Assembly (NCBI GenBank): GCA_946699065.1 | Contig: CAMPDV010000435.1 | Location: 1 to 64,000 of the forward strand | Direction of reading: 5' to 3' | DNA length: 64,000 nucleotides | Source: Loxodes magnus | Lineage: Eukaryota; Ciliophora; Karyorelictea; Loxodida; Loxodidae | Shown: piece after piece, positions 1-64,000 of the stretch | Layout of the letters: every line of letters begins with the position of its first letter | Numbering within the stretch: position 1 is the first letter of the stretch | Notes under the pieces: model-generated | What the model was told of the DNA's origin: nothing | The model's input: only the letters and a program-made list of their open reading frames with translations | Databases searched by the model: none | Program-made: the position numbers and the translations under genes

Positions 1-1
1 G

Positions 2-796
2 AATTTTAACCTTAAAGATCAATCTTAATTCTCAGTTAACTAACAAGAACCAAGAATTCAAAAAGATAAATCTACTCCTGTTAAGGATTGGGAAATACGG
101 AATTTCCTAGCAAACTGAAAAAGCTTGAGAAATCCCACAAGCAAGACATTATTACGCTTTATTCATTATTGAGAAAATGAATACCGAAATATAGATCCTG
201 AAGGCGGAAAATTTGAATCTTCGGCTTCTTTTGTAAGATAGAAAAAAGGAAGATCAAGATTTGGTAAGTAAAGTTTAGTTTTAAATTGAAGTCTTAACTT
301 CCTAATTTCAACTATTAGAAAATTAAAGAAGAAATTCGATTACCAATCGAAAAAAACTAACTTCAATCAGAAAAGATGGAAATTGAAAAAATGTAAAAAA
401 GAATAAAAATTTTAATTCAAGCCCTTAATAAAACGTTGCTATTATTGTCAAAAGGCTGGACATTTTTGGAGGTAATGTTTGAAGTGAAGAAGAGTGCTTG
501 AGCAGCATCGTAAATAATTTGGAACATCGAGGAGGCTATATTGTAACTACTTTGGAGGTATTTACAGAAAGAAGCTGATATTAGATGATTCAAGTGTGAC
601 ACTAATCAAACAGGATCTTGGTAATTAATAGTAACAGAATAAATAGCTTTAAAAGGACAACAATGACCTTAGAATTTGTTTAGATAAGCTGGAGAAAAAT
701 TACAAGAAGATGGAAGAACAATTCTATGAGCTTATTGAAGAGAAAGAAGAATTATCTCAGTTTGAAATTGATTCAGATGAAGACATGTAATGTTGA
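2..796 (+). CDS. CCHC zinc-knuckle protein with acidic coiled C-terminus (5' partial)
   Basis: The frame is open from the window edge to TGA at 794-796 when TAA/TAG are read as Gln and internal TGA as Trp. A classic zinc knuckle, CYYCQKAGHFWRQC (C-x2-C-x4-H-x4-C), is encoded at 437-478 and follows a Lys-rich stretch. A second knuckle-like CNYFGG stretch downstream has lost its later ligands. The C-terminal third is Gln-rich, then an acidic probable coiled coil ending near EIDSDEDM. Upstream peptides such as IHYWENEYRNIDPEGG look like normal protein. CCHC knuckles bind single-stranded nucleic acid and are common in retrotransposon ORF1/Gag and RNA-processing proteins. Which of these this is cannot be told, and the 5' end lies outside the window. 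Confidence 0.6.
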
Positions 797-856
797 GTAT
801 TGAATATAAGAACTTTTATTGTCTTTAATTTGAGGAAACATTTTCTCTAATTAAAG

Positions 857-3475
857 ATGACCCTAACCCTTATAGTTAAAATTAATTAATTAATCTCCTA
901 CTCTTTTAACATTAAAACATAAGGTATCTGAACATTTTATGCAAAATCTTTCATCTTCTTAACATTACTTAACAAAACATTAAAGATCGCAAAATCCATT
1001 ATTAAGTAAATCTGGATAGCAAGGAAATCCTTCATAAGAATCGGATTTTATTCGTTACTTTAAAGCAACATTAAGCATTATCATAGCTACAGTAATAAAA
1101 ACTGATATTTTAATCGCTTAATTATCCAACCTGGCAAAATTCATCCATTGCCAGACTTAGACTGCTACATTCTTCAATTAAATCTGTTGTACAAAATTAA
1201 AACCATTATAATTACAATCAGGACTTAGCAGTTCTTCATCACATATTCCATTTCCTATTTTATTGATGATATGATAACTAAAATCATTTCCACTACATTA
1301 TTTTTAATTACATGAAAAAAAGACTCGTAAAATCCCAGACATTTGTCACTAGTACATTTATTATCCTGAATTATATAAAATTCATATAGATCATTTTGAT
1401 TAAAGGTGTTTCTACTCTGAAAACAAATTGAGTCATAATTTCGTTCGAAAAAATCACATTCTATCATACTAATTATTACGTGGCTTATTTAAAGTACATT
1501 TTCTTTGAGATTACAACAGATAATCATCTTATTCTTGCTGATTATTATCAAAAAAGAATTCTTCGTAATAGCATTATTCTTGAAAAATAAAATCCCCAAT
1601 TTGTTTGATTTTGCAGCCTTTCTATAAACACTTTTTACGACCTCAGCCATCTCAGTTACATTATTTATTATAGCAATTTAAATTGCTAATGTTGTTCCCT
1701 TAAGATTGAAGACGTGTATTATTGGTATCTATGCAAACTTAGCAGTCATTACCATCGTACTTGCATAAACTATTCTAATATCTTTTAGAATTTTCGTAGT
1801 AAACTATTTGGATTACATTGTTACCTATCATATTCCAGTTACAATTATATTGTGGATTTAAATTGAAATATGTAAAATTTTGATGAGAAGATAGTTAGCA
1901 GTCATTTCAATCGTGCCATTAATCTTAATTGCACCTTTAATCTAATACATTTGCCTAATTTTAACTCATATTCTACGGATTATTTCCACTGTTCTATTGA
2001 TTATTTTCATTCTACTACTAAGGTTATTCTCAGTTAGAATAAAGTCATTCCTTATCACTTCAGTCAGTCAAATTTGGTTAGAACTTTCATTACTTGAGCA
2101 CATAGGAATATAACATTAAGGGTCGAGGTTCTTATCATCTTCAATAATTAATCTATTCATAAGAGTTGTGAAGTAGGTTGTTACTGGGAAACTGTAAATT
2201 TTTAGTGTATTATAATCATAAAATGAAGCTTCTTTTCAAAATAATCTTCTTAATCTCACTAACAACTTTCAGTCATACAAGCTAAATCACATTTTTAGTC
2301 GCCTACTTATCTTTTTGTGTATTATTAAAGTCTTAATCCAAGCAGCCTGGAGAACAGAAAGGTGAGTTTTATAATAAAGATCCAAAGTTATAATTCTTAT
2401 TTGAAAGTTATGAAGTTAAGTTGTCCATTGCATCTCAACCACATTAATGAACTAAGCATTCTTAATTGCATATTTTGCTACCTATTTTTTCAGCGCTACA
2501 TTATCCACCTAAAGCTTATAAGCAAGCTTCTTAATAATTGCAACATTCTAAGGAAATGTACATTGGATTTAAATACTCTTAGTTACATGAAACGTTATCT
2601 ATAAGATAAGGTGTGCAATTAATAAGAGTAAAACAACAGTCTGAATAATGGAAATGATTTTAGTAATAAAGCATTGAAATTAGAACTTTGAGTCTCCTAT
2701 CATTGCTTGAAGCAAGCATCATTATTCTATATAAGTAACTAATGCTAAGTTATTTATTCTTTTGCATTAGTTACATTAAAATAGAAACATTTAACTGGAT
2801 TATTCTTCTTTTGAACGTATAGGTGGGATTGTAGACTTTAGAGCCTTTACTGAAGCAAGGTATTACATGAGACTGATTAAAGATTCCTTTTGTAAAATAA
2901 GATATTTCCATTCTATAATGGTTTATACTTCAATTGTAATTGGCCTTCTATATGTTACAGCTAAGATTGAAGAAAGTTTAATTTATAAACATATTAATTT
3001 CTTCTTTTGTTTTAACAGCAGGAGATTCAGAAGTTTTTGACAGAGATTATTTGGATATAATGTATACTACACTCCTCTTAGCTATTCTTTTTAAACGTAG
3101 TGCTTATGCTTAATATGATCAGTATTTTTTTTCACTTCTATAAATAAATTTTTTTTGGTTGATCTTTATATCTACATCCATTGACTAATTTTAAAGGAAT
3201 ATGCTTTCTGTTATCACTGCAAAGTGGCTTAATTTTGTTTCTAATCATTCGATTCTAATATTTGCTGAGTACTTATTTTAAATCTTTTATTCTTAAGTGC
3301 TAGACATCAGTATGCGATTTTCCCTTCAAGCCCTTATACATTTCTTAAAAATTCAAAATTCTCCTATTACATAATTTGAGTTCTTAAAGTAAATTTTGGT
3401 AGTGGTATCTTGATTGGTATAGATCCTATTGAGAAGAGATTTTTGGAAGAAATGTTTCTTTTTATATAGTAAAAT
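857..3475 (+). CDS. Large multi-pass membrane protein, unidentified
   Basis: An ATG at 857 opens a frame that stays hydrophobic and protein-like for about 870 codons, with many predicted membrane segments separated by basic or polar loops, for example LFTTSAISVTLFIIAIQIAN near 1.65 kb and HSIMVYTSIVIGLLYVTAKI near 2.95 kb. In-frame TGA codons fall where Trp fits aromatic membrane-protein sequence (FLITWKK, SWIIQN, FWLKVF). The closing part contains GIDPIEKRFLEEMFLFI near 3.45 kb. I see no in-frame TGA soon after this, so the true stop is unclear: TAG at about 3469, TAA shortly after, or a lost TGA. No family was recognised. It starts about 60 bases after the zinc-knuckle gene on the same strand. 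Confidence 0.5.
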
Positions 3476-3925
3476 AAAAAAAGGAATTAAAGCATAAAAA
3501 TATGTTAATTATAAATTTAGTTTATAAGCTAAATCCTAAATTTTACATTGATTATTGTATAGAATATTTCATTATTTAATTTAATTTTAACTTAAATATA
3601 TTTTCTAATGGATAGTTCGTTGATCTCTTTAAATAAATGCTAAAACAGTTTTGCTTATAGCAAAAGTTTAAAATCTAATTATTTTCTTTATATGAGATAA
3701 TATAATTAAACTATTATAAAGTAAGTTATAAAATAAAAAATGCAAAACAAAGAAATATAATTTATTAAGAGTATCTTTTTAAGAAATATTTTAAAATAAG
3801 CAAATTATTCTCTAGCTAAAATTCCTTTTTTTCTTAAATATGAAATTCTACCTATTTTGTTTTTTTTAAAACTGGAAAATATAATCAACTACGACAAAAA
3901 TAAAGGTAATTCTTTAATATTTAGA
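3476..3925. other. A+T-rich spacer
   Basis: Low-complexity A+T-rich DNA between the membrane-protein gene and the WD40 tract. I see no gene in it. Confidence 0.5.
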
Positions 3926-3929
3926 TAAA

Positions 3930-4640
3930 ATATTCCAAGAATATACGGTACTTTATTATCTGTAGTGATATCAAGTAACTAAAATTTAATCGTATCGGGA
4001 AATAGAGATAATACGATAAAGATATGGGTCTTAACAACTGGCTAGTGTAAGATTACTTTATAGGGACATACGAATCCTTTATTATCTGTAGCGATTTCAA
4101 GAGACCAGAAAAGGAATCGTATCGGGAAGTTCTGAAGGTACGATAAGGATATGGAACTTAGCAACTGGTTAATTAAAAAGTTCTTTGTAAGGACACACGA
4201 ATGGTGTAAATTCTTTAGCGATATCAAGTGATTAGAATTGAATTTTATTGGGAAGTTATGATAAATCGATCAATAAATGGGACTAGCGAATGTAAGGGTT
4301 CTTTGTGGGGAGATACAGATTCTGTGTTTTCTGTAGCGATTTCAAGTGACCAGAACTGATCATATTGGGAAGTATTGATAAGACAATCAATATATGGGAA
4401 TTAACAACTAGTCAGCTACTTCGAACTCTTCAAGGCCATTCAAATACTGTATCAAGTATTCAGTTTAGTAACTTCAAGTGTTACAATTTCTGGATCATGT
4501 AGATATGGAACTTTAATATAGGTGAATGCATATAAACTCTTTAAGGCTAAAAAATTATCTAAATTCTATAGCATTGGGTAAGGACAACAAATGAATAGTA
4601 TCAGGAGGATATGATAATACTGTGAAAAAGTGGAAAATAA
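3930..4640 (+). pseudogene. WD40-repeat gene fragment with several frameshifts
   Basis: At least five WD40 blades are readable in turn: SVVISSNQNLIVSGNRDNTI followed by KIW, GHTNPLLSVAIS, IVSGSSEGTIRIWNLATG, GHTNGVNSLAISSDQN, GSIDKTINIWELTTSQLLRT and a decayed last blade. Consecutive blades lie in different frames, needing at least four single-base shifts, and one blade has TGA after DQN. WD40 propellers are protein-interaction scaffolds. No start is evident, and the surrounding DNA is noncoding-looking, so this looks like a decaying gene or retained fragment. A related but separate WD40 tract lies at 17.4-17.9 kb. Confidence 0.75.
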
Positions 4641-4699
4641 TAAGTTGAGAGAAAGTAACAACTATTAAGACTTTTAATTTTACAATTTAAGAAATTTAT

Positions 4700-6505
4700 T
4701 ATTACTGTTAGGAAAAGCATACTATGTATTTAATTACGTATAAAAGCTTTAGAAGATATAAAGCAATTAAAAATAAAGATATTTACGTATGGTTTAAGAG
4801 TATATTTATGTTTGAGATTTATTTATCCTTAAGTATTTTATATTAAAAATTTATATATGACAATATACTTTTACTTAAGCATGGCTAAGTCTACAATGTA
4901 AAACAATAAGAATTGTAAATATTTTTCTTAAAAACATTTATTGAAAAATTACATGAATTTAAAAATTTGAAGTGGTTGAAATAAAATATTAATCCATTAA
5001 TTAATTAATTTAAAAAGGTAATAAGATAAAAGCAATAAATTTAATCTAAATATTAATTTATAAATTAACATATTTTAAATCCTTTTTAACTAAAATTTTT
5101 CACTATATAAAGTTTTAATAATTTTTGAATTAAAAAATAAACATAAAATATTTGAATTATATTGAATTATTTATAAGATAGAATTTAAAAAAATGGATTT
5201 TATCTATATTTAATTTTTTTAATTTTATTGTTTAAAGATTTTTTTAATTTAAAAAGATGAATTAGTATTTTTAGCTTTATTTAGCAATTTTTCTAAAGCT
5301 ATAAAGATTTACTTATTTTAAATTTGATATTGGAATTTTTAAAGGTAATAAAATATTAAAATTTTAAATATTTTAAAATAATTTAAATTTATTAAATTTT
5401 AAATAATAAAAAGTTTAAAATTAGCAAACTTTTTAATTAATTAGAAATATTAGCTTTGCACTGCGTTATATATTATATAAGATTTGGGGACAGACATAGA
5501 TTTATAATTTTAAAATATATAAAAAATGAAGTTATTAATTATTATTCAGAAAATAAAATATATTCTAGTGAGAATTCTTTTAATAAAATAAAAAGAAAAC
5601 TTTAAGTATTATAATTAAATCTTATTTTATTTTAGGAAATATCTAAATTTAGAGTAAAATTTATCTTATAAATATTCTTATTTTTTTAATTAAAAGCAGA
5701 GTGAGTTAAAGTTTGTTTATTAATTTAGATAGATTTTTTTATTTTTTTATATTTTTAAGATTAAAAATATAAAATTTTAAAATCAACTAAAAAAAGTCAA
5801 AACAAAAGATTCGCTTGCGTTTTATGTTTTATAACTCTTTTAGGAAAAATAAAATATTATATTTGAGAATAAAATAAAAGGAATTAGAGCTAAATTTTTT
5901 AAAAATAAATAATAATAAAGTGGGATTTTTTAAATAAATTGTAATTAAAAAGAAACATAAATAGTTTATTAAATAATAAAAAGTTTAATTTAATTATTAA
6001 ATTCATTTTGTAATATGTTTCCCATTAATGGATCAAGTAAAAGGTATAATAAAAGTGCTAAAATTTATATTAAAATAAAAAAATTATTTTAGAATAAAAA
6101 CATATTTTAGAAGAAAAGGAATACAAAATTTTAGTAATCATAAAAACTAATTAAATCAAATATTTTAAAATTGAAAGAAGAAAAAATCAATTAAGAGATT
6201 TTAGTAATAAAATCAATAGAAAATGAGTAGCAAAAATAATTTCCAAGACGAAAAAAATTGATTTTTATTTTTTTGCACGTTTTATACTATCAAAAATTTT
6301 TAGAAAAAATAAAATAAAAATGATTTAATTTACAAATAATCATAAAACAAGAAATTCTTTTAATTCTTTTAAAAATGAAGAAAAAGGTTTTTTTTATATA
6401 TTTTTTTGAATTCTTAATTGATTAAATTTTTGATTGAAAAGATATTAAAAAATTCCTTATGTTTTATACACAAATTATATAACAAAATTTATTTATTTAT
6501 TTATA
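4700..6505. other. Extremely A+T-rich stretch without recognisable gene
   Basis: Long runs of A and T with very little G or C and many short homopolymers. Reading all frames with the altered code gives only Lys/Asn/Ile/Phe-rich sequence with few acidic or glycine codons. I see no gene, repeat array or RNA gene here. Confidence 0.5.
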
Positions 6506-6510
6506 AAAAG

Positions 6511-7378
6511 TTTAAAGTTAAAAAGTTTTGTTAAAGCCTTAGTAGTCAGCCATTTGACCTATTCTATCAGCTTGTCTCCATTAGTTTGTCCTGAATTTCT
6601 ACTAGGCTTAGTTAGGCGGTGTAGCACTTCATTAGTGCACCATCCTTTAATATTCGGAATAGTTTTGGTCTTGCACTTAGCATTCCTAATTATTTATCCT
6701 TGGATTAAGATTTGAATTAAAGAATTTTTTCTATAAATTTTTCCGCTTTATGTTGGATATATCCTAAATAGTTTTCTAAAAATATCTTATTTATTCTTTC
6801 TTTAAATTTCGCTTAGTTAGTAGCAGTATTTTAATTGGGTGTTATATATTGCACACGTAGCATTTTATTCTTCTTTTAAACTATTATTCCTGTAACACTT
6901 ATTTAATTTAAATTTACTACTTATTTTAAATAAACGTTTACTGTTTATTTTAATTTGAGGCTTCATTTTCTATTTCCATAGGATCTGATTAATTCCGTTA
7001 AATCGAAAATGGCGTTACCTGAATTTATTATTAAATTTAAAGAATTCTTTGTTCCAGTTTGTTTTCTATTTCTTATGATTATTAATATTGTTTCTCAAGT
7101 AAAGACGTTATTAGTTTTTCTAATTTTTCTACTTTATCAGTGAGGTATCTATTTTTAAACATAAACTCTTTTAATGACTTAGATAATATTTCTATTTGAG
7201 TTTGTGTCGGAAGTTTTTTTAGTTCTGGATTTCCAAGTGGTTAATGTTCGTCATATCAATCATATTTCTCACTTTCGCTCATTGTAATTATTTCGCTTTT
7301 TTATTTTTTAGAGAATTTTCCTGTTTAAATGTTTTGTTCGAAGTTCTGTTATTTCTTAGAAGCCATTTTATATATGTA
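6511..7378 (-). repeat. Left copy of an inverted pair (partner at 60903-61620)
   Basis: This stretch is the reverse complement, with few mismatches, of 60903-61620. Homology begins abruptly near 6511 in the poly-A/T-rich spacer and ends abruptly near 7378. The left copy carries about 145 bases (about 7112-7257) that are absent from the right copy. The pair brackets roughly 53 kb. Each copy is almost entirely one ORF on the strand pointing outward from the bracketed interval, so this could be a short mobile element, a duplicated gene, or the ends of something larger. Confidence 0.85.
6629..7366 (-). CDS. Gln-rich protein of the inverted pair, intact copy
   Basis: ATG at 7366 (MASKKQQNFEQNIQTGKF) begins a frame reading MSESEKYDWYDEHQPLGNPE and continuing through a Glu/Lys/Gln-rich, probably coiled middle to MVHQ and TGA at 6629-6631 (245 residues). 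The following frame, PPNQAQQKF through DRIGQMADYQGFNKTF to about 6511, is also conserved in the other copy: its changes include TAA to CAA and CAA to CAG, all Gln codons. The TGA at 6629 may therefore be Trp, and the protein may end at TAA near the repeat boundary. No catalytic motif was recognised; two Cys in KCYVCN are the only metal-ligand-like feature. Function unknown. Confidence 0.6.
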
Positions 7379-7379
7379 T

Positions 7380-10300
7380 ATCTTAATAAATTAAAAAATA
7401 TCATCTCTAATTTGAGGCTTGATTATGAAGCAAGTTATGAATTAAAAAAGGGAAATATCTATTAATAGTTCTAAGGTAAAAAGCAAAATTATTCACTTGA
7501 ACATCTTTTTAGAAATATAAAAATTTAAGAGTATGCTATAGTAAAGTAATCTCTTTCAAAGGACTACAATATAAGAAAAAGATAAAATCTTAATTTCTAG
7601 CAAAAATAGAAAAGTCTTTAGTTTTTAAAATTTAGTTTTGAAGATTTCAAAGAAAGAAAATTAATTTAAAAGGCTAGAATGAACGGCATTGATAATCTTA
7701 AAGATGTCTAATTATTCTACTAGAAATATAGGAATATAAGCCAGTATATTTTAGCCTCGCTTCTCTCAAAATTCTTCGTAACTTATAATCTAGCTCCAGA
7801 TTTCTCTTTTCATATTAAATCTATAAAATAAGAAAATTGCAAGAGCTCATTATAAGTCTCAATAGCATAAAAAAGCAACAAAGACAACTTTAATTTTTTA
7901 AAGAGAAGTAAAAAACCTTATCATTAGTCTTTGAACTTAAGTATTTTAGTTAAAAAATAAATAAATTATAATTAAAAAGCAATTTGATCATAATTCAATA
8001 AGTAACTAATTTTACTACAAGCAGTGCAGTTTATTCTTGTCCTCCCTACTATTTTAATCTGCATAGACAATTACGGTATGCTGTCCATTTTTCAGTCTTA
8101 CTTATATCACAACTTGTTCCTTCTTTTTATTTCCAATCTGATGCAAGTGGACTAAAGCCAAAAATATTTTCAGGCTTATAATTTTCATTGTTTTCTTCTT
8201 TCATTAGATTTGAGTATTTAAGTTCTCTTCTAAAAACATAAAATGATGTCTGAAGTTATAAATTTAACGTTTGCTCTAATTTAGTAGCTGACTTAGTTCT
8301 TTTTATGATCCCTATTATTCATATATCTCTTGATTTGTCAAGTTATACATTATGTTTCAGAGTAAGCTCTTACTAAAGAAAAGACTGAAAGTGGTGGTGA
8401 AAAATTTGTATGCAAGATTAACAGAAGATAAGATGAATCATAGTGTTTTACTAAGTAAAAATAACTAAGAAGATATTATACCAGCAAACTTATGGATAAA
8501 GAAACTTAGTTAAGATAGTTAAAACTACGGTTAGAATACTATCAGCAAAATGCATGAAATGAATTTAAGAATAAAATGCAGCAGCTAAAAATAATGAGTT
8601 ACTAGATTTTCTTAAACTATATTAAGAATTATTCAAACTACTTCCGTATAGACATTCCTTAACCTGCTAAAACCGTAAATCCAAAATTTTAGCCTAAACT
8701 TCTCTATTAAGTAGCAATTATGAGGTTACCAGTAAGGATCACGAAGCAATAGTAAAATCTATATACAAAATTAAGTTTTTTTAAGTTTGAAATTGAATCT
8801 TTAATCAAAGAACTGTTATGAAAGCATTAATCATTCATTCAGATAGTTCTGGTCGATTTAAAGAACTAAAATATAAGGCTCTATCTAAATTTTCTTTAAC
8901 CTTTTGACATTACATCCAGAATTATAAATATTTAAATTGGCAAATATAGAACATAAGATTAATAATTAGTAAGCAATAACTGGATGCTTATAGCTTTAAT
9001 AATTTCATTGTCCTCTCTTTTTTCATTTAAGTTAAGTCCTTAGTCTGATTCTTTATCATTTTGTTTTTCTTCATTTTTTTCTCATTCTTCTACCTCTTAT
9101 ACAACTGAAGCGAGTATAACAAATCCTGACTAACTACAATTTACACTTTTTATAGTTAGTAAATTGAATTTTTCTATTGAGCATGATATTCCATTATCTC
9201 ATTTTTATTCGTTAATATCTCACATTTGGCATACTACATTTGAAGGTGTTTAAGTTTGGTTATAGCTTAGAACAAATTCTATTTAGATTTTCACTTTTTT
9301 TCAGTTTACCCTTCTTATATAGAATCCTTCATTTGCTTATTCAGATATTTAGTAAACCGAAAGATTTAAATATTAGATATAACTCAAATCATCCAACTCA
9401 TATGGTCTGTTTCTTCAAAAATGAAGAATGCAACAAAGCATCCTTTAAGATCATTAGAGTAGTTTAGTACTTAGACAGAGAAATTTCCATTACTATCCTT
9501 ATATCTCCTTTAAAGTTTTAATGATTTATATCATATAAAAGAAAAGATTCTAATTTCGTAGCTCTATTTCTTATCAGGAATTTCCTTCTCCTTTGCATAG
9601 GATAGAAGAATTATTTACAGGAGTTATCAATTTAGACTGTATAAGTTTGATAGTTTAAAATATGATTATTTGCCTGGTTAAAGATACTTCTTCTAGTCAT
9701 AAGACTAGTTTATGCTTTTTGTTCGAGTTTAGCTTTATATAGTTGAATTTTTTAATGATCTACATAAGCTAACCCATCTAGTTTTAGGATATCTTGTACT
9801 TTGTTTACTAGTTAAGATATTGGCAGATACTGTCTATATACTTCTGCAGTTTTTCAGATGCTACTTTTAGTCTTGCTTCATAGTAACTAGAAACTGCTAT
9901 TGCCATCTATTCTTCCTTCTCTATTTTTTAGGAAAGATATCATAAGAACTGTTTCATTCTAGAGGAGAAAGATTCAGAGTACTGGTACATATTTCAATAG
10001 CTACGTCATGCATAAAATTTTAAGCTTTTACATCTGAGGCGAATTATCTAGTTTATAGGGTTTATATTTGCTAAGATAAGAATTTTAATATCCTTTCTTC
10101 TTAGATAGTAGAAAACATTTTAGTAGATGCGCTAAACTAGTCATAGACAATGACTTCTACTACTAATGAACTGGTATAATCTACTTAAGGTAACTTAAAG
10201 TTTTTAGTGTAAATATTCTTTATCTAATTTAAAGGAAATTCTTGATTGAATAATCCTATGTAACAGATCTGGCTCTTAAGGGATATTCTTCATCTAAATC

Positions 10301-11600
10301 CGTAGCATCATCACACTTTAGAGTAAATAAGGTATCTCACGCTTTTCCTTTTTGAGAGCTCACTATAAAATTTTCAGCTTGAGGAACTCTGTTAACATTG
10401 ATTACTTTTTGGCTAGTTTACTTAGTCACTCCTTAAAAGTGAATGTATAGTAATTTCCTGACTCCAGCTCTTAAGTATTGATTTATATAAACAATGTAGT
10501 GGTAAAGGGGGGTAGCAGTTTATCAAATACTATCAAGACTTTGGCAAAAAGAAACAGATTAGATATCTATGCTTGAATTAGAAACAAATCTATACATTAT
10601 AAAGATATTAGCTAGGTTAATTATGTTATATTCATTATTCTGTATCACTATAGAAACTGGAGATACTTATTACTGGTTATATTTAAGTACATTTTATCAA
10701 AAGTTTATTTTCAGTTGTTGAAATAGTCGCTACATTAAGTTCTAAGAATGTTCATGCTGGAAGCTATTATCCTTATAAGATAATGAAAGATACAAAGAAA
10801 TGACACTTTTCTTCTACTTCTTTTTTTATTATTTGAAGTTTAGTTTTAGTCTATAACTAATCAACTTGATTTATATCTCAATTCTTCACTCGGACTATCA
10901 AACGCTATTTTATAAAATGTGCAGTCATCCTGCAAAATAATCTCTCTATACTAATTACCAGAATATAAACCTTCATCGTCTTAGTTAAACTAACAAGTAT
11001 ATGAAGATTTAAAATCTTCATTTTACCAGAAATTTAAAATAAGAAAATTACAAATTAGACCTTCATAATGCTATCTAAGTATCTTAATTTGAATCTATAA
11101 GTCTAAAACTATTTGACTTTATGTATTTTTGATGAGTAGAGATTCTATTAATGAGTAATATTTTACTTTTCTAAAGCTTTTAGGTAGATCATTAAGAGAA
11201 AGGCCAGTATTATTAAAGCCTATTAGTCTTGCCTCTGAGATATATTTTTGTAATGCTTTTGGAGTTTGATATCATTTAAAATATGAGATTAGTTAGGATA
11301 TGTAAAGTTATCTTTACTAGGTATGAAAATATCTATATGATAAAAGCTTATTTCCAATGTAGCTCTAAACATGTTAGGTTACTGATGGAAAAAATCCAAA
11401 AAACTTATTTATCCAATTTAAAAAAACTAAAGCAAATACCTTTTAGCATAAAAAAGGGTACAAATTAGGATTTAAATATAAAAGCTTTCTATTCAATCTT
11501 AGATTTAATTTCTATAACTAATAGCAATATATAATACAAAAAAACATCCTACAACCTTAGTCAAATAACAATACTCTTAATATAATGAAAGTGACTAATA
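7380..11600 (+). pseudogene. Long coding tract, membrane-rich, frame-broken, unidentified
   Basis: Starting exactly at the edge of the left inverted copy, the plus strand reads as protein for over 4 kb, but the best frame changes several times. Anchors are NYSLEHLFRNIKIQEYAIVK near 7.5 kb, ALTKEKTESGGEKFVCK near 8.38 kb, YEVTSKDHEAIVKSIYKIKF near 8.72 kb in another frame, KDSEYWYIFQQLRHAQNFKL near 9.97 kb, and VVVKGGSSLSNTIKTLAKRN near 10.5 kb. Hydrophobic segments alternate with basic and acidic loops. No family was recognised. Frame changes could be decay or unrecognised introns. The 5' end appears cut by the repeat, since no upstream exon is visible. Confidence 0.45.
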
Positions 11601-11879
11601 AATAGAAATTAATTAATTAGCTAAGCATTGTATTTATTATTTAAACGAAAAAGAATATACTTGATTAAATAATTTTTAGATCTATTTTAGTTGTAAAAAT
11701 TACTAAAATAAATTAATTAAACTAGATAAACTTTTTTCTTAGTTTCTAGTTATAATAAATAAAATAAGCAGTTTTAATAATTATTTCTGCTCTTTGAAAT
11801 ATGAATTAATAGAGAATAACTAGAATCTCATATATTTCTCATCTTATCAATACAAATTATCCTTGTCCTACTGGCTCTA

Positions 11880-12620
11880 TTTAAGTTAGAAATACTTACT
11901 CTAATTTTAAAAAATACTAAGAAGATTGAACTTAGAGTCTCTCTTTAGTGTAAAATGTAAATAATGATCTTAATAGCTTTTTTAATAACTATCTGATTAA
12001 AGAGTTTGAAAATATGCTTCAAATATTAAATAGAGATATGAATTAAGAAAGTGCATCCATTTATACCTTTAGTTTATAATTATATAATCTCAAACTTATT
12101 TAGTAACTAAAGCTATTAATTCCCTAATCCCTTCATAGTTAACTATAATCCTTTTATTTATGGTACTGACTAACTTTCTTTTTTGTGTTTTAGAGTATAA
12201 AATGCAGGAAGGATATACCTTCTTATTTATTAATTGGGAAATAAAGGATTATTTATTTAGGTTATAGTTTAGTAGTAATAGATATTGTCTATCTAACTTG
12301 CTAGCTTAAGAGTAAGTTATACACTTCTCTATTTTTAGTCTAACTTAAGCAAGCTAAAAAATGCTTTAATGCTATTTATTTGTAAATAATTAAATTAGTT
12401 ATTTATAGGTTAAAAGATAGGAAATACTGAGCAAATAAGGTTTATCGATATTAAAAAGGACTAAAGTTAAATTGCTAGCTAGAAGATATAAGTAATTTTA
12501 AAGGTGATAAGTAGAAATAAGAACTATAGGATTGCTATAGATATGAATAACCATGAGTTTATTAGAGAAATATTTGGAAGTGAAATAAGAATATTAGAAT
12601 ATAATATATCCTATTACTAG
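11880..12620 (+). pseudogene. Continuation or neighbour of the preceding coding tract
   Basis: The best frame here reads NVNNDLNSFFNNYLIKEFEN near 11.95 kb, then MLQILNRDMNQESASIYTFS and a stretch rich in Lys, Tyr and Leu to about 12.6 kb. Acidic codons are frequent in this frame and sparse in the other two, which supports it. It may be the 3' part of the previous long tract after further frame changes. No domain was recognised. From 12.6 to 13.0 kb the sequence becomes A+T-rich without a convincing frame. Confidence 0.35.
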
Positions 12621-13026
12621 TAATACTTATGAAATTAACTTCATAACCAATTTATTATCAATAGGCTACTATTAAGAAATCACTAATTAGTTATAAAATA
12701 GTCAAGAAAGAGAATTACAACTCTCATATTATTATCTTAAAGTTAGTTTAGGAAAATAAGATTCTATGTTCATTAACATTCTTAAAGAAAGATCCAATTC
12801 ATTAAGGAATGGCAAAAATTATTAGACTAGCTACAAAGTAAAAGCCACATAAAATTTATAAATCTAGCAAAATCATTTGATATTATAATCTTTCAACATA
12901 ACTCATTAAATATTTCTAAAGCTTAGTAAATAAAAATAAATAAGGTAAAAGAATGTAAAAAGGAATATCACATATAAATAAATTAAATTTAAACTAAAAG
13001 AGTTTTTTAATATTGTTTACATCTCA

Positions 13027-14313
13027 TCATTTTTCTTTAATTAGTTCTTCTTTCTACTCATCTTTAGCTTCTTCCTTTTTTGCTTTCTCCATTTCTAGAA
13101 TCTCAAGTCTCCTTGTCATTAGCTTCTTATGAAATATTTTGATCTATAAGTCTAAATACTCCAATTTAGACCTCGAAAATGAGTTTAGATATTCTTGATC
13201 GTATAGTATAAGGCGCCTTAAGTCATAATTTCCGATCTTTTCCGATAATCAATTCATTATATTAGAATAGTACACACATTTAAAGATATGCTCGAAAGTT
13301 TCATACTCTCCACACATACAATAGGGATTTTCAATGGGGTAATGACGATCTTAAAGATCCTTACGGAAATTATAAGTTTAGGTTCTAAGTTTATATATAC
13401 TGATAATTTCTCGTCTATACTATTTGTTTAATTTAGTATAAGTAATTTGTGGAAATTGTTAAAGATTACCAAATTATTCAGTATATACTTTAGCTGTTTT
13501 CATTCTCATAAATTTTTTAGTAGTTACTTTGTAGAATTATTGTTGTATTTTTTCTCTTACATGTTTAGTAAAAATTTTAAGATTGGTATTATTCTATTAA
13601 TTCTGCAGATCGATATTATAAAGGTCTGATAATTGCTAAATTTAATCGTAGTATTGAAATCCTTTTTTCCATATATTAATGAAAAGAGAGCCTATTGTTG
13701 ATTTTGGAAAATCAATACTTTCTTATTTAATTTTATGGTAAAATCTGAAGAATTTTATAGCCATAATGTGCTTAAAGGGTAATCAATTCAGGTCTATATA
13801 ACATGATTCATTAAATGTTGAAGTTGCTACTTAAAAAGCTTTTCTTGAAATTAATCTCATGCTTGATTCTATTCTGTTCAGAACTCCAGTTACTCCTTTT
13901 TGAATACTTCATGGTACTAAATATCCTCCATATTCTGCTTTATGTAATGTAAAAAGTCTACATAAAGTTTTAAAATGTCAAGGAGTTACATTCTTATATC
14001 TCATCAGTTAAAAAACAGCTTTCTTCATTGCAGCTATATATTTGAATGCAACTTCTTTGCAATGGGGATTCAAGTTCTTCTTCTGATGTAGAATAACTCC
14101 TAAATATGTTACTTGTTCTTTTTAAGCAATTGGTTAATTTCCTAATCATAAATTTAAAATTTATTATTTCTGATTCTTCTTTAGAAATTAGATGCATTCA
14201 GATTTGGTAACATTTATCTTTAAATATGTTCATGCAAAAACTTTATTTGCTTCATTTATTAAATTCTACATCTACTTTGCAGATTTGGAAAGAAGAATAA
14301 GATCATCTGCTCT
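13027..14313 (-). pseudogene. LINE reverse transcriptase, C-terminal half
   Basis: The catalytic motif reads ADDLILLSKS at about 14310 (YADD/FADD class), followed by the thumb motif FAWTYLKINVTKSEC, then EQVTYLGVILH, KTLCRLF and SIYKLRT. The C-terminal Cys-His motif CMCGEYETFEHIFKC (C-x-C-x8-H-x3-C) precedes a charged tail and TGA at 13027-13029. The 428 codons show no frameshift. Six in-frame TGA codons all lie where Trp is expected, for example FA-W-TY, VP-W-SI and MN-W-LS. In the family this enzyme copies element RNA at a nicked target site. The part upstream of the catalytic motif is absent, so this copy cannot be autonomous. Confidence 0.85.
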
Positions 14314-14329
14314 CTTTCCTCATTTTTTT

Positions 14330-14990
14330 CAGAAGCTTCTTTATTTAATCATATTCTGGATTTTTTTCTCTTCTTCAGCTTGCTCTAAGTATTATAATCC
14401 TTCTGCTAGCGTTAATTTGCTCTCTTTTAAGTTTCTATTTTCCTAATTGATATTCTAAAGTAAATTTTTTTCCTTATATGCTAGCTACAACCTTTCTAAG
14501 ACTGAACTGCTTAAAATTAATTTTATATTAAACCACTCTCAGAATACTAACTTTGTAACTTTTAAATTATATACTCACCACTTTTTATCTCCTCAAATAC
14601 ATATGGAGATAGAAAGTTTTCATATTGAATGCATTTATCTTCTCTTATCATGCTAATGAACTAGAAAGTTTTCTTTTAATCTTAGCATTCCCAAATTTAA
14701 ATTTCTAGCTTTTAATTAAGTTTTCTTCTACTTAATTATTTGCTCTATCCTTCCTAGCACTGTAAAATACTACCGTATCCTCTGCCTTAAAATGATTGGT
14801 AAATGATTTTAATTAGTCAAGCTTCAGATCTATGAAACGTTACTTTGTTTTGAAAAGTTTTTACTTTTAATTGGCTTGGCTATTGTTGATTTGCCTTGTT
14901 GGAAATTTGTGTTGCTGCTTTTGACCATAAAGTAGTTTTGGTTTGAACTAGAGTGGTTTAAGGTGTTTATTGTTGTTTAAATATATTATC
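14330..14990 (-). pseudogene. LINE ORF1-like protein fragment
   Basis: Minus-strand reading gives KPKLLYGQKQQHKFPTRQIN, then FTNHFKAEDTVVFYSARKDR and KFKFGNAKIKRKL, a basic Gln/Asn-rich region, followed after a frame change by the acidic coiled stretch LAEGLQYLEQAEEEKKIQNM. That runs straight into the reverse-transcriptase catalytic motif at 14313. Composition (basic then coiled) resembles ORF1 of the complete element at 42.85-45.2 kb, but I see no zinc knuckle. Assignment rests mainly on its position. Confidence 0.5.
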
Positions 14991-15479
14991 CTTTATAAAG
15001 CAATTTAGTTAGTTAGATAAGGATTTAACTTCTTTTTAAGACTATTGTGTTCTTATTTATCTACAATTCTTTAAGATTGAAATTAATCCTGGTCGTTTAA
15101 GAACTGATTAGATAGTAGCTTCTTTGAGTTATTTGTTATTATTGAGGAAGAGACTTTAGAGTTTAGTTGCTAAATCTTTTGTATAGTAATTTACTCTATC
15201 ACAGCTATTCTCCTCGCTTAGAATGATCTGACTTGCAGTTATAAAGAGGATCTGAGTAGGTTTGATTTAGTATCTAGCATTAAGTTTGTTAGTGGAAGTT
15301 AAAGGAAATGTTTGAAAAGTATGGTTGAAATAGTGTTGATTCTAGGAGTTTATAAAGGTATTATACTTGTTACATTTAAAAGCTAGATGCCTTTGCTGAA
15401 TAATTTGTATCTGAATTAATTGTTTACACTAGTTAATTTGATCTAAAAATAGGATTTAGTTTAAGGATATAATCTCAAA

Positions 15480-16070
15480 TAAGCCTAAGTATATAATTTT
15501 CAGATAAAGCTCGAAACTAAAACCAAAAAAGGATATCAAATTACTTTAAAGAAAACTTCATTGACTAGAATAGATAATAAAAGCATGTTGCTTCAATTAT
15601 AAAAATAACAACCTAAGCAGAAAGTACTAAGGAAAGCTAAAATTATTGAAGAAAAAGCTAAAACAGCTTTTAAGGAAAGGAAATTAAGATTCCTTGCCAA
15701 AGAAAATGGAATAAAAGAAAAATACTGTCTGGTATAAGAGTAATGCGTAGAAGATTTTAAATTTAATAATTTTTAGTTCTAGAATTAATACTTGATGATG
15801 TTCTAAAATTATTAGAGGTAGAAAGTAGGATCAGTAAATTATGTACAATTTAAAATCTAAAATAGAATATATTACTTTGGTTAAAAAGACCCAAAATACC
15901 TTTTCAATTCAGAACAGGTATAACCTATTGTCATCTCAGTAGAGAAATGCTTATTAGATTGTTCTCATGTTGTGCTTTTTGCCTATCATAGTAAGATGCA
16001 AGGATTATTGTAAGAGTTTAAAGTTTTGCGTTTCCTTTATTTCTTCTTGATAGTCTTCTCTTGATGTGGA
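15480..16070 (+). pseudogene. Basic coiled protein fragment, paralog of 28.4-30.9 kb gene
   Basis: The plus strand reads ITLKKTSLTRIDNKS, AKIIEEKAKTAFKERKLRFL, AKENGIKEKYC and, after a frame change, LELILDDVLKLLEVESRIS. A matching series (IILKETSLEKYLKHID, IIEEKIKKQFFKQRK, LKLVCKDILELFKIETK) lies at 30.3-30.65 kb, so the two loci are paralogous. Frame changes at different places in each suggest independent decay. No known domain. Confidence 0.5.
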
Positions 16071-16079
16071 TTTAGTAAT

Positions 16080-17380
16080 TGTGGAGTATTAATGTATTGT
16101 TTTTTGTTGCTTGGAAAAGTCCAGTATCTTAGTATCTTTAGTTAAAAACTGACTTTATGGTTTAAAATAAAAGGTGAAGAGAGGAATTTAGGTTTGAATC
16201 ATAAAGTATAGACTGAAATTTCTATGATTAACTACTTGAGAGTTTTATAATTTTGGATTTTGGGCCTTTTTTTAGACATGATGAAATAGAGGTAATAGGG
16301 ATAAGTTGATCCATATTTGATAATTTAGTTAAATGTTATAGTGATATCTTATAATTTTTTAGTGTTAATCCTATAAGATTATTAGTCTGCTGTTTTGTAA
16401 TTTTGAAGCATTGTTTTTTTATTTGAATGAGTGATCTTAAGACCATTTGACTAAATTGGTATTTAGTTGAGATTATTGGGATGTTGACTATTTATAATAT
16501 AAAGTTTTGTTCTGGTAGCGTTGTTTTGCTTTTATAGTTTGATTAAAATGTTGGTTAAATTTTGATGAATTAAGGTGAAGTTAAGTTGGATATGGATATT
16601 TTGTATTGATTATTGATGACTAAAAGATGATAAATTTTGTATGATATTAGTTAATTACTTGGTGTATAATTGGTTTGATGTTATAAATTAGATAAATAGT
16701 TTGGTTTAAATATGGTTTTTATATTTAAACTAATAACTAAGAAACTAATTTTTATTTATTTTAAATAATTAAAATTTTAAATAACTAATTTGTTTGATTA
16801 AATGTAAGTGTAAAGAATAATTAATAACAGTAGTTTTTAAAGCATTTTTATTATTTTGTTTATCATTTAAAAGGGTTTATATTGAAATAAGGTAAGAGTC
16901 TTTTTATTTAAAACTCAAATAAGGTATGATTAATAAATGCATAGTAAAGTTATTATAATAAGGATTTAAATTCTTAGTTATAAACTTTTGATATAATCAT
17001 TTATCCTTTTATTTAAAAGTCAAAACATATCAAATCATTCAAATTCTAAAACCTTTAATGGACAAAGACAGCTTTATATTTTTCTGCATTTAAGCTTAAA
17101 AATTAGAATTTTCAATAATTTAATTAATAAAATCTTATAAGTATCTTAATAAATCAATATTTTTATTATTTAATTCAACTTAAATAACCAAAATTATTAA
17201 GATCAGTTACTTTCATTTCCAAATTATTCAACTTAGTTATCAAAATTCAATCAAAACTAATATCATTTACTAAAACTCTTTTTTTACCAAAAATATTAAC
17301 AACAACAAATCAGTCCCAACAATACCCCTTCTTCTATTTAAATACCAAATTCAACCTCTGCTTCTAAAAATTGCTAAACA
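16080..17380. other. Strand-asymmetric spacer: G-rich then C-rich
   Basis: From about 16.08 to 16.72 kb the plus strand has frequent G and almost no C; from about 16.98 to 17.38 kb it has frequent C and almost no G, with a neutral A+T segment between. No gene is apparent. The same layout recurs elsewhere in the window. Confidence 0.5.
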
Positions 17381-17389
17381 ACATTTCCT

Positions 17390-17910
17390 ACGACTAATCT
17401 CAAGGTCATTCTTTAATATTTTAGACTTAACTTTGACGGTTCATTCGAGTTACGTTAATTCTGTAGTTTTAACAAGTGACATTAAATCAATTGTCTCAGG
17501 AACTTCCGATGCCACTATAAAGATGTGGGATTTTCAGACTGGAAGTTGTACGAGAACTTTGACTTATCATTCGGATTCAATTATCTCTGTAGCTTTAACA
17601 AGCGACATGAAATAAATTGCCTCCAGAAGTTGAGATAGCACGATAAAGATATGAGATTTTCAGACTGGAAGTTGTACGAGAACTCTGGAAGGTTATTCGA
17701 ATTCAATTTGATCTATAACTTTAAAAGTGATATGAAACGAGTTGTCTCCGGAAGTTGAGATAGCACGATAAAGATGTACCCTCCAAAGAACTTTGACAGG
17801 TCATTCGGATTCAATTATCTCTGTAGCTTTAACAAGCGACATGAAATCAATTGTCTCTGGAAGTTCCGATTGTACGATAAAGATATAGTCTTTCTCAACT
17901 GCTCTAGCTG
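17390..17910 (+). pseudogene. WD40-repeat fragment, four blades, frame-broken
   Basis: Blades read SSYVNSVVLTSDIKSIVSGT followed by SDATIKMWDFQTGSCTRTL; SDSIISVALTSDMKQIASRS followed by WDSTIKIWDFQTG; a third blade after a one-base loss; and a fourth after a deletion of about 20 bases that removes part of the blade. Two SGSWD/SRSWD motifs and one IWDF motif use TGA where the family has Trp. The blades are unusually alike, as in recently amplified WD40 repeats. The fourth blade is followed by uncertain hydrophobic sequence to about 18.17 kb. Confidence 0.75.
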
Positions 17911-18570
17911 TTTTTAATTTTCTTATTAAATCTATTATCTTATAGCAAAACTTATTTAGACATTGTTTAATATAGAATCCGTTACCTTACTTAAATGAAA
18001 TTTAATTTGCCTTTATTTATTCGGGTCTTCATTGATATGCCTTTGTTAATCCTTCAATCTCTGCTTTAGAGTTGATTTTACATCTTTCAATTAGTTGGTT
18101 TTTTGTGATTATATCTAATTTTGTACTCAGAAACTACTATTATTTTGTAAGTCTTAAATTTTTGGTAAATTATAGTTGATAACTAGGTTTTATTCCTACT
18201 TCTTAAAAATGTAAAGTACTTGAATGTTTTCTGTTTCTTATGTTTTGAAAGTTAAGTTTGTTTAATAAAGCTTTATACTAGTATTACCTATCTGTTATAG
18301 ATAAAGACTTATTTCTTTTATTAAGCTTATTGTTTTATTCTCTTTTATATTGCTTTAATTAGAACTTCTTAAAAATAAAGATTAAAAGCTATTAAATTAA
18401 TGTTGTAGCTGCTATAAATTTAGCTTCTTTTAAGTGTCTTTAAGCAAACTTATCATTTTTAGCCTAATAAGATAAATAATTTATCTATCCTTTTTCTGCT
18501 TAAATTTAAATCTGGTTTAACTAACTTTTTTATTACCTTATTATTTCACTAAAGAGGCTTTTTCCTCCTC
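17911..18570. other. Unassigned A+T-rich DNA after the WD40 tract
   Basis: A plus-strand reading continues for about 250 bases (LIQNPLPYLNEIQFAF), possibly a C-terminal extension of the WD40 gene, then loses coherence. No other feature was seen. Confidence 0.3.
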
Positions 18571-18579
18571 ATCAACTTC

Positions 18580-18975
18580 TAACTTTATTTTACAGATTGA
18601 ATATCATAAGAACAGATTGCAGTACTATTCAAAGTATTAAACTACGATTCTCTTTACTCTACTTATTCAATCTTGTTTGAAGCATCTATCTGTTATGATT
18701 TGCTAAGAGCTTTTCTTTAAGGTCTATTAACATCTAAAGAAGTGTTCTCAGAAAATGTATTAGCATTACTTGATTAAATAAAGCTATCTTAACTCTTAAT
18801 CTCTTAGTTTTATTTCTACTAAGCTACTAAGAGACCTATCAGTAATGAGCTGTAGCCTAATATTAGTTGGCTAATTAATTAGTTTCTGTTGTTTAAGAAG
18901 AGACTAAGCTTTCTAATGGTTAGTCTTAGTTGTATGCTAGTTCTTAAAAATTAGTTTTGAGTTAGTTGGTGTGTG
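18580..18975 (+). CDS. Small hydrophobic ORF, uncertain
   Basis: The plus strand reads a hydrophobic segment and then QETYQQWAVAQYQLANQLVS followed by VVQEETKLSNGQSQLYASSQ. The latter half has a normal mix of acidic, polar and small residues. There is no clear start, stop or family. It may be a fragment. Confidence 0.3.
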
Positions 18976-19570
18976 TATGCTATAGATTTGGTTATGATGT
19001 AAGATAGTTTTAGAGTAATTAATTGGAGGCAGTTAAACTGTATGGTATGATATTGGTGTAGTGATTTGAATTGATAATGAATGGTGTTGTAAAGTGGTTT
19101 TATCCTTATAGTGTATTGGTTGAGACTAATTAAGAAGTTTAGATTAATTTTAATTAATCTTAAATACTTAAGAGAGGTTAATTAAGCAAGATAACTTCTA
19201 ATTTAATCTTAAGTTCAAAGAATCAACTTATTAATACTATATCAAATCAGTCCACACCTACAATCCTCATCAAAGTTATTCCAAAATACAATTCCATATA
19301 ATACAGAGCTAACCTTATCTATTCCTTTTCATGTAGATAGGGAGCAATAGTATCTAAGCCTAATTTATAAACATGTAAAACATATCATTCATTAATATGT
19401 CTTACTAACCAACTTTCTATTCATATAACAGATTAACATTATCTACCACATTTAACTCCTATTAAACTACAATCTATATCACACCATTTATATTTATTCT
19501 AGATTATATCTACTATTTATTAGTTTCAGAAAGCACCAGTAAAACATAATATTTATCCCTTTAGTATCTC
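18960..19570. other. Strand-asymmetric spacer: G-rich then C-rich
   Basis: The plus strand is G-rich and C-poor from about 18.96 to 19.13 kb, then C-rich and G-poor from about 19.21 to 19.56 kb, ending just before the next plus-strand ORF. No gene is seen inside. Confidence 0.5.
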
Positions 19571-19601
19571 TAATACCTTATCATCCTATTTATTATCTTT
19601 A

Positions 19602-20310
19602 TGGCAAAACATCTTTATCTCCTCTTACCCAAAATAGCTTATTGTCCTTATAAATATGAAAACCATCGTTTGCATTCGTTTTAGATAGCTAGTTTCTAAG
19701 CTCTTTCTCAAATTTTTATTTAGCGTCTCGTATAAAATTTTGGCTTTATTGACTCTTAGCTGAAACCTAATATCTTTCAGCAAACAAAATTAGGAAAATT
19801 ATTTTTGCTTCTTAAATCCATGAGTTTGCTTAAGCTGTTTAAAGGTAACCAAATAATGTAAGCAAATGCTTAAAATTGAGACTAAGGTGTCTTTAAATTT
19901 AGATTTACAGTTATGCCTTTAAATATTAAAGATAGACTTTTTTTCAATTTAGTGGAGAAAATGCTTTTTTGTAAGATTCTACTACAGTCAAACAGAAGCA
20001 AGGGAGAGTTTAAAAGCATGATATTAAAATAAGTCAGCAGATTTTTATTTAAAGGAAAGAACTATGCTAGATAAATTTACTTTGGCAGTGGAACTTAATA
20101 CTGAAACAGAAATGAGACTTAAAAAGTTAAATAATACTAAAATAAAAGTTTAAATATTGAAGTGTAATTAGTCTAAGGAATAAATAGAATAAGCCAGACA
20201 ATTATATCAATAAGATTTTAAGATATCTTTAACTTTTATAAGATATAAGCTTAATTTAGAAAGCTTAAGAATTATTACATTCAATAAAACTAAACTGATT
20301 ATTTTCTTTA
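19602..20310 (+). pseudogene. Unidentified ORF with one frame change
   Basis: ATG at 19602 begins MAKHLYLLLPKIAYCPYKYE and the frame stays plausible (FKFRFTVMPLNIKDRLFFNL) to about 20.06 kb. From there a different frame is clearly better: MLDKFTLAVELNTETEMRLK, then CNQSKEQIEQARQLYQQDFK and SLTFIRYKLNLESLRI. This indicates one frameshift or two adjacent ORFs. The second half is charged and probably helical. No family was recognised. Confidence 0.45.
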
Positions 20311-20319
20311 TACGATAAT

Positions 20320-20630
20320 ATATAAAAGCTATATATTTAATTAATTATCTATCATTTCAATAATTAATATAAGTTATATCTATCTAATTTTTGAATAAAC
20401 TTGTTAAACTTTATTTTTCGCCTAATTTATTTAGATTTTATTAAATTCAATTATAAAAGCCAATCTTTATTTTTATACTTCTTAAACAATAATTTACCTA
20501 CTTTTAATAATATATTTAAATCCTTAATAACTTATGTTCAAATTAGGAAGCTTATGTTATAAAATTGTTATTAATCTATCTTAAATACCAAGTAGCCATT
20601 CTTATTTCAAATCTAAATACTAAAAATTAA
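20320..20630. other. A+T-rich spacer
   Basis: Low-complexity A+T-rich sequence between the preceding plus-strand ORF and the minus-strand kinesin remnant. No gene or repeat was seen. Confidence 0.4.
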
Positions 20631-20639
20631 CTGTAAACC

Positions 20640-21105
20640 TTCATTTTGTTTCAAGTAGGATAAATCTATAATCTTTCTTTCGTATAATCATGATTAATTT
20701 CTACTCCCCTACGCGCCTGATATAGTAATGTTTTTGGAACCGTCTAAATTGTTTCTTCCAGTGAACATACAGCTTAGTATGAGAACATTTTGTGTTGTCT
20801 TAATGAATATTTCAGGAAAACTTTGCAATTTGTAATTTTATTGACTGATAACCAGAATCTAGATAATAAGGTAGCATCTTCCACATTTAAAGCATTTATC
20901 ACTATTAATTATTGGAACTTTAAATTATCCTATATAGATTTTATATAGGATAAATATACTTTAATTAAGAACCTGCCAAATCAACTATCCTTAGAAATTC
21001 TTTATTTTCTTCATAAGATTTAAGATTTTTTAATTTTATCCTAATTTGCTGTGGGAACTTACCATATCATCACTTCTCAACAAGATGCTTTTAATTCAAA
21101 AGAGC
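20640..21105 (-). pseudogene. Kinesin motor-domain remnant
   Basis: Read on the minus strand, EENKEFLRIVDLAGS (DLAGS at 20968-20982) is the switch II signature of kinesin motors, preceded by SSHSK matching the switch I SSRSH motif. Downstream NALNVEDATLL, then in another frame LPYYLDSGYQSIKLQ matches the IPYRDSKLT region, and CSLEETIQTVPKTLLYQARR matches the ETLSTLRYA-RA segment, ending VEINHD. The segment between DLAGS and the IPYRDS-like motif is too short, and at least two frameshifts are needed. The P-loop half is missing. In the family these motors use ATP to walk on microtubules; this remnant cannot. Confidence 0.75.
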
Positions 21106-21107
21106 TT

Positions 21108-22000
21108 TCAGACTTGTTTTAAGATCATAGAGCACTGTTGAAAAGTCTAATTTTAAAAAGAAAGAAAAATCTATAACGCTTTTACTCCATAATTTATGAA
21201 TTCAAAAGGATTATCTCCAGTGACCATTCCTCTTCTTACAAAAATATCAATATCAGGAATACATTTTACTACATCAGAGTCTTTTCGTAATGCCAAAGGT
21301 CTCAATATTTTTCCTGATACACTGCCATTAGGAGATCTTTACTATCTAGTAGGGCTCTTCAGAACTTTTAATTTAATTCAAGGATTATTCATAATATTTA
21401 ACCAGTTCAATTAACCTTCATGTGTTACTAAGTAATATATTACACTACTTTTAGACAACTTAAAATTTTAATTATGTAAATTCTACTCTCTTGCATCTTT
21501 TTCTAAGTTAAAATCGAATATCACAGAAGTAAGTAATAATTTGAATGCTACTTATAATACTAAATTTAAAAGGGAAGTTTTATCTGCTAAGTATAGGGAA
21601 GCTAGTATTTAATAATCTGATGAGAACGTTTCTAAAGATAAATAAATTAACGTGATTCTACCTTTATTAGGTTCACTACGATTAATAAAAAAACCAAATT
21701 TTGATTTTAAAATAGTCTAGAAATATTTCTGGCTTCGTCTGTTCTCTTTGGTCACTTTTTTCTCAGTTTTTAAATAAAAATTTATTATCTTTACTCTCAA
21801 AATTATTTTATTTCTTTCCGAAGGCTAAAGTTAAAAGGGAATAGAATAAAATCCAATTCTTGGGCCAAATTTCACAATCGAATTTATCTTTCTACTTAAA
21901 GATATAATTTGTCTCAGTCATGTCTTCAGGTTTTTCCAATTCCTAACCAGATTAACGACATAGAGGCAGGATTACTCTGAGACCTTAACTTAAGCACCCT
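21108..22000 (-). pseudogene. Unidentified gene X, copy 1
   Basis: Minus-strand paralog of 33052-33960. Shared peptides include PNKGRIT, YLSLETFSSDYQILASLYLA, DKTSLLNL, PNGSVSGKILRPLALRKD and PDIDIFVRRGMVTGDNPFEF, ending KQV before TGA at 21108-21110. Relative to copy 2, a one-base difference near 21.89 kb shifts the frame and the N-terminal part is disrupted. One Trp (NNPW) is encoded by TGA in both copies. No family was recognised. The 3' end abuts the kinesin remnant, which is not part of the duplication. Confidence 0.55.
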
Positions 22001-22009
22001 AGTTATATT

Positions 22010-22680
22010 CTGGTACCGATTGAGAGAACCCTCAAATAAGTAAGGCTTATCACACAAGTGTACGTTGTTATTTATTATTATTTATTTATTATGATTGAAC
22101 TTTTATCAAAAGTATAGGGGTTATAATGGCCTGATTTGATATATGTGTATAGGAAAGTTTAGTAGTTGGTATTAAAGTATGTATTTTAGAGTGTATGATA
22201 GTAATAATGACTTGTATTTAGATATAGGTTAATGATAATTTGATTATAGTTTTGATTAGATAAATAGTAATCTGTACTTGTATAATTTAAATATAAGGAT
22301 ATATTAAAGATAGTTTTTTGACATTGTTGAATATGTTTTGGTATGTTATAAGCTGTATGTTAGTATCTGAATAATGATAATATTTGAATAATAGATTTTT
22401 AAAGATGTTTAGATAAAATTTGATTCTTTATTTATTTCAGCTTTAAAAAGAGCTAGTAAGGAAAATAATCTTTATTGTCAACTATATAGCTATAACTACA
22501 TTACCATATCAACATCATATATACACTTAAACATACAAAAAAACTTATAAAAATACAACATTAATAAGTATAGATTAACCATATTAATAAGTAGTAACAT
22601 ATTTACTATAGATATTTAAACTACTTACATATAAAACTATATTTATTATCAATAATATTAATCATATCAATATTATTATT
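22010..22680. other. Strand-asymmetric spacer downstream of RING-Kelch
   Basis: The plus strand is G-rich and C-poor from about 22.12 to 22.44 kb, then C-rich and G-poor to about 22.68 kb. Sequence from 22.12 kb onward is essentially identical in copy 2 (33.98-34.54 kb). No gene is apparent. Confidence 0.55.
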
Positions 22681-22683
22681 ATC

Positions 22684-24129
22684 TCAGTTATCCCCTTTAA
22701 CACTTCTATAACTCAACTTTTCTAAATCAATCCTCATTATTGAAGCTCTTTCCTATTCAGAAGCAAAAACATATCCATAGACACCTCTTATTTTCATCTC
22801 TGTTAAAGCAAAGACATCTTTAAAAATTTAACTTTATTGCCATTATTATTTGTTTCTTTTATATATTCTTCTTGAATATTCTTCTGTAGAACAATTTTTT
22901 CAACCTCCGATTACGACAAAAGGTTCTAAAGAAACTATAGGACAGGCAACAGCTTCAGGAAGATTCAAATTTTACTTACTCCATCTATCATTCTATATGT
23001 TATACTTTCATATATCTTTTAAAGTTTATACTTTCTAATTTACACCTCCAAAAGAATAAATATTTTATTCATCTTTATCTACTACTAAAGTTTAGCCTAA
23101 TATTAAGAATGGAAATTAAGAGCATTTTTATCATTTACTTTAGTTTCCTATCTTTAACTTTTCTACTGATTATAACATTTTATTGGTACTAGTAAATCCT
23201 CCAACCACATAAAGATAATTTTAAGCTGCTGCTAATCCAAAATAATATCTTCCCTCATTTAGATCACTAAGTTTTGTATTATTACCTTCGAAATCGAACT
23301 ATCAAGTTTCTTTTATTCCTTTATTTTAATTTTAGTTATATCCTCCAATTAAATATAACTTATTTTAATATTCTATACTTTAACTTAATTTTGGAATTAT
23401 AATTTAAACTTAGACTTATCGTAATTACTCAGTTTAAATATTAAATAAACTTAATTTTTAAATATAGTAATTAAAAAAGTGAATATAGTTAGATTGAATA
23501 AACTGTTGCTACTAGGTTAGTTTATGTTAATTAGTCTGTTTAGTGTTTAACTGTTGTTACTTAGTATTGTATTATAGTTAGTTTCTTATTTGTGTGATAT
23601 AATTTGAAGTTAATTTAGGGTTTAGTACTAAAGGTGGTTATATAGTGGAATATAGTTAGACTGTTATAGTTTGGATTTGAGTTGGTTTTAGAAATGAGTA
23701 AATAGGGAATTAGGATGATTGTATAATATTTTAGTGTTATTAGTTGTAGTTAATGGTAGTGTATTGGATGATATTAGTATATGGTATAATGAGAGTATTA
23801 GTAATGTTAGATAATTTGGTTGTAATGGTTTTAGATTTTTGCATAATTTACTTCCTTATCTCTTTTAATTTCTATCTAGCATCTTAAATCTTTTATATGT
23901 ATTATTAGTTTTAAAATATCATTCTTATTAAATCACTTTCTTAAGGTAAGTCTTCAAATCTAAAATGGAATCCTTTTTAACAAATAGGACATTACATTAT
24001 GCCTTATAATCAGAACTGAGTATTCAAACACAAACCACAGTAAATATGTCCACAAGGTAAGACAGTTGGAAGAGCATTAGTTAAGTTGTAATCTTCTTAG
24101 CAGATTAAGCATTTTGGTAACGCTTACAT
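22684..24129 (-). CDS. RING finger-Kelch repeat protein, copy 1 (probable E3 ubiquitin ligase)
   Basis: ATG at 24129 to TGA at 22684-22686 gives 481 residues in one frame. A C3HC4 RING lies at residues 7-50: C7, C10, C26, H28, C31, C34, C47 and C50 (CLIC, CGHIYC, CPIC). A Gln/Asn/Thr-rich linker follows to about residue 255, then Kelch blades with GG pairs and Trp: LIGGYNQNQN, VVGGFTSTNK, FGGVNQ, DIWKYNIQNDRWSK and VIGGW. Five Trp are encoded by TGA, including the Trp between the last two RING ligand pairs (residue 40) and the GGW of a blade (residue 410); two use TGG. RING domains recruit E2 enzymes and Kelch propellers bind substrates, so a ubiquitin-ligase role is likely by family. Confidence 0.88.
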
Positions 24130-24179
24130 TTTTATTATTATTTAGATTAAAAAAGCTTATAAAGGTAATTTATAACAGT

Positions 24180-24690
24180 TACCATCAAAAATTATAATTA
24201 ACCATTATAAATTCAAATATCTATCATTACATACATACTACAATATTAACCTCTTATATCAAGTACCTATCTACAATCCGCACCAATACATTTTGCTAAA
24301 TTTAAAAAACCAGCCAGCTTTACAACTTAATCACATTTTTTATTATATAAATAACAAAAACATCTCTATCCTAAAATCTTTAAAAACTACTACGAGCAAT
24401 GCACTAAAAAAGGGACACAATCTTTAACTAATCTTAATATCAAAAAAAGTAGCTAAGTTAGAACATTTACTAAGACTAAAGCTCTTTGAAAATCTTTAGA
24501 ATGTAGGAAGAAAAGAATGAGAAATAAATAGACGATAATACGAAGCTCGGAACTGCTAAAAGAGAAAAATTTATAAATTTAAATTATTTTTAGAAAATAA
24601 GAACTACAACCAAAGACTCATTCCAACAGAAATGAAAACAAATGAAATTATTTTGCATTTCTCAGAGATCTTAAGTAAGAATATGGTAAA
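24180..24690. other. Upstream region of RING-Kelch copy 1
   Basis: C-rich, G-poor plus-strand DNA to about 24.4 kb, nearly identical to the same region of copy 2, followed by a transition into the tandem array. It should hold the RING-Kelch promoter, but I recognise no specific element. Confidence 0.4.
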
Positions 24691-24699
24691 AGGAATGAG

Positions 24700-26600
24700 C
24701 GTGTGAAAATCCTTTGATAGGGCAGAATGGAGTTTTTATTAAAAGTTCTACTTACAATCTTCTAGGAACTTATTCTTTATCATAATGAGACTCCTTTTGA
24801 GAACTAGACAAAAGCTCTCAAGCAGAAATTTCTTTAACTAAATGTTCAACCTTAAAATCTTACGCTTTTAAAATTTATTACTAATAACTTAAGAACTGGA
24901 TATAAATATGAAACAGAATGGAGTATTTAGTCAAAGTTCTTCTTTCAATTTTTAAGTTTTCAACTATATCCCGACAAAAATATTTAGAACTAAACACTAG
25001 CTCTCAAGTGAAACGGACTCTATAAAATAAGTTGTATTTTCATCGTTTAAATACTTACTCTTATTCGTAACTCAGACGTATTTTGAGAAAAAGAACAGAG
25101 CAATCTAGAAAATGGATTCCAAACTTAAACTCTTCATAACATATTAAAGTTCTTAAGCTTATCGTCTATCTTGACATTTTTTGAAAACTTGATCAGAGCT
25201 CGCAAGGATAACGGATTCAAAACTTAAAGTTCATCTTACAGTGTTTTAGATTTCAGCACTTTCGATAATCAGATTATGCTTTAGAAAATAGTCGAGCTCT
25301 AAAGGATACGGATTCCATACTTGAAGTTCTTCTTAAAGTCTTACAGTTCATAAAAATTAACTCTACAGAGATTTTTTTCGAGATTTTGATTAGAGCTCTC
25401 ATGGATAACGGATTCCGAACTTAAAGTTCTTCTTACAGTTATTTTGTATTTTCCGCGATTTCGATATTCAGATATAACTATAGAAAGAAATCCGAGCACG
25501 AAAGATAACGGAATGCAAACTTTAAGTTCTTCTTACAGTCTTTTTTTCTTACGATTTATAACTTACCTGTCTCTTTTTTGAAAACTTGATTAGAGCTATA
25601 AAGGATTAACGGATTCCAATTTAAAGTTTTCTTTGGTCTTTTAGTATTTCAGCTCCTTCGTTTCTTAGTTCAAAATTGGAAAAACTGGATCAGGACACTC
25701 ATGTATAACGGATTCCAAACTTAAAGTTCATATTATAAACTTTTAGTATTTTCACTTTCGATATTGAGATTAAGGATTAGAAAGAGATCCGAGCTCGCAA
25801 TTTTAACGGATTGCAAACTTAAAGTTCTTCTTACAGTTTTTTAATATTTCAGCAATATGTTTGTCAGATTTTTTAGAACTAGTGCCGAACGCACGAATAT
25901 CTGTGTCTTAACTCAAAGATTTATTTCAGTACTTTAACTTAATTAGCTTTTTCGATACTTTTAATTTTTTGCAACTAGTTCAGATCTCTAAAATATATCG
26001 GATTCTTCGCTTAAAGTCCGTTTTTTAGTTTTTAATTTCTTAAGTTTTACCTCTATCATACTCTTTTTATAATTAGATCAGAGCTATTAAGTATTTCTGT
26101 TTCTATTCACAAAAATCTTGATTCAGTTTTTTAAGATTTTCAGCTTTAACGTAACTCTGAATTGCTTTATAAACTATTTCAGAGCTCAAAAAATATCGGA
26201 ATCTTCTCTCAGATTTTCTATTTCCGTAGTTTAACTTCATCATCTTTTCAATATTCAGACAAATTTTAAGAACTAGATAAGAGCTCTAATGTATGTCTGA
26301 GTCTTTACTTAAAGTCTGCAGTTTTAATAGTTGGCTTGCAATATGTTAATCAGACTTATTTTGAGAACTAGATTAGAGTTCTTAAGACGAACGGAGTCTT
26401 AACTATAAGTTCTTATTTCAGTCTTTTTACTTCTTCAGCTTTTTGATACTTAGACTTCATTTGAGAACTAGATCAGAGATCTCAAGTATTTCGTAGTCAT
26501 AACTCAACTTCTATTTCAGATTTTTCAGCTTTATTAATACTTAGACTTTTTTTGAGAGCTAGTTCATAGATCTCACGCTGAACGGAATTTTGCTCTAAAG
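24700..26600. repeat. Tandem array of about 99-bp units, copy 1
   Basis: Degenerate units repeat roughly every 98-102 bases. Recurring words on the plus strand are CTTAAAGTTCTTCTTACAGT, CAGCTTTTCGATACTCAGA, GAACT(A/T)GATCAGAGCTCT and GATAACGGATTCC, in that order. I estimate about 19 units. Units near 26.6 kb are more diverged than central ones, as expected for unequal exchange. On the minus strand the units read as Lys/Glu-rich peptide such as EYRKAEELKDCKKNF. The unit is not a multiple of three, so the frame rotates from unit to unit; coding use is doubtful except where it adjoins the TRIM-like coil. Confidence 0.85.
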
Positions 26601-27740
26601 TTCTAGTTTCTGCTCTTTTCTAAAGTATTTCTACTAGAAGTTATTTTGTTTCAAGATAGTATTTTACTGCTAGAGCATTCTCTCTCGTTATATCTCTTGA
26701 TCCTCTATTTCTTGCTAGTTATGAGATATTTGTTCTCTTAAGCCATTCAACACCAAATCCTACTCTTTAATAACTTAAAGTAACTTTTAGATTTATTCTT
26801 TACTTTCCTTATTAACACTCTCATAATATTAAGCCTACAACTAACTCTCCTTTCATAAAAGTTATATAGTTCTTTAAAAGGATTATATCTATACTCTCTA
26901 TCTAGCATGCAATTCCTATTCTAAACCAAACTAACTCCCTTTCATCATCTTTTAAAAAACTTAAGCTTCCATATTCTAAGGTATAAGAATAGCTTAATAT
27001 TAAGAATATTTTTATTCTTCATTTATTTGATTTTCTTAAAGCTATACTTCCAATCTCTCTAATTAATTCTTCTTTATCTCACATTACTATATAGTGGTCT
27101 ATTACATTTATCCGATACTCTCTACTTACTTACTCATCTCAAAAATATTATTTTAACTTATTTCCTACCTACTCTATTCGCCTTTCTCCTATACTCTTAT
27201 CACCAACTCCTCACATGCTTACTCTAAACTTCTCTTGATATTATCATAGATCTATACTATATATTTTATATTTATCATATAATCTTAAGCCAACTACATT
27301 TATCATTAGCCTAAGACAGAAGAATATTGATTCAACCTCTCTTTCATAGCACTCAAAGTCATTTACATTCGAACTTACATAATAGGAACGATTTCCTCTT
27401 ATCTACCACATTGATGCTTCTTATGAGAATTCCATTGGCATTTTTCACATATTAATATACTGTCACTCAGACAATAAAAAGCTAGAATCTCATTATGCTC
27501 TTAACATATATTCAGTAAGTTTTATTTTGACTCCTCTTAAAGATGTGAAACCTCCATTTCTAATTTTTCAATTGGTCTATAAGTGATGATGTTGTGCTTT
27601 TTACAATTAAACATCTATTAGATTTTGTAGAAGCTTTTCAAACATCTCTCACAAAGAATACATCCACAATCCAACTTTCTAGGCTTTCTAAACTCTTAGT
27701 TGAAGTCTTTTTCGCAAGCTTCGCATTTAGATGGTAGCAT
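26600..27740 (-). CDS. TRIM-like protein: RING, B-box, long coiled coil
   Basis: ATG at 27740. A RING occupies residues 6-49 (C6, C9, C25, C27, C30, C33, C46, H49; a variant with Cys at the usual His position). A B-box follows at 79-109 with textbook spacing: C79-x2-H82-x7-C90-x7-C98-x2-C101-x4-H106-x2-H109 (ICEKCQWNSHKKHQC). A long Gln/Glu/Lys-rich coiled coil runs from about residue 120. In-frame TGA occurs at 27303-27305 (read as Trp) and at 26853-26855, which would give 295 residues if a stop; coil-like sequence continues past it to the edge of the tandem array near 26.6 kb. RING/B-box/coil proteins are typically ubiquitin ligases. The 3' end is uncertain. Confidence 0.82.
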
Positions 27741-27759
27741 TTTATTTTTGAATAGACTA

Positions 27760-28400
27760 AAAAGAAAGTAATTTTTGGTTTTAAGAGATTTAGATATGAA
27801 ACTAAATAATAATCCTTTTAATTACTTATAACTTAATAAATAGAAGAATAATTACTATTAAAATTAAAATATAAAATGGAAGAATTTTCCCTCTAAAATT
27901 TTAGATAATTTATAAATAATAAATATTAAGCCACAACTAAATATTTAATATAATCTTACAAACATGTAACATACTAATATATTAGTCAATTTTACATCAC
28001 TACATTACTATATTTTATTTCAATAACTCACTATCATTTATGCTAAATCAACCTAATAACCAAATATATTATCTAAAACATATACAAATATTTCAGCCAA
28101 TTACTATTTAAATCCTATTTTTAATACCCTATACATCTCAACCTAATATACAAAATCTACAATATTATATAACCACCAACTCATCAAAAACTACTTCCTA
28201 CATATTTACAGTCATCTCTGAAAACGCAAATTAAACAAATTAATTATGCAAATAAACCTACAACTTTATATCACCAAACTAGTAAACATAAAAATAAATT
28301 AGAATAGTTGCAAAATACCTAAATTACCTAGTACATAACTAAATTAATACGCTTGACACAATATCAAAGAAAGATATCATCATTACAGAATCTTAAATTA
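27760..28400. other. A+T-rich spacer with C-rich, G-poor segment
   Basis: Promoter side of the TRIM-like gene. From about 27.93 to 28.33 kb the plus strand is C-rich with almost no G. No gene was seen. Confidence 0.45.
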
Positions 28401-28429
28401 ACCTATAATTACATCCAAGACTTCTCGTT

Positions 28430-30944
28430 TATCACCTAAAAGTAACTGAGAAACCTGATAGTTAATCATAACTAAGTTTAGCAAGTTTTCTGAAATGCTG
28501 ATCTCTTAAAGTTGCTAGAAATTGATATTTCCTGAAATTAGTATAAACCTTGACTTTCCTTTAAAAAATAGACTTGCAATAGAACCTCTTTAATCGTAAA
28601 TATTACCCATACTTAGAGTAGATACTAAAGCTCTAAGAATAGGTTAAGAGTTACTGATATTAGAAAAGTATGAGTAACAGAATAAAAAGCAAAAATATAA
28701 AGCAGCTAGCTAAAGGAATAAGGAAGAGAGATTATTATAAAATAGCATGGAAAAATAGAAACCTTAGATTGTTTTTATGTTGATGAAAAATACCAAAAAT
28801 TACAGTTAAGCTAGCAGGTTAGATAGATTGCTGGTCTTCTAGGTGGGGAAAGTGAAATAACAAGTTATTAAGAAAGCTCGTATGAAGAAATTAAAATACC
28901 TTTAAAAATGATTATAGGTATTTTAAAAAAATGCTATTACCTCTAAAAGTAGAATATCAAGGTAAATTCTGGAGAAGTGCAAAATTCTTCTTAATTTCCT
29001 AAATATTAGCTAAGATACATTTCATCCATAAAAATCTGCATCTCACCTTATATTTATAAAGAATAAAAAAAATTATAATCTTTATAGCTACATGTATGAA
29101 AAAGATTTATCATTATCATAGCTGAGAAACAGAAATAAACAAACTTAAGAATAGCACGAAATAGCAGCTCTAAAGTAAGAAGAAGAGCTCAATGGAAAAA
29201 AGGTAATCCATTCGACATTTCTGAAAATACTTCAAAGAATTAAAGTTATTCAGATTAGTCTAAATCTTAATTTCAGGGATTAATTTAAAGTACTAGTAAT
29301 CAATAAAGTAGAAGCAGCTTTATTAATCAAGGAGTCTAAACTTAAGAATTTTTTAATGGTTATTTAAGATGAAAAATAGTCATCAAGAAGTAGAATTCTA
29401 AACAGATGTTTAACTGAAGATATTTAAAAAAATTAAAAAAAATCTGCTGCCTTTTTTATCTTCAGTCGGATATTTAAATCAAGGAAAGATATATTTCTGA
29501 TAAACTTTCGAGCAGAGAAATTTAAATGTGCTCAACAGCTTTTTCAATCATGAAAACTAAATTATGATACAGTAAATGAGTAAAAATAACTGAAAGTTAG
29601 TAAGGTAAAACAACTAAAAATAAGGGGAATAAATGTTGCTATCCTTGGAGAAATAACTAACTGAAGTCTTTAAAGTTTGTCTGAAATTAACGAGTCATTA
29701 AATTAATTAACTTTATAAGAGTAATATGGAGAGGTGACCAAAATGCTGTAAGTAAGTAGAAGCATCTTGAGGATAAATTTTTATCTCCCTTCAATTTTCC
29801 CTGTTTTCTATCTTCAGATCTGCTCAAAGACACTAGATAAAGTAAAATAATAAATTTAGTAAAATGCAAGAATGATCAAGATATGAGCGACAGGTGGAAC
29901 AGTAATCTAAGTAAAAGCGAAAAGTAATAAAATTAAATTAGTTTAAAGGATAAAAAAAACCAGGCTACTCAAAAAATTTCTAATTAAAAAAACTTACAAA
30001 TCCAATCTAATTTAGAAAGCTATTTAAGCTCTAATTTGCAATGATAATAAGTAAGTAGAAAAGCCTCAAGTTTTAAAAAATCTACTATAATACTAGAATA
30101 AAAAGGAATCAAGCGACGCCAAATGATTATAAGAATTTAAAGAATAAATCCGTTCCTCCTACTAACTTGAGCTAAGCATCTTAGAAATCAGGGTTAGATA
30201 GAAAGAAGAAAAGTGTCTTAGATTAAAAGAATGATAAAAAAAGAGGTTAATAGTAGAACTTAGCTCAAGAATATAAAATTAAACAAGAAAAGCCTAAGTG
30301 CAAAGTTCCTAGTTTACCTATATCAGATAAAACTCCAAAAAACTAAAGCTATAAAGGATCAACAAATCATTTTAAAAGAAACTTCACTAGAAAAATATCT
30401 AAAGCATATTGACTAAACGACGAAACTAAGTACTTAAACAGAAAGTACTAGAAAAGATTAAATTATTGAAGAAAAAATTAAAAAGCAGTTTTTTAAATAA
30501 AGGAAAGTGAGATAATCTGCCAAGGAAAAAGGAAATAAAAGGGAAAAGAGTTGTCAAGGCCAAAGAGTAACATGTAAAAGAGTTTATATTAATCTGATTA
30601 TTAATTCTAAAATTAGTGTGTAAAGATATTTTAGAACTTTTTAAGATAGAAACAAAGTGACAATTACCATAATCATTTTTGAAAATCCGAAAAAAGAGAT
30701 TAAACTAGTTCACTCAACAAAAAAAGAACCAAAGAAGATTTTAAACTCAGAGATGCTTTTGAATAAATATGTTAACAGTTAGAATGAAAGGTGAAGTGGT
30801 TTCAATAAGCACGATAATCTAATAGACTTACTCATCAAATTTATAGAACATAATAAAACCTAATTCATGGATCAAAACGTGCTTAGACTATAAAGATAAT
30901 TTTCTCATTCTTAAAAGCTTAGGAATAAGTTAACCTAAATCTGA
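28430..30944 (+). pseudogene. Long basic Ser/Gln-rich protein gene, frame-broken
   Basis: The plus strand reads as protein throughout but in changing frames: IGQELLILEKYEQQNKK near 28.65 kb, GNPFDISENTSKNQSYSDQS near 29.2 kb, ESYLSSNLQ and SRKASSFKKSTIILEQKG near 30.05 kb, NKSVPPTNLSQASQKSGLDR near 30.17 kb, and IILKETSLEKYLKHID and LKLVCKDILELFKIETK near 30.35-30.65 kb. The last part is paralogous to 15.48-16.07 kb. The frame ends at TGA near 30944. Low-complexity Ser/Gln/Lys composition suggests a largely disordered protein. No domain was recognised. It converges on the next minus-strand gene. Confidence 0.45.
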
Positions 30945-31020
30945 ATAGCCATTTTTTTGACATCAATACATCAGAAATATTTCACTTCAATTACTTCTTC
31001 AATCGGATTATTAACTCCTG

Positions 31021-31855
31021 TCATTAATCTCTCATTTTTTATATGCAAAGCAAAATTCTTCCCTCTTTTATATTGGGTAAAGAAATAATAAAATCGTTGA
31101 TCTCTTTAGCAGCAATTCTGTTAGGACCGAATTTTAAGTAATAGTAAGAAAAAACTTTATTTTTTAGCCCGAGATAACAAAGTTTTGGATGAAACTCTAA
31201 ATATTAAGTATTTAACTATGAAATTAAGCTTAGCAGGATTATAAAAACTTATGTTTATAAAATATATAGACTGATTAATAAAAACGCCAGCTTAATTTGC
31301 TTCTGTTTAGTGAAAATCCCTGTACATTTGAACAAATAATAAATTCCTGATAAAATTAAAAGCTATAAACCTTTTATTCTATGATAATTATAAGCAAATA
31401 ATAGAAGCAGGATATAACTTGATTGCAATAGGCATAGCTAGCATTTCTTAGTGTATCGAATTAGAAAATTCTTCAATTTAAGAGCTTTAACCAAATAATC
31501 ACACCTAGAAATATGAGAAAATGGCCCAATAAATTGCGCATTTTGTTAAGGTTTAGCATCATTTAATCTTCCATGAGAAGAATTTAATCCCGTACTTCTG
31601 AATCTACTTACTTTGATAGTATATAGAATAAACTCAGTTTCGTTCTATTATATCTTTAAAGTTTGACAAACTCTAAATAAAATAGACATACTTCTTATTT
31701 GTAGGTCCAATAGTTCTTTCTAAAATCTTTATTTTAACTGTAGGTTTTAGGTAACTTACCATCTTCTATTTTTTTAATTTACTTGGCAATTTAGAATCTA
31801 CCTTTTCTTTAGTTCCTATCTTGATATAGAAGATCTTATTTAAAAAGAAATGCAT
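31021..31855 (-). CDS. Unidentified gene C, one frameshift
   Basis: ATG at 31855 (MHFFLNKIFYIKIGTKEKVD) reads through SYLKPTVKIKILERTIGPTN and FIQSLSNFKDIIERN, shifts one base near 31.65 kb, then continues TEFILYTIKVSRFRSTGLNS, LNDAKPQQNAQFIGPFSHIS, LEFHPKLCYLGLKNKVFSYY and FGPNRIAAKEINDFIISLPN to TGA at 31021-31023. The density of charged and glycine codons marks this frame over the opposite strand. No known family was recognised. The shift may be a sequencing error or a real lesion. It ends about 75 bases from the convergent plus-strand tract. Confidence 0.55.
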
Positions 31856-31899
31856 TTTAATATTTTTGGAGTTAATATGCAAATAAAGCAATGGCTAAT

Positions 31900-32480
31900 A
31901 AAGAGCAAAAATCTTAAAGCTAAAAAACAGTATTTTAAGGGATATTTTTGATGATATGGTTTTACTTTTGGTTAGCAATTTGAGTGGCTATATTGGTAGT
32001 AATACTGGAAGTAATTTTAATTTCGTTAGAATTCTTCAGTTGATTACTCAGTATTAGTGTAGGTTTGATATAGTTAAAAGGAGGTATTAGTTTGGTTTAA
32101 GTGTAGATAGTTTAGTTTGATTTTAGATAGTATTGAATTATTGGAATAGGAAATAATGAAAATTGGTTATTATTGGTATTTCACTTATAATAATTATAAT
32201 AGCTTTATAAGATTAACTAAAATATGCTTTAGACCTATCATTCTATATGGTATTAAATGTTGTAACTAATATCTATTCAATACCCCATTAGTAACCTTCT
32301 ACTCTTTATTCTCCTAATACATTTTTCTACTTTTAAGCATACATTTATTGTAGCCTTTAAAATATCATCCAATCCTTGCAGTATTAATAATTAAGAGCTT
32401 TTAACTCAAGACATATTTATCTTATCTCTATAGACATTCCTTATCTATTAGCATTACAGAACTCTCCTAAAAGAGTTGCA
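31900..32480. other. Strand-asymmetric spacer: G-rich then C-rich
   Basis: The plus strand is G-rich and C-poor from about 31.95 to 32.16 kb, then C-rich and G-poor from about 32.22 to 32.47 kb. No gene is apparent. Confidence 0.5.
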
Positions 32481-32489
32481 ATATTTCTT

Positions 32490-33000
32490 ATATAATACTA
32501 AGTTTCTTCAAGGTATTGAAGTTCTCTCACTTTGAAACAAAAAGTTAGCTTTTAATCCTCAATTGAGCTTGTTTTCAGACTCGTTAATTAAGCTAGATAT
32601 GAGATAAAATTGCTGATCTCTTTTATATAATCTGATTTGAGAATTTTTTTCCAGATATTCATTCTTATTTCTTTCTATTGAGGACATTTCCTTCATAAAT
32701 GTCAAGTGCTGTTGCAAATGTAGAGTCTTTTTCTTGCTCTAAGAAATGCCCTTCCCCGTTTCTCTATTTCGATTGGAGTTCCTTATGAAGGCTTCTACAG
32801 ATTTTCTTCTATTAATTTAAGTCTAGAATCTAATTTTGCTCAGTTTTTCTTGTCTTACTCTTGCATTATTCAAATATTATTCTCTAAACTTTCATTTGCT
32901 CATAAACTCCGACTTTAGCTCTTCGGTCTACTATATGGACTTCATCATCATCTTATCAAATCCTGACTTAATACAATCATCTCTTTCTCCTGGGAGTTTA
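32490..33000 (-). pseudogene. Coiled-coil protein fragment
   Basis: The minus strand reads FLEQEKDSTFATALDIYEGN, SLHKELQSKQRNGEGHF and, in another frame, MKEMSSIERNKNEYLEKNSQ. All are charged, helical-looking sequence. It lies just downstream of gene X copy 2, the position the kinesin remnant occupies beside copy 1, but it is not obviously homologous to that remnant. Family unknown and frame choice uncertain. Confidence 0.35.
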
Positions 33001-33051
33001 ATTCCTATTCGAGTTTTTTTATGTTTTTAATAAGTTGATAAATCAGTTGTT

Positions 33052-33960
33052 TCAGACTTATTTTAAGATCATAGAGAACTGTTGAAAAATCTAATTTTAA
33101 ACAAAAGGACAAATCTATAACGCTTTTACTCAAAAATTTATGAATTCAAAAGGATTATCTCCAGTGATCACTCCTCTTCTTACAAAAATATCAATATCAG
33201 GAATACATTTTACTACATCAAAGCCTTTTCGTAATGCCAAAGGTCTCAATATTTTTCCTGATACACTGCCATTAGGAGATCTTTACTCTCTAGTAGGGCT
33301 CTTAAGAACTTTTAATTTAATTCAAGGATTATTCATAATATTTAGCTGGTTCAATTAACCTTCATGTGCTACTAAGTAATATATTACACTACTTTTAGAC
33401 AACTTAAAATTTTAATTATGTAAATTCTACTCTCTTGCATCTTTTTCTAAGTTAAAATCGAATATCACAGAAGTAAATATTAATTTGAATGCTACCTAGA
33501 AGACTAAATTTAAAAGGGAAGTTTTATCTGCTAAGTATAAGGAAGCTAGGATTTAATAATCTGATGAGAACGTTTCTAAAGATAAATAAATAAACGTGAT
33601 TCTACCTTTATTAGGATCACCACAATTAATAAAAAAATCAGATTTTGTTGTTAAAATAGTTTAGAAATTCTTCTGACTTCGTCTGATCTCTTTGGTCACT
33701 TTTTTCTTAGTTTTTTAAATAAAAATTGATTTACTTTACTCTCAAAATTATTGTATTTCTTTCCGAAGGCTAAAGTTAAAAGGGAATAGAATAAAATCCA
33801 ATTCTTGTGCCAAATTTCACAATCGAATTTAATTTTTCTACTTAAAGATATAATTTGTCTCAGTCATGTCTTCAGGTTTTTCCAATTCCTAACCAGATAA
33901 ACGACATAGAGGCAGGATTACTCTGAGACTTGGACTTCAGTACCCTAGTTAGATTCTGGT
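33052..33960 (-). CDS. Unidentified gene X, copy 2
   Basis: The minus strand reads a coherent frame: FNFSLRKEIQQFWEQSKSIF, GDPNKGRITFIYLSLETFSS, LASLYLADKTSLLNLVFQVA, DFNLEKDAREQNLHNQNFKL, SVIYYLVAHEGQLNQLNIMN, PNGSVSGKILRPLALRKGFD and PDIDIFVRRGVITGDNPFEF, ending KQV at TGA 33052-33054. Compared with copy 1, substitutions include synonymous ones and the frame is kept through most of the protein. In-frame TGA is Trp in NNPW and FWEQ. The N-terminus is not clear. I do not recognise the family. Confidence 0.6.
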
Positions 33961-34538
33961 ACCGATCGAGAGAACCCTCAATGGCCTGATTTGATATATG
34001 TGTATAGGAAAGTTTAGTAGTTGGTATTAAAGTATGTATTTTAGAGTGTATGATAGTAATAATGACTTGTATTTAGATATAGGTTAATGATAATTTGATT
34101 ATAGTTTTGATTAGATAAATAGTAATCTGTACTTGTATAATTTAAATATAAGGATATATTAAAGATAGTTTTTTGACATTGTTGAATATGTTTTGGTATG
34201 TTATAAGCTGTATGTTAGTATCTGAATAATGATAATATTTGAATAATAGATTTTTAAAGATGTTTAGATAAAATTTGATTCTTTATTTATTTCAGCTTTA
34301 AAAAGAGCTAGTAAGGAAAATAATCTTTATTGTCAACTATATAGCTATAACTACATTACCATATCAACATCATATATACACTTAAACATACAAAAAAACT
34401 TATAAAAATACAACATTAATAAGTATAGATTAACCATATTAATAAGTAGTAACATATTTACTATAGATATTTAAACTACTTACATATAAAACTATATTTA
34501 TTATCAATAATATTAATCATATCAATATTATTATTATC

Positions 34539-35984
34539 TCAGTTATCCCCTTTAACACTTCTATAACTCAACTTTTCTAAATCAATCCTCATTATTGAAA
34601 ATCTTTCCTATTCTATAGCAAAAATATATCCATAGATACCTCTTATTTTCATCTCCGTTAAAGCAAAGACATCTTTAAAAATTTAACTTTATTGCCATTA
34701 TTATTTGTTTCTTTTATATATTCTTCTTGAATATTCGTTCGTAAATGGATTTTTTCAACCTCCGATTACGACAAAAGGTTCTAAAGAAACTATAGGAAAA
34801 GCAACAGCTTCAGGAAGATTCAAATTTTACTTACTCCATCTATCATTCTATATGTTATACTTTCATATATCTTTTAAAGTTTATCCTTTCTAATTTAAAC
34901 CTCCAATTGAATAAATATTTTATTCATCTTTATCTACTACTAAAGTTTAGCCTAATATTTAAAATGGAAATTAAGAGCATTTTTATCATTTACTTTAGTT
35001 TCCTATCTTTAACTTTTCTACTAATTATAACTTTTGATAATTATTAATAATTCCTCCAACCACATAAAGATAATTTTAAGCTACTGCTAATCCAAATTAA
35101 TATCTTCCCTCATTTAGATCACTAAGTTTTGTATTATTACCTTCGAAATCGAACTATCAAGTTTCTTTTATTCCTTTCTTTTAATTTTAGTTATATCCTC
35201 CAATTAAATATAACTTATTTTAATATTCTATACTTTAACTAGATTTTGGAATTATAATTTAAACTTAGACTTATCGTAATTACTCAGTTTAAATGTTAAA
35301 TAAACTTAATTTTTAAATATAGTAATTAAAAAAGTGAATATAGTTAGATTGAATAAACTGTTGCTACTAGGTTAGTTTATGTTAATTAGTCTGTTTAGTG
35401 TTTAACTGTTGTTACTTAGTATTGTATTATAGTTAGTTTCTTATTTGTGTGATATAATTTGAAGTTAATTTAGGGTTTAGTACTAAAGGTGGTTATATAG
35501 TGGAATATAGTTAGACTGTTATAGTTTGGATTTGAGTTGGTTTTAGAAATGAGTAAATAGGGAATTAGGATGATTGTATAATATTTTAGTGTTATTAGTT
35601 GTAGTTAATGGTAGTGTATTGGATGATATTAGTATATGGTATAATGAGAGTATTAGTAATGTTAGATAATTTGGTTGTAATGGTTTTAGATTTTTGCATA
35701 ATTTACTTCCTTATCTCTTTTAATTTCTATCTAGCATCTTAAATCTTTTATATGTATTATTAGTTTTAAAATATCATTCTTATTAAATCACTTTCTTAAG
35801 GTAAGTCTTCAAATCTAAAATGGAATCCTTTTTAACAAATAGGACATTACATTATGCCTTATAATCAGAACTGAGTATTCAAACACAAACCACAGTAAAT
35901 ATGTCCACAAGGTAAGACAGTTGGAAGAGCATTAGTTAAGTTGTAATCTTCTTAGCAGATTAAGCATTTTGGTAACGCTTACAT
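34539..35984 (-). CDS. RING finger-Kelch repeat protein, copy 2
   Basis: ATG at 35984 to TGA at 34539-34541, 481 residues, the same length as copy 1. The RING ligands, linker and Kelch GG/Trp positions are preserved, including the TGA-coded Trp residues. The few differences cluster in the last blade and tail: CSTEEYS in copy 1 is PFTNEYS here, GVYGYVF is GIYGYIF, and ACA to ACG is silent. Both copies look functional. The preserved length and near-identity over coding and noncoding DNA point to recent duplication or gene conversion. Confidence 0.87.
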
Positions 35985-36549
35985 TTTTATTATTATTTAG
36001 ATTAAAAAAGCTTATAAAGGTAATTTATAACAGTTACCATCAAAAATTATAATTAACCATTATAAATTCAAATATCTATCATTACATACATACTACAATA
36101 TTAACCTCTTATATCAAGTACCTATCTACAATCCGCACCAATACATTTTGCTAAATTTAAAAAACCAACCAGCTTTACAACTTAATCACATTTTTTATTC
36201 TATAAATAACAAAAACATCTCTATCCTAAAATCTTTAAAAACTACTACGAGCAATGCACTAAAAAAGGGACACAATCTTTAACTAATCTTAATATCAAAA
36301 AAAGTAGCTAAGTTAGAACATTTACTAAGACTAAAGCTCTTTTAAAATCTTTAGAATGTAGGAAGAAAAGAATGAGAAATAAATAGACGAGAATGAGAAG
36401 CTCGGAACTGCTAAAAGAGAAAAATTTAACGATTTAAATTTTTTGAAGAAAAGAACTACAACCAAAGACTCATTCCAGCAGAAATGTAAACAAATGAAAT
36501 TATTTTGCATTTCTCAGAAATCTTAAGTAAGAATATGGTAAAAGGAGTG

Positions 36550-39115
36550 AGAGTGTGAAAATCCTTAGAAAAGGCACAATGGAGTTTTTATTCAAAGTTC
36601 TACTCAAAATCTTCTAGGAACTTCAGCTTTATCATAATGAGACTCCTTTTTAGAACTAGAAAAAAGCTCTCAAGCAGAAATTTCTTTAACTAAATGTTCA
36701 ACCTTAAAATCTTCCACTTTTAAAATTTATTACTAATAATTTAAGAACTGGATGTAAATATGAAACAGAATGGAGTTTTTAGCAAAGTTCTTCTTTCAAT
36801 TTTTAAGTTTTTCAACTATATCCCGATAAAAATTTTTAGAACTAAACCAAAGATCTCAAATGAAACGGAGTCTATAAAATAAGTTGTACTTTTCATTCTT
36901 TAAGTATTTACGCTTATTCGTAACTCAGACGTATTTTGAAAAAGAACAGAGCAATCTAGAAAATGGATTTCAAACTTAAATTCTTCTTAAAGTATCGAAG
37001 TTCTTAAGCTTATCATCTATCCAGACACTTTTTGAAAACTTGATCAGAGCTATCAATGATTTACGAATTTCAAAACTTAAAGTTCATCTTACAGTTTTTT
37101 AGATTTCAGAACTTTCGATAATAAGATTATGCTTTAGAAAAAAATCGAGCTCTAAAGGATAACGAATTCCATACTTAAAGTTCTTCTTAAAGTCTTAAAG
37201 TTCATAAGCATTAACTCTAGACAGACTTTTTTTGAGATTTTGATTAGAGCTCTGAAGGATAACTGATTCCGAACTTAAAGTTCTTCTTACAGTCTTTTAG
37301 TACTTAGCGTTTTCGATACTCAGTTCAATCTTGGAGAACTTAATCAGAAGCTTTCAAGGATTAACGACCTCCAAACTTAAAGTTTCTCTTATAGATTTTT
37401 AGTATTTCAGCACTTTGCATATTGAGATTAAATTTAAGGAAAAGATTTGAGCTCGCAAGGATAACGGTTTGCAGTCTTAAAGTTCTTATTACAGTCTTTT
37501 AGTTCTTAAGCTTTAAATTTTTTTAATCTCTTTTTGGAAAACTTGATTAGAGCTTCATACGCCTAACGGATTCCAAATTTATCAGTTTTTTAATATTTTA
37601 GCACATTCAATTCTCAGTTCAAATTAGGAGAAATTGATCAGAGCTTTCAAGGATTAACGGCCTCCAAACTTAAAGTTAATCTTACAGTCTTATAGTTCTT
37701 GAGCTTTAGATCAGCAAACTTTTTTGGATAAACTGATCAGAGCATTTAACGATTAACTGAATTCAAACTTAAAGTTTCTCTTACAGATTTTAAATATTTC
37801 AGCATTTCGATTCTAAGTTCAATGGCAGGATTTAAACAAATCAAAAGGAAAGCGGATTTCTAACTTAAAGTTAATCTTACAGTCTTTTTGAATTTCCGTG
37901 CTTTCGATATTCAGATATAACTATAGAAAGAAATCCGAGCACGTAAAGATAAAGGATTGCCACTTAAAGCTCTTCTTACAATTTTATAGTTCTTAAGTTT
38001 TATATCTTACCTGTTTCTTTTCGAGAACTTGATCAGAACTATCAAGGATTAAAGGATTCCAAATTTAAAGTTTCTCTTACAGTTTTTTTTGTATTTCAGC
38101 ACTTTCATTTCTCAGTTTAATTTTTAGAACTTGATTAGAGCTATCAAGGATAACGTATTGCAATCTTAAAGATTTTCTTACAGTTCTTTAGCTTAATCTC
38201 TACCCAGATTTTTTTGAGAGCAGTATAAGAGTTCATAAGGATTAACGGATTCCAAACTTAAAATTCTTCTTTAATCTTTTAGTGTTTCAGCTCTTTCGAT
38301 ATTCAGATTGATTATTATTAAATATTACAGCTCTCAAGGATAACGGATTCGAATCTTATAGTTCTTCTTACAGTCTTGAAGTTCATATGCTTTAACTCTA
38401 CACAGACTTTTTTTGAGATTTTGATTAGAGCTCTCAAGGAAAACCGATTCCAAACTTAAAATTCTTCTTTCAGTCTTTTAGTATTTCAGCAATATATTTG
38501 TCAGATTTATTTAAATTTAATGCCGAACACACGAATAACTGAGTCTTAACTCAAAGTTTTATTTCAGTACTTTAACATCATTAGCTTTTTCGATACTTTT
38601 AATTTTTGGAACTAGTTCAGATCTCTAAAATATATCGGATTCTTTGCTTAAATCCGTTTTTAGTTTTTAATTTCTTAAGTTTTACCTCTATCATACTCTT
38701 TTTATAATTAGATCAGAGCTACCAAATATTTCTTTTTCTATTCACAAAAATCTTGATTCAATTTTTTAAGATTTTCAGCTTTAACGTAACTCTGAATTGC
38801 TTTATAAACTATTTCAGAACTCAAAAAATCGGAGTCTTCTCTCAGATTTTCTATTTCTGTAGTTTAACTTCATCATCTTTTCGATACTCAGACTAATTTT
38901 AAGAACTAGATAAGAGCTCTAATGTATGTCTGAATCTTTACTTAAAGTCTGCAGTTTTAATAATTGGTCAGCAATATGTTAATCAGACTTATTTTCATAC
39001 TGTGAAAGGTTCTAAAGAGAATTGGAGTCTTCGCTCGTAGTTTTTATATCAGTATTTTAACTTCATCAGCTTTTCGATACTCAGACTTATTTAGAGAACT
39101 ATGTTGAAAGATAAA
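36550..39115. repeat. Tandem array of about 99-bp units, copy 2
   Basis: Same unit as at 24.7-26.6 kb. Successive ACTTAAAG words lie at about 37075, 37173, 37273 and 37375, giving spacings of 98, 100 and 102 bases. I estimate about 25 units, more than copy 1. Both arrays lie upstream of a RING-Kelch gene. The right edge meets the LINE ORF2 3' end. Confidence 0.85.
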
Positions 39116-39131
39116 AGTTTGTAAATGTCAA

Positions 39132-42100
39132 TCAAGCTTCTTCTTGTTCTTTCTCTATCATATATTTTTATTTATTGTCTTGATGAATATTGTCTTTTTT
39201 TCCTTCTAGAAACTCTTCTAAAAGCTCATCTTGTAGTTCAAACATTTCAATACGCTTTTTTAGTAATTTAGAATGAAAATTTTTGATTAATTTGTCTATT
39301 TTAGGAATTTGATTCTTTTAAAAATGTTTGTTTATATAGTTTTAGTCATAAAGAATTCGTTTCTTCTTGTCTTTTTCTTTAAAAGCTTTATGACTTTCAA
39401 GTTCCTCAATAATGTCTGCATAGTATTAGCAATCAAAAATATTATCAGCTTCATCAAAGTCTTAGCCACATAAGCAAATAATGCTATATCTAACGTTAAT
39501 GTGGCGATTATTAAGTTCTTATTGAAAATTATAAGAAAAAGTCCTAAGTTTATAAATAGAAATAGTCTCTCTAATATAGTGCTTATTATATTTGGTATAA
39601 ATAATTTCAGGAAATACACTTTAATTATTTTCTATTTAGTCTATAATTCTTTTTGCTGTTGGCATAAGTATATTCCTTGTGAGACATTCCATTAAGAATT
39701 TATGTTTTATTATTTATTCTGTGAGCTTATAAAAATCCATATTACTCTAAACATGTGAAATGTCAAAATTATACAAATCGATACATTTCTTTATATGTTT
39801 CTAGTATGGTAAATTAAATTTAGTGCATTTTTCTAATAGAAAAGCAGTATCTTAGTTAGGACTTTCTTTGCTATATTACATTAATTTTTAATAATAGTGC
39901 ATTAAATTTTAGTTGCTATATGTGTAAAAAGAAGCCAGTTTGTTTAGGTCAATAAAGCATGACTCTTTGAATGTGAATTCTTAAGATCTAAACGCCTATC
40001 TTGAAATAAGCCTTTACGATTTTGCTATCTTGCTTTTTATTCCTTTAATTCCAGAAATAGTAGCTCACGGAGTAATATCACTTCCATATTCAACTTTAGG
40101 CAAAATAAAAGTTCTACAAAGAGTTTTGAAGCTGAGAGGCTATAATAATCCATATTTAGAAAGTATTGCAGTAGCTTTTTAAATAGCTACTCTGTATTTG
40201 GTAGCTACTGCTGTACAATGTAATTTGTAATTTTATTTTATTCCTAACTAATATCCTAAATAGGTAACTTCATCTTTTTAAGCAATTGGAATCCCATTGA
40301 GCTTTATATTAATAGAAGGTTAGATTTCTTTTCATTTATTTTTTTAAAGATTTCTATTACTTCACATTTATCTACATTAATTGTAAGTTTTACTCAATCA
40401 AAAACTGTAGATGTAGCTTGTAATAATTTTTAGGCATTTTTCTAGGAAGAAGACAATTGGATTAAGTCGTCAGCGAAGGCTCGTACTACGAAAGTTTTAG
40501 ATAATATTGTAAATCCTAATTTCTTATGATTATCTTCTAAATATCTTATAACAATATCATAGTATAAAATTGCAAGTACAGGTACATGGCTACTTCCTTA
40601 TAATACTCCATTGTTATATTTAATTGTTCTTGTAAGATACCCATCAATTATAAACTTAGCATCAACATTATCGTAAAAAGATTCTAGTGCCAATATTAGG
40701 TCCAAAGGTAGCCTAAGTCTTCTAAGATGATCAAAAAGTAATTTCCTAGATATGCTATCAAACATTTTTTCTACATCTATTAAAGTAGCAATTAATTACT
40801 TTTTATGGGACCATCTACAATACAAGTCTATAATTTACTAAATAGTTCAAATTTGCTAAGTAGTGGAGCGTTTACGAATAAATCCAAATTAGGCTGGATG
40901 TAAAATGTTCCGTTCTTAAATATAATTATAAAGTAGTTATGTTAGTGCTTTATCATAAATTTTAAGTAGACAGTTCAATAAAGCTATAGGTCGTCAATTA
41001 CATCAATTACTTTTGCTTCCTTTTTTGAAAATCGGAAGAATGTTTATTTTTTCATTTCATTAGGTATTTTAAATGTTCTAAGCATGTTATTAATGAAACT
41101 TGTAATAATTTGATGCAAATCTTAACCTCCATATTTAATAAGTTCAGCTTTTAGACCATCATTACCTGTAGCTTTATTATTTGCAAGCTAAGATATAATT
41201 TTTTTAATTTCAAATCACGTAAAAAGAGGCATATTTTATAAATGACTTAATTTCTAATTTAAGATAAAAGATTTATTTCTAAATATTCCCTCTATTTTTA
41301 TGTTTGAGAAGTCAAATTCTATCTTACTTATTTTCTTATTTTCGAATGTTTATCAAAAACGTTAGTTTCCCAATTTTCAATAAATTGCTATTGTTAGTTA
41401 AAGTTAAAATTCATCTAATTACGAATTTTAGGGTTTATTAGATTTTAGCTTGTTTAAACATTATTTAAGCATTTTTGTTAAGATCTTTATGTTTTTCCTT
41501 AGCTTTTAATTTTTTTAATTTCCAAAATTTGTGAAGATAACTCTTATAAGATTAAATTTTAAGCTAGTAAAGTTTGGTAACTTCTTAATTATGACGTCCA
41601 TACAAAGTTAATGCGTTCTAATATGCAATATTATCCTTTTTTGCTTGAACAAATAACGTAGCTAAGTAACTTGGCAATTGATAATAGTTTTTGCTTTGAT
41701 TTTAAGTTCCAAGTGCAATCTCAGCATTATAACTTTTAAGATCGTAGATGAATTAGCAGTAATTTTCAACATGGTTTTAATAAAGTTACTAGAATTGATA
41801 AAATTATCCCAAAAATAGATTTTAATAATAGTTTCTCGTTTCCAAATCCTATAGTTTAGAAATTTTAAAGAGTAATCGTTATTGTTAATCTTATTCACTT
41901 CTTTTTAAATTATAATTTAATGTAATACTTAATGGAAAATTATCAGTATGCAAACCCTTGGATAACTTTATAGTCAAAGCAGCAGAATTTAAATGTGAAG
42001 TTGCCAAGAAGTAGTAATTACAATAGCATTAATTATTGGCTCTATGAATAAATGTGTTGGACTCATTATCATTTAAAATTAATAATTAATTTGCTTCTAT

Positions 42101-42831
42101 AAAGTCTAGTAATCTTTAAGTATTATTATTGATTTGTGATGAATTGTTACCGTAGTTAGGAATTAAGGCATTAAAGTTGCCACAAAGGATAGTATTATTT
42201 ATGATATTATTAAGGTATTCATATGCAATGTCCTTATAAATATTTGATTTTTCGTTTGTAGGCAAATAACATGATGTTATTATTAAATTCCAACTCTCAC
42301 GCTTATAAAATGTCCAGGAAGATTTGAGAAATCTAATTCATTTTAACAAGAATCAAGTTACTTTTTTACTAATAGACATACTCCACCTGGACGTTTATTT
42401 GCGTTTTATTAATAGGTACGATATTGTTCTATAACAATTGGGCAATATGTTTATTACGTTCATTTTTCGTTTATTGAAAAAATGTCAAATTCATTATCAA
42501 GGATAAATTATTATAATGCGGTTTGTTTACTAGCTATTGAACTTATATTTACATGTCCTATTTTTATTTTCTTAGATTCTTGCGCTCCACCAGGGAGCTC
42601 TCCCTAATATATGCAAATATATTTAGTCCCTTATGAATCTCTTTAAATATGTGCCAGTTCTTTTTTATACTCAGGGTACTGGTGGAAATATTAGATCAAA
42701 ATGTAAATTACTTAAATCGAATAAGATTCTAGTAGTTTATTGTCTATTTTAATAACATTTTAGGTACTATCTATAGTGCCTTGAGTTAATTCTTTATTAA
42801 TTGTTATATACTTTCCTTGAACATTGCTCAT
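39132..42831 (-). CDS. LINE ORF2: endonuclease-reverse transcriptase
   Basis: ATG at 42831, TGA at 39132-39134, about 1,230 codons. Endonuclease: GHVNISSIASKQ, INEKW (catalytic Glu plus Trp from TGA at 42460-42462), RPGGVCLLVKK, CGNFNALIPNYGNN and HTDNFPLSI. Reverse transcriptase: NKATGNDGLKAELIKYGG, NWRPIALLNCLLKIYDKALT (Trp from TGA at 40994-40996), QFGFIRKRSTTQQ, LIDVEKMFDSI, GVLQGSSHVPVLAILY, FADD at 40466-40477, and VFDWVKLTINVDKCE (TGA at 40394-40396). A degraded C-terminal Cys motif reads CLCGQDFDEADNIFDC, its His replaced. Single-base shifts occur near 42.3 kb and 40.3 kb. Gln in QFGF and GVLQG is TAA. Confidence 0.9.
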
Positions 42832-42849
42832 TTAATATTTTTTCCTCCT

Positions 42850-45205
42850 TCACGAACCTTGTCTGATAAAGTTTTATAGTTGAGGAGATTGAAAATTTTA
42901 TTATCGTATTATCTTTTCACTTTCTCTTTAATTTTTTCATTTAATAGTGCGTTTAGCTGGAGGATATTGAATTCCATCTTCTTCATGTTTTCTTTTGAAA
43001 AGATTTTATTATTTGATAACAGTGCGATTCTAGTTTTCAATATAATTAATGTTTGTTTAGCTCATTTAATCCTTTTATCAAGGCTTGGTTTTTAGATCAA
43101 ATAATTCTTTCATTAATTATTCATTAATTTCTTACTATTTTCTTAAGTTTTACTCAAACTTTTAATTGTTACAAATGAAGTTCATATTTAGCTAATGAAA
43201 GAATTACTGGAGTTTTATATAATTCTCATCAAGCAAACTTGTCTAGCAAAATTTGTTTTATTATTCAATTTTTATTGTACTAGATGTTAATTTCTTATTT
43301 TCTTAATATAATTTCTTCTAGTTTTCTAAGTTATTCTAGATATTTAAAATAAATTCCATATTAAGTTAATGATATGTTTATTGTAGTTTTTAGTGATTTA
43401 TATCTATAAAGTTTTGTTTGACAAAATGTTTAACTTTATTCCAATTTTTCAGTGTTAACTTCAACTTCTTAATGTTATCATTAAACTTAAATTTCCTAAT
43501 CTTATTATAAATTATTTGTTTAGATAATTTTATTTTCTACTTTACATTTTATTTAAAGGTTTTAATCTGTCTAAATTTATTTATTTTAGCTTAGTAATTC
43601 TGTTTAGGTAGAATTTTCTGCTGTTTATTAAAGTTTGAGATAATATTGTTTTTATATGTCTATATTACATTTTTCTATGGTTAGTAGTTATTATATATTA
43701 CAACTTTTTAAGTGTTAAATTTCATTATGCTTTTAAGATATCAATATTTGGAACTCCATATCTTTTTATTATAATTCTTCTTGAAACTCCATATTTTATT
43801 TCAAACTCTACTAATTTTATATTTTTAGCTGATTATTTAAAGTTATTAGCTTTATAGTTATTAGTCTTTATTTATAAGTCATTAATTTTAAATTATCAAC
43901 TATTGGTTTTGGGCTTTAGATTCCAATAATTCAAACCCAATAGTCTTCTTTTACTAAGAGATTTCGTAATATAATTACTAAATGTAATCAAATTTAGATA
44001 ATTATTTTTTATATAGCTCAAGTTCTTCTAAAACATCCTATGAACTAGATTAAGACATATACAAGAATTCATACGAGCTAGTTTATGTCGAAGAATTTTA
44101 AATGATTATTGTAGATTAATTGGATTTTTAAGGAACTAAGGAATGACTTCTAAACTACTCTTAAAATTTATCTATTTAATAGATTTAATTAATTTCATCA
44201 GTTTATGTAGTTTAACTATTATATTGAGAAATACAATCTGTTTAAATTCCTATCTCTTTAGAATTATTTTGCTTTTTTCCAAAAATTAATTAATTATATT
44301 TCAACTATAGTTATTACTTATAATATTTAGATTTTAGTATTTAATTTTAATTTTAAATTTTCTTTCATTTCTTGAAAGTTTTATTTACATACATTTTGTA
44401 CTTTTCTATTACTGCTTCATACTTACTTATAATCCTTTAATTAGTTTGATTTGGTTTTCTTAAGCTGATAGAAATTTTTAATTAAAAATAATTTGATTAT
44501 TTTATATTTATTATTCAAGTTCTTTAATCTAATTTAAGAACTATTTTTTACTAGTTTCAAACTCTTATTTCTAGAATTACATTTGATCCTTTACTTCGAT
44601 AAGTTAGGCTTAAAGTTATATGTTTTTGATTTCAAGATTATTTAGATTTTTTAGATTTTAATTTTCTTAATTCTTTTGGTTTAAAAGATTGTTGAATTTA
44701 TAATTTGAGTACTATACATGATTATACTCTAAGTTTTAAGTAAATATGGATCATTTTATAATTCCGTTATTATTTTCATTTTGGTTATTTAAAGTATTTT
44801 TTGTATCTTAAATATCTTTATTAATCCCACTATTATTTAAATTTCCTGAAGATATTTTTGATACATTTTATTAAGCTGTGGCGGCAAAATTTGCTTTCTT
44901 TTGATAAGTATATTTCTCAACTTTTAAAATGCGCTTCAACTGGTGACATCGCTCCAAGGAATATTTAAGTTATCTTAGTGTAACCCTAAGAAAAATATTT
45001 ATTGTCTATTAGCTACATTGTTTTAGTATTTATCTTATTAAATTTGCTATTCATTTTATTTACTTCAGTTGTAGCGTTTCCAAATTCTAGATTTATGAAG
45101 GTGTAAACATCTGCCTATGCTTTTTTTATAAGATCACAGCTTCTTTATTGTTAGATAAAGAAGAGTCACTAAGAATTTAAATTAGCGATTTTTAATTAGT
45201 TTCCA
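42850..45205 (-). CDS. LINE ORF1: coiled-coil protein, several frame changes
   Basis: ATG at 45205 (METNQKSLIQILSDSSLSNN). After a shift in a poly-A run the frame reads ADVYTFINLEFGNATTEVNK, QGYTKITQIFLGAMSPVEAH and FKSWEIYLSKESKF. Asn/Gln-rich sequence and long coiled coils follow, for example EFETSKKQFLNQIKELEQQI and SSSQDVLEELELYKKQLSKF. EFEIKYGVSRRIIIKRYGVP may be a small DNA-binding helix region (inference). The tail reads YPPAKRTIKW and FIRQGS before TGA at 42850-42852. ORF1 proteins package element RNA. No CCHC knuckle was seen. Several shifts mean this copy is probably not functional as it stands. Confidence 0.7.
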
Positions 45206-45239
45206 TATTTTTTTACTTCTTCTTTTTTAAATAAAAAAT

Positions 45240-46440
45240 GCAGATAGATTTTGTTAGTATAAAAACTAGAAAATTAAAGACTGGTATGGTAAATTATAAT
45301 TATGGTTGAATATAGCAAGTATTTATTACTGTTACATGAAAGTGAATTAATTTCTAAATATAGGAAATCTAACCTATTTAAATAAGCATTTATAGGAATT
45401 ACTTGCATTTTACAAAATAAATTAATTTTAATAATTAGAATTTAATATAAAATCTCTTTTTGAGTTGCATATAAACTTTTATTTAGTGTCCTAACTTAGT
45501 TTCTTTTTTATGGAAATAATTAAATCTAATCTTCAAATAATCTATTAATAAGTTTTTAGTCTACTAGTAGTTATAATTAAATATAGCTCCGTTACTTTTT
45601 ATAATATTTTACTTTTAATTATGAAAGTAAGATTTTTTAAATATTCAATATTTTTAATTTAAGAGAGAGAGGAATAAGAGAAGAGAATAGTTTAAAAATG
45701 CATTAAAGATTCTAAACTATCTGTTTAATTATCAGTAATTTTATATTTTTCTTTATAAAATAAAAGCCTTTACTTGTTATGAAAAATATACCTAACATTA
45801 CTAATAAGAAATTAAATTTGAATCTAATCGTTAATTTTTACAATAATAGATTAAGAAAAAAAGACTAAAAGATAATAAATATAAATTAAAAGAACTTGAT
45901 TATATAATAAATAAAATGCTGAAAGCTTTATATTTAGCTTAGTTAAAAAAATTATTATTTTATTGATTGAAAATAAATATAATTGCTCTAAAATTTACAT
46001 TCATGTTCTTAAGAAAAGCATAAATTTATTATTTATTATTTACTTTAATTCACTATAACTTATAGTTTTTAATTTTGCTTATAGATTATACTTTAAATAT
46101 TTAAAATAGAGAAAACTGAAAAGACAAAAAGTAAAAAATTAAAAATTATTAGCATTTTTTAATGAATGATAGCTTACAAAATCTAATATTTTTATAGAAA
46201 GGAATAGTTTATGCTAATTTACTATGCCAAATAGAAAATTAAAATAACTCTTTTAAATTATTAATATTTAAAACTCAGATTAAAGATTCTTATGCTCATA
46301 AAGATTAAAGCATAGTTGCATATAATTATGTGAAAATAAGGCTTATCTGCTAAAAAAATAAAATATTAGTAACGTAGTAATTGTAACAAAAGAGTAGCTT
46401 TAATTTTAGCTTTTTAATTTAGATTTATTTATAATTTATT
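45240..46440. other. A+T-rich DNA without a confident gene
   Basis: Very A+T-rich. The plus strand is somewhat purine-rich after 45.7 kb, which may reflect the 5' flank or a decayed part of the following plus-strand ORF. No motif, repeat or RNA gene was recognised. Confidence 0.35.
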
Positions 46441-46470
46441 AATAAACTAATTATCTGTGTGGGTTTTCAA

Positions 46471-47139
46471 ATGAGCTTAGAAGAAAAGTCTTTAATTAAG
46501 ATAAAGTTACAAAATATTATTAGAAATTTATAATTAGTAAGAAAATAAGAAAACAAAGGCCATAATGTTACAAAAGAATAAATTAGAGTGTTTTCTTGTG
46601 TATCTTAATTTTGATCAGATTCTTTTAAGAAATTTCTTGGAATATGGATAAAGTTGTTTATATAAGAAATTTTTTATAGTAATTAAGTGATAAAATAACT
46701 TGGGTTTTATAAAATTAAGAACATTGTCAAAATAATGCAAATAATGCCTTTTAGTTTTTATGTAAATAGAAAAATAATGGAATTAATAATTTACTTATAT
46801 AATAACCAATTCTAATTAAATTAGCATAAAAAGCTTAATTAATTTAAAATTTATCTTAAAAGTAAAAAAGAGTAACAGTAAGAGAAAATAAATAAATCAT
46901 ATTTAAATTACAAATACAAAAATAAATTAGAAAGTTTTACATTTTTATTTCATTTTGATAGATAAATAATTTTAATAACATTTGCCCTATAACTTTTAGT
47001 TTTCATTTTTTTTATTTAAATTAAGAAAATTTTTTCAGAAAAAGTAAGGGTTAGAATATAAAGAAAAAGCCTTTATAAAAATATGTTTGGAAAATTTATT
47101 TTTATAATGATTCATATTAATAGAAAAATATGTTAATGA
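46471..47139 (+). CDS. Unidentified 222-residue protein
   Basis: ATG at 46471 (MSLEEKSLIKIKLQNIIRNL) keeps one frame through ENKGHNVTKEQIRVFSCVSQ and FWSDSFKKFLGIWIKLFIQE to a hydrophobic segment (IILITFALQLLVFIFFI) and a basic tail, ending at TGA 47137-47139. Its layout is a soluble helical N-terminal part plus one probable membrane segment. One Trp (QFW) is TGA. No family recognised. The 3' end is close to the minus-strand decayed repeat at 47.26 kb. Confidence 0.5.
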
Positions 47140-47259
47140 TACAAAGAATTAATATATAATAATTCTGAATAAGTTAAAGACTTTTGTGAAGAGATAATAA
47201 AAAGGCAAATTTTTAAATAATTTAAGTAGAAATAATAAAGTAAAGCTTATTGAAGGTAG

Positions 47260-47800
47260 TTGAGTTCTCATGCTAATGTTTCTGTTAATTTTAATTAATT
47301 GAAAAAAAAGTCTAACTTAAATTTTCCGGAGATTATTCATTTATTCTTTTCTGAAGTTTAAATTAAAGAAGATAATCGAATGTCGCATTTTTAAAGTTTT
47401 TTAATCAAAAAGAACTCTTAAACAAATAACTATATTGATTAATTTTTGAAAGAAATATGATAATACATGAACACCATTAATAATTCGTAAAATTTCAATT
47501 TACCGTCATTAGAGAATTATATCTTAAAACTTTACTTTATTTATTTAAACTTTTCAATATTCCAAGTGTTCCATTTAATTAAATTTGTTATTTAGTTACC
47601 TTTTTATTAAAAGATAATTAACGATAGCAATTATCTAAAACATTTAAAAAAGGTTTAAATTTATTTATTTTAATAATTATTTAATCTATTTTATTTATGA
47701 TTTGCGTAGTATAAAATGTTAGCTTATGTTGTAATTATATAATGATAATATATACTTTTCATTTTATATTTTTGTTATACTTTAATTTAACTAAATTTAA
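47260..47800 (-). pseudogene. Decayed paralog of the 51.4-52.3 kb gene
   Basis: Clear nucleotide similarity to 51.51-51.79 kb and again to 52.26-52.37 kb, with the region between shortened. Shared minus-strand peptides are NFKN, LQK..EQS..NLSQ.FF and, in another frame, IEILRI. The stretch encoding the charged middle of the longer copy (SEYAIDSVFSSDKK) is absent. It is probably a deleted copy of a gene or element. Confidence 0.5.
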
Positions 47801-47825
47801 TTAATTCTTTAGATTGTCTAACTTA

Positions 47826-48083
47826 ATTTTCTCTATTTATTATTAAGAGATTTTACCTGTGCTAATCAAGATTCCATAGATTCAAGAGTTGCAAGATATA
47901 CAAAGAAAGACGAAGAAAAAGAGCGAAGGAATCTTAAAGGAATTAGAAAGAATTTACGTGATGATGGAAGGAAAAGTTTACAAAAGAAATATTTTCCATT
48001 CAAGCTCCAGAACTCCGAAAAAATTGGATGACCCGAATTTTTATTTTAAACATCCAGGAGCGATCACTGAATGTCGGTGGAAA
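47826..48083 (+). CDS. Short ORF, relatively G+C-rich
   Basis: The plus strand reads EILPVLIKIPQIQELQDIQR, then SEGILKELERIYVMMEGKVY and NIFHSSSRTPKKLDDPNFYF, closing ITECRWK at TGA 48081-48083. The block stands out from its A+T-rich surroundings in G+C. An overlapping frame on the same strand is also plausible. It may be an exon or fragment of a larger gene. No family recognised. Confidence 0.4.
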
Positions 48084-48185
48084 TGAGGTTGAAATGCCTC
48101 GAAGTCACAAACACTTTAATTGAGTATATTATAATAATTATTATTATTAGAATGATTAAGATATAGAATTATATATTAGAAAAGA

Positions 48186-48640
48186 ATGGCAGAAAATTTA
48201 CATATTTTAGCAAGATTAAAGAAAACTACTTAAATTTTAGAATTAGATAAAACATCATTAATTGATGTTGAAGTACAAAATTAGTCAAACAAATTAGAAT
48301 GTATAATTAATACAATTTTACAGTTTAATGAAACAAAATGCATTAGTTAGAAAGTTTAAGAGAAATGAAAAAAAATGTCGATAAAAATAGCAAAAGACTG
48401 AGCTCAAATTAAGATTATATGATAAGATATAAGAAATTGGCTTTTTTATTAAAAGGAAATTATAAAAATAAGATGAAATTATAAATTTATATTGCCATTC
48501 ATGAAACCTTAACTTCAATTAAGAATAACCAATTAGGATACTTAGTTTGTATTAGATATTAATAATGTACTAAAGCATATAACCAAAAACTTAGCAAAAA
48601 GTTAATCTAAAAATAATGGATTGTAAGGAATTTGAAAATA
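48186..48640 (+). pseudogene. Coiled-coil ORF with a frame change
   Basis: ATG at 48186 (MAENLHILARLKKTTQILEL) runs 60 codons to TGA at 48366-48368. From about 48.32 kb another frame reads NALVRKFKRNEKKCRQKQQK and TELKLRLYDKIQEIGFFIKR, which looks like its continuation. Charged, helical composition; unknown family. From 48.65 to 49.32 kb I see only A+T-rich DNA with a plus-strand purine bias. Confidence 0.35.
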
Positions 48641-49330
48641 GATATTTATTAAAACTCTTTTAATGTAGCATAGTAAATTAAAATGAATTTGAATTAATCA
48701 TTTTTTCAATAAAAACAAAATTTTAGAAATAATGAGAAGATTGGAAAGAAAAATACTTTGCAAATGTTCTCATAGATGTAAAACTTAGTCGAGAAAAATA
48801 CGCAAAGCCTAAATTTAATAAAAATTAATCTAATCTAATATCTAATAATATTTATCAATTTGAAAGATATAAATAATAAGCATTACTTTTTGAAGATAAA
48901 TTATGAGAATATTATGCATATGACTCAAAACAAATTTTAATCCGAATCGTTTATTTGAGAGTAATAGCAAAGAATTTAAAAAATTATAACTTGTTATGAA
49001 TTTTTTTAGAATAAGAAAAAATAATTACTATAAGAATTAAAAACTAAAAAATATTAATTTAATAAGTTACTTTTTTAGATGTAAAAAGTGTAGATAAAAA
49101 TATTTTAACCTAAAATTGCGAAAAATAACTCGTTTCTATATAAACCTGTGACATTAAGATGATACTGATTTTATATTTAAAATAAATTATTTTACAGATA
49201 AAAAAATAAAAATAATTTTATTTGTATTAAATTAAGAAAAATAGCTAAAATTTAAAATTAGTAAAATATGCAAATAATAATGATTTATTTAAAAAATTTG
49301 AAACAGAGATTAAAGATTAATTAGAAAGTG

Positions 49331-50869
49331 ATGATGAAGACGAATTTTAATATTTGGTACATAGTTAATGGGCAATTACATTTTTCAACAAAATTAGCTT
49401 ATAAAATTACGAAAAAGGACTCGAAAATGAAAAATAGAAAAAAAAATTAAACTTTAATTATTAGAAAATATAGACTTTTAACTCTAAACTAAATCTAAAA
49501 GTTAGCAAGTTAGAGTATTTAATTTTGCAAAGCAAAATATCTAATATATACTCTTTCATTAGAATCAACTGGAATAGGAAAACTTAAACTATTAAAAATA
49601 TTTAATAATATGTTACTATTAATTAAGTAAAATCCTGGAAATTACAAGAAATCAGCTAAACTTTTAAACGTATTAACACCTTATTCATTGCATAATTTAC
49701 CATCTTTTAGTAGCTTATTAGCTCTTTCAAAATAAAAAATAAAGATAGAGTGAAAATATTTAAAATAAGATTGATTATTAGTAGTAGGCTTAATAAATAT
49801 GCTAACATCATATATTTGAAAATTTACAGATATAAGATTAAAAGAAATTGCTTATAAATAGGTACCAATCGGAAGTAATATTATAATATATGTTGGTGCC
49901 TTAGTATAAATACTGCCTATAAATGAAATTTAATTATATTGATTTAAAACTGTCAAAGATTGCTCAGATTTAATAGTTGGATTGTATGCTTTAATTAAAT
50001 AAATATAGCAATTTACTTAGGATTAGAAATAAGATAATAAAGTAAGAATTTTATTAAAATCTTTAAAAAGTAATAAAGGGTCTTATAGATTAAATCTATA
50101 TAACTGCTTTGAGACATCAAATACTAAATTAATAATATATAAAAAGAAACTTTACTGCATCTTTATAGTAAAAAAGAAGCAAATGCTTTTAGTTTAGAAA
50201 AATTGAAATTTATTAACAAAACTGTTATGTGCTAAAAATATAAAATTAAAGAAGCATTCAAATTATCTATTATTTTGACTTGAGGCTAGTAAAAAAGCAC
50301 AATCACCTTTTTAGAAGTTTAAATAAAAAGGAATGTCAATCTTAAATAAATTAGTCATTTATATTGGAAAAAATAAAATAAATTATGTAATAATTTTTGT
50401 GGCTTTTCTAGAGAAAAATAAAAAAAACATAAATTTAGGATTTATCTATAATAGAATCTTAAAGTGAAAGAGTTTTAGATTTAATAAAGAAGATAAATTT
50501 AAAACAACTTTTAATTTTATTAATTTAAAGTTTAACAAGCTAATACCATTAAAAATAATAATAAGATAAAAATAGAGCATAAAATAAAATAAAGTAATTA
50601 AAATAAAAATTAATGATATCATGTAAGAAATTAAAACTAAATAAAATGTATTAAAAATAATTATAACTGATTATAAGCAAAATTATTTGAATGAACTTAT
50701 GAGAATTTATGATATTATTTTTAATAATTTAAAAGTTATAATAACTTATAATAGGAAAATTCATTCATATTTTAATACATTTAATTTCTTAATCCTTTTT
50801 AATAATACTGATTTAATTTTTTTTTGCTATTTTATGAAAAGGCAATATATTTAAACTGGACATTTGTGA
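49331..50869 (+). CDS. Unidentified 512-residue protein
   Basis: ATG at 49331 (MMKTNFNIWYIVNGQLHFST) keeps one frame for 512 codons to TGA at 50867-50869. Landmarks are SLESTGIGKLKLLKIFNNML, KQNPGNYKKSAKLLNVLTPY, LKEIAYKQVPIGSNIIIYVG, VKDCSDLIVGLYALIKQ and ELMRIYDIIFNNLKVIITYN. Seven internal TGA codons are read as Trp (for example QDW, YIW, LYW). Acidic and glycine codons are concentrated in this frame. A basic Lys/Ile/Asn-rich second half follows a more hydrophobic first half. No domain was recognised. Another plus-strand frame (ELNASKLFQSIKGYQNIYNF) follows the stop and could belong to it. Confidence 0.5.
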
Positions 50870-51419
50870 ATTAAATGCATCTAAGTTATTCTAATCTATA
50901 AAAGGTTATTAAAATATCTATAATTTCGAATACATTAAAATAAGTATTTAGGTTAACTTAAAAAATGTATATGAAAGTTCTGATTAGATTAGCACTTAAC
51001 AACATAAAGATAGCCATGATTGAATAATATTTATTTTCTAAAACTTATAATAAAACTTTAGTAAAGAATTAAACTAATTTCTATGTCTAGTTTATATTAG
51101 TATCTAATAGCTTTTAGTAAAATTACCTGGATAAATATTTTAAAAAACTATATTAAAAATAATCAATTTATTAATAATTTAACAGCATTTATTAATGAAA
51201 AAAAAACGATATTCAAATTGCTTAAATATCAAAAAAGTGTCTAGCAAAGTAATTAAGAGGAGACAAAATTTATACTTTATTAATGCTTAATTGCTTTTTA
51301 TTTAAATAAAAAGAAGTTTTATTTAAAAATGCCATATGTTGTTATATAAGATAGAATATTAAGAAAAAAAATCAAATTATAACTAGAAAATTTGATGTTA
51401 TTATAAGCAAGGTTTAATG

Positions 51420-52270
51420 GAAATAATTCTGAATGGGTTTGTGACTCTAATTAAGAGATAAAAAATACCAATTTTATGAATAATCTTATAAGATATATTA
51501 AAGTAAGCACATAAAAGGGAGTTTTTTACTCAAGTTAAAGTTCTTTGCTAATTTAAATAAATTGAAAAAAGCCTAACTTAAATTTCCCAGAGACTATTCA
51601 TATAGTATTTTCTGAAGGTTATATTAATGATGGTCATCAAAGCTTCACATTTTTAAAGTTTTTATATATAAAAGGGATTTTCTATCTCCAGTGATTATAT
51701 AAATTAAATTTTAAGAAACGAGAATAAATACACACCCTTAGTAATTCGTAGAATTTCAATTTACGGATAATAGAGAATTGTATCTCTAAAAAATAACTTT
51801 ATGTGCTTTGGCTCTTTCATAGTTTAAGTATTTTAATTATTTAATTCAGCATATAACTAACTAACTTAATAACAATAAATTTAATTCAATATTAAGTTAA
51901 ATCAGCTATTTACATTAAATACAACATGGAAAGTATCAGTCATATGAACAACAGTCTAACTAAGATGTCATAATCTTTTCTTTAGTAAGTTTTTTGTTAA
52001 AAAATGATAATAAATGATCTTTATAGGTTTTCCTTTTATTGCTTTTTCATTTTTTATTTTCTATTTCGCTCTTCATTAGGTTCTTCTAAAGATAAACTAT
52101 TGTAGAGTTTTTTATCACTACTGAACACACTATCTATAGCATATTCAGAGGTCCGTTTAGTTTCTATGTGGTTATTTTAAGCTTCTTTTTAAAATGAATA
52201 ATAAATCTAAATTTGGTTTAAATAACTTTTAGATAAATGTAAACTTTATAATATTTGAATTTATTTGATT
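51420..52270 (-). CDS. Unidentified membrane-associated protein, possibly frame-broken
   Basis: The minus strand reads EAQNNHIETKRTSEYAIDSV, FSSDKKLYNSLSLEEPNEER, QRKDYDILVRLLFIWLILSM, TQYWIKFIVIKLVSYMLNQI, then IIRKLKFYELLRVCIYSRFL and, after a likely shift, EQSLGNLSQAFFNLFKLAKN. An acidic N-terminal part precedes hydrophobic segments. A shorter relative lies at 47.26-47.8 kb. No family recognised; start uncertain. Confidence 0.5.
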
Positions 52271-52829
52271 TATAATTATGTATAGTAAAAAGTACTAGCT
52301 TATGTTGTATTTCTATTATAATTTTATATATTTTTCAATTAATTATTTTTATTATATTTAAGTTAACTACTACGACTGAAGTATTGTAGAAAGCCTTTTT
52401 TAAACTAGTCTATTTCTTGTTATTATAAAACTGTTATACTAAAATTATTTTTATTATACCTTATAGGAAATTTTAATAATTTTAAATATAGAATTAAGTA
52501 AAATTTATAAATAGAAAAGTATAGTCATTCAACTGAAAAACTTATTTACAAAGAAATAACACTAATCAAAAAGAAAGAGGATGATGATAAATATTATTTT
52601 ACTACTATTTTTAATATTAAAAGTAAGTTTAAAAAATACTTCAAATAAGTTTTATCGTAATATAATAATATAAAAGACAAAAGTTGGTACTATTTATTGG
52701 TAGTTAAATACTAAATATGAGATATTATTATATTTAGAAATCAACTGAAAGGTGATTTGCTCAATAAAATATATTAATACTATTAAAAAGAAAAATTTTA
52801 CAATTTTTCTTAAAATAAATCACTAAAAA

Positions 52830-54450
52830 TAGTTTTCTTCGTTTAATGTAATATTTTTGTAATATGATTCAATAATATCATTAAAATTTTTATTATTTTT
52901 TGATTTTTAATATAATTTGCTTTTATTTTAGAAATTAAATTATTTTTATATTATGTCTATTTGAACTTTTATATTCTTTAATATATTTTTCTACTTTTAT
53001 ATTTCTTTGTTGATTAATTAATTGATTATCATATTTATTTATAAGTTAGAAAATTTCTTACTCACTAACATTTTTTTGCTAAATTACGACATAATTTATA
53101 TAGTTATTTTTGCTTTTTTTTATTATTAAAATTTTGTAGTGTTTTATGATTTATTATTGTATTCACTGTGTTTTTGAGATTTTTCAATGCGGATTTGATA
53201 AATTATTTCTTTTTTCTTCTTCATGAAATCTATTTTTAGAATATTTAATGTTTTTATGAATAGTAATCTTGAGTACAATTATACCTATTCGTTTTTTAGT
53301 CTAAATATTTAATTTTTTCAACTTAATAACACATTTTGTTAATCTGTCTTTTCTGTTTAGCCCAAAATAAGTTAAAATAGTTTTTATATCTTCTCAACTA
53401 TTTTTTTTCTTATTAAATTGAATAAATTTAGTTAAATTTTTTCTTTAAAATAAAAAAGCGTAATTTATAAGATGATATATATTTATTTTTTATTGTTAAT
53501 TCTGGTAAATTCTTTAGATTTAGATATATATCCTAGAATTTTAACTTAAAAGAATTTCAATTTCCTTATTATGATGAATAATCTGAAAATTCTCACATAT
53601 TTAATTTATATTCCTAAATTTTTATCTATAAGTCTGTATTTTATATAAACTTTTATCTCACTTAACTAATAAAATTAAATTTTTTTAATTGTACACTTCT
53701 TATTAAAAAATTTTTCTTTCAATGATTCTTTGAACATTGTTTAAATTAAAATTTATCGTTTATAAATTTATTAATAATATAATATATTATCTATAACTTT
53801 AAGTTTATTTTAATAGCAAAATTATAGTTTGCTATTAAAATTCTAAAAATAGACTTTATTTTTTTTATTTTAATAATATAGTTTTGTCTTTTTTAAGTTA
53901 TTTATTATATTTTTACAGAAAAAAGCATAATCTTTTATTAGCTTTTAGTGTAAATTAGGTATTTTTAAAATTATTTTAATTTATATTTGTAAGAATTTTA
54001 ACTTAATACATTTATCATTTATTTTTCTTATATTTTTATTTTTAATTTTCTTTATCTGATGCTTTTCATGCTATATTTTATCTTTTTTCCAGCTAAAAAT
54101 ATTTATTTTTACTTTTTTGGCCTTTTTAGATATTTCTAATTCATTTTTTTAAACTTAAATATAAGTTAAATTTCACTTTATTTATTCTCTTCTTAAATTA
54201 TTTGAGCTCAATTGCTTTTATTTCTCTTAATCTAGTCTAATTTTGTGGGTTATTTAGGATTTACATTTTTATATCTCTAGAAGAGAATTAATTTTTATTT
54301 ATTTTCGCTTTGTCTTTATCAAATAATTAAAGCTTAAAATTTACCTTATTATTTTAAGTAATTTTACATAATTAAAATTCTATTTTATGTAAAGTTCAAA
54401 TGGTCAGAGCTCTTTCTAATTTTTCATTAATCATTAAAATCTAATTTCTC
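52830..54450 (-). CDS. Probable Lys-rich coiled protein, low certainty
   Basis: The plus strand is strikingly T-rich, so the minus strand is purine-rich as in coding strands here. A minus-strand reading near 54.2 kb gives ELEISKKAKKVKINIFSWKK and DKIQHEKHQIKKIK; elsewhere the sequence is Lys/Ile/Asn-rich and frame choice is weak. This may be one decayed gene or biased spacer. I give it as a tract rather than a defined CDS. Confidence 0.25.
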
Positions 54451-54776
54451 AATCATGGCTAAAATAATTATAATTTTAATTTGGCTTATTCAATATTGTT
54501 AACACCAATATTTCGTAAAATATTTTGCAGAAAATAACCGAGTTCTATCATTTTGCTGTTTTTAATAAAGTTTAGAGTTAGATTTTAAATTTGCCTTAAC
54601 AGCTGGAGTAAGTCAATTAGATCTTTTGTTATAAATAGGATTTTCACAGATTTATAAGACTAACGCGACTATTATCAAAAAAACATGTAGCATAAAATTT
54701 TAACTTTAAGCTTAAATGATTTTTGCAATTTATATTATTTAATTCTTAAAATTTTTTTAAACTTCGGGATTGGTAA

Positions 54777-55316
54777 ATGACTTCAAGCAATGAAAACCAT
54801 TCAAACAAAAAGTAATTGACCTAATAGCTTGGTGAATGTAGTTCAATTAATATAGATATCTTTTGATTTTTTAGTGATCTTTATCTTAGTTACTTAAATC
54901 ATTCTAACTTCGATAATGTCATGTTAATCCTCAAGCTGCATATTTTATAGATAGTTATCTCTTCAATAATACAACTCTTAGCTTGATGTTTATATCACTC
55001 TGCTAACTAAACTAGGAATATAAAAGATTCAATATTACTATTTTATAGAAGCATGCTTAATGATATATCTCTATTACTCTTATTAGTTTAAAGTTCTTCT
55101 CTTAATAACTAGAAATCTCTCAATCCCTATCTATTTTATCTTTTACCTTTAAACTTGTAAAATAGTTACCTAAAACAAAAAGTTCAAAAGTATTTTATTA
55201 TTTTTATTTCTTAAGAACTAAGTTTACTACTTTAAATTTTTATTTCTAGTTAGCTACAGAACTATGATATTTCAATTTTCATCTAAAACTTATTTGAAAC
55301 TTTTTAAATGATTTGA
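54777..55316 (+). CDS. Small membrane protein, 179 residues
   Basis: ATG at 54777 (MTSSNENHSNKKQLTQQLGE) begins a polar N-terminus followed by SSINIDIFWFFSDLYLSYLN and several hydrophobic segments, ending at TGA 55314-55316. It would end about 50 residues earlier at TAA (after YLLPLNL) if TAA acted as stop. Two Trp are TGA. No family recognised. It lies alone on the plus strand between T-rich tracts. Confidence 0.45.
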
Positions 55317-55329
55317 ATTATTTTTCAGT

Positions 55330-56980
55330 TGCGCTTCAAAAATTAGGAAAAATTTTACTTATTGTTTGTCCTCGAAAAGTTAACTTGTAGTACTAACTCA
55401 ATTTTTAAAATAATTTGATTAATAAATAATTAAAGCTTTTTTAAAAGACATTTGATTAATAAATAATATTATAATAGATTAGTTTGAAACTCTTACTTTT
55501 CTTTTAACTATTTTGAAAACAATTCTATTCTAAGTTTCTCAGTATTTTAAATGTAAAAGAGTCTCTTTTTAAATAATTAAAAAATAAATATTTGAATTAT
55601 ACTCTAATAATATAAATAATAATCTTCTTATTAGGAATATTTGCAATAATTATTTAAAAGATATAAGATTTTTAATTTTTAGCTATTTGTTTCTCCAGTC
55701 TTCTAATACTATTATATTATTAGTAGTAAATATAAATTTTAAACCATTTTTATGAAAGGTTTCAACCTTAAGATTTTTTATTTTAGAGTTGAATCTGAAA
55801 TACTAAAATTTGACTGTAATCTAAAATGCAACATTTGTTCAGGCTGTGATCGAAGTATACGATTTGCTTAAAAGTTTCTTTTTTTAACTTAAAATTATAA
55901 AGAAAAAATGCTTATAATAATTATTATAAGATAAATGGTCAATATGTAATATGTATAACTTTTAAAAACCTATTTTTTAGTATTTTTCTTGTTTATTAAT
56001 TTCTCAAAAACCTTTTGTGCCAAAAATGTTTTCTAAATAATTAAAAATTTCAAGTAAAATTCTACTTAAGTAATTGATGCTAAAATTTACTAAATTGAAT
56101 AGGAAATTTACATAAATCTATGCTAAATTATTAAAATTAGGCTCTTATAATTTCTCCAATTTGTTTACTGTAAACTGAGAATTTTCTTAATTCCTTTTCG
56201 TTAATTTATGGATTCTCTCTTCTTGATAAAGTTGATTATGAGTTGTAAAGAATATTTTTTAATAAATATTTCAGTATTATGAAGAACGAATATTTCAAAT
56301 AAACACATTACTAAAATTTTTGAATCTATTATAAAAACTTAAAGCTATGGTACTAAATAAAAATTCCAGGTTTTATATTTAAAAACTTGTATAATAAATT
56401 CTAAAATAGACAGTTAAAAATGAAGCAAAAAGGTATATAAAGTATTTATTATATCAATTCATTTGCTAAATATTTAAATTTTAAAATAATATTTTCCTAT
56501 TAAACTAATACTTGAACAAGAATCAGCTATTTAACATAATATAGTAGTATTGGAAGATAAATAGAATAGAAATTGGATTAGTTATAAATAAGAAACATTA
56601 ACTTACTTTAAAATTAAAAAATACATTTTTGTTATGTCAAATAAATGCATTGGATATGTCATTTTTTCATATCTAAAGTCAATTTTAAATCAATTCCAAA
56701 ATTATTACATTCAATATTTTAAATAATTAGCTTTAAAGTTGCTCGCTGTAACATTTTAATAATAAAATCAAAATAATTTAATTAATAAAATAAACTTAAA
56801 TTAAGTTGCAAAAAGTGAATGATGCAAATATGATTTAGTATAGAGTTGATGATCTTAATAAATAAATATGTTGTTATATCATTTTATAATAGATACTTAA
56901 AAAATAGAATTTTACTAGTTGAAAGAATTTATGATAATGTTTAAAGAACAACTAAGATAGAAAAGTTTTAACAATATTTT
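55330..56980. other. A+T-rich DNA without a confident gene
   Basis: A+T-rich, mixed strand bias, and no frame with sustained acidic or glycine codons. No repeat or RNA gene was seen. Confidence 0.35.
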
Positions 56981-56999
56981 AGAATTTATAGATTAATTT

Positions 57000-58336
57000 T
57001 AAATGCTAGAAGCTGATTAATGAAAATGAAATAGAGTGATGTATAGAATATTATTTAAAGATTAGTCGAATAACTTCTAAATTATTCATTATTTGCCTAA
57101 TATCAAATTTATCTTCTTTTTACTTTTTGGATTACTGCTTTAATATTTTATATATAACTTATTTTATATCTTCACTAAGACTGATATAAAAGAAATTTTA
57201 TAAAGTCTTAAATAGCTGCACTTTATATTTCATCTTTGTCATTTCAAGCTTTTTAATTACTGTATCTTTCTTTATTCTTAAACTACGATTCTACCTTTTT
57301 TTATTCTATAAATTTTACCTCGCTTATTGCAATAAATTTTTATATCTAGTTTCTAATTCTTTACTAGTAGTGTTCTTTGAATTCTTGATATTATTTAAGA
57401 TTGAATTTAGATTGTTTCTTCTCCCAAATTATTTAAATTTATTTCATTGTCTGTAATATGATTTTTTATTTAAAAAATTGCAAATTTCTTTCTTCTTAGT
57501 TCAGTTTGTAAATCTTAAGGATTTTTTACTATTTTCATTTTTATTTATGCGTTAGTAACTTGATTTTAAAAAGATAACTATATTTAAGATATTATCTTTT
57601 CAATAATCTATTAATCATATTTCTATAATTTTATTCCTTTACTATTAATTTAAGATATTTGTTTAAAAAAAAAATCAAAATTAAATGTTTGGTGTTTTGG
57701 GGGTATTTCAATCTATTTCCCGCCAACCTCTAGATTGCTCTAGAGGTTAAATATAAAATCATTAAAATCTCTACAACTCTTTTCCTTGCTTTGCATGTTA
57801 TCCTTGAATTCTTCTTTCACCTAGATGCTAGATGTCTTGTTTCTTGTAAATTTCCCCAAATTTGTTACGATATAATCTTTTACTTGATAATTTTAGTTGT
57901 TATTGTCCTTTCTTTTTGTTCTCCAAATACTTCTACTAGTTTCAATATTTTTACTTGAAATTGATAAATTTCTAGCAGTTTTTCCACAGATGCGTTTGAA
58001 AATTACAGTAATAACATCATTCTGCTTGTCTTTTAGGTTGAAATCATGAGTTTTTTTTTCTTCAAATGCCATTGTGTCATTGCTTAGTTTTTTCAGTTCC
58101 ATTTAATGCTGTAATTTGTACTGGTTTTTTTCTATTTTTTCTAACTTGTTGATTAGATATTTCTGCTTCTAGTGCTATTTTGTGATTAGCTGCTATAGTC
58201 TTGGGAAATATTTAAAAATGCGTTAAGCTTAGATCATGAATCTCGATTCTATTCCCTCTACAAGTTCTAGTTTTTCCATTAACTTCTTGTTGTCTTTCTT
58301 CAACTTTTTGACCTCTTCCTGGAGGTCCAGCATCAT
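57000..58336 (-). CDS. Coiled-coil protein, unidentified
   Basis: ATG ATG at 58336-58331 opens a clear heptad-like coil: MMLDLQEEVKKLKKDNKKLM then KLELVEGIES. The same frame continues through MELKKLSNDTMAFEEKKTHD, DVITVIFKRICGKTARNLSI, DYIVTNLGKFTRNKTSSIQV and LEVGGKQIEIPPKHQTF. After a probable shift near 57.3 kb it reads TVIKKLEMTKMKYKVQLFKT and SEDIKQVIYKILKQQ. No globular domain recognised. The plus strand is T-rich along the whole gene, agreeing with minus-strand coding. The 3' end is uncertain. Confidence 0.55.
57725..57748. repeat. Perfect 10-bp inverted repeat (hairpin)
   Basis: AACCTCTAGA, loop TTGC, TCTAGAGGTT: a perfect 10-base-pair stem with a four-base loop. It lies inside the minus-strand coiled-coil ORF. 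Confidence 0.8.
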
Positions 58337-58529
58337 TTATTCAGTTAATCAAAGCTTATTTAATACTATGTGGTGAGATTCGAGACTTTCGATCGCATTT
58401 TATTTTAGCCTATTTCTTCAGAGTGAGACTCATTCCGATGTGTGACCTTTTTGGTATCCTTTTACAAGTTCTAGCTTTTCTAGGATGTCATTAGCTCCTG
58501 CTCTTTAGGAGCCGCGAAGAATCCTAGCT

Positions 58530-58990
58530 TAAATCTTTATATATCTTTTTAAATGTTTTTTATAAAATAAATGTTATAGTTTTGGATTATTTTATCTATA
58601 AGTTTACTGTTGAAATAAAGTTGCTTCAAATTAATTTAGTAATTAAGATGAAAGTGTTCTTTATATAAAAATAGTTATAGATACTAATTTAAAAAAGAAT
58701 AATAACAACATTAAGATAAAAATTACATTTTTTAAATGCTAAAATTCATTTTTATATAGTCAATCGTTAGAATTCATTTAAAGGAGCACAAAAATTACAA
58801 AAATATCATAAAATGCAATTAAAGATTTAAAAAGATAAATAGACTTTGGCTAGCCTTTTAGTATATTAATTTTCTTAAGGATAATATTTATTTAATTATG
58901 GTGTTTATAAGTTCATCAATTTATTATAAATAAAATCTTAATATTATATAATTTTTTTAAAACCGCCATAGTTGTTCGAAGGTGAACAAC
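58530..58990. other. A+T-rich spacer
   Basis: A+T-rich DNA between the coiled-coil gene's 5' side and the hairpin repeats. No gene was seen. Confidence 0.4.
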
Positions 58991-58997
58991 AAGATCA

Positions 58998-59256
58998 TCT
59001 TCATCAGAGGTTGGGGAAGTTAAGTACCCATAATCGACTTTATGTCTTCCTCTGCTTTGGTTTGGCCTAGAGACATAAGATTCTTAGACCTTCGGTACTG
59101 GCTTAGTTTATTTTTAATTCTGGAACGAAAAAGAAATAATATTGCGAGCTTCATCAGAGGTGGGGAATTTAAGTAGCCATAATTGACACATGTCGTCCTC
59201 TGCTTTGGTGATGCAATGAGACACAATCCTGCCATGTCCTTGGACCTCCAGCAAGT
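58998..59256. repeat. Two direct copies of a hairpin-forming unit, G+C-rich
   Basis: A unit beginning CTTCATCAGAGGT(T)GGGGAA and reaching TCCTCTGCTTTGG is present at about 59000-59065 and again at about 59150-59205, with similar flanking words (GAGACA, AGACCT/GGACCT). In each, CAGAGG near the start can pair with CCTCTG about 40 bases on. G+C content is well above the surroundings. It could be a small structured RNA gene pair or a repeat; I recognise no known RNA family. Confidence 0.6.
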
Positions 59257-59277
59257 ATTAAAGATTACGAGTATTCT

Positions 59278-59402
59278 AAAATTATATCAGTATTAAACAT
59301 TTTTATCAGTACTGAATAATTATACCAGTATTGAACAAGGTTTATCAGTATCTAATAATTTTATCAGTAACAAACATTCTTGTCAGTATGAAACATTTTT
59401 TT
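59278..59402. repeat. Minisatellite, about six 20-bp units
   Basis: Successive units such as ATCAGTATTAAACATTTTT, ATCAGTACTGAATAATTAT, ACCAGTATTGAACAAGGTTT and GTCAGTATGAAACATTTTT repeat every 19-21 bases. It directly follows the hairpin pair and precedes the 3' side of the ARF-like gene. Confidence 0.8.
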
Positions 59403-59572
59403 TAAAGAGCTGCGCACCAAAGAGAGTGCTAAGCGCTCTATAATCAAATTTATTTATTTATTTATAACATTTTATAATAGTATTAAAAGTATTAAAAGTA
59501 TGTTAAATTAGAGAGTGAGAAGAGGTAAAAAATAATTTTTAACTTAAAATGAATTAGCTTAATTTTTTAAAT

Positions 59573-60166
59573 TTACTTCTGTTTTTCATTTAGTCTTTTT
59601 TCCAACCAATCAAGTCCTTCATAAAGGCCAAATCCATTAATAGCACATGTAGGTTGAACGTACCCTTTTCTTTCTTTCAATTAATTTAATTGTAACACAT
59701 CAATTAATTATTCTACTCCCATAGCATTCGGTAAATCTTCTTTATTTGCAAATATTAAAATACAGGCTTTTCTCAATCCATCTTCTTATAATATTCTTAT
59801 TAATTCTTCCTTGACATCATCCATTCTTTCTTTTTCATTGGTAGCTACTACAAATATTAATCCATCCATGATATCAATATGGTTTTTCCATGGAGGCCAT
59901 ATTTTATCCGATCCACCTACATTCCATGATTAAAATAAAAAATTCTTATATTCTACTGTCTCCACATTATATCTCATTTAATAAGATACTTTAATCGCTT
60001 CGCCAAGTACAAACTGTTCCTAAATTTTCTGATTTCCAGCAGCTTCATCTATCTTCAGCTTATATAATATCGTAGTCTTACCAGCTGCGTCTAAACCTAC
60101 CATCAAAATTTTGTACTTTATTCCTCCAAATATTTTTTACTTTAAACTTCCTAAACTTAAACCCAT
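59573..60166 (-). CDS. ARF-family small GTPase, divergent
   Basis: ATG at 60166; 197 residues to TAA at 59573-59575. MGLSLGS carries the Gly2 used for myristoylation in ARFs. The P-loop GLDAAGKT is at residues 24-31, NVETVEYKN at 67-75, [10 protein letters not shown] at 81-90, ANKED at 140-144, and [11 protein letters not shown] near the end. Oddities: the switch I PTIGF motif is replaced by YQMRY after an insertion of about 16 residues; DVGGQ is NVGGS, losing the catalytic Gln. Such changes would alter nucleotide cycling. The family ends about where TAA occurs, and the sister gene at 63783 ends with TGA at the same position; reading TAA as Gln would add about 43 residues to TGA at 59444-59446. 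Confidence 0.88.
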
Positions 60167-60179
60167 TATAGCTTTTTTC

Positions 60180-60615
60180 TAATTTTCAACTCATATACAT
60201 ATTTTTACCTTAAGGGTCTTTTTAATAACTTTTCTAGACCTTTTTATTATATTTTTAGTTAATATCTCTAAATTAAGTAAAGTTACTTCAATCTGACGTA
60301 ATTCTTCGTCAATTATTTATTTAATTGATTTGATTTAAAAAGAAATACTACTACCCATAGAAAATATATAGATGCTATAAGTATTATATTATAATAGATT
60401 GCTGAAAAATATACTGCTATTTGGAATAAAGTTACTTATATGCCTAAAGGCTTAAATATTGTTCTGAAATAAGTACTTCTGATGGGAATGATAAATGATA
60501 GCTATCATATTTTTATGAGTAAATTGGTTCTAAAATAAAATAAATAGCAAATATCTATATTTTTAAGCATAGTTTATAGTTATTACTTTTTTCGAGATTC
60601 CTCTCATTATATTTT
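60180..60615. other. Spacer upstream of the ARF-like gene
   Basis: A+T-rich DNA between the ARF-like start and the minus-strand gene fragment. It should contain the ARF-like promoter; no specific element was recognised. Confidence 0.4.
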
Positions 60616-60624
60616 AGTTATCAC

Positions 60625-60902
60625 TCATCTTTTACAAAATTAGATTATATTCTTATAAATTTTACAGTTTTAATAGTAGAAGCACTTATAAACTTCTAAT
60701 ACTAAATTTTGATGGCTATTGCCATTATTTTCTATTCTTAAAGAGATTCTTACAACATATTCAAAATTTGTTTCCTTTAATACATCTAAACTACTCTCAA
60801 AAACATTTTTTAACTTTAGTTTCTCAACTAAGTTTGTTCCACTAATAATGTAGTCTCTACTATTAAACTGATTGTTTAATAATTTTAATATTATATTATA
60901 TA
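60625..60902 (-). pseudogene. Gene 3' fragment cut by the right inverted copy
   Basis: The minus strand reads NSRDYIISGTNLVEKLKLKN, VFESSLDVLKETNFEYVVRI and LRIENNGNSHQNLVLEVYKC, ending at TGA 60625-60627. The amino-acid mix is that of a real globular protein. It is open into the right inverted copy at 60903, where homology to the left copy starts, so its 5' part is missing here. Family unknown. Confidence 0.55.
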
Positions 60903-61620
60903 TATAATGGCTTCTAAGAAATAACAGAACTTTAAACAAAACACTTAAACAGGAAAATTCTCTAAAAAATAAAAAAACAAAATAATTAAAATGAGTGAAA
61001 GTGAGAAAAAGTAAAAACGTCTTTGCTTGAGAAACAATATTAATCATCATAAGAAATAGAAAACAAACTGGAACAAAGAATTCTTTAAATTTAATAATAA
61101 ATTCAGGTAACGCCATTTTCGTTTTAACAGAATTAATTATATCCTATGGAAATAGAGAATGAAGCCTCAAATTAAAATAAACAGTAAACTTTTATTTAAA
61201 ATAAGTAGGAAATTTAAATTAAATAAGTGTTACAAGAATAATAGTTTAAAAGAAGAATAAAATGCTACGTGTGCAATAAATAACACCAATGAAAATACTG
61301 CTACTAACTAAGCGAAACTTAAAGAAAGAATAAATAAGATATTTTTAGAAAACTATTTAGTATATATCCAACATAAAGTGGAAAAATTTATATAAAAAAA
61401 TTCTTTAATTCAAATCTTAATCCATGGATAAATAATTAGGAACGCTATGTGCAAGACCAAAACTATTCCGAATATTAAAGGATGGTGCACTAATGAAGTG
61501 CTACACCGCCTAACTAAGCCTAGTAGAAATTCAAGACAAACTAATAGAGACAAGCTGATAGAATAGGTCAGATGGCTGAATACCAAGGCTTTAACAAAGC
61601 TTTTTAACTTTAACTTTATT
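60903..61620 (+). repeat. Right copy of the inverted pair
   Basis: Reverse complement of 6511-7378 with few mismatches, lacking about 145 bases near its coding start. Homology stops at 60903 on the gene-fragment side and near 61620 on the A+T-rich side. Confidence 0.85.
60907..61496 (+). pseudogene. Gln-rich protein of the inverted pair, deleted copy
   Basis: ATG at 60907 (MASKKQQNFKQNTQTGKFSK) reads to MSESEKK, then the 145-base deletion removes the segment holding YDWYDEHQPLGNPE and shifts the frame. Downstream, the original frame is still recognisable to MVHQ and TGA at 61494-61496, and beyond it PPNQAQQKF through IGQMAEYQGFNKAF. Synonymous differences from the left copy (TTA/TTG, TAA/CAA, CAA/CAG) show both descend from a coding gene. 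Confidence 0.7.
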
Positions 61621-61639
61621 CTAATTAAAAGTTAAAGTT

Positions 61640-63050
61640 TTAATTAATTAATTATTTTATAGCATTTAATTCATAATTTATTTCTTATTAATTAAAATTT
61701 ATTGCATTTACATTTTTTATATTTAGTTTATTAGAGAAATTTTTTATTTAATTAATATCTTTTGTTTTTAAACCTTATTTTTTGATAAATTTAACAAAAT
61801 TATATATATTGTTTAAAAATCCTGAAAATTGGTAGTTAAAAATTGCATTAACGATAAATTATCTTTTTTGATATTATTTGATATATTTTATTTTTAAATT
61901 TAATTGAAATAAAAATGAAATTTGTTTTATTAATTTTACTAAAAAGATAATTTATAGTACTTTAAATTAAATTTGAATACAATTATAGTTTCTTTTAGAT
62001 TTACTTTGTATGACCTTTTCATTTTACATTTAATATAAAATAAATATATTCTAGAAATTTTGTAACTTATTTTAAACTATTTTTTCATTTACTAGTTAAA
62101 AATATTTGATTAAAAGAATTGGAGTAATGTTAATTGTATTAATGAATATGATTTATTTTTATTGAAGTTAAATTTTCCTTTTGATAGTTAAAAAATAAGA
62201 TAAATAAAAAAACTTTAATTTAAATAAAATATTCTATTAGACAAAAAAAGTAGATTAATATCATCTAAAATATTAAAATTATTTGAATATAGTATTTTTA
62301 TAAAGTTTTAATAATCCTTTTTATTATAAATATTCTAAAAATTATTTTTATTCTCTTTTATTAAATTTACTTTTTTACTAAAAATATAAATCTTTTAAAA
62401 CATATGAAACTAATTATTTTTAAGCTAAAAGTGTTTTAAAAGATGATAAAAAATTCATTTTTATTTATTTCCTAACAAAGAATTTTATTATAAACGATTA
62501 GTTAATCTTTCTGTTTGTGATTCTTTTTTCGATACTTATCATCGATTTCTTACTTTATTTTTATATCAACTATTTTTAAATTTATTGCTTATTTAATCAG
62601 AAAATTATTTTATACTGAATCACTATAGGAGAAGAACTGAATGTACTAGCGAATTAAATTTTACTTTTAAGTTGAAGGAAGAACTATATAAATGATATTT
62701 ACTTAAGCACCATATTACGATTATATTTTGGTTATTAATTTATTATAACTCTATATTACACTTACATCCTTTTATATGTATACTTACTTTATTTAAGATT
62801 TATTTATATTTATAGTTAAAACTTAAAATTGATTTAAAATTACCAGACATTTTTATTTTATACTTATTGACTACTTAATTTATTCTAAGCATAATGTTTG
62901 CTTTTTTAAATAGTTTTTCTTGCTTACTATTTCCAGATTAATTGATTTTACATTTTCACTTCTATTAGTATTTAGTTCTTTTATTACATTTTTATATCTT
63001 CTTAATTAAATCTTTTTATTATTGATTTATTTAAAATACTATTAACTAAT
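61640..63050. other. A+T-rich DNA without recognisable gene
   Basis: Low-complexity A+T-rich DNA on the outer side of the right inverted copy, similar in character to 4.7-6.5 kb outside the left copy. No gene was seen. Confidence 0.4.
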
Positions 63051-63069
63051 ATATTATTCTTTTTTTATT

Positions 63070-63170
63070 ATCAGTCCTAATATTTTACAAAAACTTAATA
63101 AAAGAAGAATTGAGATTCTAGAAAAGGAGAAGCAAAAAGGAAGAAGATAGAAGAAATAGAAATAATTGAA
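63070..63170 (+). pseudogene. LINE reverse transcriptase C-terminal remnant
   Basis: The plus strand reads LNKRRIEILEKEKQKGRRQK, matching the C-terminal tail LMTRRLEILEMEKAKK of the reverse transcriptase at 13.0 kb. Only the tail is recognisable. It shows a third member of the same LINE family, on the opposite strand. Confidence 0.55.
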
Positions 63171-63199
63171 GAATATGATTAGATAAAAACAAAATTTAA

Positions 63200-63770
63200 A
63201 ATAATTACTAAGTTCTATAATTAAAGGAAGCAGTTCTTACAATTAAAGAAGAACTCTTTTAGTTTAGATTTAAATTTTATTATTTTACTTTCATTTAAGA
63301 TTTGTTAGCTTTTTAATAGTTACTTTATTAATTTATTCTATATATCTTAATTTTAGCTACTTTTTTAACTTTATTTAAATGCTTTTAAGGCTTGATAGTA
63401 AAATTCTTATTTATCTAGAAATAATTAAATAAATATTTATTAAGCAATCATTTAAAATAAACATACGTGTTTGTTAGGATAAATAACAGAGTGAGGACTT
63501 TAGTACATTCCCTAACTTTAATATCTTATTAATCTTAATAAATATCAATGGAAGATAAATAGTATAATTTGATTTTTCTTAACAATTATTTGCAAAAATA
63601 TAGATAAAAAATAAATTTTTAATAGTTTTATTATATTTATGATTTTAAATAGATTTTTAAGAGTAAAATGTTTTTAGACTAAAAATAATGTTATTAGCAA
63701 TGGTTTGAATATGAAAATTTTAACATTGAAAAATCTTTATTAATTTATAACCTTACTCTAATAAAATATT
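63200..63770. other. A+T-rich spacer
   Basis: A+T-rich DNA between the LINE remnant and the second ARF-like gene. No gene was seen. Confidence 0.35.
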
Positions 63771-63782
63771 TTAAAATAATCT

Positions 63783-64000
63783 TCATTTCTATGTTTCATA
63801 TATTGCTTTTGTCAACCAGTCAAATCCTTCATACAAACCATCACCATTTATTGCACATAATCCTTGAATATTTCATCTTCATTGTTTCAATACATTCAAT
63901 TGTAATTTTTCCTTTAACTCTTCAATATTCATTGCATTAGTTTAGTCTTATTTATTTGCAAATACTAGAATGCAAGTGTTTCTTAATTCGTCTTCTTTTA
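63783..64000 (-). CDS. ARF-family GTPase, second paralog (5' part outside window)
   Basis: The minus strand enters at the window edge with KEDELRNTCILVFANKQD (guanine-binding NKxD), then TNAMNIEELKEKLQLN, IQGLCAINGDGLYEGFDWLT and ETQK, ending at TGA 63783-63785. The C-terminal length matches ARFs exactly. TGA also occurs twice just before NIQG; one coincides with the Trp of the family NWYIQ motif, so it is best read as Trp. The other is at a non-Trp position. This paralog keeps the canonical NKQD, unlike NKED in the copy at 59.6 kb. Confidence 0.8.

Follow-up and report, generated by a model that had tools for sequence, protein, structure and literature searches.

A RING-Kelch gene in a large multicopy family

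The window, a stretch of 64,000 nucleotides from Loxodes magnus contig CAMPDV010000435.1, holds two copies of a RING-Kelch gene, each embedded in a longer repeat unit, together with LINE, ARF and WD40-like reading frames (Table 1). The gene is encoded on the minus strand, running from 24129 down to 22684, which corrects the strand of the original prediction. Its N-terminal part carries the C3HC4 zinc ligands and matches the RING profile, so that a ligase role is predicted; its C-terminal part is a Kelch propeller in which four blades carry GG and one carries FA. Kelch propellers close a ring of six blades, and the blade number is deduced here from the repeat. A BTB domain was absent among the 22 Pfam families found at E values up to 1 in the window protein. 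An AlphaFold model built from two sequences reached a mean pLDDT of 31.1, and the argument made below about the Kelch face is therefore based on sequence offsets. LINEs and degenerate repeats lie near RING-Kelch copies.

Table 1. Features of the window, numbered from its first base
Feature	Position	Strand	Evidence or remark
RING-Kelch gene, copy 1 (481 aa + TGA)	22684..24129	-	ATG start at 24129, 482 codons, Pfam
RING finger, residues 6-52 (C7 C10 C26 H28 C31 C34 C47 C50)	23974..24114	-	zf-RING_UBOX 37.2 bits (cut-off 25.2); near-invariant in 87 copies
Kelch propeller, residues 216-481, hypervariable among copies	22687..23484	-	Kelch_4 56.2, Kelch_1 54.0, Kelch_6 49.0 bits, all above cut-off
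RING-Kelch gene, copy 2	34539..35984	-	homology, reading frame
Repeat unit 1: gene and homologous flanks, degenerate ~100-bp repeats upstream	21106..26470	-	extent approximate
Repeat unit 2	33050..39101	-	extent approximate
Constant 5' segment (upstream region, RING, coil)	23700..24480	-	diversity 0 to 0.015 per 50-nt bin, 21 copies; edges approximate
Constant 3' segment, mostly non-coding	22150..22700	-	diversity 0.0000 in ten bins 22650-22200, 0.007 in each end bin; 21 copies
Internal TGA, Trp40 (RING)	24010..24012	-	TGA in 87/87 copies
Internal TGA, Trp276	23302..23304	-	86 TGA + 1 TAA of 87; subfamily B 6 TGA + 3 TGG of 9
Internal TGA, Trp333	23131..23133	-	TGA in 87/87
Internal TGA, Trp374	23008..23010	-	86 TGA + 1 TGG of 87; subfamily B 8 TGA + 1 TGG of 9
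Internal TGA, residue 410, hypervariable site after GG of a Kelch blade	22900..22902	-	TGA in 27/87; otherwise I/L/V/R/F/G codons
Terminal TGA (predicted stop)	22684..22686	-	87/87 copies; 11/12 in two-subfamily alignment, L110 with TAA
TGA, W of INEKW, LINE endonuclease-like frame	42460..42462	-	codon read
TGA, W of NWRPI, LINE reverse transcriptase frame	40994..40996	-	opposite F in PDB 8c8j
TGA, W of FDWVKL, LINE reverse transcriptase frame	40394..40396	-	opposite V in PDB 8c8j
TAA, Q of GVLQG, LINE reverse transcriptase frame	40598..40600	-	opposite Q in PDB 8c8j
TAA, Q of QFGF, LINE reverse transcriptase frame	40889..40891	-	opposite Q in PDB 8c8j
TGA, W of IWDF, WD40-like	17652..17654	+	codon read
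TGA, W of SGSWD, WD40-like	17756..17758	+	opposite D in PDB Tako8, weak match

Stop-type codons (TGA, TAA or TAG) number 37-58 in each of the six frames of 22684..24129. An open frame alone is thus no proof of coding, and we dropped it as evidence. What goes beyond chance at this locus is the RING and Kelch Pfam matches above cut-off, together with conservation of the reading frame in 98/98 copies.

These copies came from an assembly of 705,730,643 bases in 7,843 contigs; the published L. magnus MAC assembly measures 706 Mbp (PMC11441545). A search with the window protein yielded 87 scored copies out of 3,414 candidates, aligned over 490/490 residues. Since the second copy of the window is missing from this list, 87 is a lower bound. 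The 42-base RING core, allowing up to 3 mismatches, matched at 1,134 places (621 + 513), a count in which both haplotypes may be partly included, and at none in the control; the 100 matches listed are exact. Exact 37-mers specific to two subfamilies gave 430 matches for subfamily A and 613 for subfamily B. Copies are arranged in arrays: contig C435 carries 10 subfamily A copies, all on the same strand, and at least 33 RING-core places were found on contig C132, spaced by 6.9-8.2 kb and longer. A scan of viral contigs revealed no viral relatives of the gene.

The frame is kept in all 98 copies inspected, i.e., the 87, the second window copy and ten others. Length differences, by 3 or 6 bases, were seen in 4/87 copies, and the indels seen are multiples of three. 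The 87 were picked by score and the ten extra copies by an exact RING core on five contigs, so that broken copies are maybe under-represented in this sample. Frameshift is the main route by which a gene can be broken in a code that lacks ordinary stops, and retention of the frame in 98/98 copies therefore argues for constraint. We found no description of the multicopy family in the literature searched, including the main text of PMC11441545; the family is new as far as we could find, and the code it uses is already known. That the gene belongs to a hypervariable multicopy family had escaped the original prediction.

TGA, TAA and TAG in the reading frames

Copy 1 has in-frame TGA codons at residues 40, 276, 333, 374, 410 and 482, TGG at 383 and 430, and 45 TAA and 7 TAG codons among the 482 codons from ATG to TGA. 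The original prediction had placed the five internal TGAs on Trp positions of the RING and Kelch blades. This held for residues 40, 276, 333 and 374, at which TGA or TGG was present in 12/12 aligned copies of the two subfamilies, and failed for residue 410, a hypervariable residue (W27 I24 L22 V8 R2 F2 G2 among 87 copies). TGA is there an ordinary allele at a diversifying site.

Decoding of TGA as Trp is best read from exchange with TGG, which was seen at columns 374, 383 and 430 among the 87 copies and at 276, 374, 383 and 430 in the two-subfamily alignment. Trp column 383 comprises 86 TGG and 1 TGA among the 87 copies and 7 TGG and 2 TGA in subfamily B (9 copies); column 430 comprises 78 TGG and 9 TGA among the 87, and 2 TGG and 7 TGA in subfamily B. 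Across the 41,847 codons of the 87 copies, we counted 409 TGA, 177 TGG, 3,798 TAA, 635 TAG, 917 CAA and 321 CAG. Against the Trp reading, TGA occurs at columns 254 (1 copy), 295 (1 copy) and 428 (3 copies), where other copies have mostly Tyr codons at 254 and 295, and Gln and Glu codons at 428. TAA and TAG were proposed to encode Gln, and TAA, TAG, CAA and CAG indeed replace one another in 11/38 all-Gln columns of the 12 sequences compared; at codon 2, for instance, TAA is present in 11 and CAA in 1.

The sixth TGA was thought to end the protein. It is terminal in 87/87 copies and, with the further copies included, in 97/98, as judged from sequence data. In the 87 copies of this one gene family, codons 431-481 contain 0 TGA, and codons 462-481 contain 0 TAA and 0 TAG. 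The exception to terminal TGA is L110, which is one codon shorter, has TAA in place of the terminal TGA and shows no in-frame TGA in the available downstream sequence. L110 would fit a Condylostoma-type code, in which all three codons serve as both sense and stop. Yet TGA is terminal in all other copies, TAA and TAG are abundant inside the frame, and UGA is the sole stop in the code published for Loxodes (PMC11441545), which makes a Condylostoma-type code most improbable here.

Other reading frames of the window had been cited in favor of the same code, and the codons claimed for them (TGA in INEKW, NWRPI, FDWVKL, SGSWD and IWDF; TAA in QFGF and GVLQG) are present as stated. We aligned these frames to PDB chains with X at TGA, TAA and TAG, and tabulated the facing residues in one chain per family, scoring a gap as a miss. 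The LINE frame matched PDB 8c8j with an E value of 2.6e-13 and human LINE-1 ORF2 chains at ~4.5e-13; the ARF frame matched ARF1, the Kelch part matched Kelch chains, and the WD40 match was weak. Opposite the four TGA codons aligned with the LINE chain stand K, F, R and V, and opposite the four aligned with the Kelch chain E, T, E and E, so that TGA faced Trp at 0/4 places in each. One Trp of the Kelch chain lies opposite residue 334, adjoining TGA 333. TAA faced Gln at 3/7 places in the LINE chain, including those of QFGF and GVLQG, at 0/8 in ARF and at 0/14 in the Kelch chain, and TAG at 0/3, 0/1 and 0/3 places in LINE, ARF and Kelch, respectively (7 places, one a gap). Tabulation of these codons against family members, as suggested originally, thus bore out the reading within the RING-Kelch family and not in distant PDB chains.

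Rescoring of the window copy against Pfam with TGA read in ten ways (as each of nine residues or as X) gave Trp as the top reading in 8/11 families. PF24681, NANM and zf-RING_2 favored another, the strongest exception being PF24681 (C 83.0, L 78.3, X 77.2 and W 59.6 bits). Single distant PDB chains neither prove nor refute TGA as Trp, and the case for the code is carried by the internal exchanges of TGA with TGG and among Gln codons, and by the published Loxodes code.

Decoding machinery

The genome was searched for the tRNAs and the release factor that such a code would use. A tRNA-Gln-like pattern in which the anticodon could be UUA or CUA gave 301 matches in the genome versus 2 in the control, and all 100 matches listed have the anticodon UUA, as suits the suppressor-type Gln tRNAs for which a search had been suggested. 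ARAGORN called two of these genes, which we fetched, as tRNA-Stop(tta). From their likeness to eukaryotic tRNA-Gln, we take the tRNAs with anticodon UUA to be charged with Gln. A search with the tRNA model RF00005 was scored for 63/42,786 candidates, and we drew no census from it.

A search for a tRNA reading TGA had also been suggested. The tRNA-Trp pattern gave 130 matches (control, 0), and among the 100 listed all have the anticodon CCA and none UCA. The first version of the pattern retrieved only two genes with a 5-bp anticodon stem, and a looser pattern retrieved arrays. We read 4/130 matches as far as position 43. In one gene from each of two arrays, the tRNA-Trp(CCA) has a mismatch between positions 27 and 43, A.C in L113 and T.C in L114, which leaves a 4-bp anticodon stem, and the isolated genes L029 and L030 have five anticodon-stem pairs. 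A Loxodes tRNA-Trp with a 4-bp anticodon stem was reported previously (PMC13092985).

Three matches to PF03463 were found in the genome. L032 and L033 are eRF1, and L031 is presumably Pelota. Changes of the kind to be sought in eRF1 are present in both eRF1 sequences: TASNIKS is replaced by RAQNIKS, Ser70 by Ala, and Tyr by Phe in the YxCxxxF motif. L032 was aligned to PDB 4crn and L033 was read by translation alone.

In Blastocrithidia, Ser70Gly of eRF1 has been linked to UGA read-through (PMC12153298). Loxodes resembles this system in its altered Ser70 and in the broken top pair of the anticodon stem, here in the two array tRNA-Trp genes, and differs in having Ala rather than Gly at position 70. 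The two differ also in that the Loxodes mismatch is A27.C43 or T27.C43, and that Blastocrithidia uses UAR as Glu and UAA as stop.

Karyorelicts including Loxodes are assigned NCBI table 27, with UGA as the sole stop and also as Trp; within their coding sequences, UGA and UAA become scarce over roughly the 20 codons that precede the stop, and their 3' UTRs average 53 bp (PMC11441545). The RING-Kelch family shares with table 27 the use of TAR as Gln and of UGA as Trp and, probably, as stop, as well as the absence of UGA and UAA right before the stop, and departs from it in the TAA of L110; no other difference was seen. TAA and TAG encode Gln, and UAA would be read by the tRNA with anticodon UUA. 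Decoding of TGA and position-dependent termination may proceed as published elsewhere; default translation with termination set by transcript ends is a model from Condylostoma and Parduczia (PMC4967479). Taken together, these results confirm the codon observation with the corrections given above, and support its reading as a code of karyorelict type, which is right and was already known for Loxodes (PMC11441545).

Constant and hypervariable parts

Variation among copies is distributed very unevenly. Per 50-nt bin, in the 21 copies with longer flanks, diversity is 0.002-0.104 in the Kelch part and 0 to 0.0065 across 23750-24300; it is 0.03-0.16 in the homologous flanking sequence, which reaches 21200 on one side and 25400 on the other (10-21 copies aligned). 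The RING half and ~550 mostly non-coding bases 3' of the gene are identical, synonymous sites included, in copies whose flanks are several per cent apart. Among 81 distinct sequences, codons 1-100 have pS 0.0004 and pN 0.0002, and codons 216-482 have pS 0.056 and pN 0.057, i.e., a Kelch-wide pN/pS of ~1. Comparison of the two subfamilies gives a pS of 0.02 for the RING, 0.27 for the linker and 0.14 for the Kelch part once hypervariable sites are set aside. Protein-level selection is no explanation for the constant 3' segment, which is largely non-coding.

Within the Kelch part, variation concentrates on the same residues in both subfamilies. We defined as hypervariable the 17 sites with at least 4 residues among nine copies in subfamily B, and the 21 sites with at least 4 residues each in at least 2 copies in subfamily A; of the 266 Kelch columns, 13 are hypervariable by both definitions (hypergeometric P 1.1e-13). 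The 87 copies encode 80 distinct proteins, with 76 combinations at 13 hypervariable residues. In subfamily A copies, the sites defined in subfamily B have pN 0.40 and pS 0.229, and the 241 Kelch codons hypervariable in neither subfamily have pN 0.026 and pS 0.042. Amino-acid diversity recurs with a period of ~48 residues: the autocorrelation is 0.209 at lag 49 and similarly high at 95-98, compared with 0.21 at the trivial lag 3 (permutation P 0.0035 for lags 44-52). Counting offsets from the last G of GG (FA in the last blade), diversity at +1 is 0.59-0.76 in 5/5 blades, and at +2 it averages 0.03. Other variable offsets are -16/-15 and +4 to +7 in some blades, and each of two blades adds a place of its own, -18/-17 or -13. 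This pattern of variability is well supported.

Could the copies be passengers on a selfish repeat, tandem or mobile, or else paralogues in decay, whose Kelch sequences differ through neutral drift? High copy number in arrays, the neighboring LINEs and degenerate repeats, the Kelch-wide pN/pS of ~1 and the terminal TGA missing from 1/12 aligned copies (L110) would all be expected. It does not account for 98/98 copies in frame with length changes in multiples of three only, for variable residues at the same positions in two subfamilies, or for an offset +1 that varies in all five blades compared next to a nearly invariant +2. We hold drift of this kind to be improbable.

Variation at the hypervariable codons extends to all three bases, with mean per-base diversity of 0.44, 0.50 and 0.26 at positions 1-3. 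Linkage among Kelch sites is low in 81 copies (r2 0.03 at 11-50 nt, 0.02 further out). In 20 copies with flanks, flank sites show r2 values of 0.09-0.16 and Kelch sites values of 0.07-0.09 beyond 10 nt. Because linkage is low in the flanks too, exchange appears to be general, and we rejected Kelch-specific shuffling as the cause.

Targeted generation of diversity, by hypermutation or by short-tract copying from donor cassettes, might instead randomize these codons, selection merely filtering the outcome. Variation at all three bases, the raised pS, the drop of Kelch linkage to 0.03 over 11-50 nt and the constant segments to either side are what such a process would leave; third positions less variable than first and second, and low linkage in the flanks as well, are not. 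Adenine-directed mutagenesis by a diversity-generating retroelement would confine variation to adenines of a template repeat, whereas multi-allelic bases without A occur here, as at position 1 of codon 413 (T57 C26 G4, no A, in 87 copies). On balance, we consider targeted generation unlikely, if less so than drift.

A putative recognition repertoire

The reading that we prefer, and think probable, joins the known karyorelict code to a RING-Kelch ligase repertoire for recognition that selection has diversified. The RING would recruit an E2 and the Kelch face would bind a target; selection would favor new specificities of the target-binding surface, and exchange among array copies would even out the constant parts and shuffle the variants. 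The most likely role would be to recognize variable non-self or intragenomic targets. Several findings count against this explanation, namely the Kelch-wide pN/pS of ~1, the constant non-coding 3' segment and linkage that is low in the flanks also. The pS of 0.229 at hypervariable codons likewise counts against selection, as it leaves room for local hypermutation.

The putative recognition function is argued by analogy. Residues given as Keap1 contacts in docking tables include S508, Y525, Q530, R415, S555, Y572 and S602 (PMC12029559). Like Keap1 and other KLHL proteins, the Loxodes family has Kelch blades with GG, and its variable offsets -16/-15, +1 and +6/+7 match the positions of Keap1 S508, Y525 and Q530. 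In the Keap1 segment, which was matched computationally, S508 falls at -16, Y525 at +1 and Q530 at +6. The family differs from Keap1/KLHL in having no BTB, a RING in the same chain and about a thousand copies that vary at those positions.

Large repertoires of E3 or recognition proteins, such as plant F-box-Kelch, nematode F-box/MATH and TRIM proteins, combine a constant ligase part with a diversified target-binding part. The Loxodes family has the same division into a constant ubiquitin-ligase part and a diversified binding part; in contrast to those repertoires, its constant half is near-identical in DNA and its strongest variation is limited to a few residues per blade. It also resembles diversified recognition receptors, in which a constant effector part is joined to hypervariable sites, insofar as the binding role suggested by Keap1 applies.

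More specifically, though with less than even confidence, we propose that about a thousand germline RING-Kelch ubiquitin ligases may provide combinatorial recognition of non-self (or of self-compatibility). One or a few residues of each blade would be drawn near-independently from small sets, and gene conversion would preserve the identity of the effector half and of the outer segments. If true, a single-celled eukaryote would possess an immune-like repertoire, and UGA would be one of its diversifying codons.

Such families are hidden from ordinary ORF finding under this code, as the original prediction had argued of standard ORF finding in this DNA, and the code itself adds nothing new. At diversifying sites UGA is one of several alleles, which offers an internal test of its reading as Trp. 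In size, the recognition repertoire that the family would give to a ciliate would compare with large immune or antigen families, and both its targets and the way in which one cell diversifies recognition would become directly testable.

Constant segments of the RING-Kelch repeat units and their surroundings

Comparison of 21 copies of the RING-Kelch gene revealed that two segments, corresponding to window positions 22150-22700 and 23700-24480, are identical or almost identical in all of them. The flanks enclosing these segments differ by 3-16% in the same comparison, and constancy gives way to divergence fairly abruptly, close to position 22125 on one side and 24480 on the other. One of the two segments is mostly non-coding.

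The TRIM-like frame lies directly upstream of unit 1; in unit 2, the equivalent place is occupied by the end of a LINE.

Reading frames neighbouring the RING-Kelch units or sharing a repeat-like sequence with them
Feature	Window position	Strand	Basis
TRIM-like frame	about 26470-27749	-	RING and B-box-like cysteines, read by eye
ARF-like gene	59400-60310	-	match to ARF1

In the ARF-like gene, the region after the P-loop is interrupted by a stretch of sequence, and the first in-frame TGA occurs only about 40 codons past the conserved end. From the sequence, these oddities could reflect an intron, an extension or a pseudogene. A sequence found at the junction adjoining two RING-Kelch copies (L026 and L028), AAATAAATTTGATTATAGAGCGC..., was found again 3′ of the ARF-like gene (about 59400-59450), and resembles a short interspersed repeat.

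One further RING-Kelch copy, L110 (C35:151423-152932), carries TAA where other copies have the terminal TGA, with no in-frame TGA 3′ of it in the rest of the L110 sequence. Either this copy would have lost its stop, or TAA may terminate here.

tRNA arrays and eRF1 genes

Tandem arrays of tRNA genes were observed on contigs C67, C148, C214, C103 and C158 of the assembly. Among the matches listed, tRNA-Trp genes are spaced at about 187 or 241 bp and genes for the tRNA with anticodon UUA, a putative reader of UAA, at about 275 bp. Matches to the tRNA family model RF00005 recur at regular intervals on C103 and C158 (63 of 42,786 candidates scored); a lone match on C103, apart from these, is a tRNA-Lys. 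Contig C196 harbors two near-identical eRF1 genes (L032 and L033), separated by about 35 kb; each has Ala in place of Ser70.
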